Origin: Glutinoglossum americanum | Taxonomy: Eukaryota; Ascomycota; Geoglossomycetes; Geoglossales; Geoglossaceae | Direction: 5' to 3' | DNA: 64,000 bases | Assembly (NCBI GenBank): GCA_020080175.1 | Contig: JAGHQL010000001.1 | Span: 62,001-126,000 of the forward strand | The notes under the pieces: generated by a model | What the model saw: the letters and a program-made list of their open reading frames with translations, nothing else | Database searches by the model: none | Told to the model about the DNA's origin: nothing | In this document: one piece after another, positions 1-64,000 of the stretch | Layout: each line of letters begins with the position of its first letter | Numbering within the stretch: position 1 is the stretch's first letter | Translations under genes and position numbers: made by a program

Positions 1-1064
1 AGCCACTCTCTTGTTACAACGGCTCTGCTCTTATTATCTTCTCGAGCAAGTTGAACATTTAAATCGTAGTCGTAAGCTGTCGGCGATAATCGCATGTGCG
101 AAGGGACTCCGGGTGCGAAAATTTCTACTAACAATTAGCGGATAATATTGAGACATAATAGGATAGTAATTCACCTTTTCTACTCGGGAGAACCTTCCGA
201 ATGCTTCAGGAACATCCAATAGGAATTCCAATAACTTCTCGAACAAATTGTCATGCTGGGCAATAGATTCTCAACAGACTCCGCAGGAAATCCAGCTGCA
301 TACCTGACCCAGCTTCCAAACGGAATCTGTTTGAATTGCAAATTACTTGCCCCGCCGATGCAAGTGTCAGCGTCCATCCTGCCTACTGCTTCCAGTGGTG
401 TCCATGTCCAAACCAAATTCGGGGAAAGGGGTCGTTGCCAAAGCCGCTCCAGTATTCCGTGAATCTCTTGACCAACGCTCAGATCAAGAAAAAGCTCTTG
501 CTAATCTACTTCCAAATGAAGAAGCACGGGAGGGGTGTCTAATGTGGTCTCAAGTCGATTTCGTAGTATAGGACCTGGAAGGCTGTCATTTTAATATAGC
601 TGGAATTGGAAAAGACGTTTGAGGTCGTCCATATTATCGCCTTGGAGGATTTTCACAGCCTCACTCTTTAACTAGCTCATTAAGACAGCGCTTTTCCTGA
701 TGCATAGAGGAGTAGGTTCTGATGAATGCAACCTCGGCGACACTCCCGTATAGGAATTAGGGGGCAAAAGGAAGGGAAAAGCTTGCTTCACAAATACACC
801 TTCATGGACCTGACAAGTAGCATCAATTAGTAAAACTTTAGGTGTGATTCTGACTACTGATCCGTCACATTTGTGTGTAGTAATTTTTAATTTGTTTTTT
901 TTTTTTTTTCGGGGGAGAGTCAACGTCCCCCCTGCCAGACCTGATCTGTGGCGTTGATCTAGTGCAGGCGAGTTGGCTGTAAGTTCATGCCGGTGTATGA
1001 ATTTACCACCTAGTCCATGTGGCTTCTCCAGGCCTTTTGAGGTCTTATCCCTTGCCGATCTTTG

Positions 1065-1480
1065 CTCGCCATTGGAGGGCTGCGGGAAGGCAACCCTGTC
1101 ATGCTTTAATGATAGCCAGTAACTCCATGACCTGCCGAGACGCTAAGATGTCATAAGCATACCCCTCTGAGATTATACCCCGGAACTCACCATGGTTTGT
1201 CTCATCATGCACCTGGGCTAGCACACCGAAACACCAGCCCTAATGTCTATTATCTACACTTTTTTCTCACAGCCCAATCAACACAAGAGATAGCCTTCAC
1301 TATACTCCAACTCCTTAGTCTCATACCCTATCCAATACGAGAAATCCTGCCATTTTTCTCCTCAAGCCGGGTCGGATGCTGACGCAATCAGTAATATCCA
1401 AGGTCAAGTAGTTCGCAATTCTACCTTAATCGCAAGGGTACCGCTGACACTGTGCGATGTAGTCAACCGGAGAGTCTTTC
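1065..1480. repeat. Diverged dispersed repeat, copy A
   Basis: This stretch aligns by eye with 2390-2805 in the same orientation. Shared blocks include the start (tcgccatt.gag.gc.gcggga), the middle (cccaatcaacacaagagat against tccaatcaacataggagat) and the end (gtgtagtcaac followed by gtcctt/gtcttt). Both copies keep a minus-strand peptide core of the form VKAIS-(C/Y)-VDW, which suggests they derive from a coding element. Neither copy is open throughout. Family unknown. Confidence 0.5.
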
Positions 1481-2389
1481 TCAAAAGGGGCGCTAAACAC
1501 TAAGGCACTCGGATACTGTGGGCCCTTGTAGATAGTTCGTAAGTAGATCGACAAGTCTTGAGAGGAGGATTGGAGAAATGGATCCTATGAGACAGCCTCC
1601 ACCATTCCTGAGGGATTCACACCTTAGTTGAAACTATTCCCAGTGTGTCATAGACTTTAGGGGGAAGGACTGGTCTACGCCATCCAATGCCCGCTGACCA
1701 ATCCAAGTGAACCCTTAAGACACTACACTACCCAGTCTAGATAGTTCTGGCATCTTAGGAATCAATATTGTCGTGTTAGCAAAACTTTAACCGTGTAGGC
1801 ATCGGTCTGCCTTTCTAGGTAGAAAGGAAGCGTTCTAATGCCATCTGACGCTAGCTAGGCTGAAACGGAGACGCTAAACCCTTCCGTTCAAATACTCCGC
1901 AAAACCCGCACTGCCATACGCTGGGCCGAGCCAAGGAGAGGCCATCCGTATCCAATGGATGAAGCCTGTACTGCTCATAACGAATTTCCAAACTAGGCCA
2001 GACATCCGAACAAACTCACTCAACTGACCATTCCAACAAGAGCGAATCATGTTCCGTATCCCTCGCCAAGGGGCTGATGTGGATGCCCCCGCAGGGATTC
2101 AATAATTATTTGTTTGAGCTCCGGCCTATCAGTGACAAACTCTGCTTCTATGGCAATCCGTTATTCAAGCACTACCCAATCCTCCAAGCTCTAGGCAACC
2201 CGTGTAACTAGTGTCGGCGAAGCTTCGACTATCTAGGTACCAGTCCACCTTGCCTTGTGAAGAGAGAAGGCGCGGAACATGTCTGTTAAGAAAGAGGCGA
2301 AATAGCTATCCTGTCCACGTCATTCGGTGCCGCCGATTGTACTAGATCCTAAGATATTCACGGGAGCTTCCGATCCTACTCAGTCAAGT

Positions 2390-2805
2390 CGCCATTCGAG
2401 CGCCGCGGGAAGACAACACTGCCGTCCCTTCCGAAAGTATGCCTTGTTGTGCTCCTTAAAGGAATGCCGGAACCTGTCATTATCCACCTTTTTATGCACC
2501 TGAGTTTACCCGCTGAAATATCGGCCCCGACTCCCCTTGTCCACACCATTTCCCATAGTCCAATCAACATAGGAGATGGCTTTAACCGAGCTGAAAATCA
2601 AGGTGCGCAGCTCATAATCCCCTAGTCCCCTAGTCCATGCCGCTTCTATATGAGCACCCCGGTCATTCTTTTCCCAAGCCAGACGGGAAGCTGGTGCAAC
2701 GCTACCAGCCCCAACAATATCCAGGGCTAGGCAGTTCACAGTTCCTCCTTGCTCGCATAGGTACTGCTAACACCGTGCTGTGTAGTCAACTGTAAAGTCC
2801 TTCTC
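2390..2805. repeat. Diverged dispersed repeat, copy B
   Basis: Second copy of the repeat at 1065-1480, same orientation, about 1.3 kb downstream. It keeps a slightly longer minus-strand frame (2506-2739) than copy A, with the same VKAIS.VDW core. I do not recognise the encoded peptide. The copies differ at many positions and by small gaps, so the duplication is old. Confidence 0.5.
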
Positions 2806-3474
2806 TTTACCGCTCAGCTAAGCCAGAGAGGGGTTAGATCCTGCTCCGCTGCTCTCTAACCGGAGGGTATTCGAGTGAAACCACTCGCAAGGCGTATCAC
2901 CAAACCTCCAAGTGGGCCAGCGGTCTGAATGGATTCGTTATCCGGCTGGCCCCCCCCAACGTGATTGAATTGGATGCTCCATCCTATCCGATAGGTTCCA
3001 TATATCGTATCAAGGGGTTGACCCCGGTATGACTATTCTATCACTTGGGATCTAGGGTATTCCATAACCCGGGCTTCCTGAGCTATTGTCTTCGAACAAA
3101 CAAGAAAGGTTAGAGATAGGCTCAGCTACATCTCTAGCCCTGTGCTGCTCGGACTGACACCGGATCGAGATGCCATGTTTTTAGCCATACAACCGTTGGA
3201 TCCATTGAAGCTTTGAGCCAGCTTCTATGCCCAACATGGAGGGGTGCTGCGGTTACAGCCATGGCCGTCTCTTACTCCCGCTTGCAGCGGCAGAAAGGAG
3301 GGGATGTATTACAGAGAGATGGTCTGTAAAAATTATTAGCCCAAAGTACAGATTATCAGAAAAAGTCGTAGGATATACCTGTGTGGAGCCACAGAAATAA
3401 CCTTATAATCACGAAAAATTCTCTATAAAGTAGATAAAAGGAATTGGTTGCTGAAGTAAGCTAAAAACAAGAGT

Positions 3475-3535
3475 GAGCTAGGGTGAGGCATCACCCGAGC
3501 TCACCCGTGCTCGCCCAAACGGGGGTGAGCTTGCC
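3475..3535. repeat. GTGAGC/GCTCACC-rich short repeat cluster
   Basis: Several copies of gtgagc and gctcaccc in both orientations are packed into about 60 bases. The same words recur at 10060-10240, which points to a dispersed low-copy repeat of unknown type. Confidence 0.45.
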
Positions 3536-3592
3536 ACGGATTTCTGTCTTCTTGGCGCTAAAGTACGACAGAAATCCGTGTATTGCTCACCC
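3523..3592. repeat. Interrupted palindrome (stem-loop) of about 70 bp
   Basis: Perfect inner arms cacggatttctgtc (3535-3548) and gacagaaatccgtg (3567-3580) enclose an 18-base spacer. Outer arms gggtgagc (3523-3530) and gctcaccc (3585-3592) extend the pairing around a short mismatch. The left half, from acgg to ttggc, recurs as a near copy at 4277-4297. It lies just downstream of the small gene at 3682-4229 and may be a transcription-end hairpin or the end of a small mobile element. Confidence 0.65.
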
Positions 3593-3681
3593 ATTCATCG
3601 AGCATTAATGCAAATTTTATTTCATGGTGTTCGAAGGGATAGAGAACTTTATAGTAATGACAGCCCGAGCAGCAAAGATAT

Positions 3682-4229
3682 CTAAACTCTCTCCTCAAGT
3701 AGCCCAATAGCAACACGCAGCCTTCCTTCCTTCTCCAGACGATCCCCAGCTACACTCAGTTCTAACTGGCGGAGGAGGACGCCGAGATTTGCATCTATAA
3801 GCCATTTTCTAGTCACTAATAGCTCATAGCTGTGAATGTTTATAAAATAACTTACTAGAGAGGCCTGAGATAGCTGCAGGAGTATCTGGGAAGTTGGGAA
3901 GCGGTGTGTTATCTGCATACGAGTGCAGTACCGCAAGATGTTGGTTAGGGCGAGTGACACTGCTATTTTGGAGCCTGGAAATGTTGTTGACTCTTCTGTC
4001 ACAAGTCAAGTTAAAGTTAGTAAGTACAAGTTCTCGAATCAATGGTTATGGGTCTATACTCTGCTTTCAAGCTGTGTTCAAAGCGGTCGAATCTCTGGTT
4101 CATCCGCTGAATCTCCTGCAAAATGGCTGCAAGCCCGCCGACCGCCGTATTGCCCATAAGAGCCAGTTGATCGCCAAGCTGATGAGCAGCTTGTGCTGCG
4201 ACAGCGAAATCGGGTTGCGGGTTTGCCAT
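3682..4229 (-). CDS. Small coiled-coil/SAP-like fungal protein, three exons
   Basis: The model joins 4229-4060, 3974-3856 and 3815-3682 (423 nt, 140 aa). It begins MANPQPDF and has an N-terminal heptad-like helix (about residues 15-55). A middle segment with TPLPNFPDTPAAI is followed by a C-terminal block (LLRQLELSVAGDRLEKEGRL) resembling a short SAP-like helix pair. I recall this layout from many uncharacterised Pezizomycotina proteins; no function is known to me. Both introns are GT-AG and phase-compatible; the first contains TTACTAAC, the second is only 40 nt. The gene sits between near-identical 21-base direct repeats (3536-3556 and 4277-4297). The exact junctions are inferred. Confidence 0.55.
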
Positions 4230-4299
4230 AGTGAGTGGCGGGTGTTGTTGAAGAAAGAAGCAGGGCGGAAGTCGCTACGGATTTCTGTTATCTTGGCAA

Positions 4300-4860
4300 T
4301 TAACTTCTAAGCGGCCTGAGAAAATTCTCGAATTAGCTTGCCTTGGCGGTCTCTTACCCCGTGATACAGGAAGAACTGGAGAATGACCATGCTGTGAGGC
4401 TCTCGGTCAACTCGAATTAAAAGAACTGAGATCACGTTACGGTAGAGGCGATCCACTAGTTTTGAACGTACATTTGACAATAGTCCAGCCCGGCTCGAAA
4501 TACAGCTTCAAGTGTGGTTATCAATTGTCCGTTATTGATGACCTGGAATTGCGTCCCACCGCCCGATTGTCAGTTGTGCCATTAGAAGCTATCTTTATTG
4601 GAATGGGAACCTTAGGTGATAAGACTACAGGGTGCCGACCCAGGCTCAAAAGCCAGAGCCATGTGCTGTCGAGGAGGATGCTAAGACATGAGACTCTTCT
4701 GTTTAAGGGATGAACGGGTTTAAACCTCATGTCCCTGTCATTTCAAAAAACAGATTCAGGGTTTGTGACTCCCCTGCCCTTGACGCTCTATGCGTCAGTC
4801 TTGCAATATCTAGAGAAGCATTATTTGGACACTCATGAGCTACGTCTAGATATGTACCTT
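4300..4860. other. Intergenic, nothing recognised
   Basis: Short frames on both strands overlap one another here and none shows conserved motifs. No repeat or RNA gene was seen. Confidence 0.4.
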
Positions 4861-4935
4861 GCAGAAAGGATTTCTGAACAGTTCGAGCTTTATTCCTATG
4901 CGAAGTGAAAACTCCGCATCTCATATGTCCGGGAG

Positions 4936-5331
4936 ATGTATGCAAAAGTCTTGGAGATGTATGGACAAAAGTATCTTACCGGTCTTCGCTCGAGTGGTCA
5001 GAAGAACGCAACGGCTCTGGCTGCCATTTTTCAACAAGCGAATGAGGACGGTCTTGTAAAAGGCCCAACAACGGACGGTAAATACAAGATCAATGTGGCA
5101 CCAATAGACTGGCAGCGAGTGAGCCATAGGGCTCGTAACCTGGCACCGTCAGGGAACCATACGCCAGACATTCTGAAGCGTGTCTTCCAAACCTGCCACT
5201 TCCGTATTGGAGGGCGGCGCTCTGTCGTAGATGAACTTCTCGTCGAAAACTTTCACAAGATGCTGAGGTATGTCACTCTAAGTCATTCAACACTTTCGGA
5301 GAGTCTTTCCGCGCTGATATTTTATTCTTAG
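4936..5331 (+). CDS. Hypothetical protein fragment
   Basis: An open frame of about 130 codons begins MYAKVLEMYGQ and contains a basic middle part (WQRVSHRARNLAPS) and a segment QTCHFRIGGRRSVVDELL. The composition looks protein-like rather than random. A possible intron starts at GTATGTCAC near 5268 after KMLR and ends near 5330, after which the frame stops quickly. I do not recognise the family. It may be an exon of a larger decayed gene that includes the frame at 5503-5766. Confidence 0.3.
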   Translation: MYAKVLEMYGQKYLTGLRSSGQKNATALAAIFQQANEDGLVKGPTTDGKYKINVAPIDWQRVSHRARNLAPSGNHTPDILKRVFQTCHFRIGGRRSVVDELLVENFHKMLRYVTLSHSTLSESLSALIFYS

Positions 5332-5502
5332 ATTATACTGCACAATCCCCCCCTCTTGTAATTGAACGTCTACAACAAGGTTTCCCTCCACGGTTATTCT
5401 CTGTCTCTTGTAAAGTCAGTCGAGCAGTGCTTTATGACGTTTTACAAGGGAGGGTAGAGTGTAAGAGAAAGGTCATCAATAACTCAGTCCATCAATCCAG
5501 CA

Positions 5503-5766
5503 ATGGAGGCTCGAAAACTTCTGACTCTACTTAAATCAGAGCTACAGGCTGAATTTCAGACCAAGGACCATAGATATTGGATTCGCCAGGACTTTTGGGC
5601 TTCTCCTTGGAGCGATTATCAGCTTGAGAGAATTTTGCGTCGCTTGATCAAGCACAACACTATGAATACCACTCTCTATTCCCTTCACCTCATTCCTTCA
5701 ATCTATGATTTGGAGAAATGCGGACCCTTCAGGATTATTGGAAGCCATAATCTATCTAGCATTTAG
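5503..5766 (+). CDS. Hypothetical small protein or exon
   Basis: This 87-codon frame begins MEARKLLTLLKSELQ and contains an aromatic-rich stretch (YWIRQDFWASPWSDYQLE) typical of a folded protein rather than chance. No partner exon was resolved and no family is recognised. The intervening 5340-5500 is non-coding or intronic. It could be the 3' part of the same locus as 4936-5331, or a separate decayed gene. Confidence 0.25.
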   Translation: MEARKLLTLLKSELQAEFQTKDHRYWIRQDFWASPWSDYQLERILRRLIKHNTMNTTLYSLHLIPSIYDLEKCGPFRIIGSHNLSSI

Positions 5767-6347
5767 CATTTACCGTATGCTCTGTGTCAGTCATTCACTA
5801 CTCGTATAACCGTTCGTGATCGACTGGACGAGACAATTAGAGCACGCATCGAAGTAATTATTAGGGTCATGGTAATAGGCAATCCCCAACAAGTTCACAA
5901 ATCTAAATTTGGTTCATTTCGTCACAGGGCTCTGTCCGCGAGATAAGCCATCCTACCTGCCTGTGCGGAGCGAATAGAGGCTGTTAGGAAACTGTGCGCA
6001 GCGTGTGTAGCAATCAATTCACTTTTTAACGTACAAGAGGCTTCTGAGCATACTATATACATGATTCCTCCTTCGCTCCTGTGCGCTGCAAATAGGGTTA
6101 ATAGAATTTGCGCCGTCCCTATTTGGTGATCCGGACCAAAAACACAGAGTGAAAGGGAATTATCAATCATCCAACTACCTATTGTTTCAATATCCCTGTG
6201 TGTTCTGGTGGTAAGAAGCTAATGAATACTTAGAATTGAGAACTAAGAATGTATTGACTTAAAGAAGAGGTTTTCTGATCAGCCACGGGTGGGGATAACA
6301 GTCACATTTATATCCATATCAATCTGCAGTGTTTAAATTCGTGAAAT

Positions 6348-6790
6348 TCAGTCCACCTCTATAGCGCCACTAATATTCTCTTCTTTTACTTCCTTGTCAT
6401 CACCATCATCACCAATATCTATGTTTTCTTCCTTCTCATCGGTTCTAAGTGTCCCCTCGATATTCTTGCAATCTGTCTCCAAGCTGTGCTCTTTACAATA
6501 CAGCATGGAGGTAGAACTATGTCTTTGATCTTAGGAAGGAAAAAATCGTGAATAAATAGAAAGAAAGGTACAAATCAGAATGACATAAGTATCTCTATTT
6601 AGTCGCACTCATCAAGCAATTTCCACACCTTTCATGGCCACAACTAGCACAGATTTTGTCAAAGGCTACATTGCATGGCCCGAATCTGCAATAGCACTTC
6701 CCTATGTTAGACCCGAAAGGGCACCAAAGGAACCCAAAGACCTACACAGTACCAGATAGGCCCCCGCCACTGCGTATCTGGAGCAAGCAC
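6348..6790 (-). CDS. Candidate zinc-ribbon protein, partial model
   Basis: On the minus strand around 6600-6760 a frame reads through a cysteine-rich block with several CxC/CxxC pairs, including CRFGPCNVAF and KICASCGHERCGNC. This resembles the C4 zinc-ribbon domains common in uncharacterised Pezizomycotina proteins. Downstream, 6500-6348 encodes an acidic tail (KEENIDIGDDGDDKEVKEEN) ending in a stop at 6348-6350. The two parts are probably joined by an intron near 6510-6605, but I could not fix the junction. The 5' part, upstream of about 6790, is unresolved. Confidence 0.4.
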
Positions 6791-6799
6791 GCTACTGTA

Positions 6800-7480
6800 A
6801 TTTTTACAATTACCACATTTCGGATGTAAGCAGCTTTCGCAAATAGAGGTAGTGCTTTTGTTGGTGCTGCGGCAGTTTGCGCAACACTGTAGAAGTTTGA
6901 ACGGCTAAGCACAAACCTAGGAGGATGTTGGATACTGAACTTACGCATGTCCACTCGCTATCGCCGAATTTGCTTTGAGAGCCAATACTATATAAAAAAA
7001 GCAGGTTGAAGGGCGTTAAATCAGCCATGTCTGTCCTCATAGAGAATGGTAGAAGATTCCGGGAGGAGTGATTGAAGCGAGGCTGGAGGCTTAGCACGGT
7101 TACCGCACATCATGGCTTCATAGTGTGTTTCATGGCCCTTCTACAACTAATTTTTTTGTATCCTTATAAAATTTAATATATAGTTAGTGTATTATATGTG
7201 TGGTATGTTTATATGGGGCGCTAGCACTAAGAGCGCTGACGCGGCTTACGATTGGCATACTAATAGCCATTCTACGGCTTCCATTCGGGCTCCATAGTAC
7301 TTATAAGACAAGTTGATGTTCAAAAGTCAGATGTTTAGATGGTAGATTCAAAGCCAGCAAATTACACTCTGTTCAGCCTTAGAGCTGTTGTGAAGTAGTA
7401 TTATCCTATTAGTTGGTTCAAACCTGACATGATAAATTTTGAAAACTCTAATAAAAGTATCAGACAAAGTCGAAATAGTC
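6800..7480. other. Intergenic, possible 5' exons of the zinc-ribbon candidate
   Basis: Only short overlapping frames occur. The first exon(s) of the zinc-ribbon candidate may lie in 6800-7100. The stretch 7100-7480 is AT-rich and shows nothing recognisable. Confidence 0.35.
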
Positions 7481-9575
7481 CTACCATCTCTGTTTCCAGA
7501 TACGCACTAGACTCTTTAGATTAAACACTACAACTAAAGTCACAAGAGTGAAAACACATAGGGTAACGAAATAATGAGCTAAATTGGTGTGTTTGGGAAG
7601 GACTGTCATGCTAAATACTGCCTATTTTCTATATTAGTCATTTCGATATTCTTATAGTAGATTCAGTGCCTATCTCTGGTAAAATGGAATGAGCTAATTA
7701 CCGAGACGAGGGACAAAGGTAGGTAGGCCTATGTATGTGGTAGAGACTGAAGTTAACACATCATACATCAATGTGTCAAGAAATTTGGGTGACAAACAAT
7801 TGTGACCATAGTGAGTAGGCCGATATTCTCGCCTTGTGTGGTAGCAATCCTTGCATGTTCAGTCGAGTTCCGGCTTTCAGCCAGAACAGACACGTTCACT
7901 ACCTATAGGAATTCGTCAGCTCGTATAATGGAATGCTAGTTGGGGAATAATGGTGATAGGGTTGCTGAACGTTATTCCTCATATTTTCAAATGACTCCAT
8001 CTTCTGTTGGAGGGACATCCTCAAATCCCGCAGCTGTTTCATATTCCGTCGAATGTCGCCAAAATAACTAGCCCACTGCAGGTTGAACTCGGTGGCATTG
8101 AAGTAACGGGTGTCGTCGCGTTCAAAGCATTCCCATGCCTCAATCGTCTTGGTGAGAGCATTAAAGAGTAAACGCAGTACTTGTAGGGTCCAAGTGTAGT
8201 CCTTGGTCTGACTGATGTTGCTGTCGTCGACAAATGTGCCTAATTGGCTAGCTGCTAGTTTCTCGTCGAAGATCGTATTTTCCTCCAAGAGCCAGTCAGC
8301 TCTAGTTTCCGTTTCAAGTGCGAATTAAATCCTACGTGGGGACGTAAGCGCTCTTCAAGACCACATAACACGTTGCTCCATTCCCTCGTAATCTGCGCTA
8401 CTCGCTCCGACAGTACCTTCAGGAAGTAATCCCGTGGGTTCCAAACTGGCCACTTCCGGTCCTTAGTCCCGCCCAACGGCGCATCCTGTTCGCGCTCATC
8501 GTACAAATCTGGGCTCTCTTCGCTCCCAAAATACACGTCAACGCAGCAATACACAGTCCAACACCAATCATCCACGCCGACCATCAAGAACGAGATCTGT
8601 GCTTCATAGATGTACTCGTTCGCATTTTTCCCGCGAGTTGGGATAAAAGGCCCTGAACGGCGGAGACCGCGGGAGTCGGGTGTAGCAGCGTATTCTCTCT
8701 TCAGGACGTAATAGGGGAGGTGGAACTCAAACGCAAAACCAAAAGGCTAATTTTATCCTCATGAGCAACCCTGACATGAGGAAACCTCCCACCGGTTTGG
8801 AAGAGCAAACTCACGGAGGAAACTTCAAAAAACACTTGGGAAGAGATATAACGGTGTAAGAAATCTCTCAGAACGTGGGGATACACATTTGACACGGTTG
8901 CAATGAGCGCTAATGCGTACATGGGTGTCATATCGATGATAAATCTGCTGGAGGTCAGTAAACCACACGACGAGTCCAAGGTATGACTCCAATGTATGGC
9001 ATGTATTGTGCGTACATGATACGACGTTCAATACCCAAGTCTTGTTTCTGTCAGGTGATGGAACCTTAGCGCATCGGCTTGCCTGAGTAGAGGCATTTCC
9101 TAGTCACCTTCAAGCAGAGCCTTTTATAGAGTTCCCCCTCATTGAGTTTCAGCGTTTCTACCACGTTTCCAGAAGGGGGAGAGCCGTCGCCATACACGAC
9201 CCAATTCCTCCTTAGAAGCTTTTCCGTAACTTGCCTAGGCATCTCAGCTCGATCGTCTATCAATGCTAACTTTCCTCTCCCACCAGGCGAAGGTGCGCAG
9301 TTTCTGAGCTCTTCCAGATCGGCCGGCATCTCCGACCTAAAGATGAATTCACGTATCGAGGCATAGCTAAACTCCAGGGGTCCGTGCACTGCCCAGTTTA
9401 CCTTCGCGGTCAAAAAGTTGTGCATAACTTGGGTGGTCGTTAAACCTTCAGTATTGATAATAGTGTCTTCCGATGCGTACGCCCTATTATCGCGCCGGAC
9501 GGCAAATATCTTGTCCCAAGAGAAACCGTGGGGGCTGGACCAGGGGGGGCCCGGCTGCTCCATTGTGCTGTCCAT
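7481..9575 (-). CDS. Fungal CorA-like membrane protein
   Basis: Segments match, in order, the layout of large fungal proteins with a degenerate CorA-like metal-transporter C-terminus: LRDFLHRYISS, FEFHLPYY, EYIYEAQISF, DDWCWTVYCCVDVYF, PVWNPRDYFLKVLS, LRLLFNALTKTIEAW, LRMSLQQKMESFENM, LAESRNST and a last membrane helix (HYFVTLCVFTLVTLVVVFNL). Phase-compatible introns are 8747-8814, 8283-8335 and 7903-7970; another between about 7800 and 7611 is unresolved. The last exon is 7610-7481. I place the start at the ATG at 9575 (MDSTMEQ), but the link between the 9066-9575 exon and the exon starting near 8980 is unclear and may include a frameshift. The canonical GMN motif of CorA was not seen. Substrate unknown. 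Confidence 0.55.
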
Positions 9576-9609
9576 TTTGTAGAGGAATATGCGTCGGTAA
9601 TGATCCAAA

Positions 9610-10380
9610 AAGTCAACGAGGATTATGATAGAGTGAGGGGAGGCTGGTGGCTTGGATTGGTATAAGGCCAGCCGACCGCCAAAGCTCTTGTTAGGTGTGG
9701 CGGTGCCCCGCTTCCTGCTTGCAGAATTTCATGAACTTCATCTGGTTCATAGTTACATGCTATTCTTGCATCGTCCTCGCGTATTGGCTTCTCAATCCCA
9801 TCTCACCAGAGCACTGTGGAGCTCGGAGCAACTTCTTAGGTGGTAGGAAAGTTGTTGTATTAAGTCATGAGGCTCTCTGACTTAGGGGAGAAATTGTGCG
9901 CTTGAGATACTGGACAACGCTATAATACAATTAACGGGAACTTTAACCCCCGCCAAGCTCAATGCTTGCACTCAAGCTCTAGTGCTATAGGGTAAAGCCC
10001 AATTTTTTTGCTCAACGGATTTGGGTAGCCGTGCACAAACTCCTATGTGGGGGACTGCCAGCTCACCCTAGCTTACCCTAGCTCACCAGGCTCGCGCGAG
10101 CCCAGGATGAGCATTACCCGGCTCACCCTTTAAAGCGGCACCAGCTACGTGAGGCGCGAGTGAGGCCCCGACTACAACCCGCATCCCGTTTGGGCACGTG
10201 AGCGATGCCGTCCTGTGCTCGCACGAGTGAGATGAGCTGTGCTTGTTTAGTTCGAATAGATCTAGGTCCTCCTTACCCCGGGATCTGCCACTTTATCTAG
10301 CCTGGCAAGGACCTGGTGTATCCTAGGTCATCAGATATCGGACTAGAGCTCAATCATTAATTGATGATCTCGTTTTCGAG
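9610..10380. other. Intergenic with GCTCACC-rich repeat
   Basis: No conserved coding frame is visible. From 10060 to 10240 there are many gctcacc, gtgagc and gcgcgag words like those at 3475-3535. The remainder shows nothing recognisable. Confidence 0.4.
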
Positions 10381-12291
10381 ATGGCAGCGCTGGCAGACGA
10401 CATCGCTGCTACTCCAGAAGATGCGCAGCCTTGCCGAGACGCTACTATAGAGAAGAGGAATACGCTTATGACAGATTGGTGGAGGAGCTCAGGCAGTATT
10501 TCACATCCATTAATGGCCCTGGAACGACCCATTTCAGGAAATTTTCGGACGAGGACATACACCGGGTGATGGAGTTGCTCAAATACCTAGAGCCGAAATG
10601 GAGTGGTGTTCCGAGGCTATATATAATCTTGCGTAGCATTGGTCACCTGCACTCTCTGGATGGTTTTATCGCACAGGGAGTGACAGATATGTGGTTTCCA
10701 TTCTCAACGGGGTCGTGTCCTAGTACAATGAGCCAATCAATGCGACAGAAGTTCTCGGAGGCCCAACGGATTGTCCTCACGAAAGCAATAGATCTTGAAA
10801 AGGGGAACCAAGGAACTCATCAATACTAAGCTCCTGATGAGCTTTTGCCTTTTGAGTCCAAACAACACCTTGGAAGTGGTGCTTATTGTGAGGTAGACAA
10901 AGTACGGAGCTCGTTGAGTTATGCCGAGTTCGCACGGAAGAAAATCCGTCGTGGTCGCATTTTCCATCAACAGCAGGAGAATATGGTCTATATCGCAAGC
11001 GAGCTGGAAAAGCTGAAACGTTTGAAGCACCATCACATTGTCGAGCTGGTTGGGAGCTAATCTGACCCTATCTACGTTGGGCTCATATTTTCCTTGGTAG
11101 CGGATTCCAATCTGACTGACTTCTTACTCGCTGTGGATTGCTCCGAGAAGAAAGACTTGACGAGGAGTTTTTTCGGTTGTCTATTATCTGGCCTAACATA
11201 TATGCATGAGAATCGAATAAGACACAAAGATATCAAGCCTGAAAACATCCTAGTCTGTGGTGATACAGTTCTCTTTACCGACTTCAAACTGGCATGGAGT
11301 TGGGAAGAGTTAGGCCGTAGCACGACTTAGGATGCTACGCTCCTGATGACAAGAAGATATGGTGCACCGGAAATGTTTGTCGATGCCCCTCGAAGCTCCT
11401 CTTCCGATGTCTGGTCACTTGGATGCGTTTTCCTTGAGATGATTACGGTCTTGAAAGGAAAACTTCGGCTCTGCAAGTACAATCTACGCTATGAATCGGG
11501 ATGGAGCTAACACGTGGGTGCTCAAACTCAAGATGTCCCGAGGATCCGATTTGGACAACATCCCCTTGTGTTGGACGGGAAAGATGTTGCGAAAGGAGAG
11601 TGCAGGACGACCTACAGCCAGGTCACTTTTTGACCTTATTGTCAATTCGAAAACTGCCCGCGATCGTCATTTTGCGTTTTCGGGCCTATGTTGCCAACCT
11701 AATGGGGATCAATATGCAGAACAGAGTTCGAGCTCCGACGTCATCGCAAAATCAAGACATCATCCGACCCATACAGGGACTTCAACTACTGGAGGAGTTC
11801 CTTTGATAGACCATAAAAATCCCCCGTACATCCAGTCTCCCGATGGAAGCCTTGACCCTAGGCAATACGCGCGGCGAGTTCCAGCTACTCCGGCAAGCCC
11901 GCCAGCACCCCTCAGGGCGTCTCTCTTTGCCGCAATGAGGGATTCGGACGCTGGGCGGCTGAGGGCAGTCATCCAGGATGGTGTGGATACCCAGCCAGAG
12001 GATGTTTTTGGTGAGAGACCACTCTATAAGGTTATGAGTTCTGGGAAGGAGGAAATTGCGCGAGTTTTGCTTGGAGGCGGAACAGAGGTAAATGCACAAA
12101 ACAGACGTGGCTATATGGCTTTGCATATGGCGGCCTTCAAACGCAATGGAGACCTGGTCAGATTACTCCTCGAGGAAGGGGCGGATGCAACAGTTAGAGC
12201 GTCTGATGGATGGACGGCCCTTCACATGGCAGCTAGTGAGAAGAGTATAGAAGTACTGGGGTCTACCCGGGGGGGGGGCGTTGTCTTGTAG
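10381..12291 (+). pseudogene. Degraded protein kinase-ankyrin gene
   Basis: The order is: fungal N-terminal region (YREEEYAYDRLVEELRQYF, about 10440), kinase N-lobe with glycine loop LGSGAYCEVDKV (about 10868), catalytic loop [10 protein letters not shown] (about 11225), a DFG-like TDFKLAW (about 11278), APE (RYGAPEMF), C-lobe (SDVWSLGCVFLEMI) and ankyrin repeats from about 11925 (GYMALHMAAFKRNGDLVRLL, then DGWTALHMAA). It is broken: in-frame stops at 10827-10829, 11058-11060 and 11328-11330, one frame change near 10430 and another between about 11455 and 11490. The ankyrin part ends at a run of ten G at 12269-12278. The catalytic Arg of HRD is Lys here, and DFG reads DFK. Homologous intact proteins are expanded in Pezizomycotina; their function is mostly unknown. 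Confidence 0.75.
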
Positions 12292-14018
12292 TGATAAGAT
12301 AGGTATTGGAGTGGGCATTGAAACTACAGAGAGATTTAAAGCCCGTGGCGGAAAGCCGCTGCTGAGGGGTAATTGAACAGATGATATTGAAGTATTGATC
12401 CCGAAGCTCAACCATTTTGGTATTTTTCTTAGGCCCTTTTTTTACCCCTTTTAGTTCTTTCAACCTCATGATACCAGAATGCTTGTACCCTAGACTATAA
12501 TACGCAGCTCTTCCGTCAACTTGTAAGATACTCGCGGATCTATCTTAGTACTTATTTGGGCAGCCGCTACGGACAGCTGGCTGGATGCTCTGGAAGCCTG
12601 CTGTAAGTATTCTGGACATCCCTAACCCCGCCGGGGTTACTCGGCCACCCTACCATTGGGCGGTGAGGGGCGATCACCTGGTACCCCCAGCAATCTGGGC
12701 AAGAGCCGAAGGAGGAAGCAATAATCCTCCTTATACCTAGCTTGACCCTAAATGGGCTGGTTATGGGGCTTTTTATTGGAAGTCGAGGTGATTATCACAA
12801 CGGTCATGCGGAGAGTGCCTGGCAGGAAGCGAGGAGGGAAGATCTTCATCGACCTACCAGGATAGGTAACCCTAGCTCGCTGTGTAGTTCATCTACCTCC
12901 TGTCGCGGTATCAGTGGCGCTGGCTGATGGTGCTGGGCATTTATCCACAGCGCTTATCTTAGTGGTAGTTTTGTTAACATTGTTAGCTGTGCAGATCTTG
13001 CATGGTGTAGATAGAACTAAACCAAACCGACTATTATCAAATTGCCTTGATTAAACACTAATTACTGTTTACTATGGGGATGTCTCTGTCGTGATTATTA
13101 AGAATACACGGAACGCATTCTGCTGCTAAGCATTCAACTACTGCATCTGGAACGTTGCAGACAACGTGCCACAGCCAAAAAAAAAAAATAAATACTGCAA
13201 CTAACAAGAAATACTGTAGTAGTGATTCCTATATCCGTAGCATTTAGGTTAGCTTACATTGGTCGTTCTCTCTTAGAAGGGGGTAGGTAGCTACCGCTGC
13301 AGCACCTCTCTATTCTAATCGAACACCCCTTCTACCCACCGGCGAACCCGCTACAGTACATAGTACTTACGTTGTGGGATATCCTATGCATATATAACTT
13401 CGCGTTTACAGAACTAGAAAGGTAATGTCTACGCTTTCATTGAAATTTAGTGGATGATATTAGCTAGGTTATATAGGCGGCTGGAGGCTGTTCCATCAGC
13501 AAGAAAAGGGATTTGGGCGGCGAGAGCTTGAGGTGGAGCAGCGTTCAAAAACTGCACCGAAGCATCTAAAAACGGCGGCCGGAGTATCAAGATTTGGATG
13601 CCTTTTCACCGGCATCTACATTGATAATAATAATAATAACAGATACCTCAAAAGTTGGGGGTTTTTATAATCGATTCACTTCCATATTCGGATATGACCA
13701 CCATCCTGATGGTGATCTTGACGGAGAAAGGTAAGCTCGGAAGATTTGTTTAGAGTTGGTGAAATTGAGCTCGATGATAGAGAGTAAAAGGTAGCTACTT
13801 ATAAGTGGCGCTTGAAGTAGCCGCGGGATCTTGTTGAGTGGTTTAAGCGCTCAACGTTATTCTAAGATAGTCGCGATGCACTAGTAAATTGGTGTCACTT
13901 CTGACTAGCGGCGGGTCGAACTTCTGTGCTTGTACATATGATATGTTCTCGATAGAGACCCTCAATGACAAAGGAATGACGCTAGACAAAAGTCACGATA
14001 TGGGCCTGTCTGAGCCTA
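12292..14018. other. Gene-free spacer
   Basis: No conserved coding frame was found in about 1.7 kb. It contains a short (taa)n microsatellite near 13620-13640 and a T/A-rich middle. The stretch 12600-12930 is GC-richer and may be part of an old mobile element, but no terminal repeats or coding motifs support a family. It marks the border between the accessory region and the housekeeping block. Confidence 0.4.
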
Positions 14019-16604
14019 CTACTCCTTCTTCTTGTGCGACGAGAAAAAGTGATGTTTCTTCTTATCGTCCTTCTTGTCCTTCTTGTCATGCCTCTCGGTT
14101 TTCTTTGACCCGGAGCCTTTTGCTGGAGCTGATGAGGGATCGAATGGTTGCCCGCCATGGGGTTCTGGCCTGCCAGGGTTGAGATTTATAGATCCCATGG
14201 CAGCTGTTGGAGGTGCTACGGGCTTTGGCAGAGTAACCGCTGGAGGTGGCTTAGGCGCTGGTTCTGGCTCGAAGAGATGTTGAGGGGCGCGTGGCTTTGG
14301 ACGCTCGGCTGGAATATCTAGCCTGCGCTTATCGACACTCAAATCGCCCACCTGTCGAATGAATAGCGAAGGGGTGATCATATGGGAGGTCGCCAAAAAT
14401 ACATCCCGGGAACTACTTTTGGAGATCTCGTAACATGACCTTGATTCGGCATAAGTGGCTCCACCCGCCATGACCACTATTACTCTCTGCCGCGGTTCAA
14501 TAGATGATAAGCGGCCCTTTGCCCACGTTGGCTTGGCACTACGTAAAGAGGCTTGGGATTGGTTCTCTAGCCCCGAGATGCCTTCAGAAGGGGCATCGAG
14601 GTGAGGTTTCATGAAGGGAAACACAGTTTGGTCGAGGGTTCCCCTCACATGGTTTTCAAGCATTAGCTTGAGCGACGGTTCGAAACGCGAGAGTGCGTAC
14701 TCCTCCGTCGCATTTGCTGAGACTTGCTTTTTTCCAAATAGGGGCTGAGTAGGGGTCTTGTTGTCTTTGAGGGGTTTCTGTACGCGTACACCTAAAAGTT
14801 CAAGGTTTTGAATTACTTCCTCGTCTTGGGGAGGAAGCTGAGCATGGGCGAGGAGCTTGAAGGTGTCTGCCGGCAGAAGTCCGTCTCGGTATAGGATGTA
14901 TAGCATGATAAGGCGCAATCGGTCTGCAGGGACAGTGCTTTCGTCGTCAAGTAGACGCACAACGTCATCAGCTAAGTTCTTGGGTTTCCGATAGTCCTCG
15001 TCCAGCCCAGTTGCAAGTGTCTTGATTTGCGAGGCATGTCAGGGTTTCTGAGCGTCCCGAAAAATTAGGGCGGTTTCAGCTTACCTGCTCTACAGACGCA
15101 AGGTCTGGCAGTTTATGTTTCTGGAATATATCCATACATTCCTGAGCCATATTGAGATGCAATGAATAGGCTTCCTTTAGTTCCTGGAATTGTGGCAGCC
15201 CAGCGAGCATGGCCTTGATCGCACCCAAGCTGTTGGCATCCGCGCTACTATGTTCGGCCAAGTAGCGCAATTAGTATCACAAGCTCTTAAAAGGGTCTGC
15301 GGGGCAAAGCTCACGAATTAGTAAAATGGGGATTTTCGTCGATAAATTTTTTGAAATCTCCCATTAGCTTCTCGATAGTGTCTTTCATATGAGAGTGTCG
15401 ATTTTCCACCCAAATATTATCCTTTTCTCCGATCTCCAATTCTTTTTCCTCTTCATCAGGCTCGCCCTGTTTTATGATGGTTTTGTACAATACTTTGTCT
15501 CCCTCTTTGATTGGTAACAGGTCATGCGCCATGGCTTGGTAAGTGAATTCATGTATCAAAGGAGAAAACAGGTCCATTGACCTGTCTGTGATGAAGAGTG
15601 CACCTCGTGGTCGATTAGAAGGGGGCGGAAAATCGGTGCGATATTGGGTATAGGCGTCAAGCTCTTCTTGAACGAATCGTGCGAGATGAGAGGAAAGAAC
15701 ACTGGCTTCGTGAGAAGGATTCCTTGGTCGGTAGTAGCGTATGATAGGGTTCTCGCCAAGTGAGATGCAGATGGAGACGATCTCCAGGATTGATAACGCC
15801 AGTGTTAGCGGGATGAGCGGGACTAATCTATATGGTAAGATTCGGAGAATGGACAAACCTTCTTCGTTAGGTCATGCATGTGACCTCGAACCAAATTATT
15901 ACAGGCAGGGTGAAAAAGGACCGGGAAGCTCCAAGGGTCTCTGAATGTGATCAGATGGGACTCGCGAGGGAAGAAGTCCACCGAAAGAGTCTTGAATTCC
16001 GCAATCTGCTCTCGTGCAGATTGCGATGAGTCTATTCTCCTTCGATCATGAGGTTCGAGTGCTGCACATCTTCCGTCAGTCATTGCTATTCCAACCCTGT
16101 CTGCAAGGGTGACAAACCTGCAGTCCAGACCAGGTGCGACTTCCTGTACCGCCGTCGCTGAAAGTCGGCCATGAGGCAATCCACAATGTGTGGTAGGGGT
16201 GAAAGAAGGTAGACAGCATCCATATCCTTATTCACCGGTCTCCGATGCTCGATCTGTTCAATGTCTATCGCTATAATCAGACACGGCATTTTTCAAATGG
16301 GAGGAGCAGAAAACAAACTCGTGATGTTCTCATTTAGAATATCGTCTTCTTTAACGACATTATCTATGAGCTTTCTCGCCGCCTCGTCTATCACGAGTAC
16401 CTTCCACTAGAGCATCGATTCACTTCAGCCTCAATTCTACATTCATTCTCTCCCTAGAAATGTACTCACTTCTCCTCGCGCAGTATTTCGTACTGCGTCC
16501 AAGATAACTACAATTCCGAATTGTCAGCCGAAATCGATTGACGGGTTATGGAGTTCGGGATGGCCTATACTATCACGTTGGACGTTGATCACTGAGACGC
16601 CCAT
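14019..16604 (-). CDS. SEC1: Sec1/Munc18 (SM) exocytosis protein
   Basis: SM proteins bind SNARE complexes and drive vesicle fusion at the plasma membrane. The hand model has eight exons: 16604-16571, 16507-16470, 16406-16319, 16270-16118, 16061-15859, 15781-15315, 15247-15085 and 15020-14019 (715 aa; junctions keep frame). Family landmarks are [11 protein letters not shown] at the start, [72 protein letters not shown] and [15 protein letters not shown]. The C-terminus carries a long proline-rich then lysine-rich tail ([12 protein letters not shown]) typical of filamentous fungal Sec1, possibly membrane- or RNA-binding. It is divergently paired with SUV3, sharing about 430 bp of 5' sequence. 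Confidence 0.93.
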
Positions 16605-17034
16605 GTTCCAAGTGGACGAGTACTTCCTGGCTAGCGGGTTTGGTACGGAGAGGAGAGGGGGTTGGGTTTGGGATGATGAAAATTGAGAACCGTTCTTGAC
16701 GGTGGCAAGTTAGGCAACAGAAAGTGGGTAATGGAGGTGGGGTGTCATTCACGGGTAGTGTTCATAGAGAAGGTGCTACTGCTGCTGCTGCTATTGCTGC
16801 TGCTGCCTGGGTCGGCGGTGGCGACCTCACTAGCTTCCCTCTGAACACTTAAGCTTACAGAGTCGTGTTGCTTATTGTCTCGATGTGCGACAATCGAACT
16901 TTGGAGGTTAGACCCGGAATCGGAAAAACTATAGGGCCGTGAGGCTCTGAAAAATATGTTGTATGCATGCCTTTTCCATCTTTCCACCTCTCCGCTGCGA
17001 TCTCGTCCAACCCCCCTCTACACGCCATTTGATC
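16605..17034. promoter_or_regulatory. Divergent promoter region SEC1/SUV3
   Basis: These 430 bases separate the start codons of two divergent genes, so both promoters and 5' UTRs lie here. A (ctg)n-type microsatellite occupies about 16776-16805. No specific factor site can be assigned. The in-frame ATG at 16963 could alternatively start SUV3. Confidence 0.6.
16776..16805. repeat. (CTG)n microsatellite
   Basis: Imperfect ctactgctgctgctgctatt followed by gctgctgctgc in the SEC1/SUV3 intergenic region. Confidence 0.8.
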
Positions 17035-19479
17035 ATGGTTTCTGTAGAAAATGGACTCGGTCAGTGCCTACTCTGCGCGTTTCGCACTCAACGATTAAAT
17101 TGGTCAACATCGCGTCAAATCTCAAAGCGAGGGTTTGGTAGGGAAGCATCGAAGCTCCTTGGGGGACAGCATCGGGGTGTGAGAAAAGTGCCGAGCGGTG
17201 CAAAAGTGAGCGCGATAAATTATTCTAGATGCCTTCGATCTAACGTACTTTGCGGGTATATTATCAGGGTCGCGGTGAACGTGCGTCGATCGGACCTCGT
17301 TACCACCCACCGCAGTTCCAGAAACTTTCCCCTGCCGTACGAGGACGTATAGAGCCTTCTAAGGTGAGGCTTATAATCGAAACCCGGCTGGACATCCTGA
17401 GAGACTCTCTAGGAGAGGCTTGGTCGGATCGTAGCCGATTTGAGACGTACTTTGCGAAGTTCAAAACAAGCGTCAAACTAGATCCCGGCTACTTTCGCAT
17501 AATTCCTACTGCCTCTGTGAAGGACAGGGCAAGAACTATATGGGATTCCAAAAACGAGGATGTTCCTAATACCCTATACGATTTTAAGGCGTTCCAGCGG
17601 GCGTATGTGGATGGGGGTGTTAAAGGGCTAGACTTGGAACTCAAGCATGCTTTCCTCGGCTTTGTCGCGGACTCGGAAACGACAGAACGCTTATTTGATA
17701 AGCAGGAGAAGATCTCGGACTTTCGCTACCCAATTGATTGGTATCCGGCCACAAAAGCTATAAAGAGGTCCTTTCATCTTCATGTGGGTCCCACGAATTC
17801 TGGCAAAACGTATCATGCTCTACAGAGGTTGGAACAGGCCAAAACTGGTATCTATGCTGCACCGCTCCGATTGCTAGCTCACGAAATCTATACTCGGCTG
17901 AACGCGAAGGGGAAACCGTGTAATCTCATTACTGGAGAAGAGAGGAGGGTCATAGAGGGTGAGAAAAATCCGATGATTAGTTGCACGGTAGAAATGACTC
18001 CCATCGACATGGACTTGGAGGTTGCCGTTATAGACGAGATACAAATGATCGGATCGTCGGACCGTGGCTGGGCTTGGTCTCAGGCATTGCTTGGCGTAAG
18101 GGCTAGAGAAGTTCATCTATGTGGAGAAGAGCGGGTGGTCCCGTTGATTCGGCAGTTGACCTCGTGGATGGGGGAAAGCCTGAAGATCCACCGTTATACC
18201 CGCTTGAGTCCCTTGGTTGTAGAAGACACGAGCTTGAGGGGCGACCTGCACTCTCTGAGAAAGGGTGACTGTGTTGTGGTATTCTCAAGAAGTGGCATTC
18301 ACGACATGAAGGAGAAAATTGAGACAATAACTGGGAAACGGTGTGCTGTTGTGTATGGAAGCCTACCACCCGAAACGAGAGCACAGCAAGCTCGACTTTT
18401 CAATGATCCAGATAGTGACTATGATATTCTCGTGGCTAGTGATGCTATTGGTATGGGGTTAAACCTGTTGGTAGCCCATATTTCACTTACTGTTCCAAGT
18501 CCTAACGTCCACTAGGAGTATTAAGCGTATAATATTCGATACTACTCTAAAATTCTCGGGACAGTCCCTCGAGAGGTTAACTACCTCGGAAATCAAACAG
18601 ATCGCTGGCCGAGCGGGACGCTATCGAACTGCTCAAGATGGTATCGTGGGTTCAAGTTCAACGATATCGGGTCGCGGCAATGAAGCGCTTATCCAAGCCA
18701 AATCCTCCACACTATCGCAATCAAACATCGGTATTGTTACGACCCTAGAGGACTTCGACCTTCAGGCCGTGCGAAACGCCACGGCAAGGGAGACTGAGCC
18801 CATCGCTTCAGCAGGTATCCTAGCTCCCGCTTCAGTGGTTCATAAGTTCGTATCGTGCACTCCACCGGGTACGCCATTCAGCTTTATCTTGCGTCGGTTG
18901 TATGAGATCTCTCGAATAAACCCGCGGTTCCATCTGTGCGAACTTGGTGATCAGCTCTTAATTGCGGAGTTGATCGAGCCAATCAAGGGGCTATCTGTCG
19001 TCGATCGGATCAACATTTGTAAAGCCCCAGCAGACCGAACGCCTAGAATCCAAGCAATACTTCGGGAGCTCGCAACATGTATTGCTAGAAGGAGCGGAGG
19101 CGCACTATCAGACATCAAAGAAATGCCATTAGATTTATTGGGCCGACCGGCCTCGGCCGATAAATCATACCTGGAATCGCTAGAGGAATTGCACAAGGGG
19201 CTGTCGTTATACCTGTGGCTTAGCTACCGGTTCGAGGGGGTCTTCCCCAGCAGACCGCAAGCATTTGGGTATAAAGAAATCGTGGAGAAGAACATCGAAA
19301 AGGTGTTGGGGAATATGTCCTGCGACCTCTCTGTAAAGGAGAGGAAGTTACAGGTGGCGATCAAGCAGATCAAAGTGGGGTATAGGGACCTATTGAAGCA
19401 AATAGCGCAACCTAAACCAGAAATTCCGATCCTGCCTCGAGATAAGAGCCCTCAACGCCTCACTGAGGGTGGCGCATGA
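17035..19479 (+). CDS. SUV3: Mitochondrial ATP-dependent RNA helicase Suv3
   Basis: Suv3 is the helicase subunit of the mitochondrial RNA degradosome. Exons 17035-17178, 17268-18466 and 18516-19479 give 768 aa. The N-terminus is rich in Arg/Ser/Ala with no acidic cluster, as expected of a mitochondrial presequence. Helicase motifs are GPTNSGKTYHA (motif I), DEIQM (DExx box, motif II), VVFSRSGIHDMKEKI, VASDAIGMGLNL (motif V) and QIAGRAGRY (motif VI), followed by the Suv3 C-terminal region. Intron 2 (18467-18515) interrupts motif V exactly after GLN-L and contains CCTAAC. An upstream in-frame ATG at 16963 would add 24 residues. Convergent with CHO2. Confidence 0.93.
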
Positions 19480-20231
19480 GCGGCCCAGCGATGGATTCCA
19501 TCCTTTGAGAAAAAACTACTCCATTCAAACAGCGGCAATCCGTAAACCTCCTCCTAGCAGGGGTTTTGCATTATTTTGTGACATAGCTACAGCATAGAAA
19601 AAGGTATATAGATTAGCATTCACTCAACAACTCTGCACCGCCAACAAACTCCCTTCGCGATACGTATTACAGGGACAGTACCACGATGTCGATATTTTGG
19701 CCTGCTTACTGCGTTTATTCCTTCCCCCCCAATATCTCTCCTTATCGTCTCTTACCACTTACTAGTCGAGGGGGTGCTGGTGGCCATATGGTCCTCTCTC
19801 TCCCCAGCATGTGCAACCCATGGTACCAGTGGCATTTTTACGGCACTCGAGTAATCACCCCACAAACATATATATTATTCCACTCGCAGGAGCAAAACCA
19901 CCCATATCTCTCTGCTTCAAAGAAAGCTAGCTAAGTAGGTAATGGCGCGTAGCAGAATCCAGCACCAACTGAAAAACAAGAGACATCTGCGATTCCAGCC
20001 TAGCCTATATGAATAATTCTCATCTACCTTCTAAGGGGTTGGTTGCGTTGGTGCTAGGGCTGTACAAGTCCAGTCTACCTCCTCTCCCACCCCGGTCTTT
20101 GAATGCAAATGCAAAAGAAAAAAAATAGAGGTAGTCTCTGGGTTTGAACGCAAGACTGATAAAACAGTAAACGCTCGCCAGTAAGAAGCAAACAATGCCA
20201 ATGCGGACCGTGCTCGCTATCGTAGGACTCA
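19480..20231. other. Convergent 3' region SUV3/CHO2
   Basis: These 750 bases hold the 3' ends of SUV3 (+) and CHO2 (-). Apart from A/T-rich stretches suitable for polyadenylation (for example near 19600 and 20120) nothing is recognised. Confidence 0.4.
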
Positions 20232-23200
20232 TTAGTCGAAACCCTCCCTAGGTAGGGCGTGGCGGGCGAGGGACATTCCCCTCGCCGAGTGACAAGCGGG
20301 ATTGGGCTGTGAGATGGATGAACCTTTATGAAAGGAACAGTTGGAAACTCGGGCTAGTATTTGACAAGGGTGGGTGAGTTGGTACCCATGGCTACGGACA
20401 TGCTGTATGGTGCCTAGAATAACATAATTTATGCCATTAGCTATCGATTTTAACGGAAGGCGGTGGAAACTCTCCTGGTAGACACGAAGTACACGTAGCA
20501 ATAATAAAGGCTTTCTACTTACTAGGACTTTCTTTGCGTTGCAAATCCGCCAGGCGAGGTTCTTGACGCTTCCGTCCGCTTTGACGACTTCCGGCGCAAA
20601 TTCGATACCGAACCTAAATAAATGGTTAATGGTCTTTCCGATCTCGGGCTAGAACAAAAAGAGCACAAACATATGTTGGACAGCAAACACAACCCTCTTC
20701 GCGTACTTGGCTTCCCTTCCAGCTAGAGGGCCAAATTCCTCGTCGACTGTATTCGGCGCAATCTCTGAATTTTTGTCGAAGCAGTTTCTGACCACTGGCA
20801 ACAAGGCCTTCTTTACAGCACAGCTCAAACTGCCGTTGGCGTCCAACTCGACATCATCTTCGTCAAACCTACCAACCCGGATCTCGAAAGGGAGTGAAAT
20901 GGCCATTACATTATGTTTCCCGTCGTGGTGATACCGGAATTCAAAAACGCCCTGGGTCCACCAAAGTTTGTCGCCCCGGAACATCATCTCCCCCTGTAGA
21001 CGGTCTTTGTCCTCCCCATCACCCCCTTGGACACTAGAAACCAGTATATCACTCACTAAATTACCATCGTCTGCAGAGGAGGAATCATACGCTCCCGACG
21101 TCGTAGCCACCCACCGCCCGGCTGACGCAATTTTTGTAACGTCCCTGGAGGCATTATCAACGACTTTGTATAATCCAACCCAATCTTTTTTACTGTGATT
21201 CAGAGGTGCCGTCCATTTGACCCTAATCGGAGTGCCGTATTCAAATACCTTGGTCTTGAAATCGCTTCGTCTCTCCACAGGATTGTGTGCATATGCGCCT
21301 TCCTTTCCATTGGCATAATCGCAAGCTGCGGAAGCGGGCAAGGGCGTCCCTTCAATTTCGAGGTTGTAGTCCTTTGGATCGTACCCAGCAAGATCGGGAG
21401 CAACTCTGGTTAGGCTAATACGGGCGGGGTACTGACTGAACAATGCACTAGCATCCTTGACAAAAACACCAACACCCGCCGCAAGCTTGGGCCTGGCCGA
21501 CTCAATGAAGTCCTCCACAAATTCCACCGTTCCTCCAAGGACCTTGTCCACATTCCCATGCCAGTTTTTCAGCGGTGGGGGTAAAGAGCGCTTGATGCTC
21601 TTCACCAATCCTGCCTCTCGCCTCATGTTACGACCGTACAGCTTCTGCATATGCGGTCTCTCCACGAATTGTATAAAGCTGAGCGCGAGAATATGACTCA
21701 GGAGCGCAAGACAGAAAATGGTTGTGCTTCTAGCTATTAGGACCGCCCCCCATATTCCGGCAAGGCCTAAGACTCGCTCGGGATTGTTCAGATAACGGTA
21801 TATTCCACTGTATGTCAGCTTTGGCGCCTGATCGAAGAAGAAGTCTCCGAAGAACCAGCCGAATTCTTTCAAGGAATCGTAAATGCTGAAAGCCGTCCAG
21901 ATCTGCAACGCAATGAGCATTGCGCCGATAATGTGCTTCAGCAGAACAAGGCCATAGTTCCAATCGCTTGGGAACGAGTACATCTTCCAGCTTGCAGCAA
22001 TAAACCCGGCATGACACATTGTCAGACTGAGGTGGTACATCCCTTTCCATTGCCTCCAGGCTTCATCAGGGGATTCTCCAAATTTGACGAAATGTCGTGT
22101 CCATGCCTTTTCATTGGATTGACGATTTAGGATGAAACCTAGACCGACCGAATACCAGAGCCGCCAGGCGATAGCGTTCAAGACGAAGAGAGCTTGATAG
22201 AAAGGAGTTGACGGCGTAAGCGCCGCCAACAGAAACATATAAATCTGTAGCAGAATGACGGAGATATCGGTGATGCGGAAGAGATCGACATTTTGGAGGC
22301 CAAGAAGGTTATGTACCGGAGAAGGCACGGAGGGAGCTGCCATTGCAGCGTCCCACGCGTCTTCAACAGGTGTAGCTTGCCCCACTGAGGGCTCCGCAGT
22401 GGAGATATCTTCCTGGCTTTTTCCTGGGCGTTTCCGAGGCGGCGGCGGGTTATATATCTTCTCGATATGCGGATTTTCGACTAAGATCAAGAACGCAAAT
22501 TGGGCGGCATGAGCGATGATTGAAATGGCGAGAACTTTGTAGCTCGCCGCGAGTAATGAGATCCCATAGTAGCCAGCATATCCTACGGAATACATCGGAT
22601 GAGGAGCCATCTCAAACACGCCATCGAAGGTCAACTCCTGATCAATCAGATAGAAGAAATCTCCCCAGTACCAGGCATAATCCTTTACAACTCGGTGCGC
22701 ATCAAGCTTCACCCAGAGATTGAAGCTTACCAGAGCCCAACCGGCCAGCCAACGAGCGATTGTCAAAAGAGTACCCTCTCCAACTGGCTGATTTCCGCAT
22801 GCCATAGCGAATAGGCAGTATGATACAAAATCACACATCAAAATCAAGTCCACAACTCGACGAAAGACGAGCCATGTGTTATACTCAATCGGAGCTTCCT
22901 CAAAACTATAGTCTTTCGGGATCTTCGTTTCCAGCTCGCGCTTAATAACCTGGTACAACTGCGGATGTGGGTTCTTCCCTAGAGCAGGATCCTCAAATAA
23001 CTTTGACTTCTCTGCCCACTTCACCAAAAGGCGATCTTGAGACTGGATTCGCAGTAAATAGCCAATTCCTATATTGTAGCATCCACGCCAAAAGAGGAAA
23101 ATAACAGCGAAGGTGGGTATGCGCATGGAAGACGGTAGGATATAGAGTGTCAGGATGAGCAACGCAAGAATTGCGAGAACAACGATGTCGGAAAGGTTTT

Positions 23201-23591
23201 TTGGCTGTGTGGGAGAGAGCAACTGGGACACCATATCATGTGTTTGGGGAACGGTGAAAACTACAATTTCGTCCCTTAGTTAGCAGGCAATGTTGAACAA
23301 AGTTCCATGTATATTCCATCCGATATACATCTATATAGCATAACAACTCGATAGACCCGAGTAAATTGTGTTGAAGCGCTTACCCGTCCCATCTGGTGTC
23401 CTTCCGAAAGTTTTTTTCTCCTTTTCTGCCTCATGTCCATTTGCAGACTCCGGATGAGGTTCTACTTTGAAACCATCACAACTCTCAACGGCCTCCTTGT
23501 GTGAAGGCTGCCGTGCTCTGAGCCCGTGCCCATGTCCATTGGCTTCGTGTTTTTGCCTGTTGGCGAACCGTTTCTGTGGCTCCCCACCCAT
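20232..23591 (-). CDS. CHO2: Phosphatidylethanolamine N-methyltransferase (first step)
   Basis: Cho2 methylates phosphatidylethanolamine to the monomethyl form in the ER, the first step of de novo phosphatidylcholine synthesis. Exons are 23591-23384, 23260-20671 and from 20613 downstream. Exon 1 encodes a polar N-terminus from MGGEPQKR to FGRTPDGT; exon 2 continues with [15 protein letters not shown] and many membrane helices. Two tandem methyltransferase halves are visible ([24 protein letters not shown]-type and [31 protein letters not shown]-type blocks). Exon 3 restores the family ending [15 protein letters not shown]...KKVL. The true end is uncertain: a strong donor GTAAGT follows at 20522, yet the frame stays open to 20232, giving up to 1059 aa. 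Divergent with GCP4. Confidence 0.9.
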
Positions 23592-24423
23592 GTTGCGAAA
23601 CTGTTGACGATTGGGGGGCGTTCCACTCAAGCGTTTAGATACGAAACCAATTGTCAATTGAAACCAATTGTCAATTGAAAAGCCGCGGACGGCAGTACTG
23701 ATGACAGCGAGTGTTTCCCGACGAATTTCGGATTTAAGGGACGCAGAGAGTGATAAGGGCCCCCAGGTGCTTTGTGAATTGCGCAATTGATCTATGTATT
23801 TACAAGATAGTGGCGATGTTGAATCCTGCAAGAATCCATGTCTGTGATCAGGACAGTGCGACGAAGGTGTTGGGAAATGTCTGGGAAGGTTGAAGGGTGA
23901 GTGAGGAACGATTGTAAGACTACCACGGCTGTGACATTGAGCATTTTTGGAGTTTCATTCCATTGTGGGGACACGGGAAGCAGGAACCACGAGACTCGGC
24001 GCCACAATCAGTGACAATCAGTTGAATTTCCAATTCTGGGAGCCGAAACAGCCAATGCACGGACAGCCATGGACGTATAGCCAATATAGCACACGCCTCA
24101 CGGACGCCGCCCTAAGGTAGCCCCATCAACACGGAAAATCAAACGCGTCTCCCGAAGAACGTGCAGGAACATTTCAACCACCAACCACCAACCACCAACC
24201 AGCAGACCTAGAAAGTCGTTGATTCGGCAGTTGGGGTGACCAAGGGCAATGCTCGCTTCCTGATGTGTCGTTTTGAACTTCTCGGTTCTTTGATACTGTT
24301 TCTACAAGACCTCCGCTCAAGGCCCAAGACGGCAAAGTACGTGCTGCAACACCAACACCTCCGTTAATCACGCTGAAAAGTTAGGCGGAAGCACAGATCG
24401 TCTGGTCGGTCACGCCGTGGAAA
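23592..24423. promoter_or_regulatory. Divergent promoter region CHO2/GCP4
   Basis: An 832-bp gap holds both promoters. A 17-base unit containing two CAATTG palindromes is repeated in tandem at 23644-23660 and 23661-23677, just upstream of the CHO2 start. Another palindromic gaattgcgcaattga lies near 23775. A caac-cac tandem tract occurs at about 24177-24200 on the GCP4 side. Confidence 0.5.
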
Positions 24424-26763
24424 ATGCTCCATGAGCTCCTTATCTCCCTCTCCGGTCATCCGTCCCCTCTCCTCCCGCGCTCCTCCACCGAATCTTCCCA
24501 CCCGTTTCTCTCCCCTCCAGAATTAGCGCTTCTATCTTCTCTCTCTCACCTCAGCGGTCTCCACCAAAGCCTGCTATCTCGTACCTCACTGATATCCTCG
24601 GTCCATCAGTCTACCGTTTGTCGTGCGGTGTCCACGGCCATTGTTTCAACTCATCTCGCGAGATTTCAGGGAAAGGTGCTGGAGGTCGAAAGGGAGATAT
24701 TGCGGAAGGATTCCGAGCGAGTTGGCGGTTATGGAATTGTTCCTCTATCAGGATTGGTGGGAGAGTTTGATGGCTGGACTCGGAGGCTTGAGTGGTTTTG
24801 GGAGATTGTACAATTTATGCTGCCGTCAGAAGAACCCAGCCAGCGTGAGAGGAGTAAGGCGTGCACTGGAGCAGGCATCATCGACAGGCTGAGGGATGAG
24901 ACGCGCACTGGTTATCCAGACCTGGAAGAGGCTTCTTTGGATTTAATCAAAGTAGCAGAAACGGCGTGGCTGCGACAATTGTCAACATGGGTCCTCTACG
25001 GGCGGCTTCCTGCGTTTGGCGCAGAGGATTTCTTTATCCATGAGTCCCCAGAAGATACAAAAGTAACTACCCGTGGAATCACAGCATTCGTCATCGAGCG
25101 TCCATTGCTTCCCAAATTTGTCTCATCCTCTACAGCTTCTTCGATTCTCTTTATTGGTCGATCTCTTAACCATCTCCGGATAAGGGGCACCCGTCTGCCA
25201 TCTCTATCTGCCACAGCATCTACTGAATCCCCTCTATTATCACTTCTGCCTTCTCATCTTCGCCACCTATCTTCCTTCTCATTCCCAATATCACCATCGA
25301 GCCTCTCCGCCTCGATTGCCGCAATTCGACTCTCTCTCTCGCAAAACACGCTGCAGCAACTCCTACCTTTGCCTAAAATCATTGAAATCTTGTCGCTTCT
25401 ACGCGAATTCTTTCTCTTGGGCCGTGGAGAATTTGCTGTGGCGCTTATTACTGAGGCAGACGAACGCATTCGCTCCCGGTGGCGACGTCCTGGCCAACCG
25501 TCCCGCGATCTGAACCTCCAAGGGCTCGGACCTGTGGTTGTGAAGGAAGGGGAAGTCACTGCCGTTCTTGCTCGAACTTGGGCTGCTCTGTCATCCTTCC
25601 AGGGCGAGGAGGATGCATCCGATGAAAAGTTAGATTTAGCCAGGGATCTCATTTATCTTTCACTATCCAAGCAATCTCCATCCCAATCCTCAACCCCTGG
25701 ACGAGCGGCTGGCTCGCATTCCTTTACGCCGACCCACGACGTTGTATTTAGCGACTTCCTTCTCTCCACACCCACAAGCCTCTCCCTCCGAATCCCTCCA
25801 CCTCTCGATCTCTTTCTTGGCCCGCGGGATCTGGAGATCTACTCTTCAATCAACTCATACCTCCTTTCGATCCGGCGTGCGCACCTTCGGCTTACAAGCC
25901 TCTGGCAACATTCCTCTCTCCGCAGAGAGCACCCAGCCCCACTAGGACCACCATACAGCAACACAAAAACTGGAGTGATTAGAATGCGCGAGAGACGGAA
26001 AAGATTCAACGAGAGAAGTATGAAAATGAGGAGAATATGGGCGATTAGCGGGGCGGCGGCATTCTTGTTAGCTGAGATGGGGGGATATTTCCAGGGAGAA
26101 GTAGTGAAGGGTTGTTGGGAGGGATTCAGGACATGGCTAGCTCGAACTCCATCACGTAGCAGTGGTGATGGCAGTGAAATCACTGTTGATGATGGGGATG
26201 AGGATATATGGAGAGATAGTATTACTAGCATGTCCTCTGCAACTAGCCCTGGGCAACCTGCCACGACAACTTCATCAACCACCCGGACAACGGACGACCC
26301 AGAGTCACTTTCGCGCGCCCACGCTCTCTACCTTAAGCACCTTATGTCCTCTCTACTTCTCACTTCCACCGACTTCACTTCGACCCTACGTTCATTCCTC
26401 CTCTCCACCGACCACCTCATTGCCCTCGTCTCGCGACTAGACCATGCACAGCAGGGTCTTGATCTTGAGGCTGACCAAGGTGTTGTGGATGCTCTAAACG
26501 ACTGCGCAAAAGAAGAGCAAGAAGTGCAGGTGCAATTGCAGAGCTCCTGTGAGAGAGTCGGGGATGGTCTTAGAGACGTTGTGGCCAGGCTGAGAGAGTT
26601 GGATGGTGAGAGGAACAGGGAGACGGAGGTAGGGGAGGCAGGGTATGTACCTGGTGGGGGAAGGGAGATTGGGCGGTTGGATAGGCTATTGATGAAATTG
26701 GATTTTGGTGCTATGGCCAGCGTTGAGGATGAGCGTAATAAGGGGAATAGGGATGATAGATGA
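24424..26763 (+). CDS. Gamma-tubulin complex component 4 (GCP4, Spc97/98 family)
   Basis: GCP4 is part of the gamma-tubulin ring complex that nucleates microtubules. The single uninterrupted frame encodes 779 aa starting MLHELLISLSGHPSPLL, the standard fungal GCP4 N-terminus. It continues with conserved N-terminal GRIP1 features (LARFQGKVLEVEREIL, GGYGIVPLSGLVGEFDGW, LRQLSTWVLYGRLP, DFFIHES) and the C-terminal GRIP2 part (YSSINSYLLSIRRAHLRLTSLW, SRAHALYLKHLMSSLLLT). A low-complexity Ser/Thr stretch lies near residues 577-625. No intron is needed, unlike most neighbours. It is convergent with NBP35, with 430 bp between the stops. Confidence 0.88.
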   Translation: MLHELLISLSGHPSPLLPRSSTESSHPFLSPPELALLSSLSHLSGLHQSLLSRTSLISSVHQSTVCRAVSTAIVSTHLARFQGKVLEVEREILRKDSERVGGYGIVPLSGLVGEFDGWTRRLEWFWEIVQFMLPSEEPSQRERSKACTGAGIIDRLRDETRTGYPDLEEASLDLIKVAETAWLRQLSTWVLYGRLPAFGAEDFFIHESPEDTKVTTRGITAFVIERPLLPKFVSSSTASSILFIGRSLNHLRIRGTRLPSLSATASTESPLLSLLPSHLRHLSSFSFPISPSSLSASIAAIRLSLSQNTLQQLLPLPKIIEILSLLREFFLLGRGEFAVALITEADERIRSRWRRPGQPSRDLNLQGLGPVVVKEGEVTAVLARTWAALSSFQGEEDASDEKLDLARDLIYLSLSKQSPSQSSTPGRAAGSHSFTPTHDVVFSDFLLSTPTSLSLRIPPPLDLFLGPRDLEIYSSINSYLLSIRRAHLRLTSLWQHSSLRREHPAPLGPPYSNTKTGVIRMRERRKRFNERSMKMRRIWAISGAAAFLLAEMGGYFQGEVVKGCWEGFRTWLARTPSRSSGDGSEITVDDGDEDIWRDSITSMSSATSPGQPATTTSSTTRTTDDPESLSRAHALYLKHLMSSLLLTSTDFTSTLRSFLLSTDHLIALVSRLDHAQQGLDLEADQGVVDALNDCAKEEQEVQVQLQSSCERVGDGLRDVVARLRELDGERNRETEVGEAGYVPGGGREIGRLDRLLMKLDFGAMASVEDERNKGNRDDR

Positions 26764-27194
26764 GCGGTTGATCGCTCCATCAGACGTTTGTAATGGGATC
26801 GCGAGCATTGGGGCGTCATCACGCAAGATCTTTAATTGCTACATGGCGTCGGTTATCGTTTTTCTAGGGGCGTTTTGGAACGTGGCAATGACCCACTAAG
26901 CATTTTGCTATTGAACCAGCGTTGTCTATCATGAAAGGTAAATGGAATCTAGTCGGCTGGCTACGAAACGCTACATACTATGATGTGTGTATAGATTACC
27001 GCCGCCACAAGTGCAGTATTTCTTTATGTATAGCAGGAAGGCAAAGGAAACGCCTGATGGTTATGATGTTCCCATGCCAGGTCCGTTACACCTAGTAGAT
27101 CCCTCGTGGAAATAAGGATGAGCCATCTCATATATGCATACCCCCTAGTATATCTGTAATAATGTTACCCATCAAATCGCTCTCAAGTTCATCA
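26764..27194. other. Convergent 3' region GCP4/NBP35
   Basis: This spacer carries the two 3' UTRs. It is moderately AT-rich and shows no further gene. Confidence 0.4.
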
Positions 27195-28328
27195 TCACAA
27201 CTGTTTACCGCTAGTCATTTCCTCATCAATGTTTTGGCTTATAACTTCATCTGGATTCAACCCAATCCCCTCCGCCAGTCGCCTGACCACATTCCGCAGC
27301 GCCCCACACGCCGGACTGTCGGGATATGCATCAAAAAAGCTCTCCCCGTAATCACACGCCATGCCTATCCGCGGGTCGAGCGGCACAGCGCCTAGAAAAG
27401 GTATGTGTGTGTCCGCGGCTAGCTGCTTCGCGCCGCCGGTGGAAGGTGCGAAGATCTGGGACTCGTTTTTGCAGTTTGGGCACACGAAGCCGGACATATT
27501 CTCCACGAGGCCGAGGATTCGGATGCCTGCTTTGCGGCAGAAATCTATTTCCTTGCGGACGTCGAGGAGGGAGACCTCCTGTGGTGTGGTGATGAGGAGG
27601 GCGCCGTCGACGCCAGATTCCTTGAGGAAGCTGTTCACACTGAGGTGTTCGTCCGAGGTTCCGGGGGGGGTGTCAACGAGGAGAAAGTCAAGGTCGCCCC
27701 ACTCAACGTCTTTGAGGAATTGTTTTATGAGGCCGTTTTTTTTGGCACCGCGCCAGATCACAGCGTCGTCGCGGTGCGGGAGCATGAATTGCACACTCAT
27801 AACGCTGAGGTTATCTGTTACCCAGACAGGCGACCAGCCGGAGCTGGATATATGGATTGTTTCTGCTTCGACGCCCATCATCTTGGGAATGCTGGGGCCG
27901 CAGATGTCGGTGTCCATGATGCCGACCTGAGAGCCGGGGTTCGCTGCGAAGGCGTAGGCTAGCATGGTGGTGAAAGTGGACTTACCGACACCACCCTTGC
28001 CGGAGAGGACGAGCACTTTGTGTGTGATGCTGGAGAGGCGCGCGGTAATGAGGGGAAGATCGGGATCTGGGCCTTTGGGAGCAGAAGCGCATATGCTTTG
28101 GTTGGGACAGCCGGCGCAAGCATCGCCTTTACCGGCAAGTTGTGATTCCGGACCAGGACAGTGCTCTGAGATGTCATGGCGGTTAGGTGGTTCTAGGACG
28201 GAGAGAATGCGGGTAGGTGGGGAATGGATACCTGGTTCCGGAGCCACCAATTTCGGAGCAGCCTTAAGAGGCGCGTCCATATCAATTGGTGCCGGCTCAT
28301 CTAGTGATGGAGCCATCTCTGTTGCCAC
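27195..28328 (-). CDS. NBP35: Cytosolic Fe-S cluster assembly P-loop ATPase
   Basis: Nbp35 with Cfd1 forms the scaffold of cytosolic iron-sulfur protein assembly. The single exon encodes 377 aa. The N-terminal cysteine motif that separates Nbp35 from Cfd1 is present ([18 protein letters not shown], with a fourth Cys in NQSIC). It is followed by the Mrp/MinD P-loop GKGGVGKST, the switch region [23 protein letters not shown], and the C-terminal CxxC ([10 protein letters not shown]) that bridges the dimer cluster. A second ATG four codons in (MAPSL) is an alternative start. Divergent with UBA1. Confidence 0.95.
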
Positions 28329-28982
28329 TTCCTCCCTGGTGGAGAATTATTAATCCGACGGACGACGTTTGTCGGAGAGAGTCGAGAAAATATGGTGGGG
28401 CAAAATCGCTATGGTTATCAATCAATGCGGCGCATAAACGGAATAGCGATATTGTGCATTTGCATGCGTGCATATTTTTGAGTGCGGGTCGCTTGTACCA
28501 CCTTCTTACCACCAGGATATTCGACGGGAGTGTCGTGCAGATTAATCTTAAACCAGGATATTCTACCTTCACTGTCCTGTCGCAAAATCGACCTCGTTAG
28601 ACTTGAAAACTCTGTATGTATTTACTCTCTGCCAGCTGTTTCTCTTCAGTTGCTGCAGGCAACCGCATCCAACCTTCGTTCTCCCTTCACTGACGCCTAA
28701 ATGACTAGGTCGTACTCTACCGAAGTTGTGAAGCTCCGACGCTGGTGTTTGAGGCTGTAACTCTCCGTCTCATTCCGTCGTCTTCCATTCATTCCACCAC
28801 CTCCGTCATACGCCTACTCTGCTGTTGACTCAACAACAGAGGTGTGCCTACACACTTTTTCTTAAATAACCACCCAAAAGCTCGCCACCATTCGCTCTAA
28901 ATCAGATCTAGAAGAAGTCGTCAAGCTGGGTAAACGGAAGGCCTCCAGTGAGGGCCTCGTTCTTCGTCCCGATAAGAAAAGC
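28329..28982. promoter_or_regulatory. Divergent promoter/5' UTR region NBP35/UBA1
   Basis: Both start codons face away from this 654-bp interval. Pyrimidine-rich tracts precede the UBA1 start. The last ~115 bases before the UBA1 ATG stay open in the same frame, but no upstream ATG was found there. Confidence 0.45.
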
Positions 28983-31900
28983 ATGGCGGTATGTATATCG
29001 TCCCTGAGCTTTCAGGTTTCATACGGTGCTCCACAACATGACAAGTGGGGTGTCTTTCCACCCCGGCTCAAACCTCAACAGTCCTGAATCCGTCAAAAAT
29101 ACAGACTATGGCTGACATGAATACATAGGATTCCAACATGCAGGTTGACACACCTCCCGGTGACCAGAAAAATGGCGAGATCGACGAGTCTCTATATAGC
29201 CGACAACTTTATGTACTAGGCCACGAGGCTATGAAGCGGATGGGCTCATCTAACGTCCTTATTGTGGGATTGAAGGGACTAGGTGTAGAGATAGGTACGC
29301 TTCGTTCGCTAGCTAGGTCAGAAGCACAACGGGTCTAATCGTGTGTGAATCACAGCAAAGAACATCGCTCTAGCAGGTGTCAAGTCTCTCACTCTGTACG
29401 ACCCGACTCCAGCAACGATTGCTGACCTCTCCTCGCAATTCTTCCTCCGCGCCGAGGACGTTGGGACACCCCGTGCTACTGCTACGGCGCCCCGTGTAGC
29501 GGAACTAAATTCATATGTTCCCGTCTCGGTCCTTGAGTCCGAAAATATTACGTCCGACCTCAACCAGCTCAGTCGATTTCAAGTTGTTGTGCTCACATCA
29601 ACTCCGCTAAAAGATCAGCTCACCATTTCAGAGTATTGCCACCAGAACGGCATCTACCTTGTTATTTCAGACACATTCGGGCTGTTTGGTCATATTTTCA
29701 CGGACTTCGGCAAGGACTTTGTAGTTAGCGACACCTCGGGGGAGGCTGTCGTCAGCGGGATTGTTGCGCACATAAGTTCGGAGGGGCTAGTATCGGCGCT
29801 GGATGAAACGAGACATGGACTTGAGGATGGAGATTACATTACATTCACGGAGATCCAGGGAATGGAGGGTCTAAACAATGCTAAACCCAGGCAAGTCACT
29901 GTAAAAGGCAAGCGTTTCCCTTATCAAGTGATTTTTAAATTCCTTGTCTAACGCCTTCTAGGGCCGTACACCTTTACCATTGGTGATGTTTCGGGCCTAG
30001 GTGAGTACAAGAGTGGGGGTTTGTTCACACAAGTGAAAATGCCGAAGTTCATTAGCTTCGAATCTTTCACGACCCAGCTCAAAAAACCGGAACTACTCAT
30101 TTCCGACTACGCCAAATTTGACCGACCCCAACAGCTCCATCTCGGATTCCAAGCGCTGCATGTTTTCGCTCAGCACCATGGTGGCGAGTACCCTAGAGCA
30201 CACAACGATGATGATGCTACAGAGATGCTGAAATATGCCCAAGCGTTGGCCGACCAGCAAGAAGAGAAGGTCGAACTAGAAGAGAAGATCATTCGTGAAT
30301 TGAGTTATCAAGCTCGTGGTGATTTGAGCCCGATGGCGGCCTTCTTTGGCGGTTTGGCCGCCCAAGAGGTCTTAAAATCAATATCTGGGAAATTTCACCC
30401 TATCGTACAGTGGCTGTACTTTGACTCCCTAGAATCACTACCGGCAAGTGTAGAACGATCTGAGGAGACTTGCAAACCTCTCAATTGCCGATACGACGGG
30501 CAGATTGCAGTATTTGGAAGAGAATTCCAGGAGAGAATTTCGAACGTAAAGGAATTCCTAGTCGGAGCGGGGGCAATCGGCTGCGAGATGTTAAAGAATT
30601 GGGCTATGATGGGACTTGGAACTGGGCCAAAAGGAAATATCAGTGTCACAGACATGGACTCGATCGAGAAGAGCAACCTGAATAGGCAATTCCTATTCCG
30701 CCCCAAGGACGTTGGCAAGTTGAAGAGCGATTGTGCGGCAGAAGCTGTGCAGGCCATGAACCCGGGTCTGAGGTGGAAGATTAACTCACTCCGGGACCGA
30801 GTTGGACCTGATACTGAACACATCTTTCACGAAGAGTTCTGGCAAGAGCTGCATGGAGTCACCAATGCCTTGGACAATGTTGAGGCAAGAACTTATGTCG
30901 ATCGTCGATGTGTCTTTTTCCGAAAACCTTTGCTTGAGAGTGGGACACTGGGTACCAAAGGAAACACACAAGTCGTTTTGCCCCATCTAACTGAATCATA
31001 TTCAAGCTCTCAGGATCCGCCAGAGAAGACTTTCCCCATGTGCACATTGAGGAGCTTCCCAAACAAAATCGAACACACCATCGCATGGGCTAGGTCACTC
31101 TTGGCAACGTACTTTGTTGATCCACCGGAATCCTGCAACCTCTACCTCTCCGATCCAAGTTACATCGACACTACTCTGAAGAGAGGAGGAAATGAAAAGG
31201 GAACTCTTGAATCGATTCGGGATTACCTGGTTACCGAAAAGCCCGGAAATTTCGACGACTGTATTATCTGGGCTCGACATCAATTCGAGAAGCAATACAA
31301 CAATGCTATCCAGCAACTTTTGTACAATTTCCCCAAGGATTCAACCACAAGTTCCGGTACCCCTTTCTGGTCAGGACCAAAGCGTGCACCAACCCCATTA
31401 AAGTTCGATATCAACAACGATACACATTTTGGATTTGTCGTTTCGGCAGCCAACTTACACGCATTTAACTATGGAATTGACGGTAAAGGCACCTTGGTAG
31501 AACAGTACAAGAGTGTCCTCGGTGATATGGTCATCCCCGAGTTCACTCCAAATCCTGGCGTTAAAATTCAAGCCGATGATAACGACCCTGATCCAAATGC
31601 TCAGCAAGGGTCAGCCTTCGATGATGCGGGCGAACTCCGGAAAATCGAAGCAGCCCTGCCCCCCCCAAATTCCCTAGCTGGCTTCAGACTAACCCCAGTT
31701 GAGTTTGAGAAGGATGATGACACAAATTATCACATTGACTTCATTACTGCCTCCAGCAATCTCCGAGCTGAGAACTACAACATTCCAACTGCGGATAGGC
31801 ACCAGACCAAGTTCATCGCCGGGAAAATCATCCCTGCCATTGCTACCACAACCGCGCTCGTCACAGGGTTGGTTGTCCTGGAACTTTACAAGATTATCGA

Positions 31901-32391
31901 TGGCAAGAATAACATTGAGCATTACAAGAATGGTTTTGTTAATCTTGCACTCCCATTCTTTGGTTTCAGTGAGCCGATTGCGAGTCCTAAGGGCACGTAC
32001 CTAAGCAAGATTGGTGAGGTCACTATCGACAAGCTCTGGGATCGATTTGAAATTTCAGACATGACGCTCAAGGAATTTTTGGAGTATTTTGAGGAGAAGG
32101 GATTGGATATCAACATGCTGAGTTCAGACGTGAGCTTGCTCTATGCCAGTTTCTATCCGCCAAGCAAGCTGAAGGAGAGGTATCCTCTCAAGTAAGTTGT
32201 TCTTCACTGCCAGCCTAGAGGCTATTGTGACTAACATGTGCTCACTCCACAGGTTGAGCGATCTGGTGGCGACAGTCAGCAAAAAGCCCATCCCGGCGCA
32301 CCAGAAGAATGTCATCTTCGAGATTGTTGCGGAGGACCAGAGTGAACAGGATGTAGAGATTCCATACGTGATGATGAGAATGAACACTTAG
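28983..32391 (+). CDS. UBA1: Ubiquitin-activating enzyme E1
   Basis: Uba1 adenylates ubiquitin and passes it to E2 enzymes. Exons 28983-28988, 29129-29294, 29356-29907, 29962-32191 and 32253-32391 give 1030 aa. Landmarks are the N-terminal half-domain ([20 protein letters not shown]), the ATP-site glycine loop ([18 protein letters not shown]), [17 protein letters not shown], the catalytic cysteine in [11 protein letters not shown], and a C-terminal ubiquitin-fold domain ending [12 protein letters not shown]. The first coding exon is only ATGGCG, spliced to give MADSNMQVD. The intron 29908-29961 starts with GC (AAAAG|GCAAGC) and is needed to restore [13 protein letters not shown]. If that junction were ignored the frame would stop a few codons later. 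Confidence 0.95.
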
Positions 32392-32852
32392 ATTTGGGAG
32401 AATTTATGCATACATTCACCAAGATGGTTGCTTCGTTGGCATAGGTGGGCATAGATGATCGGGATGAATTTTTATGACGAGAACAGTTGACTGCATCCAG
32501 CACATTAAGTTAAACCACTTAGTCAGATAGACTGAAAGAGGCTACTCACACTTAGTCAGGCTTTGAAATGTGCAAGAGGCGGCGATAAGCGGATATGTAC
32601 CATGATGTCAGCGCTATCCAACATCTGACCCGCATAAGAATCGCCCATTATCCGTGAGACCCAGAAATTTTGTAGATGCTCTACCAACAAAGCCCACAAG
32701 CCCGGCAAGCACAGGTAAAGATCAGTCTTCGTAGACCACCCACTGGTTGGTTGATTTGACAAGTCGATCCTCTGATGAATACTCTCTCAATCCGAATTAG
32801 ATTAATAACGAATCGCATTCTCCCTATCAACCCTAGAACAGCTGGAAATTCC

Positions 32853-34410
32853 ATGAAAATGTCGTCAGTAGGTCAATACCAATTACGATATGCCCTTGCC
32901 GCTGTTGCTGCTGCTGCGCCATCCCGCTGTGGCGCGGTGGAGGTTTGCTGTTGTCGCGGATTGTATTTCCATATCGAGCTGTTTCGTACCCGCTGTCTAC
33001 GCCATTCAATAGCTAACACTTCCGACTAGACCGGAACTACAAGTAGAATTACCGATTGGGTACCCCATGATTCCAAGACGGGCGAATTCCACCGCGGGCA
33101 GTCGGTGTTTCGCGATTTCATCTCCAAGAAACCTGGATCTCAGTTCCCACCAGAGAAGGGCCGGTATCACCTCTATGTATCCTACGCTTGCCCCTGGGGT
33201 TCGCTATATATTTCCTCTTGACCTTCTAGCTTGGGGAGGAGCGATTAAATGCTGACACCAAGAACCAGCCCATCGAACGCTCATCACTCGGAAGCTGAAG
33301 GGCCTTGAAGACATAATCGGGTATACAGTTGTTCACTGGCACATGCAGGCGAAAGGTGCCGTTAACTCTCCTCCTGCTGGGTTCACAGAAGAAACTGCCC
33401 TAACTAAATCTGAAATCAAAATAGGCTGGCGTTTTGTGACCGAAGACGAAAGACTACCCGGCGAGGGCGTGACCCCCGACCCGAATCACAAAGATGTGAC
33501 GCATCTAAGAGACCTCTACCTCAAAGTCAACCCGGACTACGCAGGGCGCTTTACAGTACCTATACTATGGGATAAGAAGACTGGCTGCATTGTGAACAAC
33601 GAGAGCAGTGAAATCATTCGAATGTTTTATTATGAATTCGATGAATTCCTCCCCGAAAAGTATAGGAAATTTGACTTACTTCCGGAGGCCTTGAGGAAGG
33701 AGATTGAGGAGACGAATGTTTGGACGTATGACGACATCAACAACGGTGTCTAGTAAGTTGCTACCCGGTTACATCAGGCGACGCTAATCTGTTTCTGCTT
33801 TGATAGCAAAGCTGGGTTTGCAACGTGAGTCTACATAGAAAAGAAAAAGGAAAAAAGGCTAGTGGTAACTTGGAATCCCATATAGCACCCAAGAAGCGTA
33901 CGAGAAAAATGTCAAGCAACTCTTCTCCTCCCTCGACCGCGTCGAAGCCCACCTTGCATCAAGTCCAGGGCCCTATTACTTTGGATCCGCGATCACCGAA
34001 GCCGACATCCGGCTTTACACGACTATCGCCCGCTTCGATGCATGTTACGTGCAGCACTTCAAGACCAATCTCCGAGATATCCGTAGTGGATATCCTGCTA
34101 TCCATCGTTGGCTCAGGAATTTGTACTGGGATGTTCCGGCTTTTCACGACACAACACAGTTTGAACATATCAAGAAGCACTATACAAAGAGCCACACGCA
34201 AATAAACCCTTTTGTAAGCCAAATTTCCCCTCACCTTTCCCCTTGATATTTCCCATTTTCAGAGATAGCTTTTACCATGGGGCATCTTCTACTTCGGCTC
34301 TAATTCCAGCGCACTACCACTAACCAGGATCACAGGGTATCACCCCGTTGGGCCCTACCCCGGACATACTGCCAAAGGGTACGGAGGTTGCTGCGGTTAC
34401 AGGATTGTAA
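32853..34410 (+). CDS. ECM4: Ecm4/Xi-class glutathione S-transferase (glutathionyl-hydroquinone reductase type)
   Basis: This class reduces glutathionyl-hydroquinones. Exons 32853-32867, 33030-33198, 33269-33752, 33807-33824, 33886-34213 and 34336-34410 encode 362 aa. The active-site motif SYACPWAHRT is assembled across intron 2, which splits the codon after CPW. Further family features are RITDWVPHDSKTGEFHR, RFTVPILWDKKTGCIVNNES, EIIRMFYYEFDEFL, GSAITEADIRLYTTIARFDACYV and a C-terminal ITPLGPTPDILP. The fourth exon is just 18 nt (KAGFAT). Upstream in-frame sequence from an ATG at 32775 could add a basic extension (mitochondrial form), so alternative starts are possible. Confidence 0.9.
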
Positions 34411-34744
34411 CCACATGTACTTAGGGGTTTGTAGAGTGATTCGGTGGGTTACGCTAAACACCGATAATGCGGATGAGAGATGGGGTTATCTAGTAAAAGA
34501 ATTATATAGTCGGAATTAATGGCATTTCTAAAATTTGGGATGTTTTGGTAAATGGGTTGCGACCACGCAACGTAGCCAATATTTACATGTATAACCTTCA
34601 GGGTATGCTAGAAATATCTTTATTGTGGTTGGCTGTAAAATCTCCGATACCACTAGGCGAAAAGTACCGCCGTTCCGCTCCCTAGCCCACCTCCCAGGTC
34701 CTCCCAAGAAAGAACGTCACCGAATCAACCAAGCCCTCTTAACA
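34411..34744. other. Intergenic ECM4/MFS
   Basis: The 334-bp interval contains the ECM4 3' UTR and the MFS promoter. Nothing else is recognised. Confidence 0.4.
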
Positions 34745-36913
34745 ATGTCAACAACGCACTACGCTCCCGTTACCCAACCTCCAGCCCTCAAAGGTTCCCC
34801 GGACAGGAGCAGCTCTCCCTCCGGCTCGACGCCGACCCAGATGACTCCGGACTCGAACTCGGATGATGGCGATGACGAGGACGAGGACGCCGGGGAAGAA
34901 GGGTTCGAGATGAGGGAGTTTAGCCAGGGGAGCGAGGACGAGGAAAGGGAGAAGAAGTTCGAGAGGCGGGGGAGCTTCTCGACGGTGCAGAGTTTTCAGC
35001 TCTATACGCCGGACGAGGAGAGGGGGGTTGTGAGGAAGTTTGATAGGAGGCTTGTGGGGTTTTTGGCCGCGTTGTACATGCTTAGTTTTTTGGACAGGAG
35101 TAGTATGGTTCTGTCCTTTTTTCCCTTTATGCGCCCTGATCGTTTGGAGGGGCTTGAGCTGATAATCTTTCGTACTGAACGCAGATATTGGGAACGTTCG
35201 TACGCCCATTTCTCCGATGTTTGTTCGCGCCTCTCGCGTTGGTTCGGGGCTTTTTTTTTTTTTTTTTCTTCCAGTCCTGATTGCGGACATATTTTCCTCG
35301 GATATTGAAGTTTCGTATTTTTGTTTTCCATTCCTTTTTAAGCTTTAGAGCGTCGGATTCAACGCTCCAGAGGCCGGGTTCTCCTAGCACGCGTGCATTT
35401 GCAATTGTGGTGGTTGTATAAATCTAACATTTGATTCTCTGCGTTCATAGGCTTTTATTGCAGGTCTTCCGGACGATCTGCATCTATCCTCCTCGCAATA
35501 CGAGTGGCTCCTGACTTCCTTCTACATAACGTATGTGCTCTTCGAATGGATGACTCTTCTTTACCGGATCATCCCAGCGCACATATATATCTCGATCTGT
35601 GTGTGCTCTTGGGGTTTGCTAGCCTCATCACAAGCTCTCGTCACTTCATTTCCAGCCCTTCTTATCATTCGGGCTTGCCTAGGTATAGGCGAAGCGGCTT
35701 TTGGTCCGGGTGTACCTTTTTACCTGTCGTTCTTCTTTAAGCGTGAGGAGCTCGCAACCCGAACGGGATTCTTCATCTCTGCTGCGCCTTTGGCAACTTC
35801 GTTTGCGAGTAGTCTTGCGTGGGCAATTGTGAAGCTAAGCGAAAATGGCCCTATCGCCCCTTGGGTACGTTAGGACCCTATCCTTTTCTATCTAGAAACA
35901 TACGACCCCAAGCTAACCTAGGATTGTAGCGAATGCTATTCCTAGTGGAAGGGTTCCCGAGTGTTGTTGCTGCTATTTTTGCTTGGCAGATCATTCCTGA
36001 TAGCCCTGGAAGTGCTAGTTTCTTGAGTAGAAGGGAGAAGAGAGTTGCGAGGTTAAGACTGAGAAACGAGAAATCTTGCAAAAGGGAAGGAGGGGGAGGA
36101 AAGAGGGGTTTAAGGTGGAGAGAGGTTTTTCAGGCTTTGACTGATCCGATTTGCTATCTTACAGCCGTAGGTCTCGCTTTCACGTAGCTGCATAGCATAG
36201 AGAACTGACAACCGCCACAGTTAATGTTCTTCAGTTGTAATGTGGCATTTAGCTCGATGCCAGTTTTCCTTCCTACTATAATCCACGAGTGAGTTCTGGG
36301 TTGCTAGTCCATTCCGTTCAGGGTGCTAATGAAATTTAGAATGGGCTTCTCGGCGCTTTCCTCCCAAGCACTCGCCGCCCCACCTTACTTGTTTTCCTTT
36401 GTCGTCGTCATATGCACAGCCTACCTCTCTGATCGGTTTCGCGACCGGAGTTCTTTTCTCTGCCTCCACGCTATAATCGCCTTCGTGGGATATGCCTTAA
36501 TCGCCATTGGCGGATATTTCAGATGGGCTGTGGGTTGGCGGTACGCCGGCATTTACCTAGCTGCTCCTGGGTTCTTCTCCGTAATCACTATCATCATCAC
36601 CTGGACGATCAACAACCAGGACTCGGATTCTAAAAAGGGGACGGGCATGGCGATGCTGAATGTGATTGGGCAATGTGGTCCACTTCTCGGTACACGGCTT
36701 TACCCAGAAGACGACAGGCCTTACTACGTCAAGGGGATGGCGGTTTGTGCTGGGTTTATGTTGCTTGTGTTTTTCGTTTCCTTAGTATTAAGGGTCTTTT
36801 TGAAGAGGAAGAATCTACAGAGAGATATTAGAGCTTCTGAGGAGGGTAAGGGGGATCGGGAGGGGTTAGTAAGGAAGGAGGTCTCAAAGCCTCAGTTCCG
36901 GTATATATTGTGA
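34745..36913 (+). CDS. MFS transporter, anion:cation symporter-like
   Basis: Six exons (34745-35102, 35185-35195, 35451-35864, 35930-36166, 36221-36288, 36340-36913) encode 553 aa. After a long acidic, Ser-rich cytoplasmic N-terminus the first helix ends LYMLSFLDRSNIGNAFIAGL, the signature of the Dal5/Tna1-type anion:cation symporters. The 11-nt exon 35185-35195 supplies part of SNIGN. Later features are IRACLGIGEAAFGPGVPFYLSFFF, VEGFPSVVAAIFAWQIIPDSP and about twelve membrane helices overall. Intron 2 (255 nt) is unusually long for this window and contains a T-tract at 35251-35268. The substrate cannot be told from sequence; organic anions or vitamins are typical of the family. Confidence 0.88.
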
Positions 36914-37449
36914 TTTTGGTTTGTTGGCGCCGGTTTTTCGGCCCTCTGTCTAGCATTGTGACATAACATTGTCAGGGGTTTCCCTCGCTCGGTGTTTGGA
37001 GGTGGGCATTTCTTTTATCTTCTCCCTTTACGTTTAAGCCTCTTTCTATAGATGACGGGTGCATGGCTCTTATATTCACGTGGGAAGATATGATCTAGGG
37101 TATCAATTAACATCGATATCCTTGAAGTCGGCTCGGAGTATTTCAGTTGGTCGATAAACTCTGTGCCAGGGTGTATCATAACGCAACACAACGTGAATAT
37201 AAATTACTTGTATAGGGTTTATATTCCCTACTGGGAAAACCACTATTCTTTGCAAGGTGTGAGTTTCCTAAAATTTTTGTACGCACTGCTAGCAAGTAGG
37301 CACTTGTGGAGGATACTCTGTGCCTAGCAAAGTGAGAGGCCCAAAGAAAAAAAAGAAGGCTCCCTGCGAGATATTGATTCCGAGCCGGTTCTTCGCTTTC
37401 GGTCGCCGTTGAGGCTGTATTAGATTCGCCTTATCCCTAAAATATCCGC
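36914..37449. other. Convergent 3' region MFS/Myb-like gene
   Basis: These 536 bases hold the 3' ends of two convergent genes. No other feature is recognised. Confidence 0.4.
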
Positions 37450-38428
37450 TCACACCACTACCCCTTCCCTCGCCTTTAGGACATGAATTGGTACTTCCTG
37501 ATCCTCAGCCTCTTCCTTAATGAGTAGGTAAACCGGCTTATCCTTATCCTCTGCTTTTATTGCGGACGGGCGTGTTTTCGGTGATAGCCCTACGGGTGGG
37601 GGGTTGGGGATAGGGAAAGATATCCCTGAAAGGGTTTTGTTGTCGCTAGAGTCATTTGAAGTAAGAGGTGTCTTGGGGCTGGTTGATGGGCTTGATGGCG
37701 AGTGCGTAGCTAAGGGGAGATCCGCTCGATTTTGCAGGTTAGCTAAGGCTGGTAGAGTTGCGCCAGCATGTGGACCGGAGCGCTCCTCAGTCTTCGGTTG
37801 GGGTGTTAGTGCCGGATTCCTAAGCATCGTGCGTGCCTCTATATAGTGGAGGCTAGGTTCTCCCTGGGCAGCGGAGACGTGTGCGGGTAGCTTCTCTGCA
37901 CTGGGAGCAAAATCCTTTTCGGCCTTGATTTGTCCCCTCGCATTTCCTGTAATACGCCTCTTTGCCAGCGGCATCTCGTCTTGCTCATTGTCACTGTCAG
38001 TCTCGTATTCGTCACTTGTTTCGACTTCCGACTTTAGAGGTCGCTCGATGCGGCCTCCGCTACGAGTCTGTCTGAAGCCAGGGCTTTCTTCCTCTTTCTT
38101 CATCGAAGATCCGCTAGGGTCCTTCTTGCGTTTTCCGTATGTCTGTGCAATACGATCTGGGCCGCCGTGGAAAGGGGTACCATGGGTGCCGATCAGCGTG
38201 CCGTCTACTATGTGGCGTCGCAGACGTGTATAGCGCATTCGGGCAGCTGGGGGCTTCAGCCCAGTTGCCTCACCGACCGCATTGAAGTCAATCTGAGGCG
38301 CTCCAGCGGGATTAGCCTGTTAGCCATAGGCGCACAATACAGGAGGAACGCACAGCTTTGAAATCCGACTTCTGAAGGCAAACATATAGGAACCATAGAT
38401 TTTCATCAAGTTGGATCTTCGAAGGCAT
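37450..38428 (-). CDS. Myb/SANT-like nuclear protein, two exons
   Basis: Exons 38428-38354 and 38292-37450 encode 305 aa. The first 70 residues combine to a short helix-rich DNA-binding-like domain: MPSKIQLDENLWFLYVCLQK, SDFKA joined to IDFNAVGEATGLKPPAARMR, then YTRLRRHI. I recall this arrangement (xxDFxAVxxAxGLKxxAARMRYxRL) from a family of uncharacterised fungal Myb-like proteins. The remainder is polar and probably disordered with acidic (ETSDEYETDSDNEQDE) and basic (PLAKRR, NLS-like) patches. The 61-nt intron splits the domain and is phase 0. Role unknown; nuclear regulation is inferred. Confidence 0.75.
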
Positions 38429-39017
38429 GGCTCTAGTAATAGAAATATTTGATCGCAGGAGGCCGCGGTGTGCCCCAGTGCCTGACCGAGCTGTAGAATT
38501 TGAAAGAGTATGGATAGGTTTCCTGACAAGGCCAAAACATCACATCTGGGAAATGTTACAGCATAAATAAAAACCATAGGAGTTCCCGCTGCGAACACAA
38601 ACAACGTCCTGAAGACCGCTACAGAGTACAAACCACAATGACAAACCGGGTTCGTTGTAACCCGTCCGGACGCATGGCCTTGGAAGCGGCTCCCCACGTT
38701 CGGGAGCTAAGTGTCTCATCACGCCATCAACTGCTCCACTGTCCGGACGTAGAATGGTATACATGTACAAGTCTTCTCGATTAGCTTATTTCCTTCACTC
38801 AATCAGCCGAGTGCCCGGTAAGGCGATGGTCCGAACCCGTTCCCCCTCCTTAGAAGGGTTCCTAATAGGGATCGAACATACCCACTGGCCGGCACCTTTA
38901 TGTTCGCCATTCCAGGATGGTCCTGTCCGGAGTGTCGATCATAGAAACCACAGCTTGTGTGCAGTAGCTAGGTTGCAAGGCAATCAACAATCTAAATACA
39001 CATACTTCTTGCGCTTC
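38429..39017. other. Intergenic Myb-like/MTR3
   Basis: This 589-bp stretch contains the promoter of the Myb-like gene and the 3' end of MTR3, both on the minus strand. Short frames here show no conservation that I recognise. Confidence 0.4.
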
Positions 39018-40114
39018 TCATTCCTTATTGTTTCTGTTCTGCCCTGCTTTTAGTTCGGCTGCCTCTCGCACAGCTTCCCCAAGCACCAGGCGAACTGCAA
39101 CAGCTGCTTCCACAGCTTTATCCAACAAGCCCCCCACCTCCGCCATTTGCATGGGTGTAGAAAAACTGGTGGTACCTGGAATGTTTCCTTTGAGCCATAA
39201 TTCAGTAATCTCGTCGCGAGTAGACAGATAGCCCACAACACACGCAGCATAGATTTCCTGATGTTCTGATGGGGCTGGGTCTATCACCAGCTGCAACCGG
39301 CCATTTTTCCCAATTTCACCCATATCTGTATCCCTATCCGGCGCCTCGTGTTGGCTCTGAGGGGTCTTCACAATAGCTGCGACGCCACCAGACACTAGAT
39401 CCAAACAATCAATTCCAGCATCTGCAATCGCTGCAGATGCGACAGTTATGCATCCTGCCAGTACGTTCATCATGCCCCAACCTCCAGCGCTGCCTCCTGT
39501 AGTCCCACCTCCTGTTTCATCACCCCACCACCGGTCTTCCTCTCCTTCCAATACAGTAATGACGACCTCCACGCTACTCTTCGGCCACCTGTTTCCAATA
39601 ATGACGCCCCTTAGAGCTGTCTCGAGGTGAACAGCGAGATCTCGTTCACTTGCGTCGCGTATGTAACCACGCCGCTGTCGGGCAGCAAATGATGCAAACT
39701 TGATATGCGTTGAGAGTTGAATTTGCGGGGTGAAGGGCGCTGAGCGGGGGAGAGGGCGGGGTCCATGCACCGCGCAAGTGAGCTTCAGGGCAGATGAGGA
39801 TGGAGCGAGAGAATCGCAGGTTTCGCCGGTATTCGCTGAAGGACTAAGTTCTAGATATGCAGAACCAGACGCTAGTGGCGTAAGCCCCGTCTTGAGGACT
39901 GGTAGCCAGCATATCGTCAATACAATAACCGTAGGCCTCTGTCATAATGGAAGGGTTTTATGCGGAGGGTCTGCCCACAAATCTTTCTCAATTCATCCGG
40001 GGGTCTTATCCTTGACGGCCGCTTCACGGATCTACCACCAATACCAAGTGAGGACGCGAAGATCACTGGGGAACTACCGCCGGGCGGGCCGTTGATCCGT
40101 CGCCTATCTGTCAT
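39018..40114 (-). CDS. MTR3: Exosome RNase PH-domain subunit Mtr3
   Basis: Mtr3 is one of six RNase PH-like ring subunits of the RNA exosome. Exons 40114-39979 and 39898-39018 encode 338 aa. The junction yields RPPDELRKI-F-LKTGLTPLASGSAYLEL, the conserved entry of the PH fold, then LTCAVHGPRPLP and a domain-2-like C-terminal part (VASAAIADAGIDCLDLVSGGVAA). The donor GTGGGC is weak but is the only one that restores the family sequence. An insertion rich in Gly (GGGTTGGSAGGWG) is unusual. RRP43 and RRP46 are alternatives, but the TGL-P-ASGSAYLE signature favours Mtr3. Confidence 0.82.
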
Positions 40115-42016
40115 CGCGGCGGGTATTTCATACCACCCGCTCTGGAATGAGTATTGGGGGACAATAAACGCTGAATGTCGTTGTAGGTTTAGCCCTGAAA
40201 ATGTCCGCTTATGATTGGCTTAAGGCATATGTACGGCAGAAATTTTCGGTTCACCACAAATTCTTGTAGTTCCCACTTCGTATCTTCAGAGTCAAGATTC
40301 TTCCGATTCATCTTTAATTACTTGTCCGTCAATCCCAAGATCTAGGCCTCAATGTTTCGGTACGTCGAGAGCTCCATTTCGCAAATCGCATTGCCTCCGT
40401 ATCATATGAGGAAACTCTTTCACACAAAGTTCAGGAGATTTTTCCATGAGCCATAGAACAACATGCACTACCATCTGATCAACTCATATCTCAGTTTCTT
40501 TTTCAGGCTTCATCTATTAGCTTATCTAACTAACTATTGGTCCGAGCAAGCGCAGTCGCTCCAGAAAAGACCGACATATTTCTGATGAATGTAAGTCCTC
40601 TTCGGAGTCTTCTCATCAACTTACGTTCACAATTTCCATGTGATGAAAAAAGTATAATCAGTTCTGCTGCTGAAGAACATTGATGATATCCAATTACCAA
40701 ACTTACCAATTTTCTGATCTCTTTGCGTTCTATCTTGTTTCACATCATACCCTCCAGCTGAGGAGTTGTATCTAACAACAATTAGGAAAAACCCAAGCGA
40801 CGACAATACCACTTCTACTCTATTGTTTTACTCTGATCACCGGGATCCAATGCTATCGTGGCACTTAAGGTACCCTATCTCCTGCGATCGAATTTTCCTC
40901 GCGCTACGATGACAACAGTCAATCCATTCAACGAATCCCTACCTACCAAACCACCCTCCCACACCCGACCAGTCATTTAGACTTGGGATGACTGTTGTGG
41001 AGTTGCTGCCCTCTTTGATATCCTTCGGATATGGAGTGGTGTGCGTGTAATGTGGCTTTAGAGCTCGACACTCTTTCAGCTCGTCTTGGGCAGCTAGCGT
41101 TGAAGGCCGGTAGAGGGACTGAGTAAACTGGCTTTCCTGAGCGCTCATCCCGCAATCCTCCAGCATATTATTTTGGCGATGCTTGCTCCCAATGCTGACG
41201 GCCAATCTAGAAGTATTCATGTCAGCCTGATTGGGTTGCTCTTACCGACTGATCTTCACCCCCAAAGCAAAATGTCTGTGTGTAATGACAATATGCTAAC
41301 TATGTGCCGCTCACGGAGTCCATACGGCTCAGCTAGTTTGGTTAAGATTGAGAGCTTATTTGTATTTAATCAACTAAATGTTGAACACAAACATTCTTTC
41401 AGATCTGAAGAACTTGATGCCGTGTTTCGGAATGCTGGGGTCAGTCGGAGGGTGTCTCCAGACTAAATAATCTGCATATGGCGGCAGGGCGTACGCCTCA
41501 AATTTAAATTACTTTTGCAGCTTGAATCGCCTATTTCTTGGCTTGGCGATCTATGTATCAGGTTCCAAAATAGACTTGCTGCGCACCTTGGGGCTGCCCC
41601 TGTAACGCCTGTGCAACTACAACTTTAGTATAGGGTAGAGACCACGTAGGAATTCCCACCGTGCAACAAAGAGTCCCGAGTCCTTGGGTTTGAAACCGTC
41701 TCTCCCTCTCATGCTCTCCTTCACTTCGCAGTATTAATCAGTTCCTGCAAGGAGACATATCTTGTAGGTCCATAACGATCTTCGCTAATTCCCTATCACG
41801 TTAAACTTTTTCGGGTCATTCATTTCCAGCTCGGCGCTCAGGGGATTGATACGAATTCCAACACAACGCCGGAACCTTTTCAACTTCTCGAATTACACTT
41901 GGATAACAGGGACCGCCGATCGAAAATAACTAACGACGGTAGTCTACTTAGCAGGAGGTGTTCTAGGTGTTCTGGGTTCTCTTTGAAGTTTGCTACCAGC
42001 CTTCACCCATTCTCGC
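40115..42016. other. Long spacer, few or no genes
   Basis: About 1.9 kb with only short frames. A minus-strand frame at 40939-41220 is listed as a weak hypothetical. The last ~200 bases before 42017 are likely the ANP1 5' UTR and promoter. No mobile element ends or RNA genes were seen. Confidence 0.4.
40939..41220 (-). CDS. Weak hypothetical small protein
   Basis: A 93-codon frame starts with a true ATG (MNTSRLAVSIGSKHRQ) and ends WSGVGGWFGR. Composition is polar and plausible, but there is no recognisable motif, no partner exon and no supporting context. It may be chance. Confidence 0.2.
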   Translation of the reverse strand: MNTSRLAVSIGSKHRQNNMLEDCGMSAQESQFTQSLYRPSTLAAQDELKECRALKPHYTHTTPYPKDIKEGSNSTTVIPSLNDWSGVGGWFGR

Positions 42017-43755
42017 ATGTTGCCTACGCATGCATCTCGACTGCCGGAAAAGATGATGCCACGGCACCACGCCAGTGCCTACTCGAACGGCTACAAGCAC
42101 CACCTCGGAGCCGGTGGGACTTTCTCCATATCACCTCATAGGTATAGTTAATTAACACCGCAATTCCCGGGAGCCTTTAATCGGGGGAGGTACACCAGTG
42201 GGCTAACGTGCTTGTACGGTCCTTGTAGGTTTCAACCTCGTTCACAGCCAGCGTTAAGAAAGCGGAGGCAGCTTCTGATACGGTTAGCGATACTCTGCGG
42301 CTGCTCCCTATTCCTCGCCATACTCTTCTTCCCATCCTTTAGGTCTGGAATTCTTCCCATCGTGTCGCTTGGTCTTTTGAGCGCTACAGAGGACTTCCAA
42401 CTAGAAACCGTGCGATATTATGACTTAACGGACGTGCAAGGAACTGCGAGAGGCTGGGAGAGGGAAGAGAGAATATTGCTTTGTGCTCCGCTCAGAGATG
42501 CGGAATCACATCTGCCGATGTTCTTCTCACATCTCCGCAATTTTACCTACCCACACCATTTGATAGATCTTGCGTTCTTGGTTTCGGATTCCAAAGATCG
42601 GACGCTGGAGCTCCTATCTGACCTCCTCAGAGAACAACAAGCCAACCCGGATCCAAAGCAGCCATATGGAGAGATTTCCATCATTGAGAAGGACTTTGGG
42701 CAGAAGGTCAATCAAGACGTAGAAAGTCGGCACGGTTTCGCAGCCCAAGCAACTAGAAGAAAGTTGATGGCTCAAGCGAGGAACTGGCTTCTGAGTGCCG
42801 CACTTCGACCTACTCACAGCTGGGTTTACTGGAGGGATGTGGATGTTGAGACGGCACCTGTCACAATATTGGAAGATTTGATGCGTCATAATAAAGACGT
42901 TATTGTTCCCAGTGAGTAGGAAGTTCCCTCTTTGCAAAGACTAGAATATATCGATGAGGTCCCGCCTAACTATTATCTAAAGACGTATGGCGCCCACTAC
43001 CGGATTGGCTAGGTGGTGAGCAGCCTTACGATTTAAATTCTTGGCAAGAATCCGAGACAGCACTTGCCCTTGCGGATACGTTGGATGAAGATGCGGTAAT
43101 AGTCGAAGGTTACGCGGAATACGCCACCTGGCGCCCTCATCTTGCATATTTAAGGGACCCATATGGAGACCCAGATGTTGAGATGGATATCGATGGAGTA
43201 GGGGGGGTTAGCATCCTATCTAAGGCGAAAGTCTTCCGAGCAGGAGCACATTTCCCAGCATTCAGTTTTGAAAAGCATGCTGAAACGGAGGGATTCGGGA
43301 AGGTATGTTGTATCTACTAAACCCCATTCCCGCCGAGACCAGGGACTAAACGTGATCGTAGATGGCTAAAAGGATGAAATTCTCCGTTGTTGGGCTCCCA
43401 CATTACACTATTTGGCATCTCTATGAACCGAGCGTGGAGGATATTCGACACATGGAGGTTAGCCAAAACCTGTCTCGTGCTCTCACTATTAGCTCGCTAA
43501 CGAGCCATGCAGGAAATGGAACAAGAGCGCGTCAGGCGTGAGACCGAAGAGAAAGAATGGGTCGAGAGGCTGAAGAAAATCAAAGAGCAGTTCAAGGACA
43601 CAAGCAGCCAATGGGAGAAAGATAAGGCTGATATTCAGGACCTGGCTATGAAAGAAAAGGAGAAGACCACATTACCGCCATTAGTGAACAAGGTTCAGCC
43701 TCAAGCCCCGGCAGAAGCTACCAACATAAAGACCGTCCGAGAGAAAAAGGAGTAG
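42017..43755 (+). CDS. ANP1: Mannan polymerase II complex subunit Anp1 (GT62 family)
   Basis: Anp1-type proteins are Golgi type II membrane proteins that extend the alpha-1,6-mannan backbone on N-glycans. Exons 42017-42141, 42229-42911, 42983-43302, 43362-43457 and 43513-43755 encode 488 aa. A short cytoplasmic tail precedes a membrane anchor (LLIRLAILCGCSLFLAILFF). Family blocks follow: VRYYDLTDVQGTARGWEREE, RILLCAPLRDA, LIDLAFLVSDSKD, WVYWRDVDVETAP (with the DxD-like metal-binding motif), NVWRPLP and GGVSILSKAKVFRAGAHFPAF. The C-terminus is a charged coiled coil (EMEQERVRRETEEKEWVERL). The start MLPTHASRLPEK comes from an upstream exon joined with matching phase. Confidence 0.88.
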
Positions 43756-44495
43756 AATATATCTGAGGTGGGCTGGTTGTCTGATAACTTTGTAAGGAGA
43801 CCTACTGATACTAGCCGCTTCATAAGGATTCCATTTTAGGGGAGGCATAGAGATATAGCATGACTCATTCTGGAGGCTTACTTTCCTATTTAACGCTCCC
43901 CACAACGATGGTGGCATCGACGCCGCCACTTGAAAGGGTCCCATATCGACCCGGCCTGCTGCGTTTGACGATAAGAGGTATCATGTACTTGCCAGGAAGA
44001 ATTCGGAGCAGTGAAGGGGGACAAATATGTCTGCAGAACCCTAGTTGCACGGATACGCTACGCCTTAGAGCACTGCAAATATTTCCTAAAAATCCGTGGG
44101 TGCATTGTATAAAACGTCCCTTACAGATATCACCACATCTATTTTTTTTTTTTTAGAATGTCCTGTCGCTATTATAGATCAGTAATTACAGAGTATATTC
44201 CCCAAAGTCACTATATATTCTCGGGTGGATCATACGGGCCCAGAGGAACCTACCCACGTGACCGGTGGAAAGTATTCCGAAGGCAGAATTCTAAAACTCG
44301 CGAACCTATAGACAAGTCCCCACGGCGTTGAAATTGGGTATCAGCGTGTCGTATACGGTGGTATAAGACCCATTCTAAAGTTTTCAGGGCAAATCTGGAA
44401 GTAAGCCGCGGGATTACTTGCAACCAATGTGTTCCTTGTTTGAAAGTCCTCACCACATATTCTAGTTCGATCTCCAAGGCGGGTTCCGCACCATC
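43756..44495. other. Intergenic ANP1/GEA2
   Basis: About 740 bases of 3' UTR, spacer and promoter. A T-run (about 44141-44154) is present. No gene or repeat was recognised. Confidence 0.4.
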
Positions 44496-47400
44496 ATGAG
44501 TGATGTACCACTGGCTGAGGACGGTGGCCAAATGGAATTGGCACGTATTTATGCCTCACCGTTATTGAACGGCGACGACCCCTCCCGGGACCCTCAATAT
44601 GCTGCCAATGACCCTGTCCTTGACATGCGGCATACGTTCACTAGATCGACCGCTATTTCGGTAGCCGTCGATCCAGTGGCTTTGATAACTACAGAATGCA
44701 TCACCGTCACCTCTGCCATGAGGAAACATGCTCGGTGGGCTCATTCTTCGGTCTCGGCCATACTTGGTGGAGGTGCAACTCAGGGATATGAGACTTCACG
44801 GCCCTCGAGTCCGAGGGAGGGTATTACCGTGAGGAAGGGGCAGAGGGGTCGAGAATCAGCTGGAGTTGGGTCTGAAGGCGAATGGGAGAGTGGCCTTGCA
44901 CACCGCTGGGGTCTCCGCGGGAAGAAGGGGAAGAGCATGCAAGATAACCCCCTGATGTCGGCATTTGCCCGGTTAAGGAGCGACCTTACGGGATGCAAAG
45001 GAATCTACTATGCTCTGATATGTAAATAAAACATTATATGCTAACACGGCTATAGACATCCGCTCGTTCGATACTCCGGCGCTACTACACCCATTTTTAC
45101 AAGTCATTCGCTCTTCATCAACCTCCGCTCCAATTACCTCGCTCGCTCTCGTAGCCATCACCAAGTTTTTTGCATACAACCTGATCTCCCAAGAGTCCCC
45201 TAGGTTATCACTTGCGATGCAGCTGCTTTCATCTGCCATAACTCACTGTCGGTTCGAGGCAAGTGATTCTGCAGCAGATGAAATTGTCCTTCTCCGCATT
45301 TTAAAGCTCATGGAAGGCATGATATCTGGTCCAGGAGGTGAACTCCTTGGCGATGAAAGCGTTTGCGAAATGATGGAGACTGGCTTGAGTATGTGCTGCC
45401 AAATGAGGCTTTCAGAGTTGCTCCGGCGCTCTGCGGAGATGTCCATGGTTATAATGTGCCAAGCGATCTTTGAACGCTTAAAACATTTAGAGGTAGAAGC
45501 CGGTGGCGAGTTGGGCGCGCTCGAGGAAAGTACGAAAGAAGACATGAACACAGTCAAGATGGACCCTGCCGTGAATGGTGACCAGGTCACATCGCCAAAC
45601 AAGGCGCCAACGTCAACCAGATCATCATCAAGCTTAGAGAAGCCTCCGGATGGGGCTTCTGAGGCTCCCGCTTTGGCTCTCAATGGTAGTGAAACGAACC
45701 TCGCTCAGGTTTCTGCACCGACTGAGATCTCGGAGGTGAAACCATACTCTTTGCCGTCAATTCGGGAACTTTTTCGAGTTCTTGTAGAGCTTCTCGATCC
45801 TCATAATCGCCAGCACACAGATGCGATGAGAGTTATCGCCTTGCGGATCATAGATGTGGCTCTTGAGGTTGCAGGCCCCTCGATATCAAAACACCCAAGC
45901 CTTGCAACCCTGGCAATGGACGACCTCTGCCGGTACCTCTTCCAGCTTGTTAGGTCTGATAACATGGCCATCCTCCAGGGGTCATTGCGAGTTATTGGTA
46001 CTCTCCTTGCCACATGCAGAGGCGTCCTGAAACTACAGCAAGAGCTTTTCTTATCATACGTGGTTGCTTGTTTGCACCCTCGTGTTGAGATACCACGGGA
46101 ACCGGGAATCGATTCGGCACTATATAAAGGGGTCCCGCAAGCTCCTCCTTCACAAGTGAGCAGCGGACGGTCCACACCGGTACCTGTCAAGGATAGACAA
46201 AAACTTGGAATGGAGGGAGGCTCTAGAAAACCGGACGCAAGGGAAGCTATGGTAGAAAGCGTAGGGGCATTGGCAAGGATTCCGAGTTTTATGGTTGAGC
46301 TCTACATTAACTACGATTGCGAAGTTGATAGGGGAGATCTTTGTGAGGATATGGTTGGTTTACTTTCCAGGAATGCATTCCCAGATTCGGCTACGTGGAG
46401 TACAACTAATGTACCCCCTCTCTGTCTGGATGCCCTTCTGGGCTATGTTGGATTTATTGCGGATCGACTTGGCCATATACCATTACATGAAGGGTACCCT
46501 GACACGGGTTGTCTCAAAGAGAAGCGCATGCGGAAGAAATTAATTATTCGGGGCGCTGCGAAGTTTAATGAGAAACCGAAGGCGGGCATTGCATACCTTG
46601 CTTCGCAGGGTATCATCGACAATCCCGACAACCCGGTCTCTGTAGCAAAATTCTTGAAGGGTACAAGTAGGATTTCAAAAAAGGTGCTTGGGGAATTTAT
46701 TTCAAAAAAGTCCAACGAGGATATCCTAGGAGCTTTCTTGGACCTTTTCGACTTTACAGGAAAGAGAGTGGATGAAGCGCTGAGGGATCTCCTGGAATCT
46801 TTCCGTTTGCCAGGAGAGTCGCCCCTAATCGAGCGAATCGTTACATCTTTCTCAGAGAAGTACTGTTCTAATTCAACACCCGACGGTATCGCGGATAAGG
46901 ATGCCGTATATGTCCTCACTTATGCAATCATCATGCTTAACACCGACCAGCATAACCCCAATCTTAAGTCTCAAAATCGCATGAAATATACAGACTTTTC
47001 CCGGAACTTGCGAGGGGTCAATGGAGGACAAGATTTTGCTCCCGAGTACCTCCAGGAGATATATGATTCGATCAAGACGCGCGAAATAATTCTACCAGAT
47101 GAGCACGATAACAAAGATGCCTTCGATTACGCCTGGAAGGAATTACTCCTCAAAACCGAGTCGGCGGGGAATCTTGTCCTCTGCGATACAAATATCTTCG
47201 ATGCTGACATGTTCGAGGCGACATGGAAACCCGTCGTGGCCACATTATCGTACGTTTTCATGTCTGCATCTGATGATGCAGTGTTCTCTAGGGTTATAAC
47301 GGGCTTCGACCAATGCGCACGCATTGCTGCTCGGTATAGGCTTACTGATGCCCTCGACCATATAATATTCTGCCTCAGTTCAATAGGGACTCTTGCTTCC

Positions 47401-49622
47401 GAAGCCCCACCTAATACATCGTTAAATACTGAGATCCAGGTCAACGACAACAGTGTGATGGTGAGCGAAATGGCTGTAAAGTTTGGCCGAGATTTCAAGG
47501 CACAGCTAGCTACAGTAGTGCTCTTCCGAGTGGTGACTGGGAGTGAATCCATCATTAGAGATGGTTGGAAATATGTTAGTAACGCAAGCCTTTCTGTATG
47601 CTTATGCTGACCTTCTCTAGATTGTGCGGATATGGCTAAATCTCTTTGTCAATTCCCTAATTCCGCCATTTTTCTCTCCAACTCAAAGTACCCTAGACAT
47701 ACCGCCAATCCCGCTACAGACGCCCTCGCAGGTTATTGACCGAGCACAAAAGGCAAATGAGAGCGGGCTGTTTTCGACACTCTCTTCTTATTTGACAAGC
47801 TACGCCGCTGACGACCCTCCCGAACCGTCCGATGAAGAGCTAGAAAGCACCCTCTGTACAGTCGACTGCATCAACTCCTGCTTCCTGGGCGACATATTTG
47901 CAAATATCATGTAAGATCTTCGCCATTTTACATAGAGGATCCGCTAAGGTTTTCTAGTCAATTACCGGGTCCATTTTTAAGGTCCCTAATCCTTTCGCTG
48001 CTGGCGCAGCTACCAGAAGAGTCATCTCCCGCAGTTATTGTTGTCAAGCCAGAGCTCCCGCAGCCTAGCCCAACTAATGCCAGCCGGTCCGTCGCTAACG
48101 GCCCTGTTTATGATCCAGCGGTTGTCTACATACTTGAACTCGCTACTATTCTGGCAATTCGGGACAAGAACACCGTCGAATCTTTCGGGAAGGAAGTGGC
48201 GGAAGCTCTCCAAAGCGTCATTCGCGATGCAGCGAACACCCACCATATTACAGTTTCAAGAGCTGTATTCTACCTCCTTAGCCTTATTCAGGCGAGCCAT
48301 GTAATTGCTCACGCTACTTATAAGCCAACCTCGCACTAACTCGCCTTAGGAACATTCATTCCTTAGGGCACCGGTTGTCCTACATATTATATCCAGCCTT
48401 GACCAGAGAACCCAGGAGCGATCGGCCTTGACGACTATTAATGGCCTCGACCATTGCATTAAAAATCCAGGTCCACTTAGGAATGAAATGACCAACTCCC
48501 CTGACTTCTGGTCTATCCTACGGTCAATACTAGCAGTTCGAGAAGCCGCGGCCTTAGTGTTCGAGATCGTGCAAAACGTCACCATTGGTACTCCTTCTGC
48601 AATTACTGCAGATAACTATGAGTCCGCGATCTCGCTCCTAAATGACTTCGCGTCTGCTGCAAGTGTTGGGGCATCGCATGAGCAAAAAGGTGATAAAACT
48701 ACGAGACGAAAGTCCGGGAAAAATACAAAACCAAAACCACCGTAGGTTACCCTGTCCATGCTCCACGCTGTGCTCACACGCAGCAACAGAGACAATGAAG
48801 TCGTAGTCCGAGGCTCTAGCGCTATCGGTATCATATATCAGCTCACAAGCCGCGTGCCAAATCTCATCAAGCAGTCTCACCTTGAGAGAAGCGAAGGTTG
48901 GCTAGCAAACACCAATCATTTTATTACCGTCACACTGACATCGGCTCAGCATGGACCACATACTGGTCACCGATATTTCATGCCTTAACCTCCCAGTGTG
49001 TCAATCCGTGCCGGGAGATCAGGCATCAGGCCTTTTCATCATTACAGAGATCACTGTTATCGCCCGAGCTCACTTCCACCGACCATAGAGAATGGACAGC
49101 TATATTTAGCGAGGTTCTCTTTCCGCTTATCATCCGGCTGCTCAAGCCGGAGGTATATCAATCAGATCCAATAGGGATGAGTGAGACACGCGTGCAAGCA
49201 GCAACATTGCTGTGCAAAATATTCCTCCATTATCTTGTGCTTCTATCGGAATGGGACGGCATGCTAGATCTCTGGCTTAGAATTCTGGATATTATGGATA
49301 GGCTGATGAATAGTGGGCAAGGCGATAATCTGGTGAGTGCACAGCAGGAATTGCGCTTCGGGAATTTTCACCACTAATCCATCCGTAGGAAGAGGCCGTT
49401 CCCGAAAGTCTCAAGAATATCCTCCTGGTCATGTCAAGTGGGGGCTATCTTGTACCACCAGAGCAGAACCCCGAACATGAGAGACTCTGGATCGAAACTT
49501 GGAAAAGGTTGGGCAGATTCCTGCCCGATCTGTACTCGGAACTATTCCCGAACGAAGCCAAGAGATCGGCAAAGAGCCTCCCAGGGAGGCTAGACGCATC
49601 CACCCCAGCCCCAGCCTCCTAA
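44496..49622 (+). CDS. GEA2: Golgi ARF guanine-nucleotide exchange factor (Gea/GBF1 family)
   Basis: Gea/GBF1 proteins activate ARF GTPases on Golgi membranes for COPI transport. Eight exons end at 45000 (or 45021), 47574, 47910, 48300, 48741, 48896, 49332 and 49622, giving 1584 aa (1591 with the alternative junction). The N-terminal DCB part begins near VDPVALITTECITVTSAMRK; the HUS part includes MEGMISGPGGELLGDESVCE. The Sec7 domain spans about 46500-47130 with the catalytic glutamate in FRLPGES and the motif TYAIIMLNTDQHNPN. C-terminal HDS repeats end near LFPNEAKRSAK. The N-terminal 40 residues before ISVAVDPV are uncertain. The first intron is anomalous (see findings). Confidence 0.93.
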
Positions 49623-51245
49623 AGCGCCAGTATATGCAAAGCGTGTGTAAATAGGAGTATAGAATATGCGGACTTCTGTTTGTTTATGATTTATATTTTT
49701 GGAAGGTCTTTCCAGAAAAGCAGCGACTTTCTATACCGACCTTGGATTAGCGAATTCGGCATTTGCATTTGTTAGCATGCGTTTAGCCAATCAAGGTGCT
49801 ATCTTGTTGTCAAAGAAAACGCCTTTTGCCGCCTTGAATCATACCTTTCATTCAGTCATATGAGGCGAGGGTGAGGCGAGAGGAAATTCCCGTTTCGTCC
49901 AGAATGGTGGGAGCCTGTAAGCAGAGCGGCATGAGAGGCGAAAAAGTAGAGCCAAGAGGGCAGAATGACGCGCAGTCATATATCTTGTCTGTCCCTCGTC
50001 CTCAGGTCAATTCGCGGCCCAGTCGCCTTTGCCAGATAGCCCTGTGATCGTGCTGCTCCCATCCCATAGATACGGTTAGCAGCTAGTTAGCGGCGATTTA
50101 GACGGATTTAAACTTTGCCGTTGTTAGTACGACGTTGGGCTCCAACCGTTGGAGCTACCGATCCAGAGCTTAGTCTAGTGCTTCGGTTGGCGGCTTTGTG
50201 CAAATCAGGCATCGTAAATTAGGGCCGCAAAGTCGATCAAGCTGTGCAACAACAGCATGGCCTCCGGCATAGTGGGACATGCACTAGCAGAGGAGGCGGA
50301 GGTCATGGAGACCGGGGTGGAGCGAGACACAGGGGGAGGAAGATAGGGAGATAGACAGGGAGAGAGACATTCTAACGTATGTACAGACAGGGAGAGCACG
50401 CACAGTTGGTTCCCCGCCTGTTGCTAAGCGGGATGCAAGCAATCTACTCCATCTGGTTCTCATCATCGAGGGTTACAGGGCTCCTCACGGCTTTCTCTCG
50501 CTGCATCTTGCTAGCACAACAGCGCCGGTATCTGCGACCGTGAGTAACCCTTGTCCACGCCCATGCAACCCACACGATGACGATGCGCACGTTCAATAGC
50601 CAGTTTGCGTGTCCCAGCCTATAACGCAAAGGCGGGGAAGAAGAGATAAGCCAAATGCCAGAAAAAAATGCCCAGCTCCTTCTTGTTGCAGAACACGATG
50701 CAATGAGAGACGGGACTGCAGCTGCCAAGGCCGGGACCAACCATACCCTGAAGAGCATTAGCCGTTGCAACGATCAATCGATTGCACGCCCCCTCCAAAC
50801 CACCAGACCCTGACCCGGTGGCGAATAACGACCGCATGTTTGTTTCGGCGATCCCTATTGACCCCAGAGCCAAGCTGTGATATCCTTGACGTAAGTAGGC
50901 GGAGCCCCGGCCTTGTGATTCGGTCGAGGATTAAGCTCGGGTCTCAAAGACGCCTTTTACCTTGAAGCAAAGGCAAGAAGAGGGCCCACTCAATCACACA
51001 CGGGAGTATCACGCTCGAAGGGCCGAATTCAATTGGGACGCTCTAACTGGGTACATCATGTGGCCCCCGGGCGATGACTGGACATCCTTCTGCTGCTGTA
51101 GATATATACCTTGTATGACTCCCGGCGAGGGATGTCGAAGCCACTGCGCCCAAGGCAATCCAACCCCATCCCCAAGCCGACCTCTTCAATTACGACCAAC
51201 CCATCCCCTTGAGAATTGAACGGCACTCGACCGGAGGCTTCCACC
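49623..51245. other. Long spacer between GEA2 and a small gene
   Basis: Roughly 1.6 kb with no gene I can support. Minus-strand frames at 50444-50873 contain hydrophobic stretches (LGIFFWHLAYLFF) but two frames overlap and neither has conserved motifs or a clear exon structure. Confidence 0.4.
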
Positions 51246-51803
51246 ATGGCTGAGACAGAGACAAGAAATCGGCAGGGTCTGTGAAGCCCCTTCACCTCAC
51301 GCCACCTGCCAACACATCACTAATGCTGCTCATACACACAGATCCTGCCACCACCAAGCCCGTCAATATCTCAGGCACGCGCGATGAGAGCGCCATCATC
51401 GACGATCCGTTCGCCTCCCAACGCTCTACAGACAATGACCCCTTCGCCGAGCGTCGAGGCGGCGATACACTAGGAGTTCCGGGCACATCCCCTGGGACCT
51501 CCCCCAAACGAGATCGACAAATGAGCAAAGAATGGGGTGCGTTCAACCCTAACGTTTGGGTGAGGGAGCCTACTAACCTGCCCCGTTAAGATGCTTCGAA
51601 AGTCCCTCCATCGAGGTTCCAGAAACGAGAAGGTAGCATATATGCAACCCCCGGTTCTCGTGACGGCCATGTCGGCAAGAACACGCAGACAGCTTTTACC
51701 GAAAAGCTAAAGGAGAAGGTCAGTTGGAGAGAAGCCCTATCCTACTATATTTGGTCTCACTTTTTTCCGGTTATGCTAACACCACGAAAAGGGTTGGTTG
51801 TAG
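51246..51803 (+). CDS. Small disordered fungal protein, four exons
   Basis: Exons 51246-51276, 51342-51536, 51591-51718 and 51792-51803 encode 121 aa: MAETETRNRQ, a polar Asp/Ser/Pro-rich middle (DDPFASQRSTDNDPFAERR), then DASKVPPSRFQKREGSIYAT, PGSRDGHVGK and a final EKLKEK-GWL. I recall the KVPPSRFQKREGSIYATP-SRDGHV block from a conserved but uncharacterised family in filamentous ascomycetes. All three introns are GT-AG with matching phases; intron 2 carries TACTAAC. The last exon is only 12 nt, encoding Gly-Trp-Leu-stop. Probably cytosolic or nuclear; function unknown. Confidence 0.75.
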
Positions 51804-52259
51804 AATGATCACGAATGCTGCGAGACCAATGCTCTCTTAAATTGCATTGTAATCCCCTTGTTCACTCCGAGTCATCAGGGTTATTTTGAAAAAACCTCAG
51901 CTATTATCTGTATTGTACAAGCCACGATGGAGTATTGAATGAAAACCTCCTGCCTGGCCATGTCTCATATTGTTATTGCACATTTCTGGGCAAACGATGG
52001 AGTGATCGGAGCGATGGGGTCTTTGATTTCGTCAGCAGCCGGCAATACCTACACCCACCAGCGATCGTCCGACCCTGACTCAACGCACAAATTTTTTGTC
52101 TCTCCTGTCTCGCAGATTGGGAGATGAGGGAAACTCTATTTAGGGGGACGTCTTGAGGACAAGCACCTGCCTGGGCATCTTGACTCATACCAGCAGTGAT
52201 ACGCTTCAAGTCCTTGAACACGTCCCTAGATAACTGGGAAAAGCGGTTTTACCAGCCCC
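51804..52259. other. Convergent 3' region small gene/SYF1
   Basis: A 456-bp interval between two convergent stops. Nothing else recognised. Confidence 0.4.
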
Positions 52260-55049
52260 TTAGTCATCATCCATCATATCGACATCTATCGCATCAGGAT
52301 TCGTGGGTATCGCTTTATCCTCCCTAGAGGTGTTCCCACCCTCCGGCCCAGTACTAGCGGGTACGAACCCCTGAGGCGCTCGTGCTTGACGTTCCAGGGC
52401 TGCCATTGCATCAGCACGTTCGTCCCCTTCACCCTCACGAGAATCACCGTTTCTTGATTCTGATAATTGCTGCTGGCTCCTTGCTATGGCTTGAGACGCA
52501 ATGAAGTGCACATCGGTGCTATCAAGAGATTAGGTGACGTGGCAAATAGAAAGGGGGGGGTCCGTACTTGTATTGTGCTTGCACACTCCTCTTAATCCGG
52601 AGCATCTCCTTGAAGGTATCCTCGTTTCCGTGCTGAACCTCGAAAGACTCCCACTTGGACCAGAACCCAGGACTAGTGCGAGGATCGCAAAACTGCGATG
52701 CATGTCCATATATAGCCCGTGCTCGGTCAATCTCACCCAATCTCCGCTCCATTTCTGCAAATTTCAGGCACATATCCTTAGCTTCGTTATCCGGAAGAGC
52801 CGCGATAGCCCTCTCATAGATAGGTCGAGTTGACGTTAACCCAAAATTCGATGCCGATTTTGTGATGTAAAAGTTGAACATTTCAAATCGATCCTCATCG
52901 GAGACGGCACGAGTTGCCCTTTCGTATATACGCATAGCATGCCTTGCCAAACCCCTTTCTTCCTCAAGGTTTCCATACATGAGATAAAGCACCTTTGCAA
53001 ACTTCGGCGGACATCCTTCCACCGCCTGTTCGAATAGATCCCGTAGCCTTTCTATGCCTATTTTACGATCAACAGCCTTGGTGAGGTAAAGGTTCCAGAG
53101 CTCGAAGGCCACGGGATAATTGAATAGATCGAGGCCTCGTTCGAATACCTGTCGCCAAATTAGTCAGGCGCCGAGGACAGAAACGGCCATACCAACCTTA
53201 AAAGACTCCTCAAAATAGTTGTTTTCCTCGAGCAGATTAGCATAGTTGACAACAGTTTGTGGAGTTGCTATTCTCAATTCAAAGATCCTTTCGTAGACCT
53301 TCTTCGTCTCCTCAAGTGTGCTTACACTTTCCACAAGGTCAACGTAAAAGCTCCAGAGCTTCCAACTCTTGTGTAACCGCTGTTGGGGATTCAGGGTATC
53401 GTCAAAATAGTCCACCGTTGACCGCTTAGGTGCTTGGGTTGCTTTGGCCATAATTTCAACAGCTTTATCAAAGTTTTCGTTTCTCAACTCCATCTCTGCC
53501 CACTCACACCACATCTCCGCAAGTTCAGCGACAGATTTAAAAGGTACTCTCACAGCCTTCTCCATAATGATACGTGCGTTTCGCATATCCCCGCCTTTCT
53601 CGTAAAACTTGGCATAGTTTGCCCATAGCTCATGAAATTTGCCAATTGCTTTCTTCGGTTGGATTGCCGCGATCGCATCCGTGTAAGTTTGAACAACTTC
53701 CCTCATATTATCTCCCCAAAGCGACACACGCTTCTCCCACTCGGTCACATTGTTAGGGTTTTGGCGCAGTAAAACATCATTAACGAGAAATGGTCGGCGG
53801 TCCATAAGCTGCTCGAAACGCATCATACGTATATCTAAGTCAAAGTCTGCGTCCTCGTCCAACACATCCTTGCCGGAACGTGCAGCCGCAGCATCCATCA
53901 AGTTTCCAATAGAGTATTCTTCGGATTCCACGTATGTATCGAAGATAATTGTAAAATCCCGCACCGTCGCTACAGTCGTAATACCCTCTTCAAAGATGTC
54001 CCTTGCCTTTTCGGGTTTACGTTTAGTGAGCCAGTAAGTTCCCAGTTCCGCCCATAGCACCCCTCTTTGATCCGCAAACCTCTCAATTCCACTCCGAATT
54101 ATCCTCTCCACGTCTACTCCAACACCATCTCCAGTCTCAATGTTTGGCGCATGTGTGACCAAAAGCTCCACCATTTCGCTCCAGAGCTGAAAATGACTTT
54201 TTCCTTCCTTACTCCGGAAACGAGGATTATTCAGTATGCCCATATACTGCTCCACTGCTTCCGTGTACCTGCCCATCTCAATCAAAAGCTCGACAAAGTC
54301 CTCCGCGTCTTCGGGGTGAACCTGCATATATCGTCTCCAGATCTTAATGGCAGTGTCACCAGAAGCAGCGTTGGCGAAGGGCCGATACAAAGCCCATATT
54401 CGATTATGTTGCGTGAGTGGTAAAGCCCGAAGGGCCCGGTCAAAAGTACGTCGAGTATGCGTCACAAGCGGTTGCTGTTGGAGAAATGAAAGATACATTT
54501 CCCAGATTCTCGGCATCTTGTTAAGTAAAATCAAAGCCCGTTCGAATAGCGAATTGACCTTACTATACTCCTTGCAGTATATTGCAGGATTTAGCTTTGC
54601 GACGTGTTTAGCCCTGAGATCAAGATACTATATCCAAGGCGTTAGCAACGCACGAGAGTTAAAGTCAAACACAAAGAGCATTACCATCTTCCATAGCTTA
54701 TAGGAACGTGGTAGCTGTGAGCAAGCCCTCTCTAGAACCTAAGGATGTGTCAGATTTGTCACGGCCATGATACAGATAGAACATACAAATGCTTGCTCAT
54801 GGGAGTTGCCGTGCTGCAACTTAAGGTCGATATATGAAAGCCATGGCTTGATACTCCCCGAACCGTCACGGAGTATATCTTGTTCGTAGATCGCATCCTC
54901 GTCAGACTTGACATTCCAGACACTTGTCAGCGCCACAGCCATACCGATAGAAGAATTTCGAAACCACTCACAATCAGATACAGATCAGGCTTCGTCTTGA
55001 TCTGAAGCTGAGAATCCGGCTCCATGGGTTTCAAAAGCTCTCCTGGCAT
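52260..55049 (-). CDS. SYF1: Pre-mRNA splicing factor Syf1 (HAT-repeat, NTC complex)
   Basis: Syf1 is a scaffold of the Prp19-associated (NTC) complex in the spliceosome. Exons 55049-54972, 54906-54787, 54738-54685, 54627-53197, 53148-52568 and 52518-52260 encode 840 aa. The protein is a series of half-a-TPR repeats: DAIYEQDILRDGSGSIKPWL, VLERACSQLPRSYKLWKMYL, TFDRALRALPLTQHNRIWAL, RIWEMYLSFLQQQPLVTHTR, FERGLDLFNYPVAFELWNLY and more, ending in QYNTDVHFIASQAIARSQQQ and an acidic tail (IDVDMMDDD). Exon 3 is a 54-nt unit. It is divergent with VMA8, with 318 bp between start codons. Confidence 0.94.
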
Positions 55050-55367
55050 CGCCCAATACTCGTAAGCAAGCGGAGATGTGCTGGAGCTGGCACAGTCGGA
55101 TAATGAGGGTGGGTGTTATTCTCAGCTACATTCGCGGTCTATCGGGTGAGTCGCAGCGCATTGGCAGAACGGGTGTAGAGATATACAGAAAATGATCTTT
55201 CCAGTACTGGTAATATCCAGTTACCCGGCTCTACAGATAACGCCTCGCTCACTGCTCCTCCTCACCTTACAGTATCTATCTGCTTTCTAGTTAAAAAGAG
55301 CAAAGGAAATCGCGCTCTTAGACAAGAATTTCCCCGTTTCTATACCTCCCCAGCCAAAACTTGCAGA
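55050..55367. promoter_or_regulatory. Divergent promoter SYF1/VMA8
   Basis: Only 318 bases separate the two start codons, so the promoters must overlap or share elements. No specific site can be named. Confidence 0.55.
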
Positions 55368-56667
55368 ATGTCTGGAGCAGGGGTACGTTTCGCATGCTGA
55401 ATTGCTTTCGTGCAATAATTATTAACATCCGTTATTCACAAATCCTAGAATCGAGAAACGGTTTTCGCCACTCGACAGACCTTAGGGCTGATGAAGAATA
55501 AGCTCAAGGGCGCAGAGACTGGCCACAGCCTGTTAAAACGAAAAAGCGAAGCTTTAACAAAGTTAGTGACTGAGCAGCTGATATATGGCGATTGCACTAA
55601 TTGTATCCTTTCGTGAAGACGCTTCCGTGGTAAGCAATAAGCGCCACTATTCCTTGAGACTGTGTGTTGATAAGGCTTATAGAGATAACAAGGCGCATTG
55701 ATGAGGCAAAACGTAAGATGGGCCGCGTGATGCAAATCGCTGCATTTTCGCTGGCCGAAGTCACCTACGCTGTTGGCGGAGATATTGGTTATCAGGTCCA
55801 GGAGTCTGCAAAGTCAGCACGTTTTAGGCTACGAACAAAGCAAGAGAACGTATCTGGTGTCTTTCTACCGCAATTCGAAAGCTATACAGAAGAAGGGAAC
55901 AACGATTTCGGGTTGACTGGCCTAGGAAAAGGCGGACAACAGGTTCAGCGGTCCCGGGAGACATACGCAAGAGCAGTAGAGACGCTTGTTGAACTGGCGA
56001 GTCTCCAAGTAAGTTTCCTTAACGGCCCATGAGTAATTTCCATTGCTCAGCGGCACTAACAAACCTCTCATAGACGGCATTTGTAATACTCGACGAGGTC
56101 ATTAAAGTAGTAAATAGAAGAGGCAAGCCTCCCACTAGAACATCACATCAATCTCACATTCGCCCCCGTGCTAATTCTGTCGAGCCTTCTATAGTAAACG
56201 CAATGTTAGTACCCATAGGTGCTACCCCAAACAGATCGACTGACAGCCAAACGTTGGCATTTACAGTGAACATGTCAGTATCACAACTTTTCCTAATGTG
56301 AAAGAGCACGCTAACTATCTATGAAGGTCATAATACCTCGTACAGAGAACACAATCAAATGTAAATTGCAAAGTTCTCAAATCTTTCTTTTGCTAACTTT
56401 TTTCAGACATCAACTCCGAACTAGATGAATTGGACAGAGAAGAGTTCTATCGACTAAAGAAGGTAACTACTAAGCCCCAAAGAGCCGTCCAAAAGTGCTT
56501 TTTTAATTTAATGACTACAGGTTCAAAACAAGAAACAACGAGATGGGGCTGCAGCTGACGCAGAGGCGGCACTTAAGAGAGCTACCCAGAGCCGCGAAAA
56601 TGAAACCGAAGAATCGGGGACTGTTGATATTCTCGGTGACCAGGAAGATGCAGACGTCATATTTTGA
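55368..56667 (+). CDS. VMA8: V-type ATPase V1 subunit D
   Basis: Subunit D forms the central rotor stalk of the V-ATPase. Ten exons: 55368-55382, 55449-55561, 55619-55629, 55683-56008, 56074-56122, 56195-56204, 56267-56273, 56327-56360, 56407-56462 and 56521-56667. They sum to 768 nt (255 aa), the usual family length. The product reads MSGAGNRETVFATRQTLG, KRKSEALTKRFREITRRIDE, MGRVMQIAAFSLAEVTYAVG, ESAKSARFRLRTKQENVSGV, NNDFGLTGLGKGGQQVQRSR, VILDEVIKVVNRRVNAIEHV, IIPRTENTIKYINSELDELD and a coiled-coil C-terminus. Exons of 11, 10 and 7 nt are needed to give the conserved TKRFREI and RRVNAIEHV. The intron 56123-56194 starts with GC. Confidence 0.93.
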
Positions 56668-56938
56668 ACCCCACCCTTGGCAGGCCTACCTTACAAGATA
56701 TAATTCGTAGGGTTGAACAAGTACTGTAATTTACGTTTCACAATGGCCATTTGCAGTCGTCCCCATTCGAATTCTTGACCCTCCGAAGTCAGCACTGTGC
56801 ATACGAGTGGTTTAATATCTGGGGGCCGGATCACAAATCGGTGGTTGGTCCACAGGCTTTTCCACACCGTATCTCTTAGCATGCTGGGTGTTTGGCAGAC
56901 TCGACCAAATCATTCAAACTCTCCATGAATTAATTTAT
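56668..56938. other. Convergent 3' region VMA8/snRNP gene
   Basis: A 271-bp interval between convergent stops; it contains both 3' UTRs. Confidence 0.5.
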
Positions 56939-57863
56939 TCATTGCCTCTGGTATGTGACCTTGATAGTCTTATTATCATCACCGAGAGTCATCCCAGCCG
57001 TATTTTCCTTCGCGCTTATGGCTCCCGTTTCTGTCTCGTACTCGACGAATGCAATGCCCTTACGCCCTGGGACCAACCGGACCTCCTTGAAGCCTTCAAA
57101 TCTTCCGAAAATCGCTGTAAGGCCTTCTACATCATAGTCCTCAGGCAGGTTTTGAACAAAAAGAATTTTGTTCGGGGGTAGATATTCATCAGGGACGACA
57201 GCAGCGGCTGTGGGATTTGAGGATTTGAGGCCAGCACCTCTAGATGCTTTCGTGGCACGAGTTGAAGAACTTTCTGGAGGTGGTCGTTTGAGCTTCTTCT
57301 GCGCCTCAAGTGCTTCAAGTGCTTGTTTTCGCTCTATTTCATGTAAGCTTCCCGCTCCTATACCCATTAATTCCCGAGCATACCCTTCTCAGCCAGCCTT
57401 CGTCTCTTATGAGCCTCAAACTCCTCGTCATTTCCTTGCAGCTTTACAACCGCGTCGCTTCGAGACCGAGCAAAGTCAAGCACCATCGGTTTGTCGAACA
57501 ACTCAAAGCCCTGAACTTCCTTAATTGCCGTCTCCGCGGCCTCTATGCTGTCAAAGACGATAAATGCTTGACCCTTGGCCTTTAGATTGCGCTTCGCGAC
57601 CAGATCAATAACATGTCCATACTCAGAAAATATTCCCAAAAGCGCCTCCCTGAGCTGATCAATCGGAATTCGTTCCTCAAGATTACGGACCTAGCACAAG
57701 GTCAGCGATGTCTATTACGATCGGTGGACGGTAATATACATAGACCCTAATCGTCTATCAGCAGGGACTAGCATACGGAGCACGCAAATGCAAAAGTAAT
57801 GAATTGGATTACATACGTCGAGTTCGGTGGAGATCCACCTGTAGATAGCTGTGCTGCAGCCAT
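56939..57863 (-). CDS. U1A/U2B''-type snRNP protein with two RRMs
   Basis: This family binds stem-loops of U1 or U2 snRNA. Exons 57863-57817, 57746-57740, 57690-57384 and 57333-56939 encode 251 aa. RRM1 has RNP2 as VYVRNL and RNP1-like GQAFIVFD, followed by LFDKPMVLDFARSRSDAVVK. A charged linker (RKQALEALEAQKKLKRPPPE) leads to RRM2 with LFVQNLPEDYD and KGIAFVEYETE, ending TIKVTYQRQ. The 7-nt exon 57746-57740 supplies the V-Y of RNP2; skipping it with the nearby GTAATC donor would give a one-residue-shorter NSTYVRNL. Whether it is U1A or U2B'' (or serves both, as in Drosophila SNF) cannot be told from sequence. Confidence 0.9.
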
Positions 57864-58544
57864 AATCAGATGCGAATGATCATCATCAAGTATTTGCGAA
57901 GGAAGGCTGGAGATGATGTCGTGCCTGACGCGACCCGCTGCTTTTAGGGATGTTTATGTTTGGTGAGCGAAGCAAGCATTACCCAATAAAAAGTTTTTTG
58001 CTAGACAGTCAAAAGTCATTACACACCTTATAAAAGAATATACATACTACTAGTACTAACAAAAGAATAGGGTATAAATTCATTAGTACTCAAATATAAG
58101 TATAAGTTTTTATATTTCCTTTTTAATATGATAATATAAATATCATAAAAGGGAAAAAAAATTTTAAGTGGTTATATTAAAAATTTAATATATTAATAAA
58201 ATATTATTTTATCATAATATTATAGAATTATCAATAATACTTTCTTCTTTCACATTATTATACTTCTTTAAACTACTAAACGGCAAATTGGCTGCCGTTT
58301 TGAAAGGGGTTGGGTCGCCGTTTTTCGCAGTCAACTTGCGCCCAATTCCCGTTTGTGACTTGAGTCAAAATAAACTCTCACCCCCCTCCTATCTCGCGAT
58401 GACAGCCGTCACATTTTCTTGCCCATCCTACTCCCTTCCTCCTCCTCCTCCTCCTCCTCCTCCTCCTCCACTTCAAACGCCTAAGGATCATTTCCCTTCC
58501 CTTTGGCTCTAAACAGCACCTCACAGGCTGTAACTCCTCTTCTT
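57864..58544. other. AT-rich island plus promoter of the snRNP gene
   Basis: From about 58010 to 58265 the sequence is strongly AT-rich (runs of ata/tat/aaa) and has no coding frame, in contrast with both flanks. It resembles a decayed (possibly RIP-mutated) insertion or an AT-rich isochore fragment. Confidence 0.45.
58439..58470 (+). repeat. (CTC)n microsatellite
   Basis: About ten perfect trinucleotide units (cctcctcct...) lie immediately 3' of the CFEM gene's stop, on its downstream side. Confidence 0.9.
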
Positions 58545-59218
58545 CTACTTCCTCTCCCTCTTCTGAGACCCCAGTATTTGGCTGATTGAAGCTCTCTTGA
58601 TCAAAACCTCTCGCCGCCTCGCGAACAACCACGCACCAAGTCCAACAAGAATTGTAGGAACGCCGAAGCCGACTCCAAGCCCAATAGCAATTTTATCAGA
58701 TTGGGATAGTTTACCACTTTTGCTACTTGGGTTGTAAGCAAAACTGCCGGATAACCATGTTGGAGTTGGTATCCCTATATCTGTATAGGTTGTGTTGCCG
58801 CTGATGTCAACACCGGTACAAGGTTTCATCTCCCCCGTATGGATTTCTGTTAAAGTCGTCAACGACGTCAGTGAGGAAATGAGAGAGGCTACACTTACGT
58901 TCCCAGTTATCTGGACATTGCTTCTTCAAACAGTCAACATGGGCAGGTTTATTCTGCGCTACACATATGCATTCTATAGTAGAGCATAGTGGAGGGTCAA
59001 GCAGTTCTACAAGCTTCTGACCGCAAGTCATGACTGCCTAGCAAGCCGTCAGCGGGGATGAAGTCAAATATTGATCAATAGGAGTGATAATCTCAGACCA
59101 GGCAGGGCGTAATGTCTAGAGGTTGTATCTCAGGGGTAGTGGGAATTTCAGTTGTTGTCTGGGCAGAAACCTGCAGGGTGGTAATGGCCGTTAAGATGAT
59201 ACTGAGAAGGCAGAGCAT
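58545..59218 (-). CDS. CFEM-domain membrane protein
   Basis: CFEM proteins are fungal extracellular Cys-rich proteins, some binding haem. Exons 59218-59099, 59037-58899 and 58846-58545 encode 186 aa. The N-terminus is a signal peptide (MLCLLSIILTAITTLQVSAQ). Eight cysteines follow with spacing C-x5-C-x12-C-x4-C-x-C-x10-C-x4-C-x14-C, close to the CFEM pattern. A Ser/Thr/Pro stalk leads to one transmembrane helix (IAIGLGVGFGVPTILVGLGA) and a short basic tail (FARRR). The gene model is phase-consistent (561 nt). The first C-x5-C gap is wider than the usual CxxxC, and I do not see the CFEM axial Asp with certainty. Confidence 0.7.
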
Positions 59219-60292
59219 GATAGCCAACAAAAGTCGCAATGTCGCAATGTGGTTTAAACTGTGATTCTAAGAAGTGGAATCAAACCCTCTCTTTATGGCC
59301 GGTCGTACCCTAATCTAAAAGCTGTAAGGCTAAAAAATGATTAATTGATCAGCTCTTATGCCTTCGAGAGCCCTCCGCGTTAAGAAATGCGGTTGACGAA
59401 TGTGGGGTTTCCCCTAGGCTCAGCTAATATCCATTCCGCCACTCGCTGTGAGAGACTGGATATGCGTAGAACATTTATCGATGCGCTGTAGGCCATACGC
59501 TCTACAGTGGGTCTCTGCAATTAGGATTGGGCAGAGCATTTCTGTTCTGATTCAAAGATAGTGGCCCCTCGCAGCCCCACCAAATTTTAAATAAAACCAA
59601 TAGTTGTCCCCACCGCCTCCTCCCCAACTCACTATGCGGCGCAGTTCGATGCAACCGGCGTTGATCTATTAACGGCCGATTCTAGAGCCAAGGGATTGTG
59701 TTTCTTACAGCAAATCGCGTTTCATGCAGTTGATGCAGCCCTTTCAGAGCAGGATCTATATTATGTTGAAGCCTGAAAAAACTGGATTGAGAAAAGGAGG
59801 CGAAAAATCTAAACAGTATTCCTGCAGATGCATGGCACAACTGGCGCAACCAACACCCCCCCCCCCAAGCTGAGAGAACTTGGGACGGAAAAGGGGCTCA
59901 ACGGCTGATAGGTATAGTTTTCAAGTCTGGAGGAATTCTCGGCTGGGCTTCTGCTGATTGGTTTTTGGGCTGAGTTAGGGATGCCCTTACGGGCTGCTTG
60001 TTCCTTGGCTGCGAGCAGCAATGGGACCTGTCCCGCAGAAGCATGCCGCAACTGCTATCGAGGTAATTGAAGATTTAAGTATTGGGGCCTTATACTTGCT
60101 ATCTTCAACACTAGATTACGTCAAGTAATAAACGTTTCTATTATATTGCTCTTTTTAGCTTATGCGTCTGATCCTCTGCTTCCCTCGCTTTATAACAGAA
60201 GGACAAGATCCTCTTCAGACATCTGTCCTAGGATGGCAAGGGACAAGTAGGTACACAGAGTTTGAACTACCGCCTGTCCACCTATAGGAAGT
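59219..60292. other. Spacer with no supported gene
   Basis: A run of C (about 59858-59867) and short frames only. The region nearest 59219 is the CFEM gene promoter. Confidence 0.4.
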
Positions 60293-60863
60293 CTATTTGT
60301 CTCTTAGCTGGACTATATTCCAGTATGCATAGATTGTAGGCCGAGTCCTGCCAGTGAACTTGCTGGAGATCCGATCCCAAGACTTGCCTTCTTTCTTATA
60401 TGCCAGCAAGCGCTGTTTATCTAGGTCTGACCATCGGCTATGCTTGCTTGTGCGCAAACGGCCCGGCATCTTCACTCGAGTACCCCTTACCACCGCCGCT
60501 AGGACTAAGGTCACCATCACTTGAACCACTGTCGTCATCGCTACTAGACGGCTCATCTCTATGCAATGCAAGGGCCTTAGCGTCCACGGCTTTGATATGT
60601 TGGAGCAGGATATGCATTGCACCCCTGCGGATAGGGCTTGTCTCCGCAGCAGTTAACAGTCATTCCACTGGACGAGAGCTGGGGTGCCATATAACACCTA
60701 AAGCCAGTGTCGGGGACGCAGCCTCTGCGATGTTGCTTCCTTGTGTAGTTGTGGTAGCGTGGCAAAATCGGGTAGCTGGGTCAGGAACGCAATAAGGCCT
60801 TGCGTCCTGCAAACTCGAGGTTCTACGGTGGCTAGGGGTGCCTACAGGTAGGTATCGCATCAC
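60293..60863 (-). pseudogene. Broken Myb/SANT-like gene
   Basis: On the minus strand the order is an N-terminal part (YCVPDPATRFCHATTTTQGS...SPTLALGVIWHPSSRPVE), a helix (MHILLQHIKAVDAKALALH), an acidic Ser-rich linker (SSSDDDSGSSDGDLSPSGGG) and a C-terminal SANT-like helix set (HSRWSDLDKQRLLAYKKEGK, SWDRISSKFTGRT). I recall this combination from expanded Pezizomycotina families with unknown function. The frame is interrupted by a TGA at about 60658-60660 (consistent with a former TGG) and a frame change in the linker near 60490, so it is probably a pseudogene. A short intron is a weaker alternative for the second break. Confidence 0.5.
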
Positions 60864-61493
60864 TAGCTAGACTCACGATATGAGGATAATGAAGGTACAA
60901 TGTAGAAGGCCAAGGCGACAGACTCTCGTCTGATCGCTGGCCTCCTCCCCAGGTCAGCGGAAAGACCAGTTATATTATGGGCCTTTGCAACCCTGCAGGG
61001 TTATCCTGCCCATGACAAGGCAAACTTGAAAGGTGATCCTAACGTCGAAGCCCCTCGACGGCTGACATGAGAGGGGAGGCGCGCGGATTCTGGCTGCTGA
61101 ACGCCTTGCCGTGGTCTTAGCTGCAGTATAGCCAGTTCAGGGGAGCGGGAGTGAATCTAGAAGGGCCCGCGCACCGTCGTAAGGTACTGGTGTGTGTTGG
61201 GTTAATTGATGAAGGAATGGAAGAATGAAGGAAAACGGCAAGGTGTGGGTAGGCGTGCGGTCTTTACATCCCGCCAAAGCAGCGGTGCGTGCTCGGGCCC
61301 GCCTTGTCTAATGCGGTGCCCTCCGTTTTCTGATGCGAGCTTGCCGCCTGGTATTTTACTATAATAGGTGATTACTCAATTTACATTTAAATAAAACTTG
61401 AATATACAAATACTCAAAATTAACTTGATAGTTCAAAGACTACTAAATATCAGTTCATTGTTTAAAATATTAAATAAACAGAGATAAATTTAA
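60864..61493. other. GC-rich spacer followed by AT-rich stretch
   Basis: No gene is supported. 60900-61330 is GC-rich and non-coding; 61370-61490 is AT-rich. The sharp composition change suggests juxtaposed mobile-element remnants, but no family signature is visible. Confidence 0.35.
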
Positions 61494-61889
61494 TTAGACT
61501 GCGCAACGGGTTTCGGGTAGGCTGCGCATCGGGTCGGGTAGGGCCGGGTTTTGGCACCTTCAACCCGGCCGCTTGGCGACCCGCGGGTAGGGTTGTAGGA
61601 TCTCAACCCTACCCTATACCAGTGGCAGGTCAGGTTTTCCAAGAAACCCTGTGTTAAACCCAATTAGGTTAGATTTTGCCAAGATATTGTGTGCTAAGCC
61701 AAATTGAGAAATTGGAAAAAAGGTCGAAATTTTAATTGATGCAATAGGACCCCTAAAATGACTGCTACAAAAGGAAAAATTCCTGACCGGGTACCCTGCC
61801 CGACCCTACCCTACCCGATGGCCGGGTTTTACCCAGGGTCGGGTCGGGTACCCGAAACCCGGCCCTACCCAACCCGATGTGCAGCCTAA
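61494..61889. mobile_element. Non-autonomous TIR element (MITE-like)
   Basis: The right end read in reverse (from 61889: ttaggctgcacatcgggttg, then ggtagggcc) matches the left-side sequence at 61518-61546 (taggctgcgcatcgggtcg, then ggtagggcc). A second, partial copy of the terminus lies at 61494-61517 (ttagactgcgcaacgggt). The interior is rich in gggt/accc words and codes for nothing. Length is about 396 bp. Flanks are AT-rich (taatt on both sides), so a target-site duplication cannot be fixed. The GC-rich element stands out from its AT-rich surroundings. hAT-like elements with similar ends exist in fungi and plants, but assignment is a guess. Confidence 0.6.
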
Positions 61890-61921
61890 TAATTACAATG
61901 TTTACTCTTTAACTTCTTATT

Positions 61922-62252
61922 TGTTAGACCTTAGCGTAGGTCTGATGGGTTGCAGTGGCAGTGTGCCAGCATCTACGCAGTCGGTATGACCGCTACGGCT
62001 AAACGATCGGGTTATACGGCGTTACGCCTTCGTGGTACGGCTATATAGAGAGCTAGAATCCGTTGCCATTCAATATGTAATAGAACTAATCGCTGTCCTC
62101 CTAATGAGGCCAGTGACCCCCTTCAAAAGGGGTGCAGGGTCCGCGATACATGATATCACACCTGAAAGCCCTCAGAACAAAGGCGCTACACCGGCACCAA
62201 TCCAGCAAGGCAAGTGGAAGCGGTATAGGCAACGCTAGCCACATCCCTTACA
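61922..62252 (+). mobile_element. Solo-type LTR, 331 bp (fossil)
   Basis: The segment begins TGTTAG and ends TTACA, as LTRs do, and is matched over its full length by the inverted copy at 62678-63008. It is the GC-richer copy. No adjacent intact internal region is visible on its side. Confidence 0.65.
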
Positions 62253-62677
62253 CTTCCATTGCTAGGGAAAAAGAATTCATCGTAAAACAATCAGGTCATC
62301 ATATTACTTGTGTAAAGTTACTTCATATTTGAGTAATCCTTATTGTGGCAAAACTAGTAATACCTCCAACAATTAATACAGATGTCATAATCATTATCAT
62401 CATAGAAATAGCAATCTATAGTTAGTTAGCTTTTTATCTTAAGCTTACAAGATAATCTTCTTACTGTTAGCAAACTTTATAAGAAGCTAAATACTAGATA
62501 TTTGATCTGTCCCTAACTTTACAATAGATTTAATGTAAGTAAATTAACCTTTAGAACTTAATACTACTTTAGTAGAAGGTTTCAAGCTACAATAGTACTT
62601 TATGTATAATTATAATATTAGATTAACTTATATCATCAAATCCAGATATGTTTATAAGAATAAAGTTAATATTATTA

Positions 62678-63008
62678 TGTAAAGGATGTAGTTAGTGTTG
62701 CCTATACTACTTCCACTTGTTTCGCTGGATTGGTGCTAGTACAGTGCCTTTGTTCTGAGAGTTTTCGGGTGTGACGTTATGTATTGTGGACTCCATACCT
62801 CTTTTGAAGGGGGTCGCTAGCCTTATTAGGAGGACAGTGATTAATTCTATTACATATTGAATGACAATGGATTCTAGCTCTCTATATAGCTATACCATGA
62901 AGACATAATGTTATATAACCTAATTGTTTAGCCATAGCAGTTATACCGACTGTGTAGATGCTGACACACTGCCACTGCAACCTATCAGACCTACACTAAG
63001 GTCTAACA
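62678..63008 (-). mobile_element. Inverted 331-bp LTR copy (fossil)
   Basis: Read on the minus strand it starts TGTTAGACC and ends TTTACA, exactly 331 bp like its partner at 61922-62252, but it is much AT-richer, a difference typical of RIP-type decay. It lies next to the AT-rich remains of a Ty3/gypsy-like internal region on the same strand and so fits as its 3' LTR. Confidence 0.65.
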
Positions 63009-64000
63009 TATTATAAGTAAGTTTGTATAATTATACTTTTTCAGTAGTTACATTCTAAGTAAATGTAAAAACTCTCAATATCAAGATGATACGAAGGCAC
63101 TCTAATATTGAGAGATCTAGAGGGTTCAATAACAGTATAACATTATACACCATAGTGATGACAATAGCTAGTTAACTGATTTGCATTTAAGTAAGGTCTA
63201 AATATATAAGGACTAATAGATGAACTTGATAGTTGATAGTTCAGGGTAACTTGACATTAGCCTAGTTTAGAATGTAAAGTAGATAGAATAAACTTAATTT
63301 TAGTAAGCAGGAAATATGAAAGAACTGATCACTGACCTCCAGCAGGAGGCCAGCAAGTCACTTATATATACGACAGGCATTTAACAATGGACCAGATATC
63401 ATAAAGCAATAAGGATGTATGCTTGCGGAATCTATATAATCATATAGGTGAGTCACTGTTTGCGTAACCTGAACTAATTATCCAGCTGCGAGGGCCTTAA
63501 TAGCCTCACCAGGTAACCGACTGTGGGTCATGATAATTAAGTATTAATTTTTGATGGTTATCTTGTTTAATCTACAGTAGTTGACACATAGTCGAAACTC
63601 TTTATTTTTTTAAAAAGTAAATAATATAAGTACTCTTGCTACACTTTTGAATTCTCTGATTTAGCCTCCATCTAGATATTATAGTGGTTACTAAGTAAGA
63701 GCCTAATTAATTATCAAACAAAGCTAAAGAAGAAGGCTAGTTCTAAGGAAAGTTAATAAAGTATAAAAAGACTACTTTATATGTAATACATTAAGTCAAT
63801 AATATATGAATGGAGTCTATAAGGACTTACTAATAACATCATAAAGAACTTCATATAGGAGTATAGCTGATGATAAAGAAACTGTATAAACATTATAAAA
63901 ACTCTATACAGAAGTATAGTTAGTAGCGAAAAAACTATATAAATATTATAAGAATTTCATATAAAAGTATAATCAGTAGCAAAAGGACTATATGTATATA
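63009..64000 (-). mobile_element. Ty3/gypsy-type retroelement internal remnant (fossil)
   Basis: The AT-rich DNA has no long frame, but near 63547-63594 the minus strand retains a reverse-transcriptase-like peptide (CVNYCRLNKITIKN), the family motif preceding the fingers-palm region. The element is heavily decayed and broken many times, continues past the window edge, and is clearly old. With the adjacent LTR at 62678-63008 it forms one fossil. Confidence 0.5.
63845..64000. repeat. Tandem repeat, about 52-54 bp unit, ~3 copies
   Basis: The phrase ttcata/ctatac-a.-a.agtata followed by ..aa..actatataa.cattataa recurs three times with small changes up to the window end. It lies within the retroelement fossil. 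Confidence 0.5.

Follow-up and report, generated by a model that had tools for sequence, protein, structure and literature searches.

An intron-rich VMA8 gene of a filamentous ascomycete with predicted exons of 11, 10 and 7 nucleotides

Exons of a few nucleotides have been described in both fungi and plants. The Fusarium CYP621A P450 genes carry an exon of 1 nt that is supported by RNA reads and conserved in 20 orthologues (PMC12940212), and the P450 genes of Phanerochaete chrysosporium contain microexons of 2-10 codons (PMC1184071), with exons of 6-8 nt also reported (PMC1184071; PMC12940212). For plant microexons, the flanking introns are reported to be removed one by one and not together (PMC8831610).

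The locus described here, to judge from its sequence, is an intact, intron-rich VMA8 gene of a filamentous ascomycete, a reading to which we assign a probability of about 0.9, and its nine short spliceosomal introns are crowded so as to leave predicted exons of 11, 10 and 7 nt. It resembles Fusarium CYP621A in its origin in a filamentous ascomycete, in the position of a tiny exon within a conserved motif and between short introns, and in the dependence of the reading frame on the microexon; it differs in that CYP621A has a single 1-nt exon backed by RNA and orthologues, whereas for VMA8 three are predicted from the sequence, in a housekeeping gene (PMC12940212). The Phanerochaete P450 genes likewise place tiny exons among frequent introns (45-55 nt), some of them in conserved motifs, but they belong to a multigene family of a basidiomycete, come largely from a listing of gene models and were proposed to drive alternative splicing (PMC1184071). 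The plant microexons of 1-15 nt also lie inside conserved coding motifs, and many are constitutive, but this set is from plants and was found by RNA-seq (PMC8831610). The microexon of Trichoderma virens Xlr2, again from a filamentous ascomycete, is a glucose-regulated switch, whereas skipping in VMA8 breaks the frame (PMC11121469). The initial annotation of this DNA had called the VMA8 exons extreme for a fungus, which as far as size is concerned does not hold, since smaller ones have been reported (1 nt in Fusarium, 6-8 nt in Phanerochaete). To our knowledge, however, it is unusual to find three microexons in a single short housekeeping gene, with two of them in direct succession; microexons as such are already known from fungi, and what is notable here is this combination, together with a probable fourth microexon in a neighbouring gene.

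The ten-exon VMA8 model occupies positions 55368-56667 on the plus strand of the window (the whole stretch of DNA analysed, 64 kb). Its spliced length, recomputed as 768 nt, agrees exactly with the total first proposed, and it translates into 255 amino acids plus a stop codon, without an internal stop. V-ATPase subunit D forms the central stalk of the rotor in the vacuolar proton pump, and the initial assignment of the gene to this subunit was borne out by the match of the predicted product to Pfam PF01813 (ATP-synt_D; 1.2e-68, profile positions 2-196 of 196) and by the alignment of its residues 4-255 with residues 2-256 of yeast Vma8 (3j9t_M; E 5.5e-110). Mammalian D subunits matched at E ~1e-67, and the conserved helices are intact. 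Searches of prokaryote, virus and plasmid collections for other fungal VMA8 loci found none: the plasmid search returned bacterial V-type D subunits only, and the viral and genome contigs of the same collections gave zero matches. Nor did a search of the literature turn up any account of how fungal genes for V-ATPase subunit D are structured.

The spliced model begins with exon 1 (55368-55382, 15 nt of coding sequence, MSGAG), intron 1 (55383-55448, 66 nt, GTACGT...CTAG) and exon 2 (55449-55561, 113 nt), the last of which was aligned with yeast Vma8. Intron 2 (55562-55618, 57 nt, GTTAGT...CTAAT...GAAG) precedes the first microexon, exon 3 (55619-55629, 11 nt, ACGCTTCCGTG), which supplies the end of a K codon, RFR and the first base of an E codon. 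This is followed by intron 3 (55630-55682, 53 nt, GTAAGC...TTGAT...ATAG), exon 4 (55683-56008, 326 nt), intron 4 (56009-56073, 65 nt, GTAAGT...CTAAC...ATAG) and exon 5 (56074-56122, 49 nt, 3' end VNRR/G). Intron 5 (56123-56194, 72 nt, GCAAGC...CTAAT...ATAG) is a GC-AG intron whose length is a multiple of three and which has no in-frame stop. The two consecutive microexons, exon 6 (56195-56204, 10 nt, TAAACGCAAT, V N A I) and exon 7 (56267-56273, 7 nt, TGAACAT, the end of I, then E H), are separated by intron 6 (56205-56266, 62 nt, GTTAGT...CTGAC...ACAG). The remainder consists of intron 7 (56274-56326, 53 nt, GTCAGT...CTAAC...GAAG), exon 8 (56327-56360, 34 nt), intron 8 (56361-56406, 46 nt, GTAAAT...CTAAC...TCAG), exon 9 (56407-56462, 56 nt), intron 9 (56463-56520, 58 nt, GTAACT...TTAAT...ACAG) and exon 10 (56521-56667, 147 nt), which encodes the C-terminal DADVIF and the stop. 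On rechecking, all the coordinates, sequences, AG/GT borders and phases originally given for the three microexons proved correct. The residues that these exons encode are identical in yeast and mammalian D subunits (RFR; VNAIEH): RFR sits in TKRFREIT, the yeast counterpart of which is TKRFRDIT, and VNAIEH lies in NRRVNAIEHVIIPR, which is found in yeast Vma8 and, along with RFR, in mammalian D.

The five introns that flank the microexons (57, 53, 72, 62 and 53 nt) each possess a GT or GC donor, a YTRAY motif, 12-23 nt from the 3' end, and an AG acceptor. On a simple donor/branch/acceptor score they reach 9-12, against 9-13 for the other four introns of the gene, and they look like other candidate introns across the window. 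Introns 2 and 7 have an AAG acceptor in place of YAG, the branch site of intron 3 (TTGAT) is weak, and intron 5 begins with GC and not GT, a detail absent from the initial annotation. In Fusarium core genes, RAG acceptors (~5.7%) and TTRAY branch sites (~4-5%) are both minority classes, and the branch sites and YAG/RAG acceptor classes of VMA8 agree with that tabulation (PMC5677156). Pairwise comparison of the introns of the gene, as a search for an introner-like origin, revealed no clear similarity (best of 36 pairs, z 2.3), which, within the gene, rules out that they are copies of one element.

We enumerated all GT/GC-AG splice patterns, within set size limits, through the two gaps that contain the microexons. 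Gap 1, the region of the 11-nt exon, allowed 666 patterns, seven of which were in frame, free of stops and of family length; gap 2, the region of the 10- and 7-nt exons, allowed 2,455, with four of family length. The microexon model had a family-match score of 199 in gap 1 and 215 in gap 2, compared with 161 and 133 for the best competitors of the same length, both of which depend on poor GC donors. When the intervening DNA was shuffled 300,000 times with dinucleotide composition preserved, gap 1 yielded no 11-nt exon that lies between AG and GT and encodes the family residues (0/300,000), the 10-nt and 7-nt patterns arose 23 and 248 times in gap 2, and the 10+7 pair in the right order arose in 0/300,000; these patterns required the family residues in the phases of this gene, so that true chance rates are somewhat higher, by an amount from alternative phasings that is too small to matter. 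Because the counts are so low, chance is a poor explanation of the VMA8 microexons. Each of the three patterns occurs once on the two strands of the 64-kb window, at the reported site. A lenient scan for microexons of 1-15 nt by splice signals only gave 83 candidates on the plus and 44 on the minus strand; with so many arising by chance, the case for the microexons rests on the coding evidence.

The main rival for exon 6, which we nevertheless judge unlikely because the compared homologues are without any such insertion, is that the segment 56123-56194, our intron 5, is no intron at all or that it often stays in the transcript. In that case exon 5 would run from 56074 to 56204 (131 nt), the real microexons would be only those of 11 and 7 nt, and the transcript would encode an open product of 279 residues, an outcome that the initial annotation did not consider, with a 24-residue insertion, GKPPTRTSHQSHIRPRANSVEPSI, between NRR and VNAIEH. 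Such a reading draws on the GC start of the segment, its length of 72 nt and its lack of an in-frame stop, and among the nine possible retention events it is the sole one to leave an open product, retention of any of the other eight introns leading to an early stop. However, a stop-free segment of 72 nt is not unusual by chance (~(61/64)^24 = 0.3), the insertion is absent from yeast and the compared mammalian D subunits, in which NRRVNAIEHVIIPR is continuous and identical, and intron 5 has a complete anatomy, with donor GAG/GCAAGC, branch site CTAAT 20 nt from its end and acceptor TATAG. For the 11-nt exon, the corresponding proposal is a single intron of 113 nt (55562-55674, acceptor TAAG) that shares the good donor GTTAGT, stays in frame and stop-free and connects exon 2 with GCTTATAGAG..., so that TKLIEIT stands for TKRFREIT. 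This would replace the invariant RFR with LI, shorten a conserved helix by one residue and make a coincidence of an RFR-coding 11-nt exon with the right phases and good sites, something that shuffling never produced, and we regard it as extremely improbable.

The remaining alternatives accept the exons and concern their use. A second VMA8 may lie outside the sequence analysed, which leaves room for the idea that the present copy has decayed or is silent while an intact one works elsewhere. We nevertheless consider this very unlikely: the frame is open through all 255 codons, conserved residues have survived from end to end and every one of the nine introns retains usable splice sites, whereas a neutral copy so rich in introns should lose its frame quickly. 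We give equally little credence to the idea that the microexons are regulated switches, in the manner of neuronal microexons or of Xlr2, even though switch-like microexons do exist, as in T. virens (PMC11121469). Skipping of exon 3, 6, 7 or 6+7 would give truncated products of 48, 175, 176 or 189 residues, so that inclusion and exclusion do not both keep the frame or give a functional product, and since the encoded residues belong to the invariant core, a skipped form could only be non-functional or a product destined for decay. The three predicted exons are instead internal, no longer than 15 nt, flanked on both sides by U2-type introns and needed for both frame and motif, in line with constitutive microexons. 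Because 11, 10 and 7 nt are not multiples of three and skipping breaks the frame, the VMA8 microexons should be constitutive and not alternative-splicing switches.

The other genes of the window, which include SYF1 on the opposite strand, a ubiquitin-activating enzyme, SUV3 and Anp1, mark it as part of a fungal chromosome. The splicing-factor gene SYF1 (approximately 52522-55030, minus strand) lies next to VMA8 in divergent orientation, and a fragment of it had its best PDB match in 9l5r_I (6e-260); from this match, a Myb_DNA-bind_8 hit and the intron signals we infer that the source is a filamentous ascomycete. Spliceosomal genes flank VMA8 on both sides, the second being a U2B''-like gene. 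The sole Rfam match in the window is a C/D-box snoRNA, snR61/Z1/Z11 (40635-40720, plus strand), unrelated to VMA8, and no tRNA genes were found in the window.

That second neighbour, a U1A/U2B''-like (MSL1-type) RRM gene that runs on the minus strand from 57863 down to about 56950, probably carries a 7-nt microexon of its own. The candidate, GGTCTAT (57740-57746, minus strand; the end of T, then V, Y), has introns of 70 nt and 49 nt on its two sides and restores T-V-Y-V-R-N-L, where homologues have T-I-Y (motif T-[IV]-Y). The same pattern appeared in 211 of 100,000 shuffles, which makes its support weaker than that of the VMA8 microexons; a rival model with one intron depends on a poor donor, GTAATC, and gives a protein shorter by one residue. 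The DNA upstream of this gene is strongly AT-rich at 58040-58290, and a GGA repeat tract lies near 58430-58470. In VMA8, exons 6 and 7 leave just 17 nt of exon among three introns, and the U1A/U2B''-like gene is ~1.1 kb away. Constitutive microexons may be unusually numerous in the housekeeping genes of this fungus, a tentative proposition that we place somewhat below even odds.

The initial annotation held that exons of this size challenge ideas of exon definition. This argument fails, as the introns concerned are 53-72 nt long and each has a branch motif, and for small introns intron definition, with recognition across the intron, is thought to prevail (PMC8624252), so that exon size would not be the recognised unit. 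For each intron beside a microexon, recognition across the intron may thus rely on the donor, branch site and acceptor of that intron itself. Around a microexon the introns would then be removed sequentially, the microexon becoming part of a larger exon after the first removal; such stepwise removal is probable because a 7-nt exon can hardly seat the complexes of both neighbouring introns. The arrangement most likely originated through independent intron insertions at nearby sites in a conserved coding stretch that was ancestrally continuous.

The claim that standard gene finders would miss such exons is fair in the sense that they could, the published CYP621A gene models of Fusarium having been wrong at the microexon motif (PMC12940212). 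The GC donor of intron 5 adds to this risk, since Augustus is reported to be blind to GC-AG introns (PMC5677156). Automatic models of conserved fungal genes may therefore drop or shift residues at a missed microexon, a danger compounded here by the GC donor. If the high microexon load is true, splicing would have to be ordered, the exons being too small for both splicing complexes together. With three introns that must be removed in some order and exons of just 10 and 7 nt between them, VMA8 is a small and tractable system in which to test the pairing of short fungal introns.
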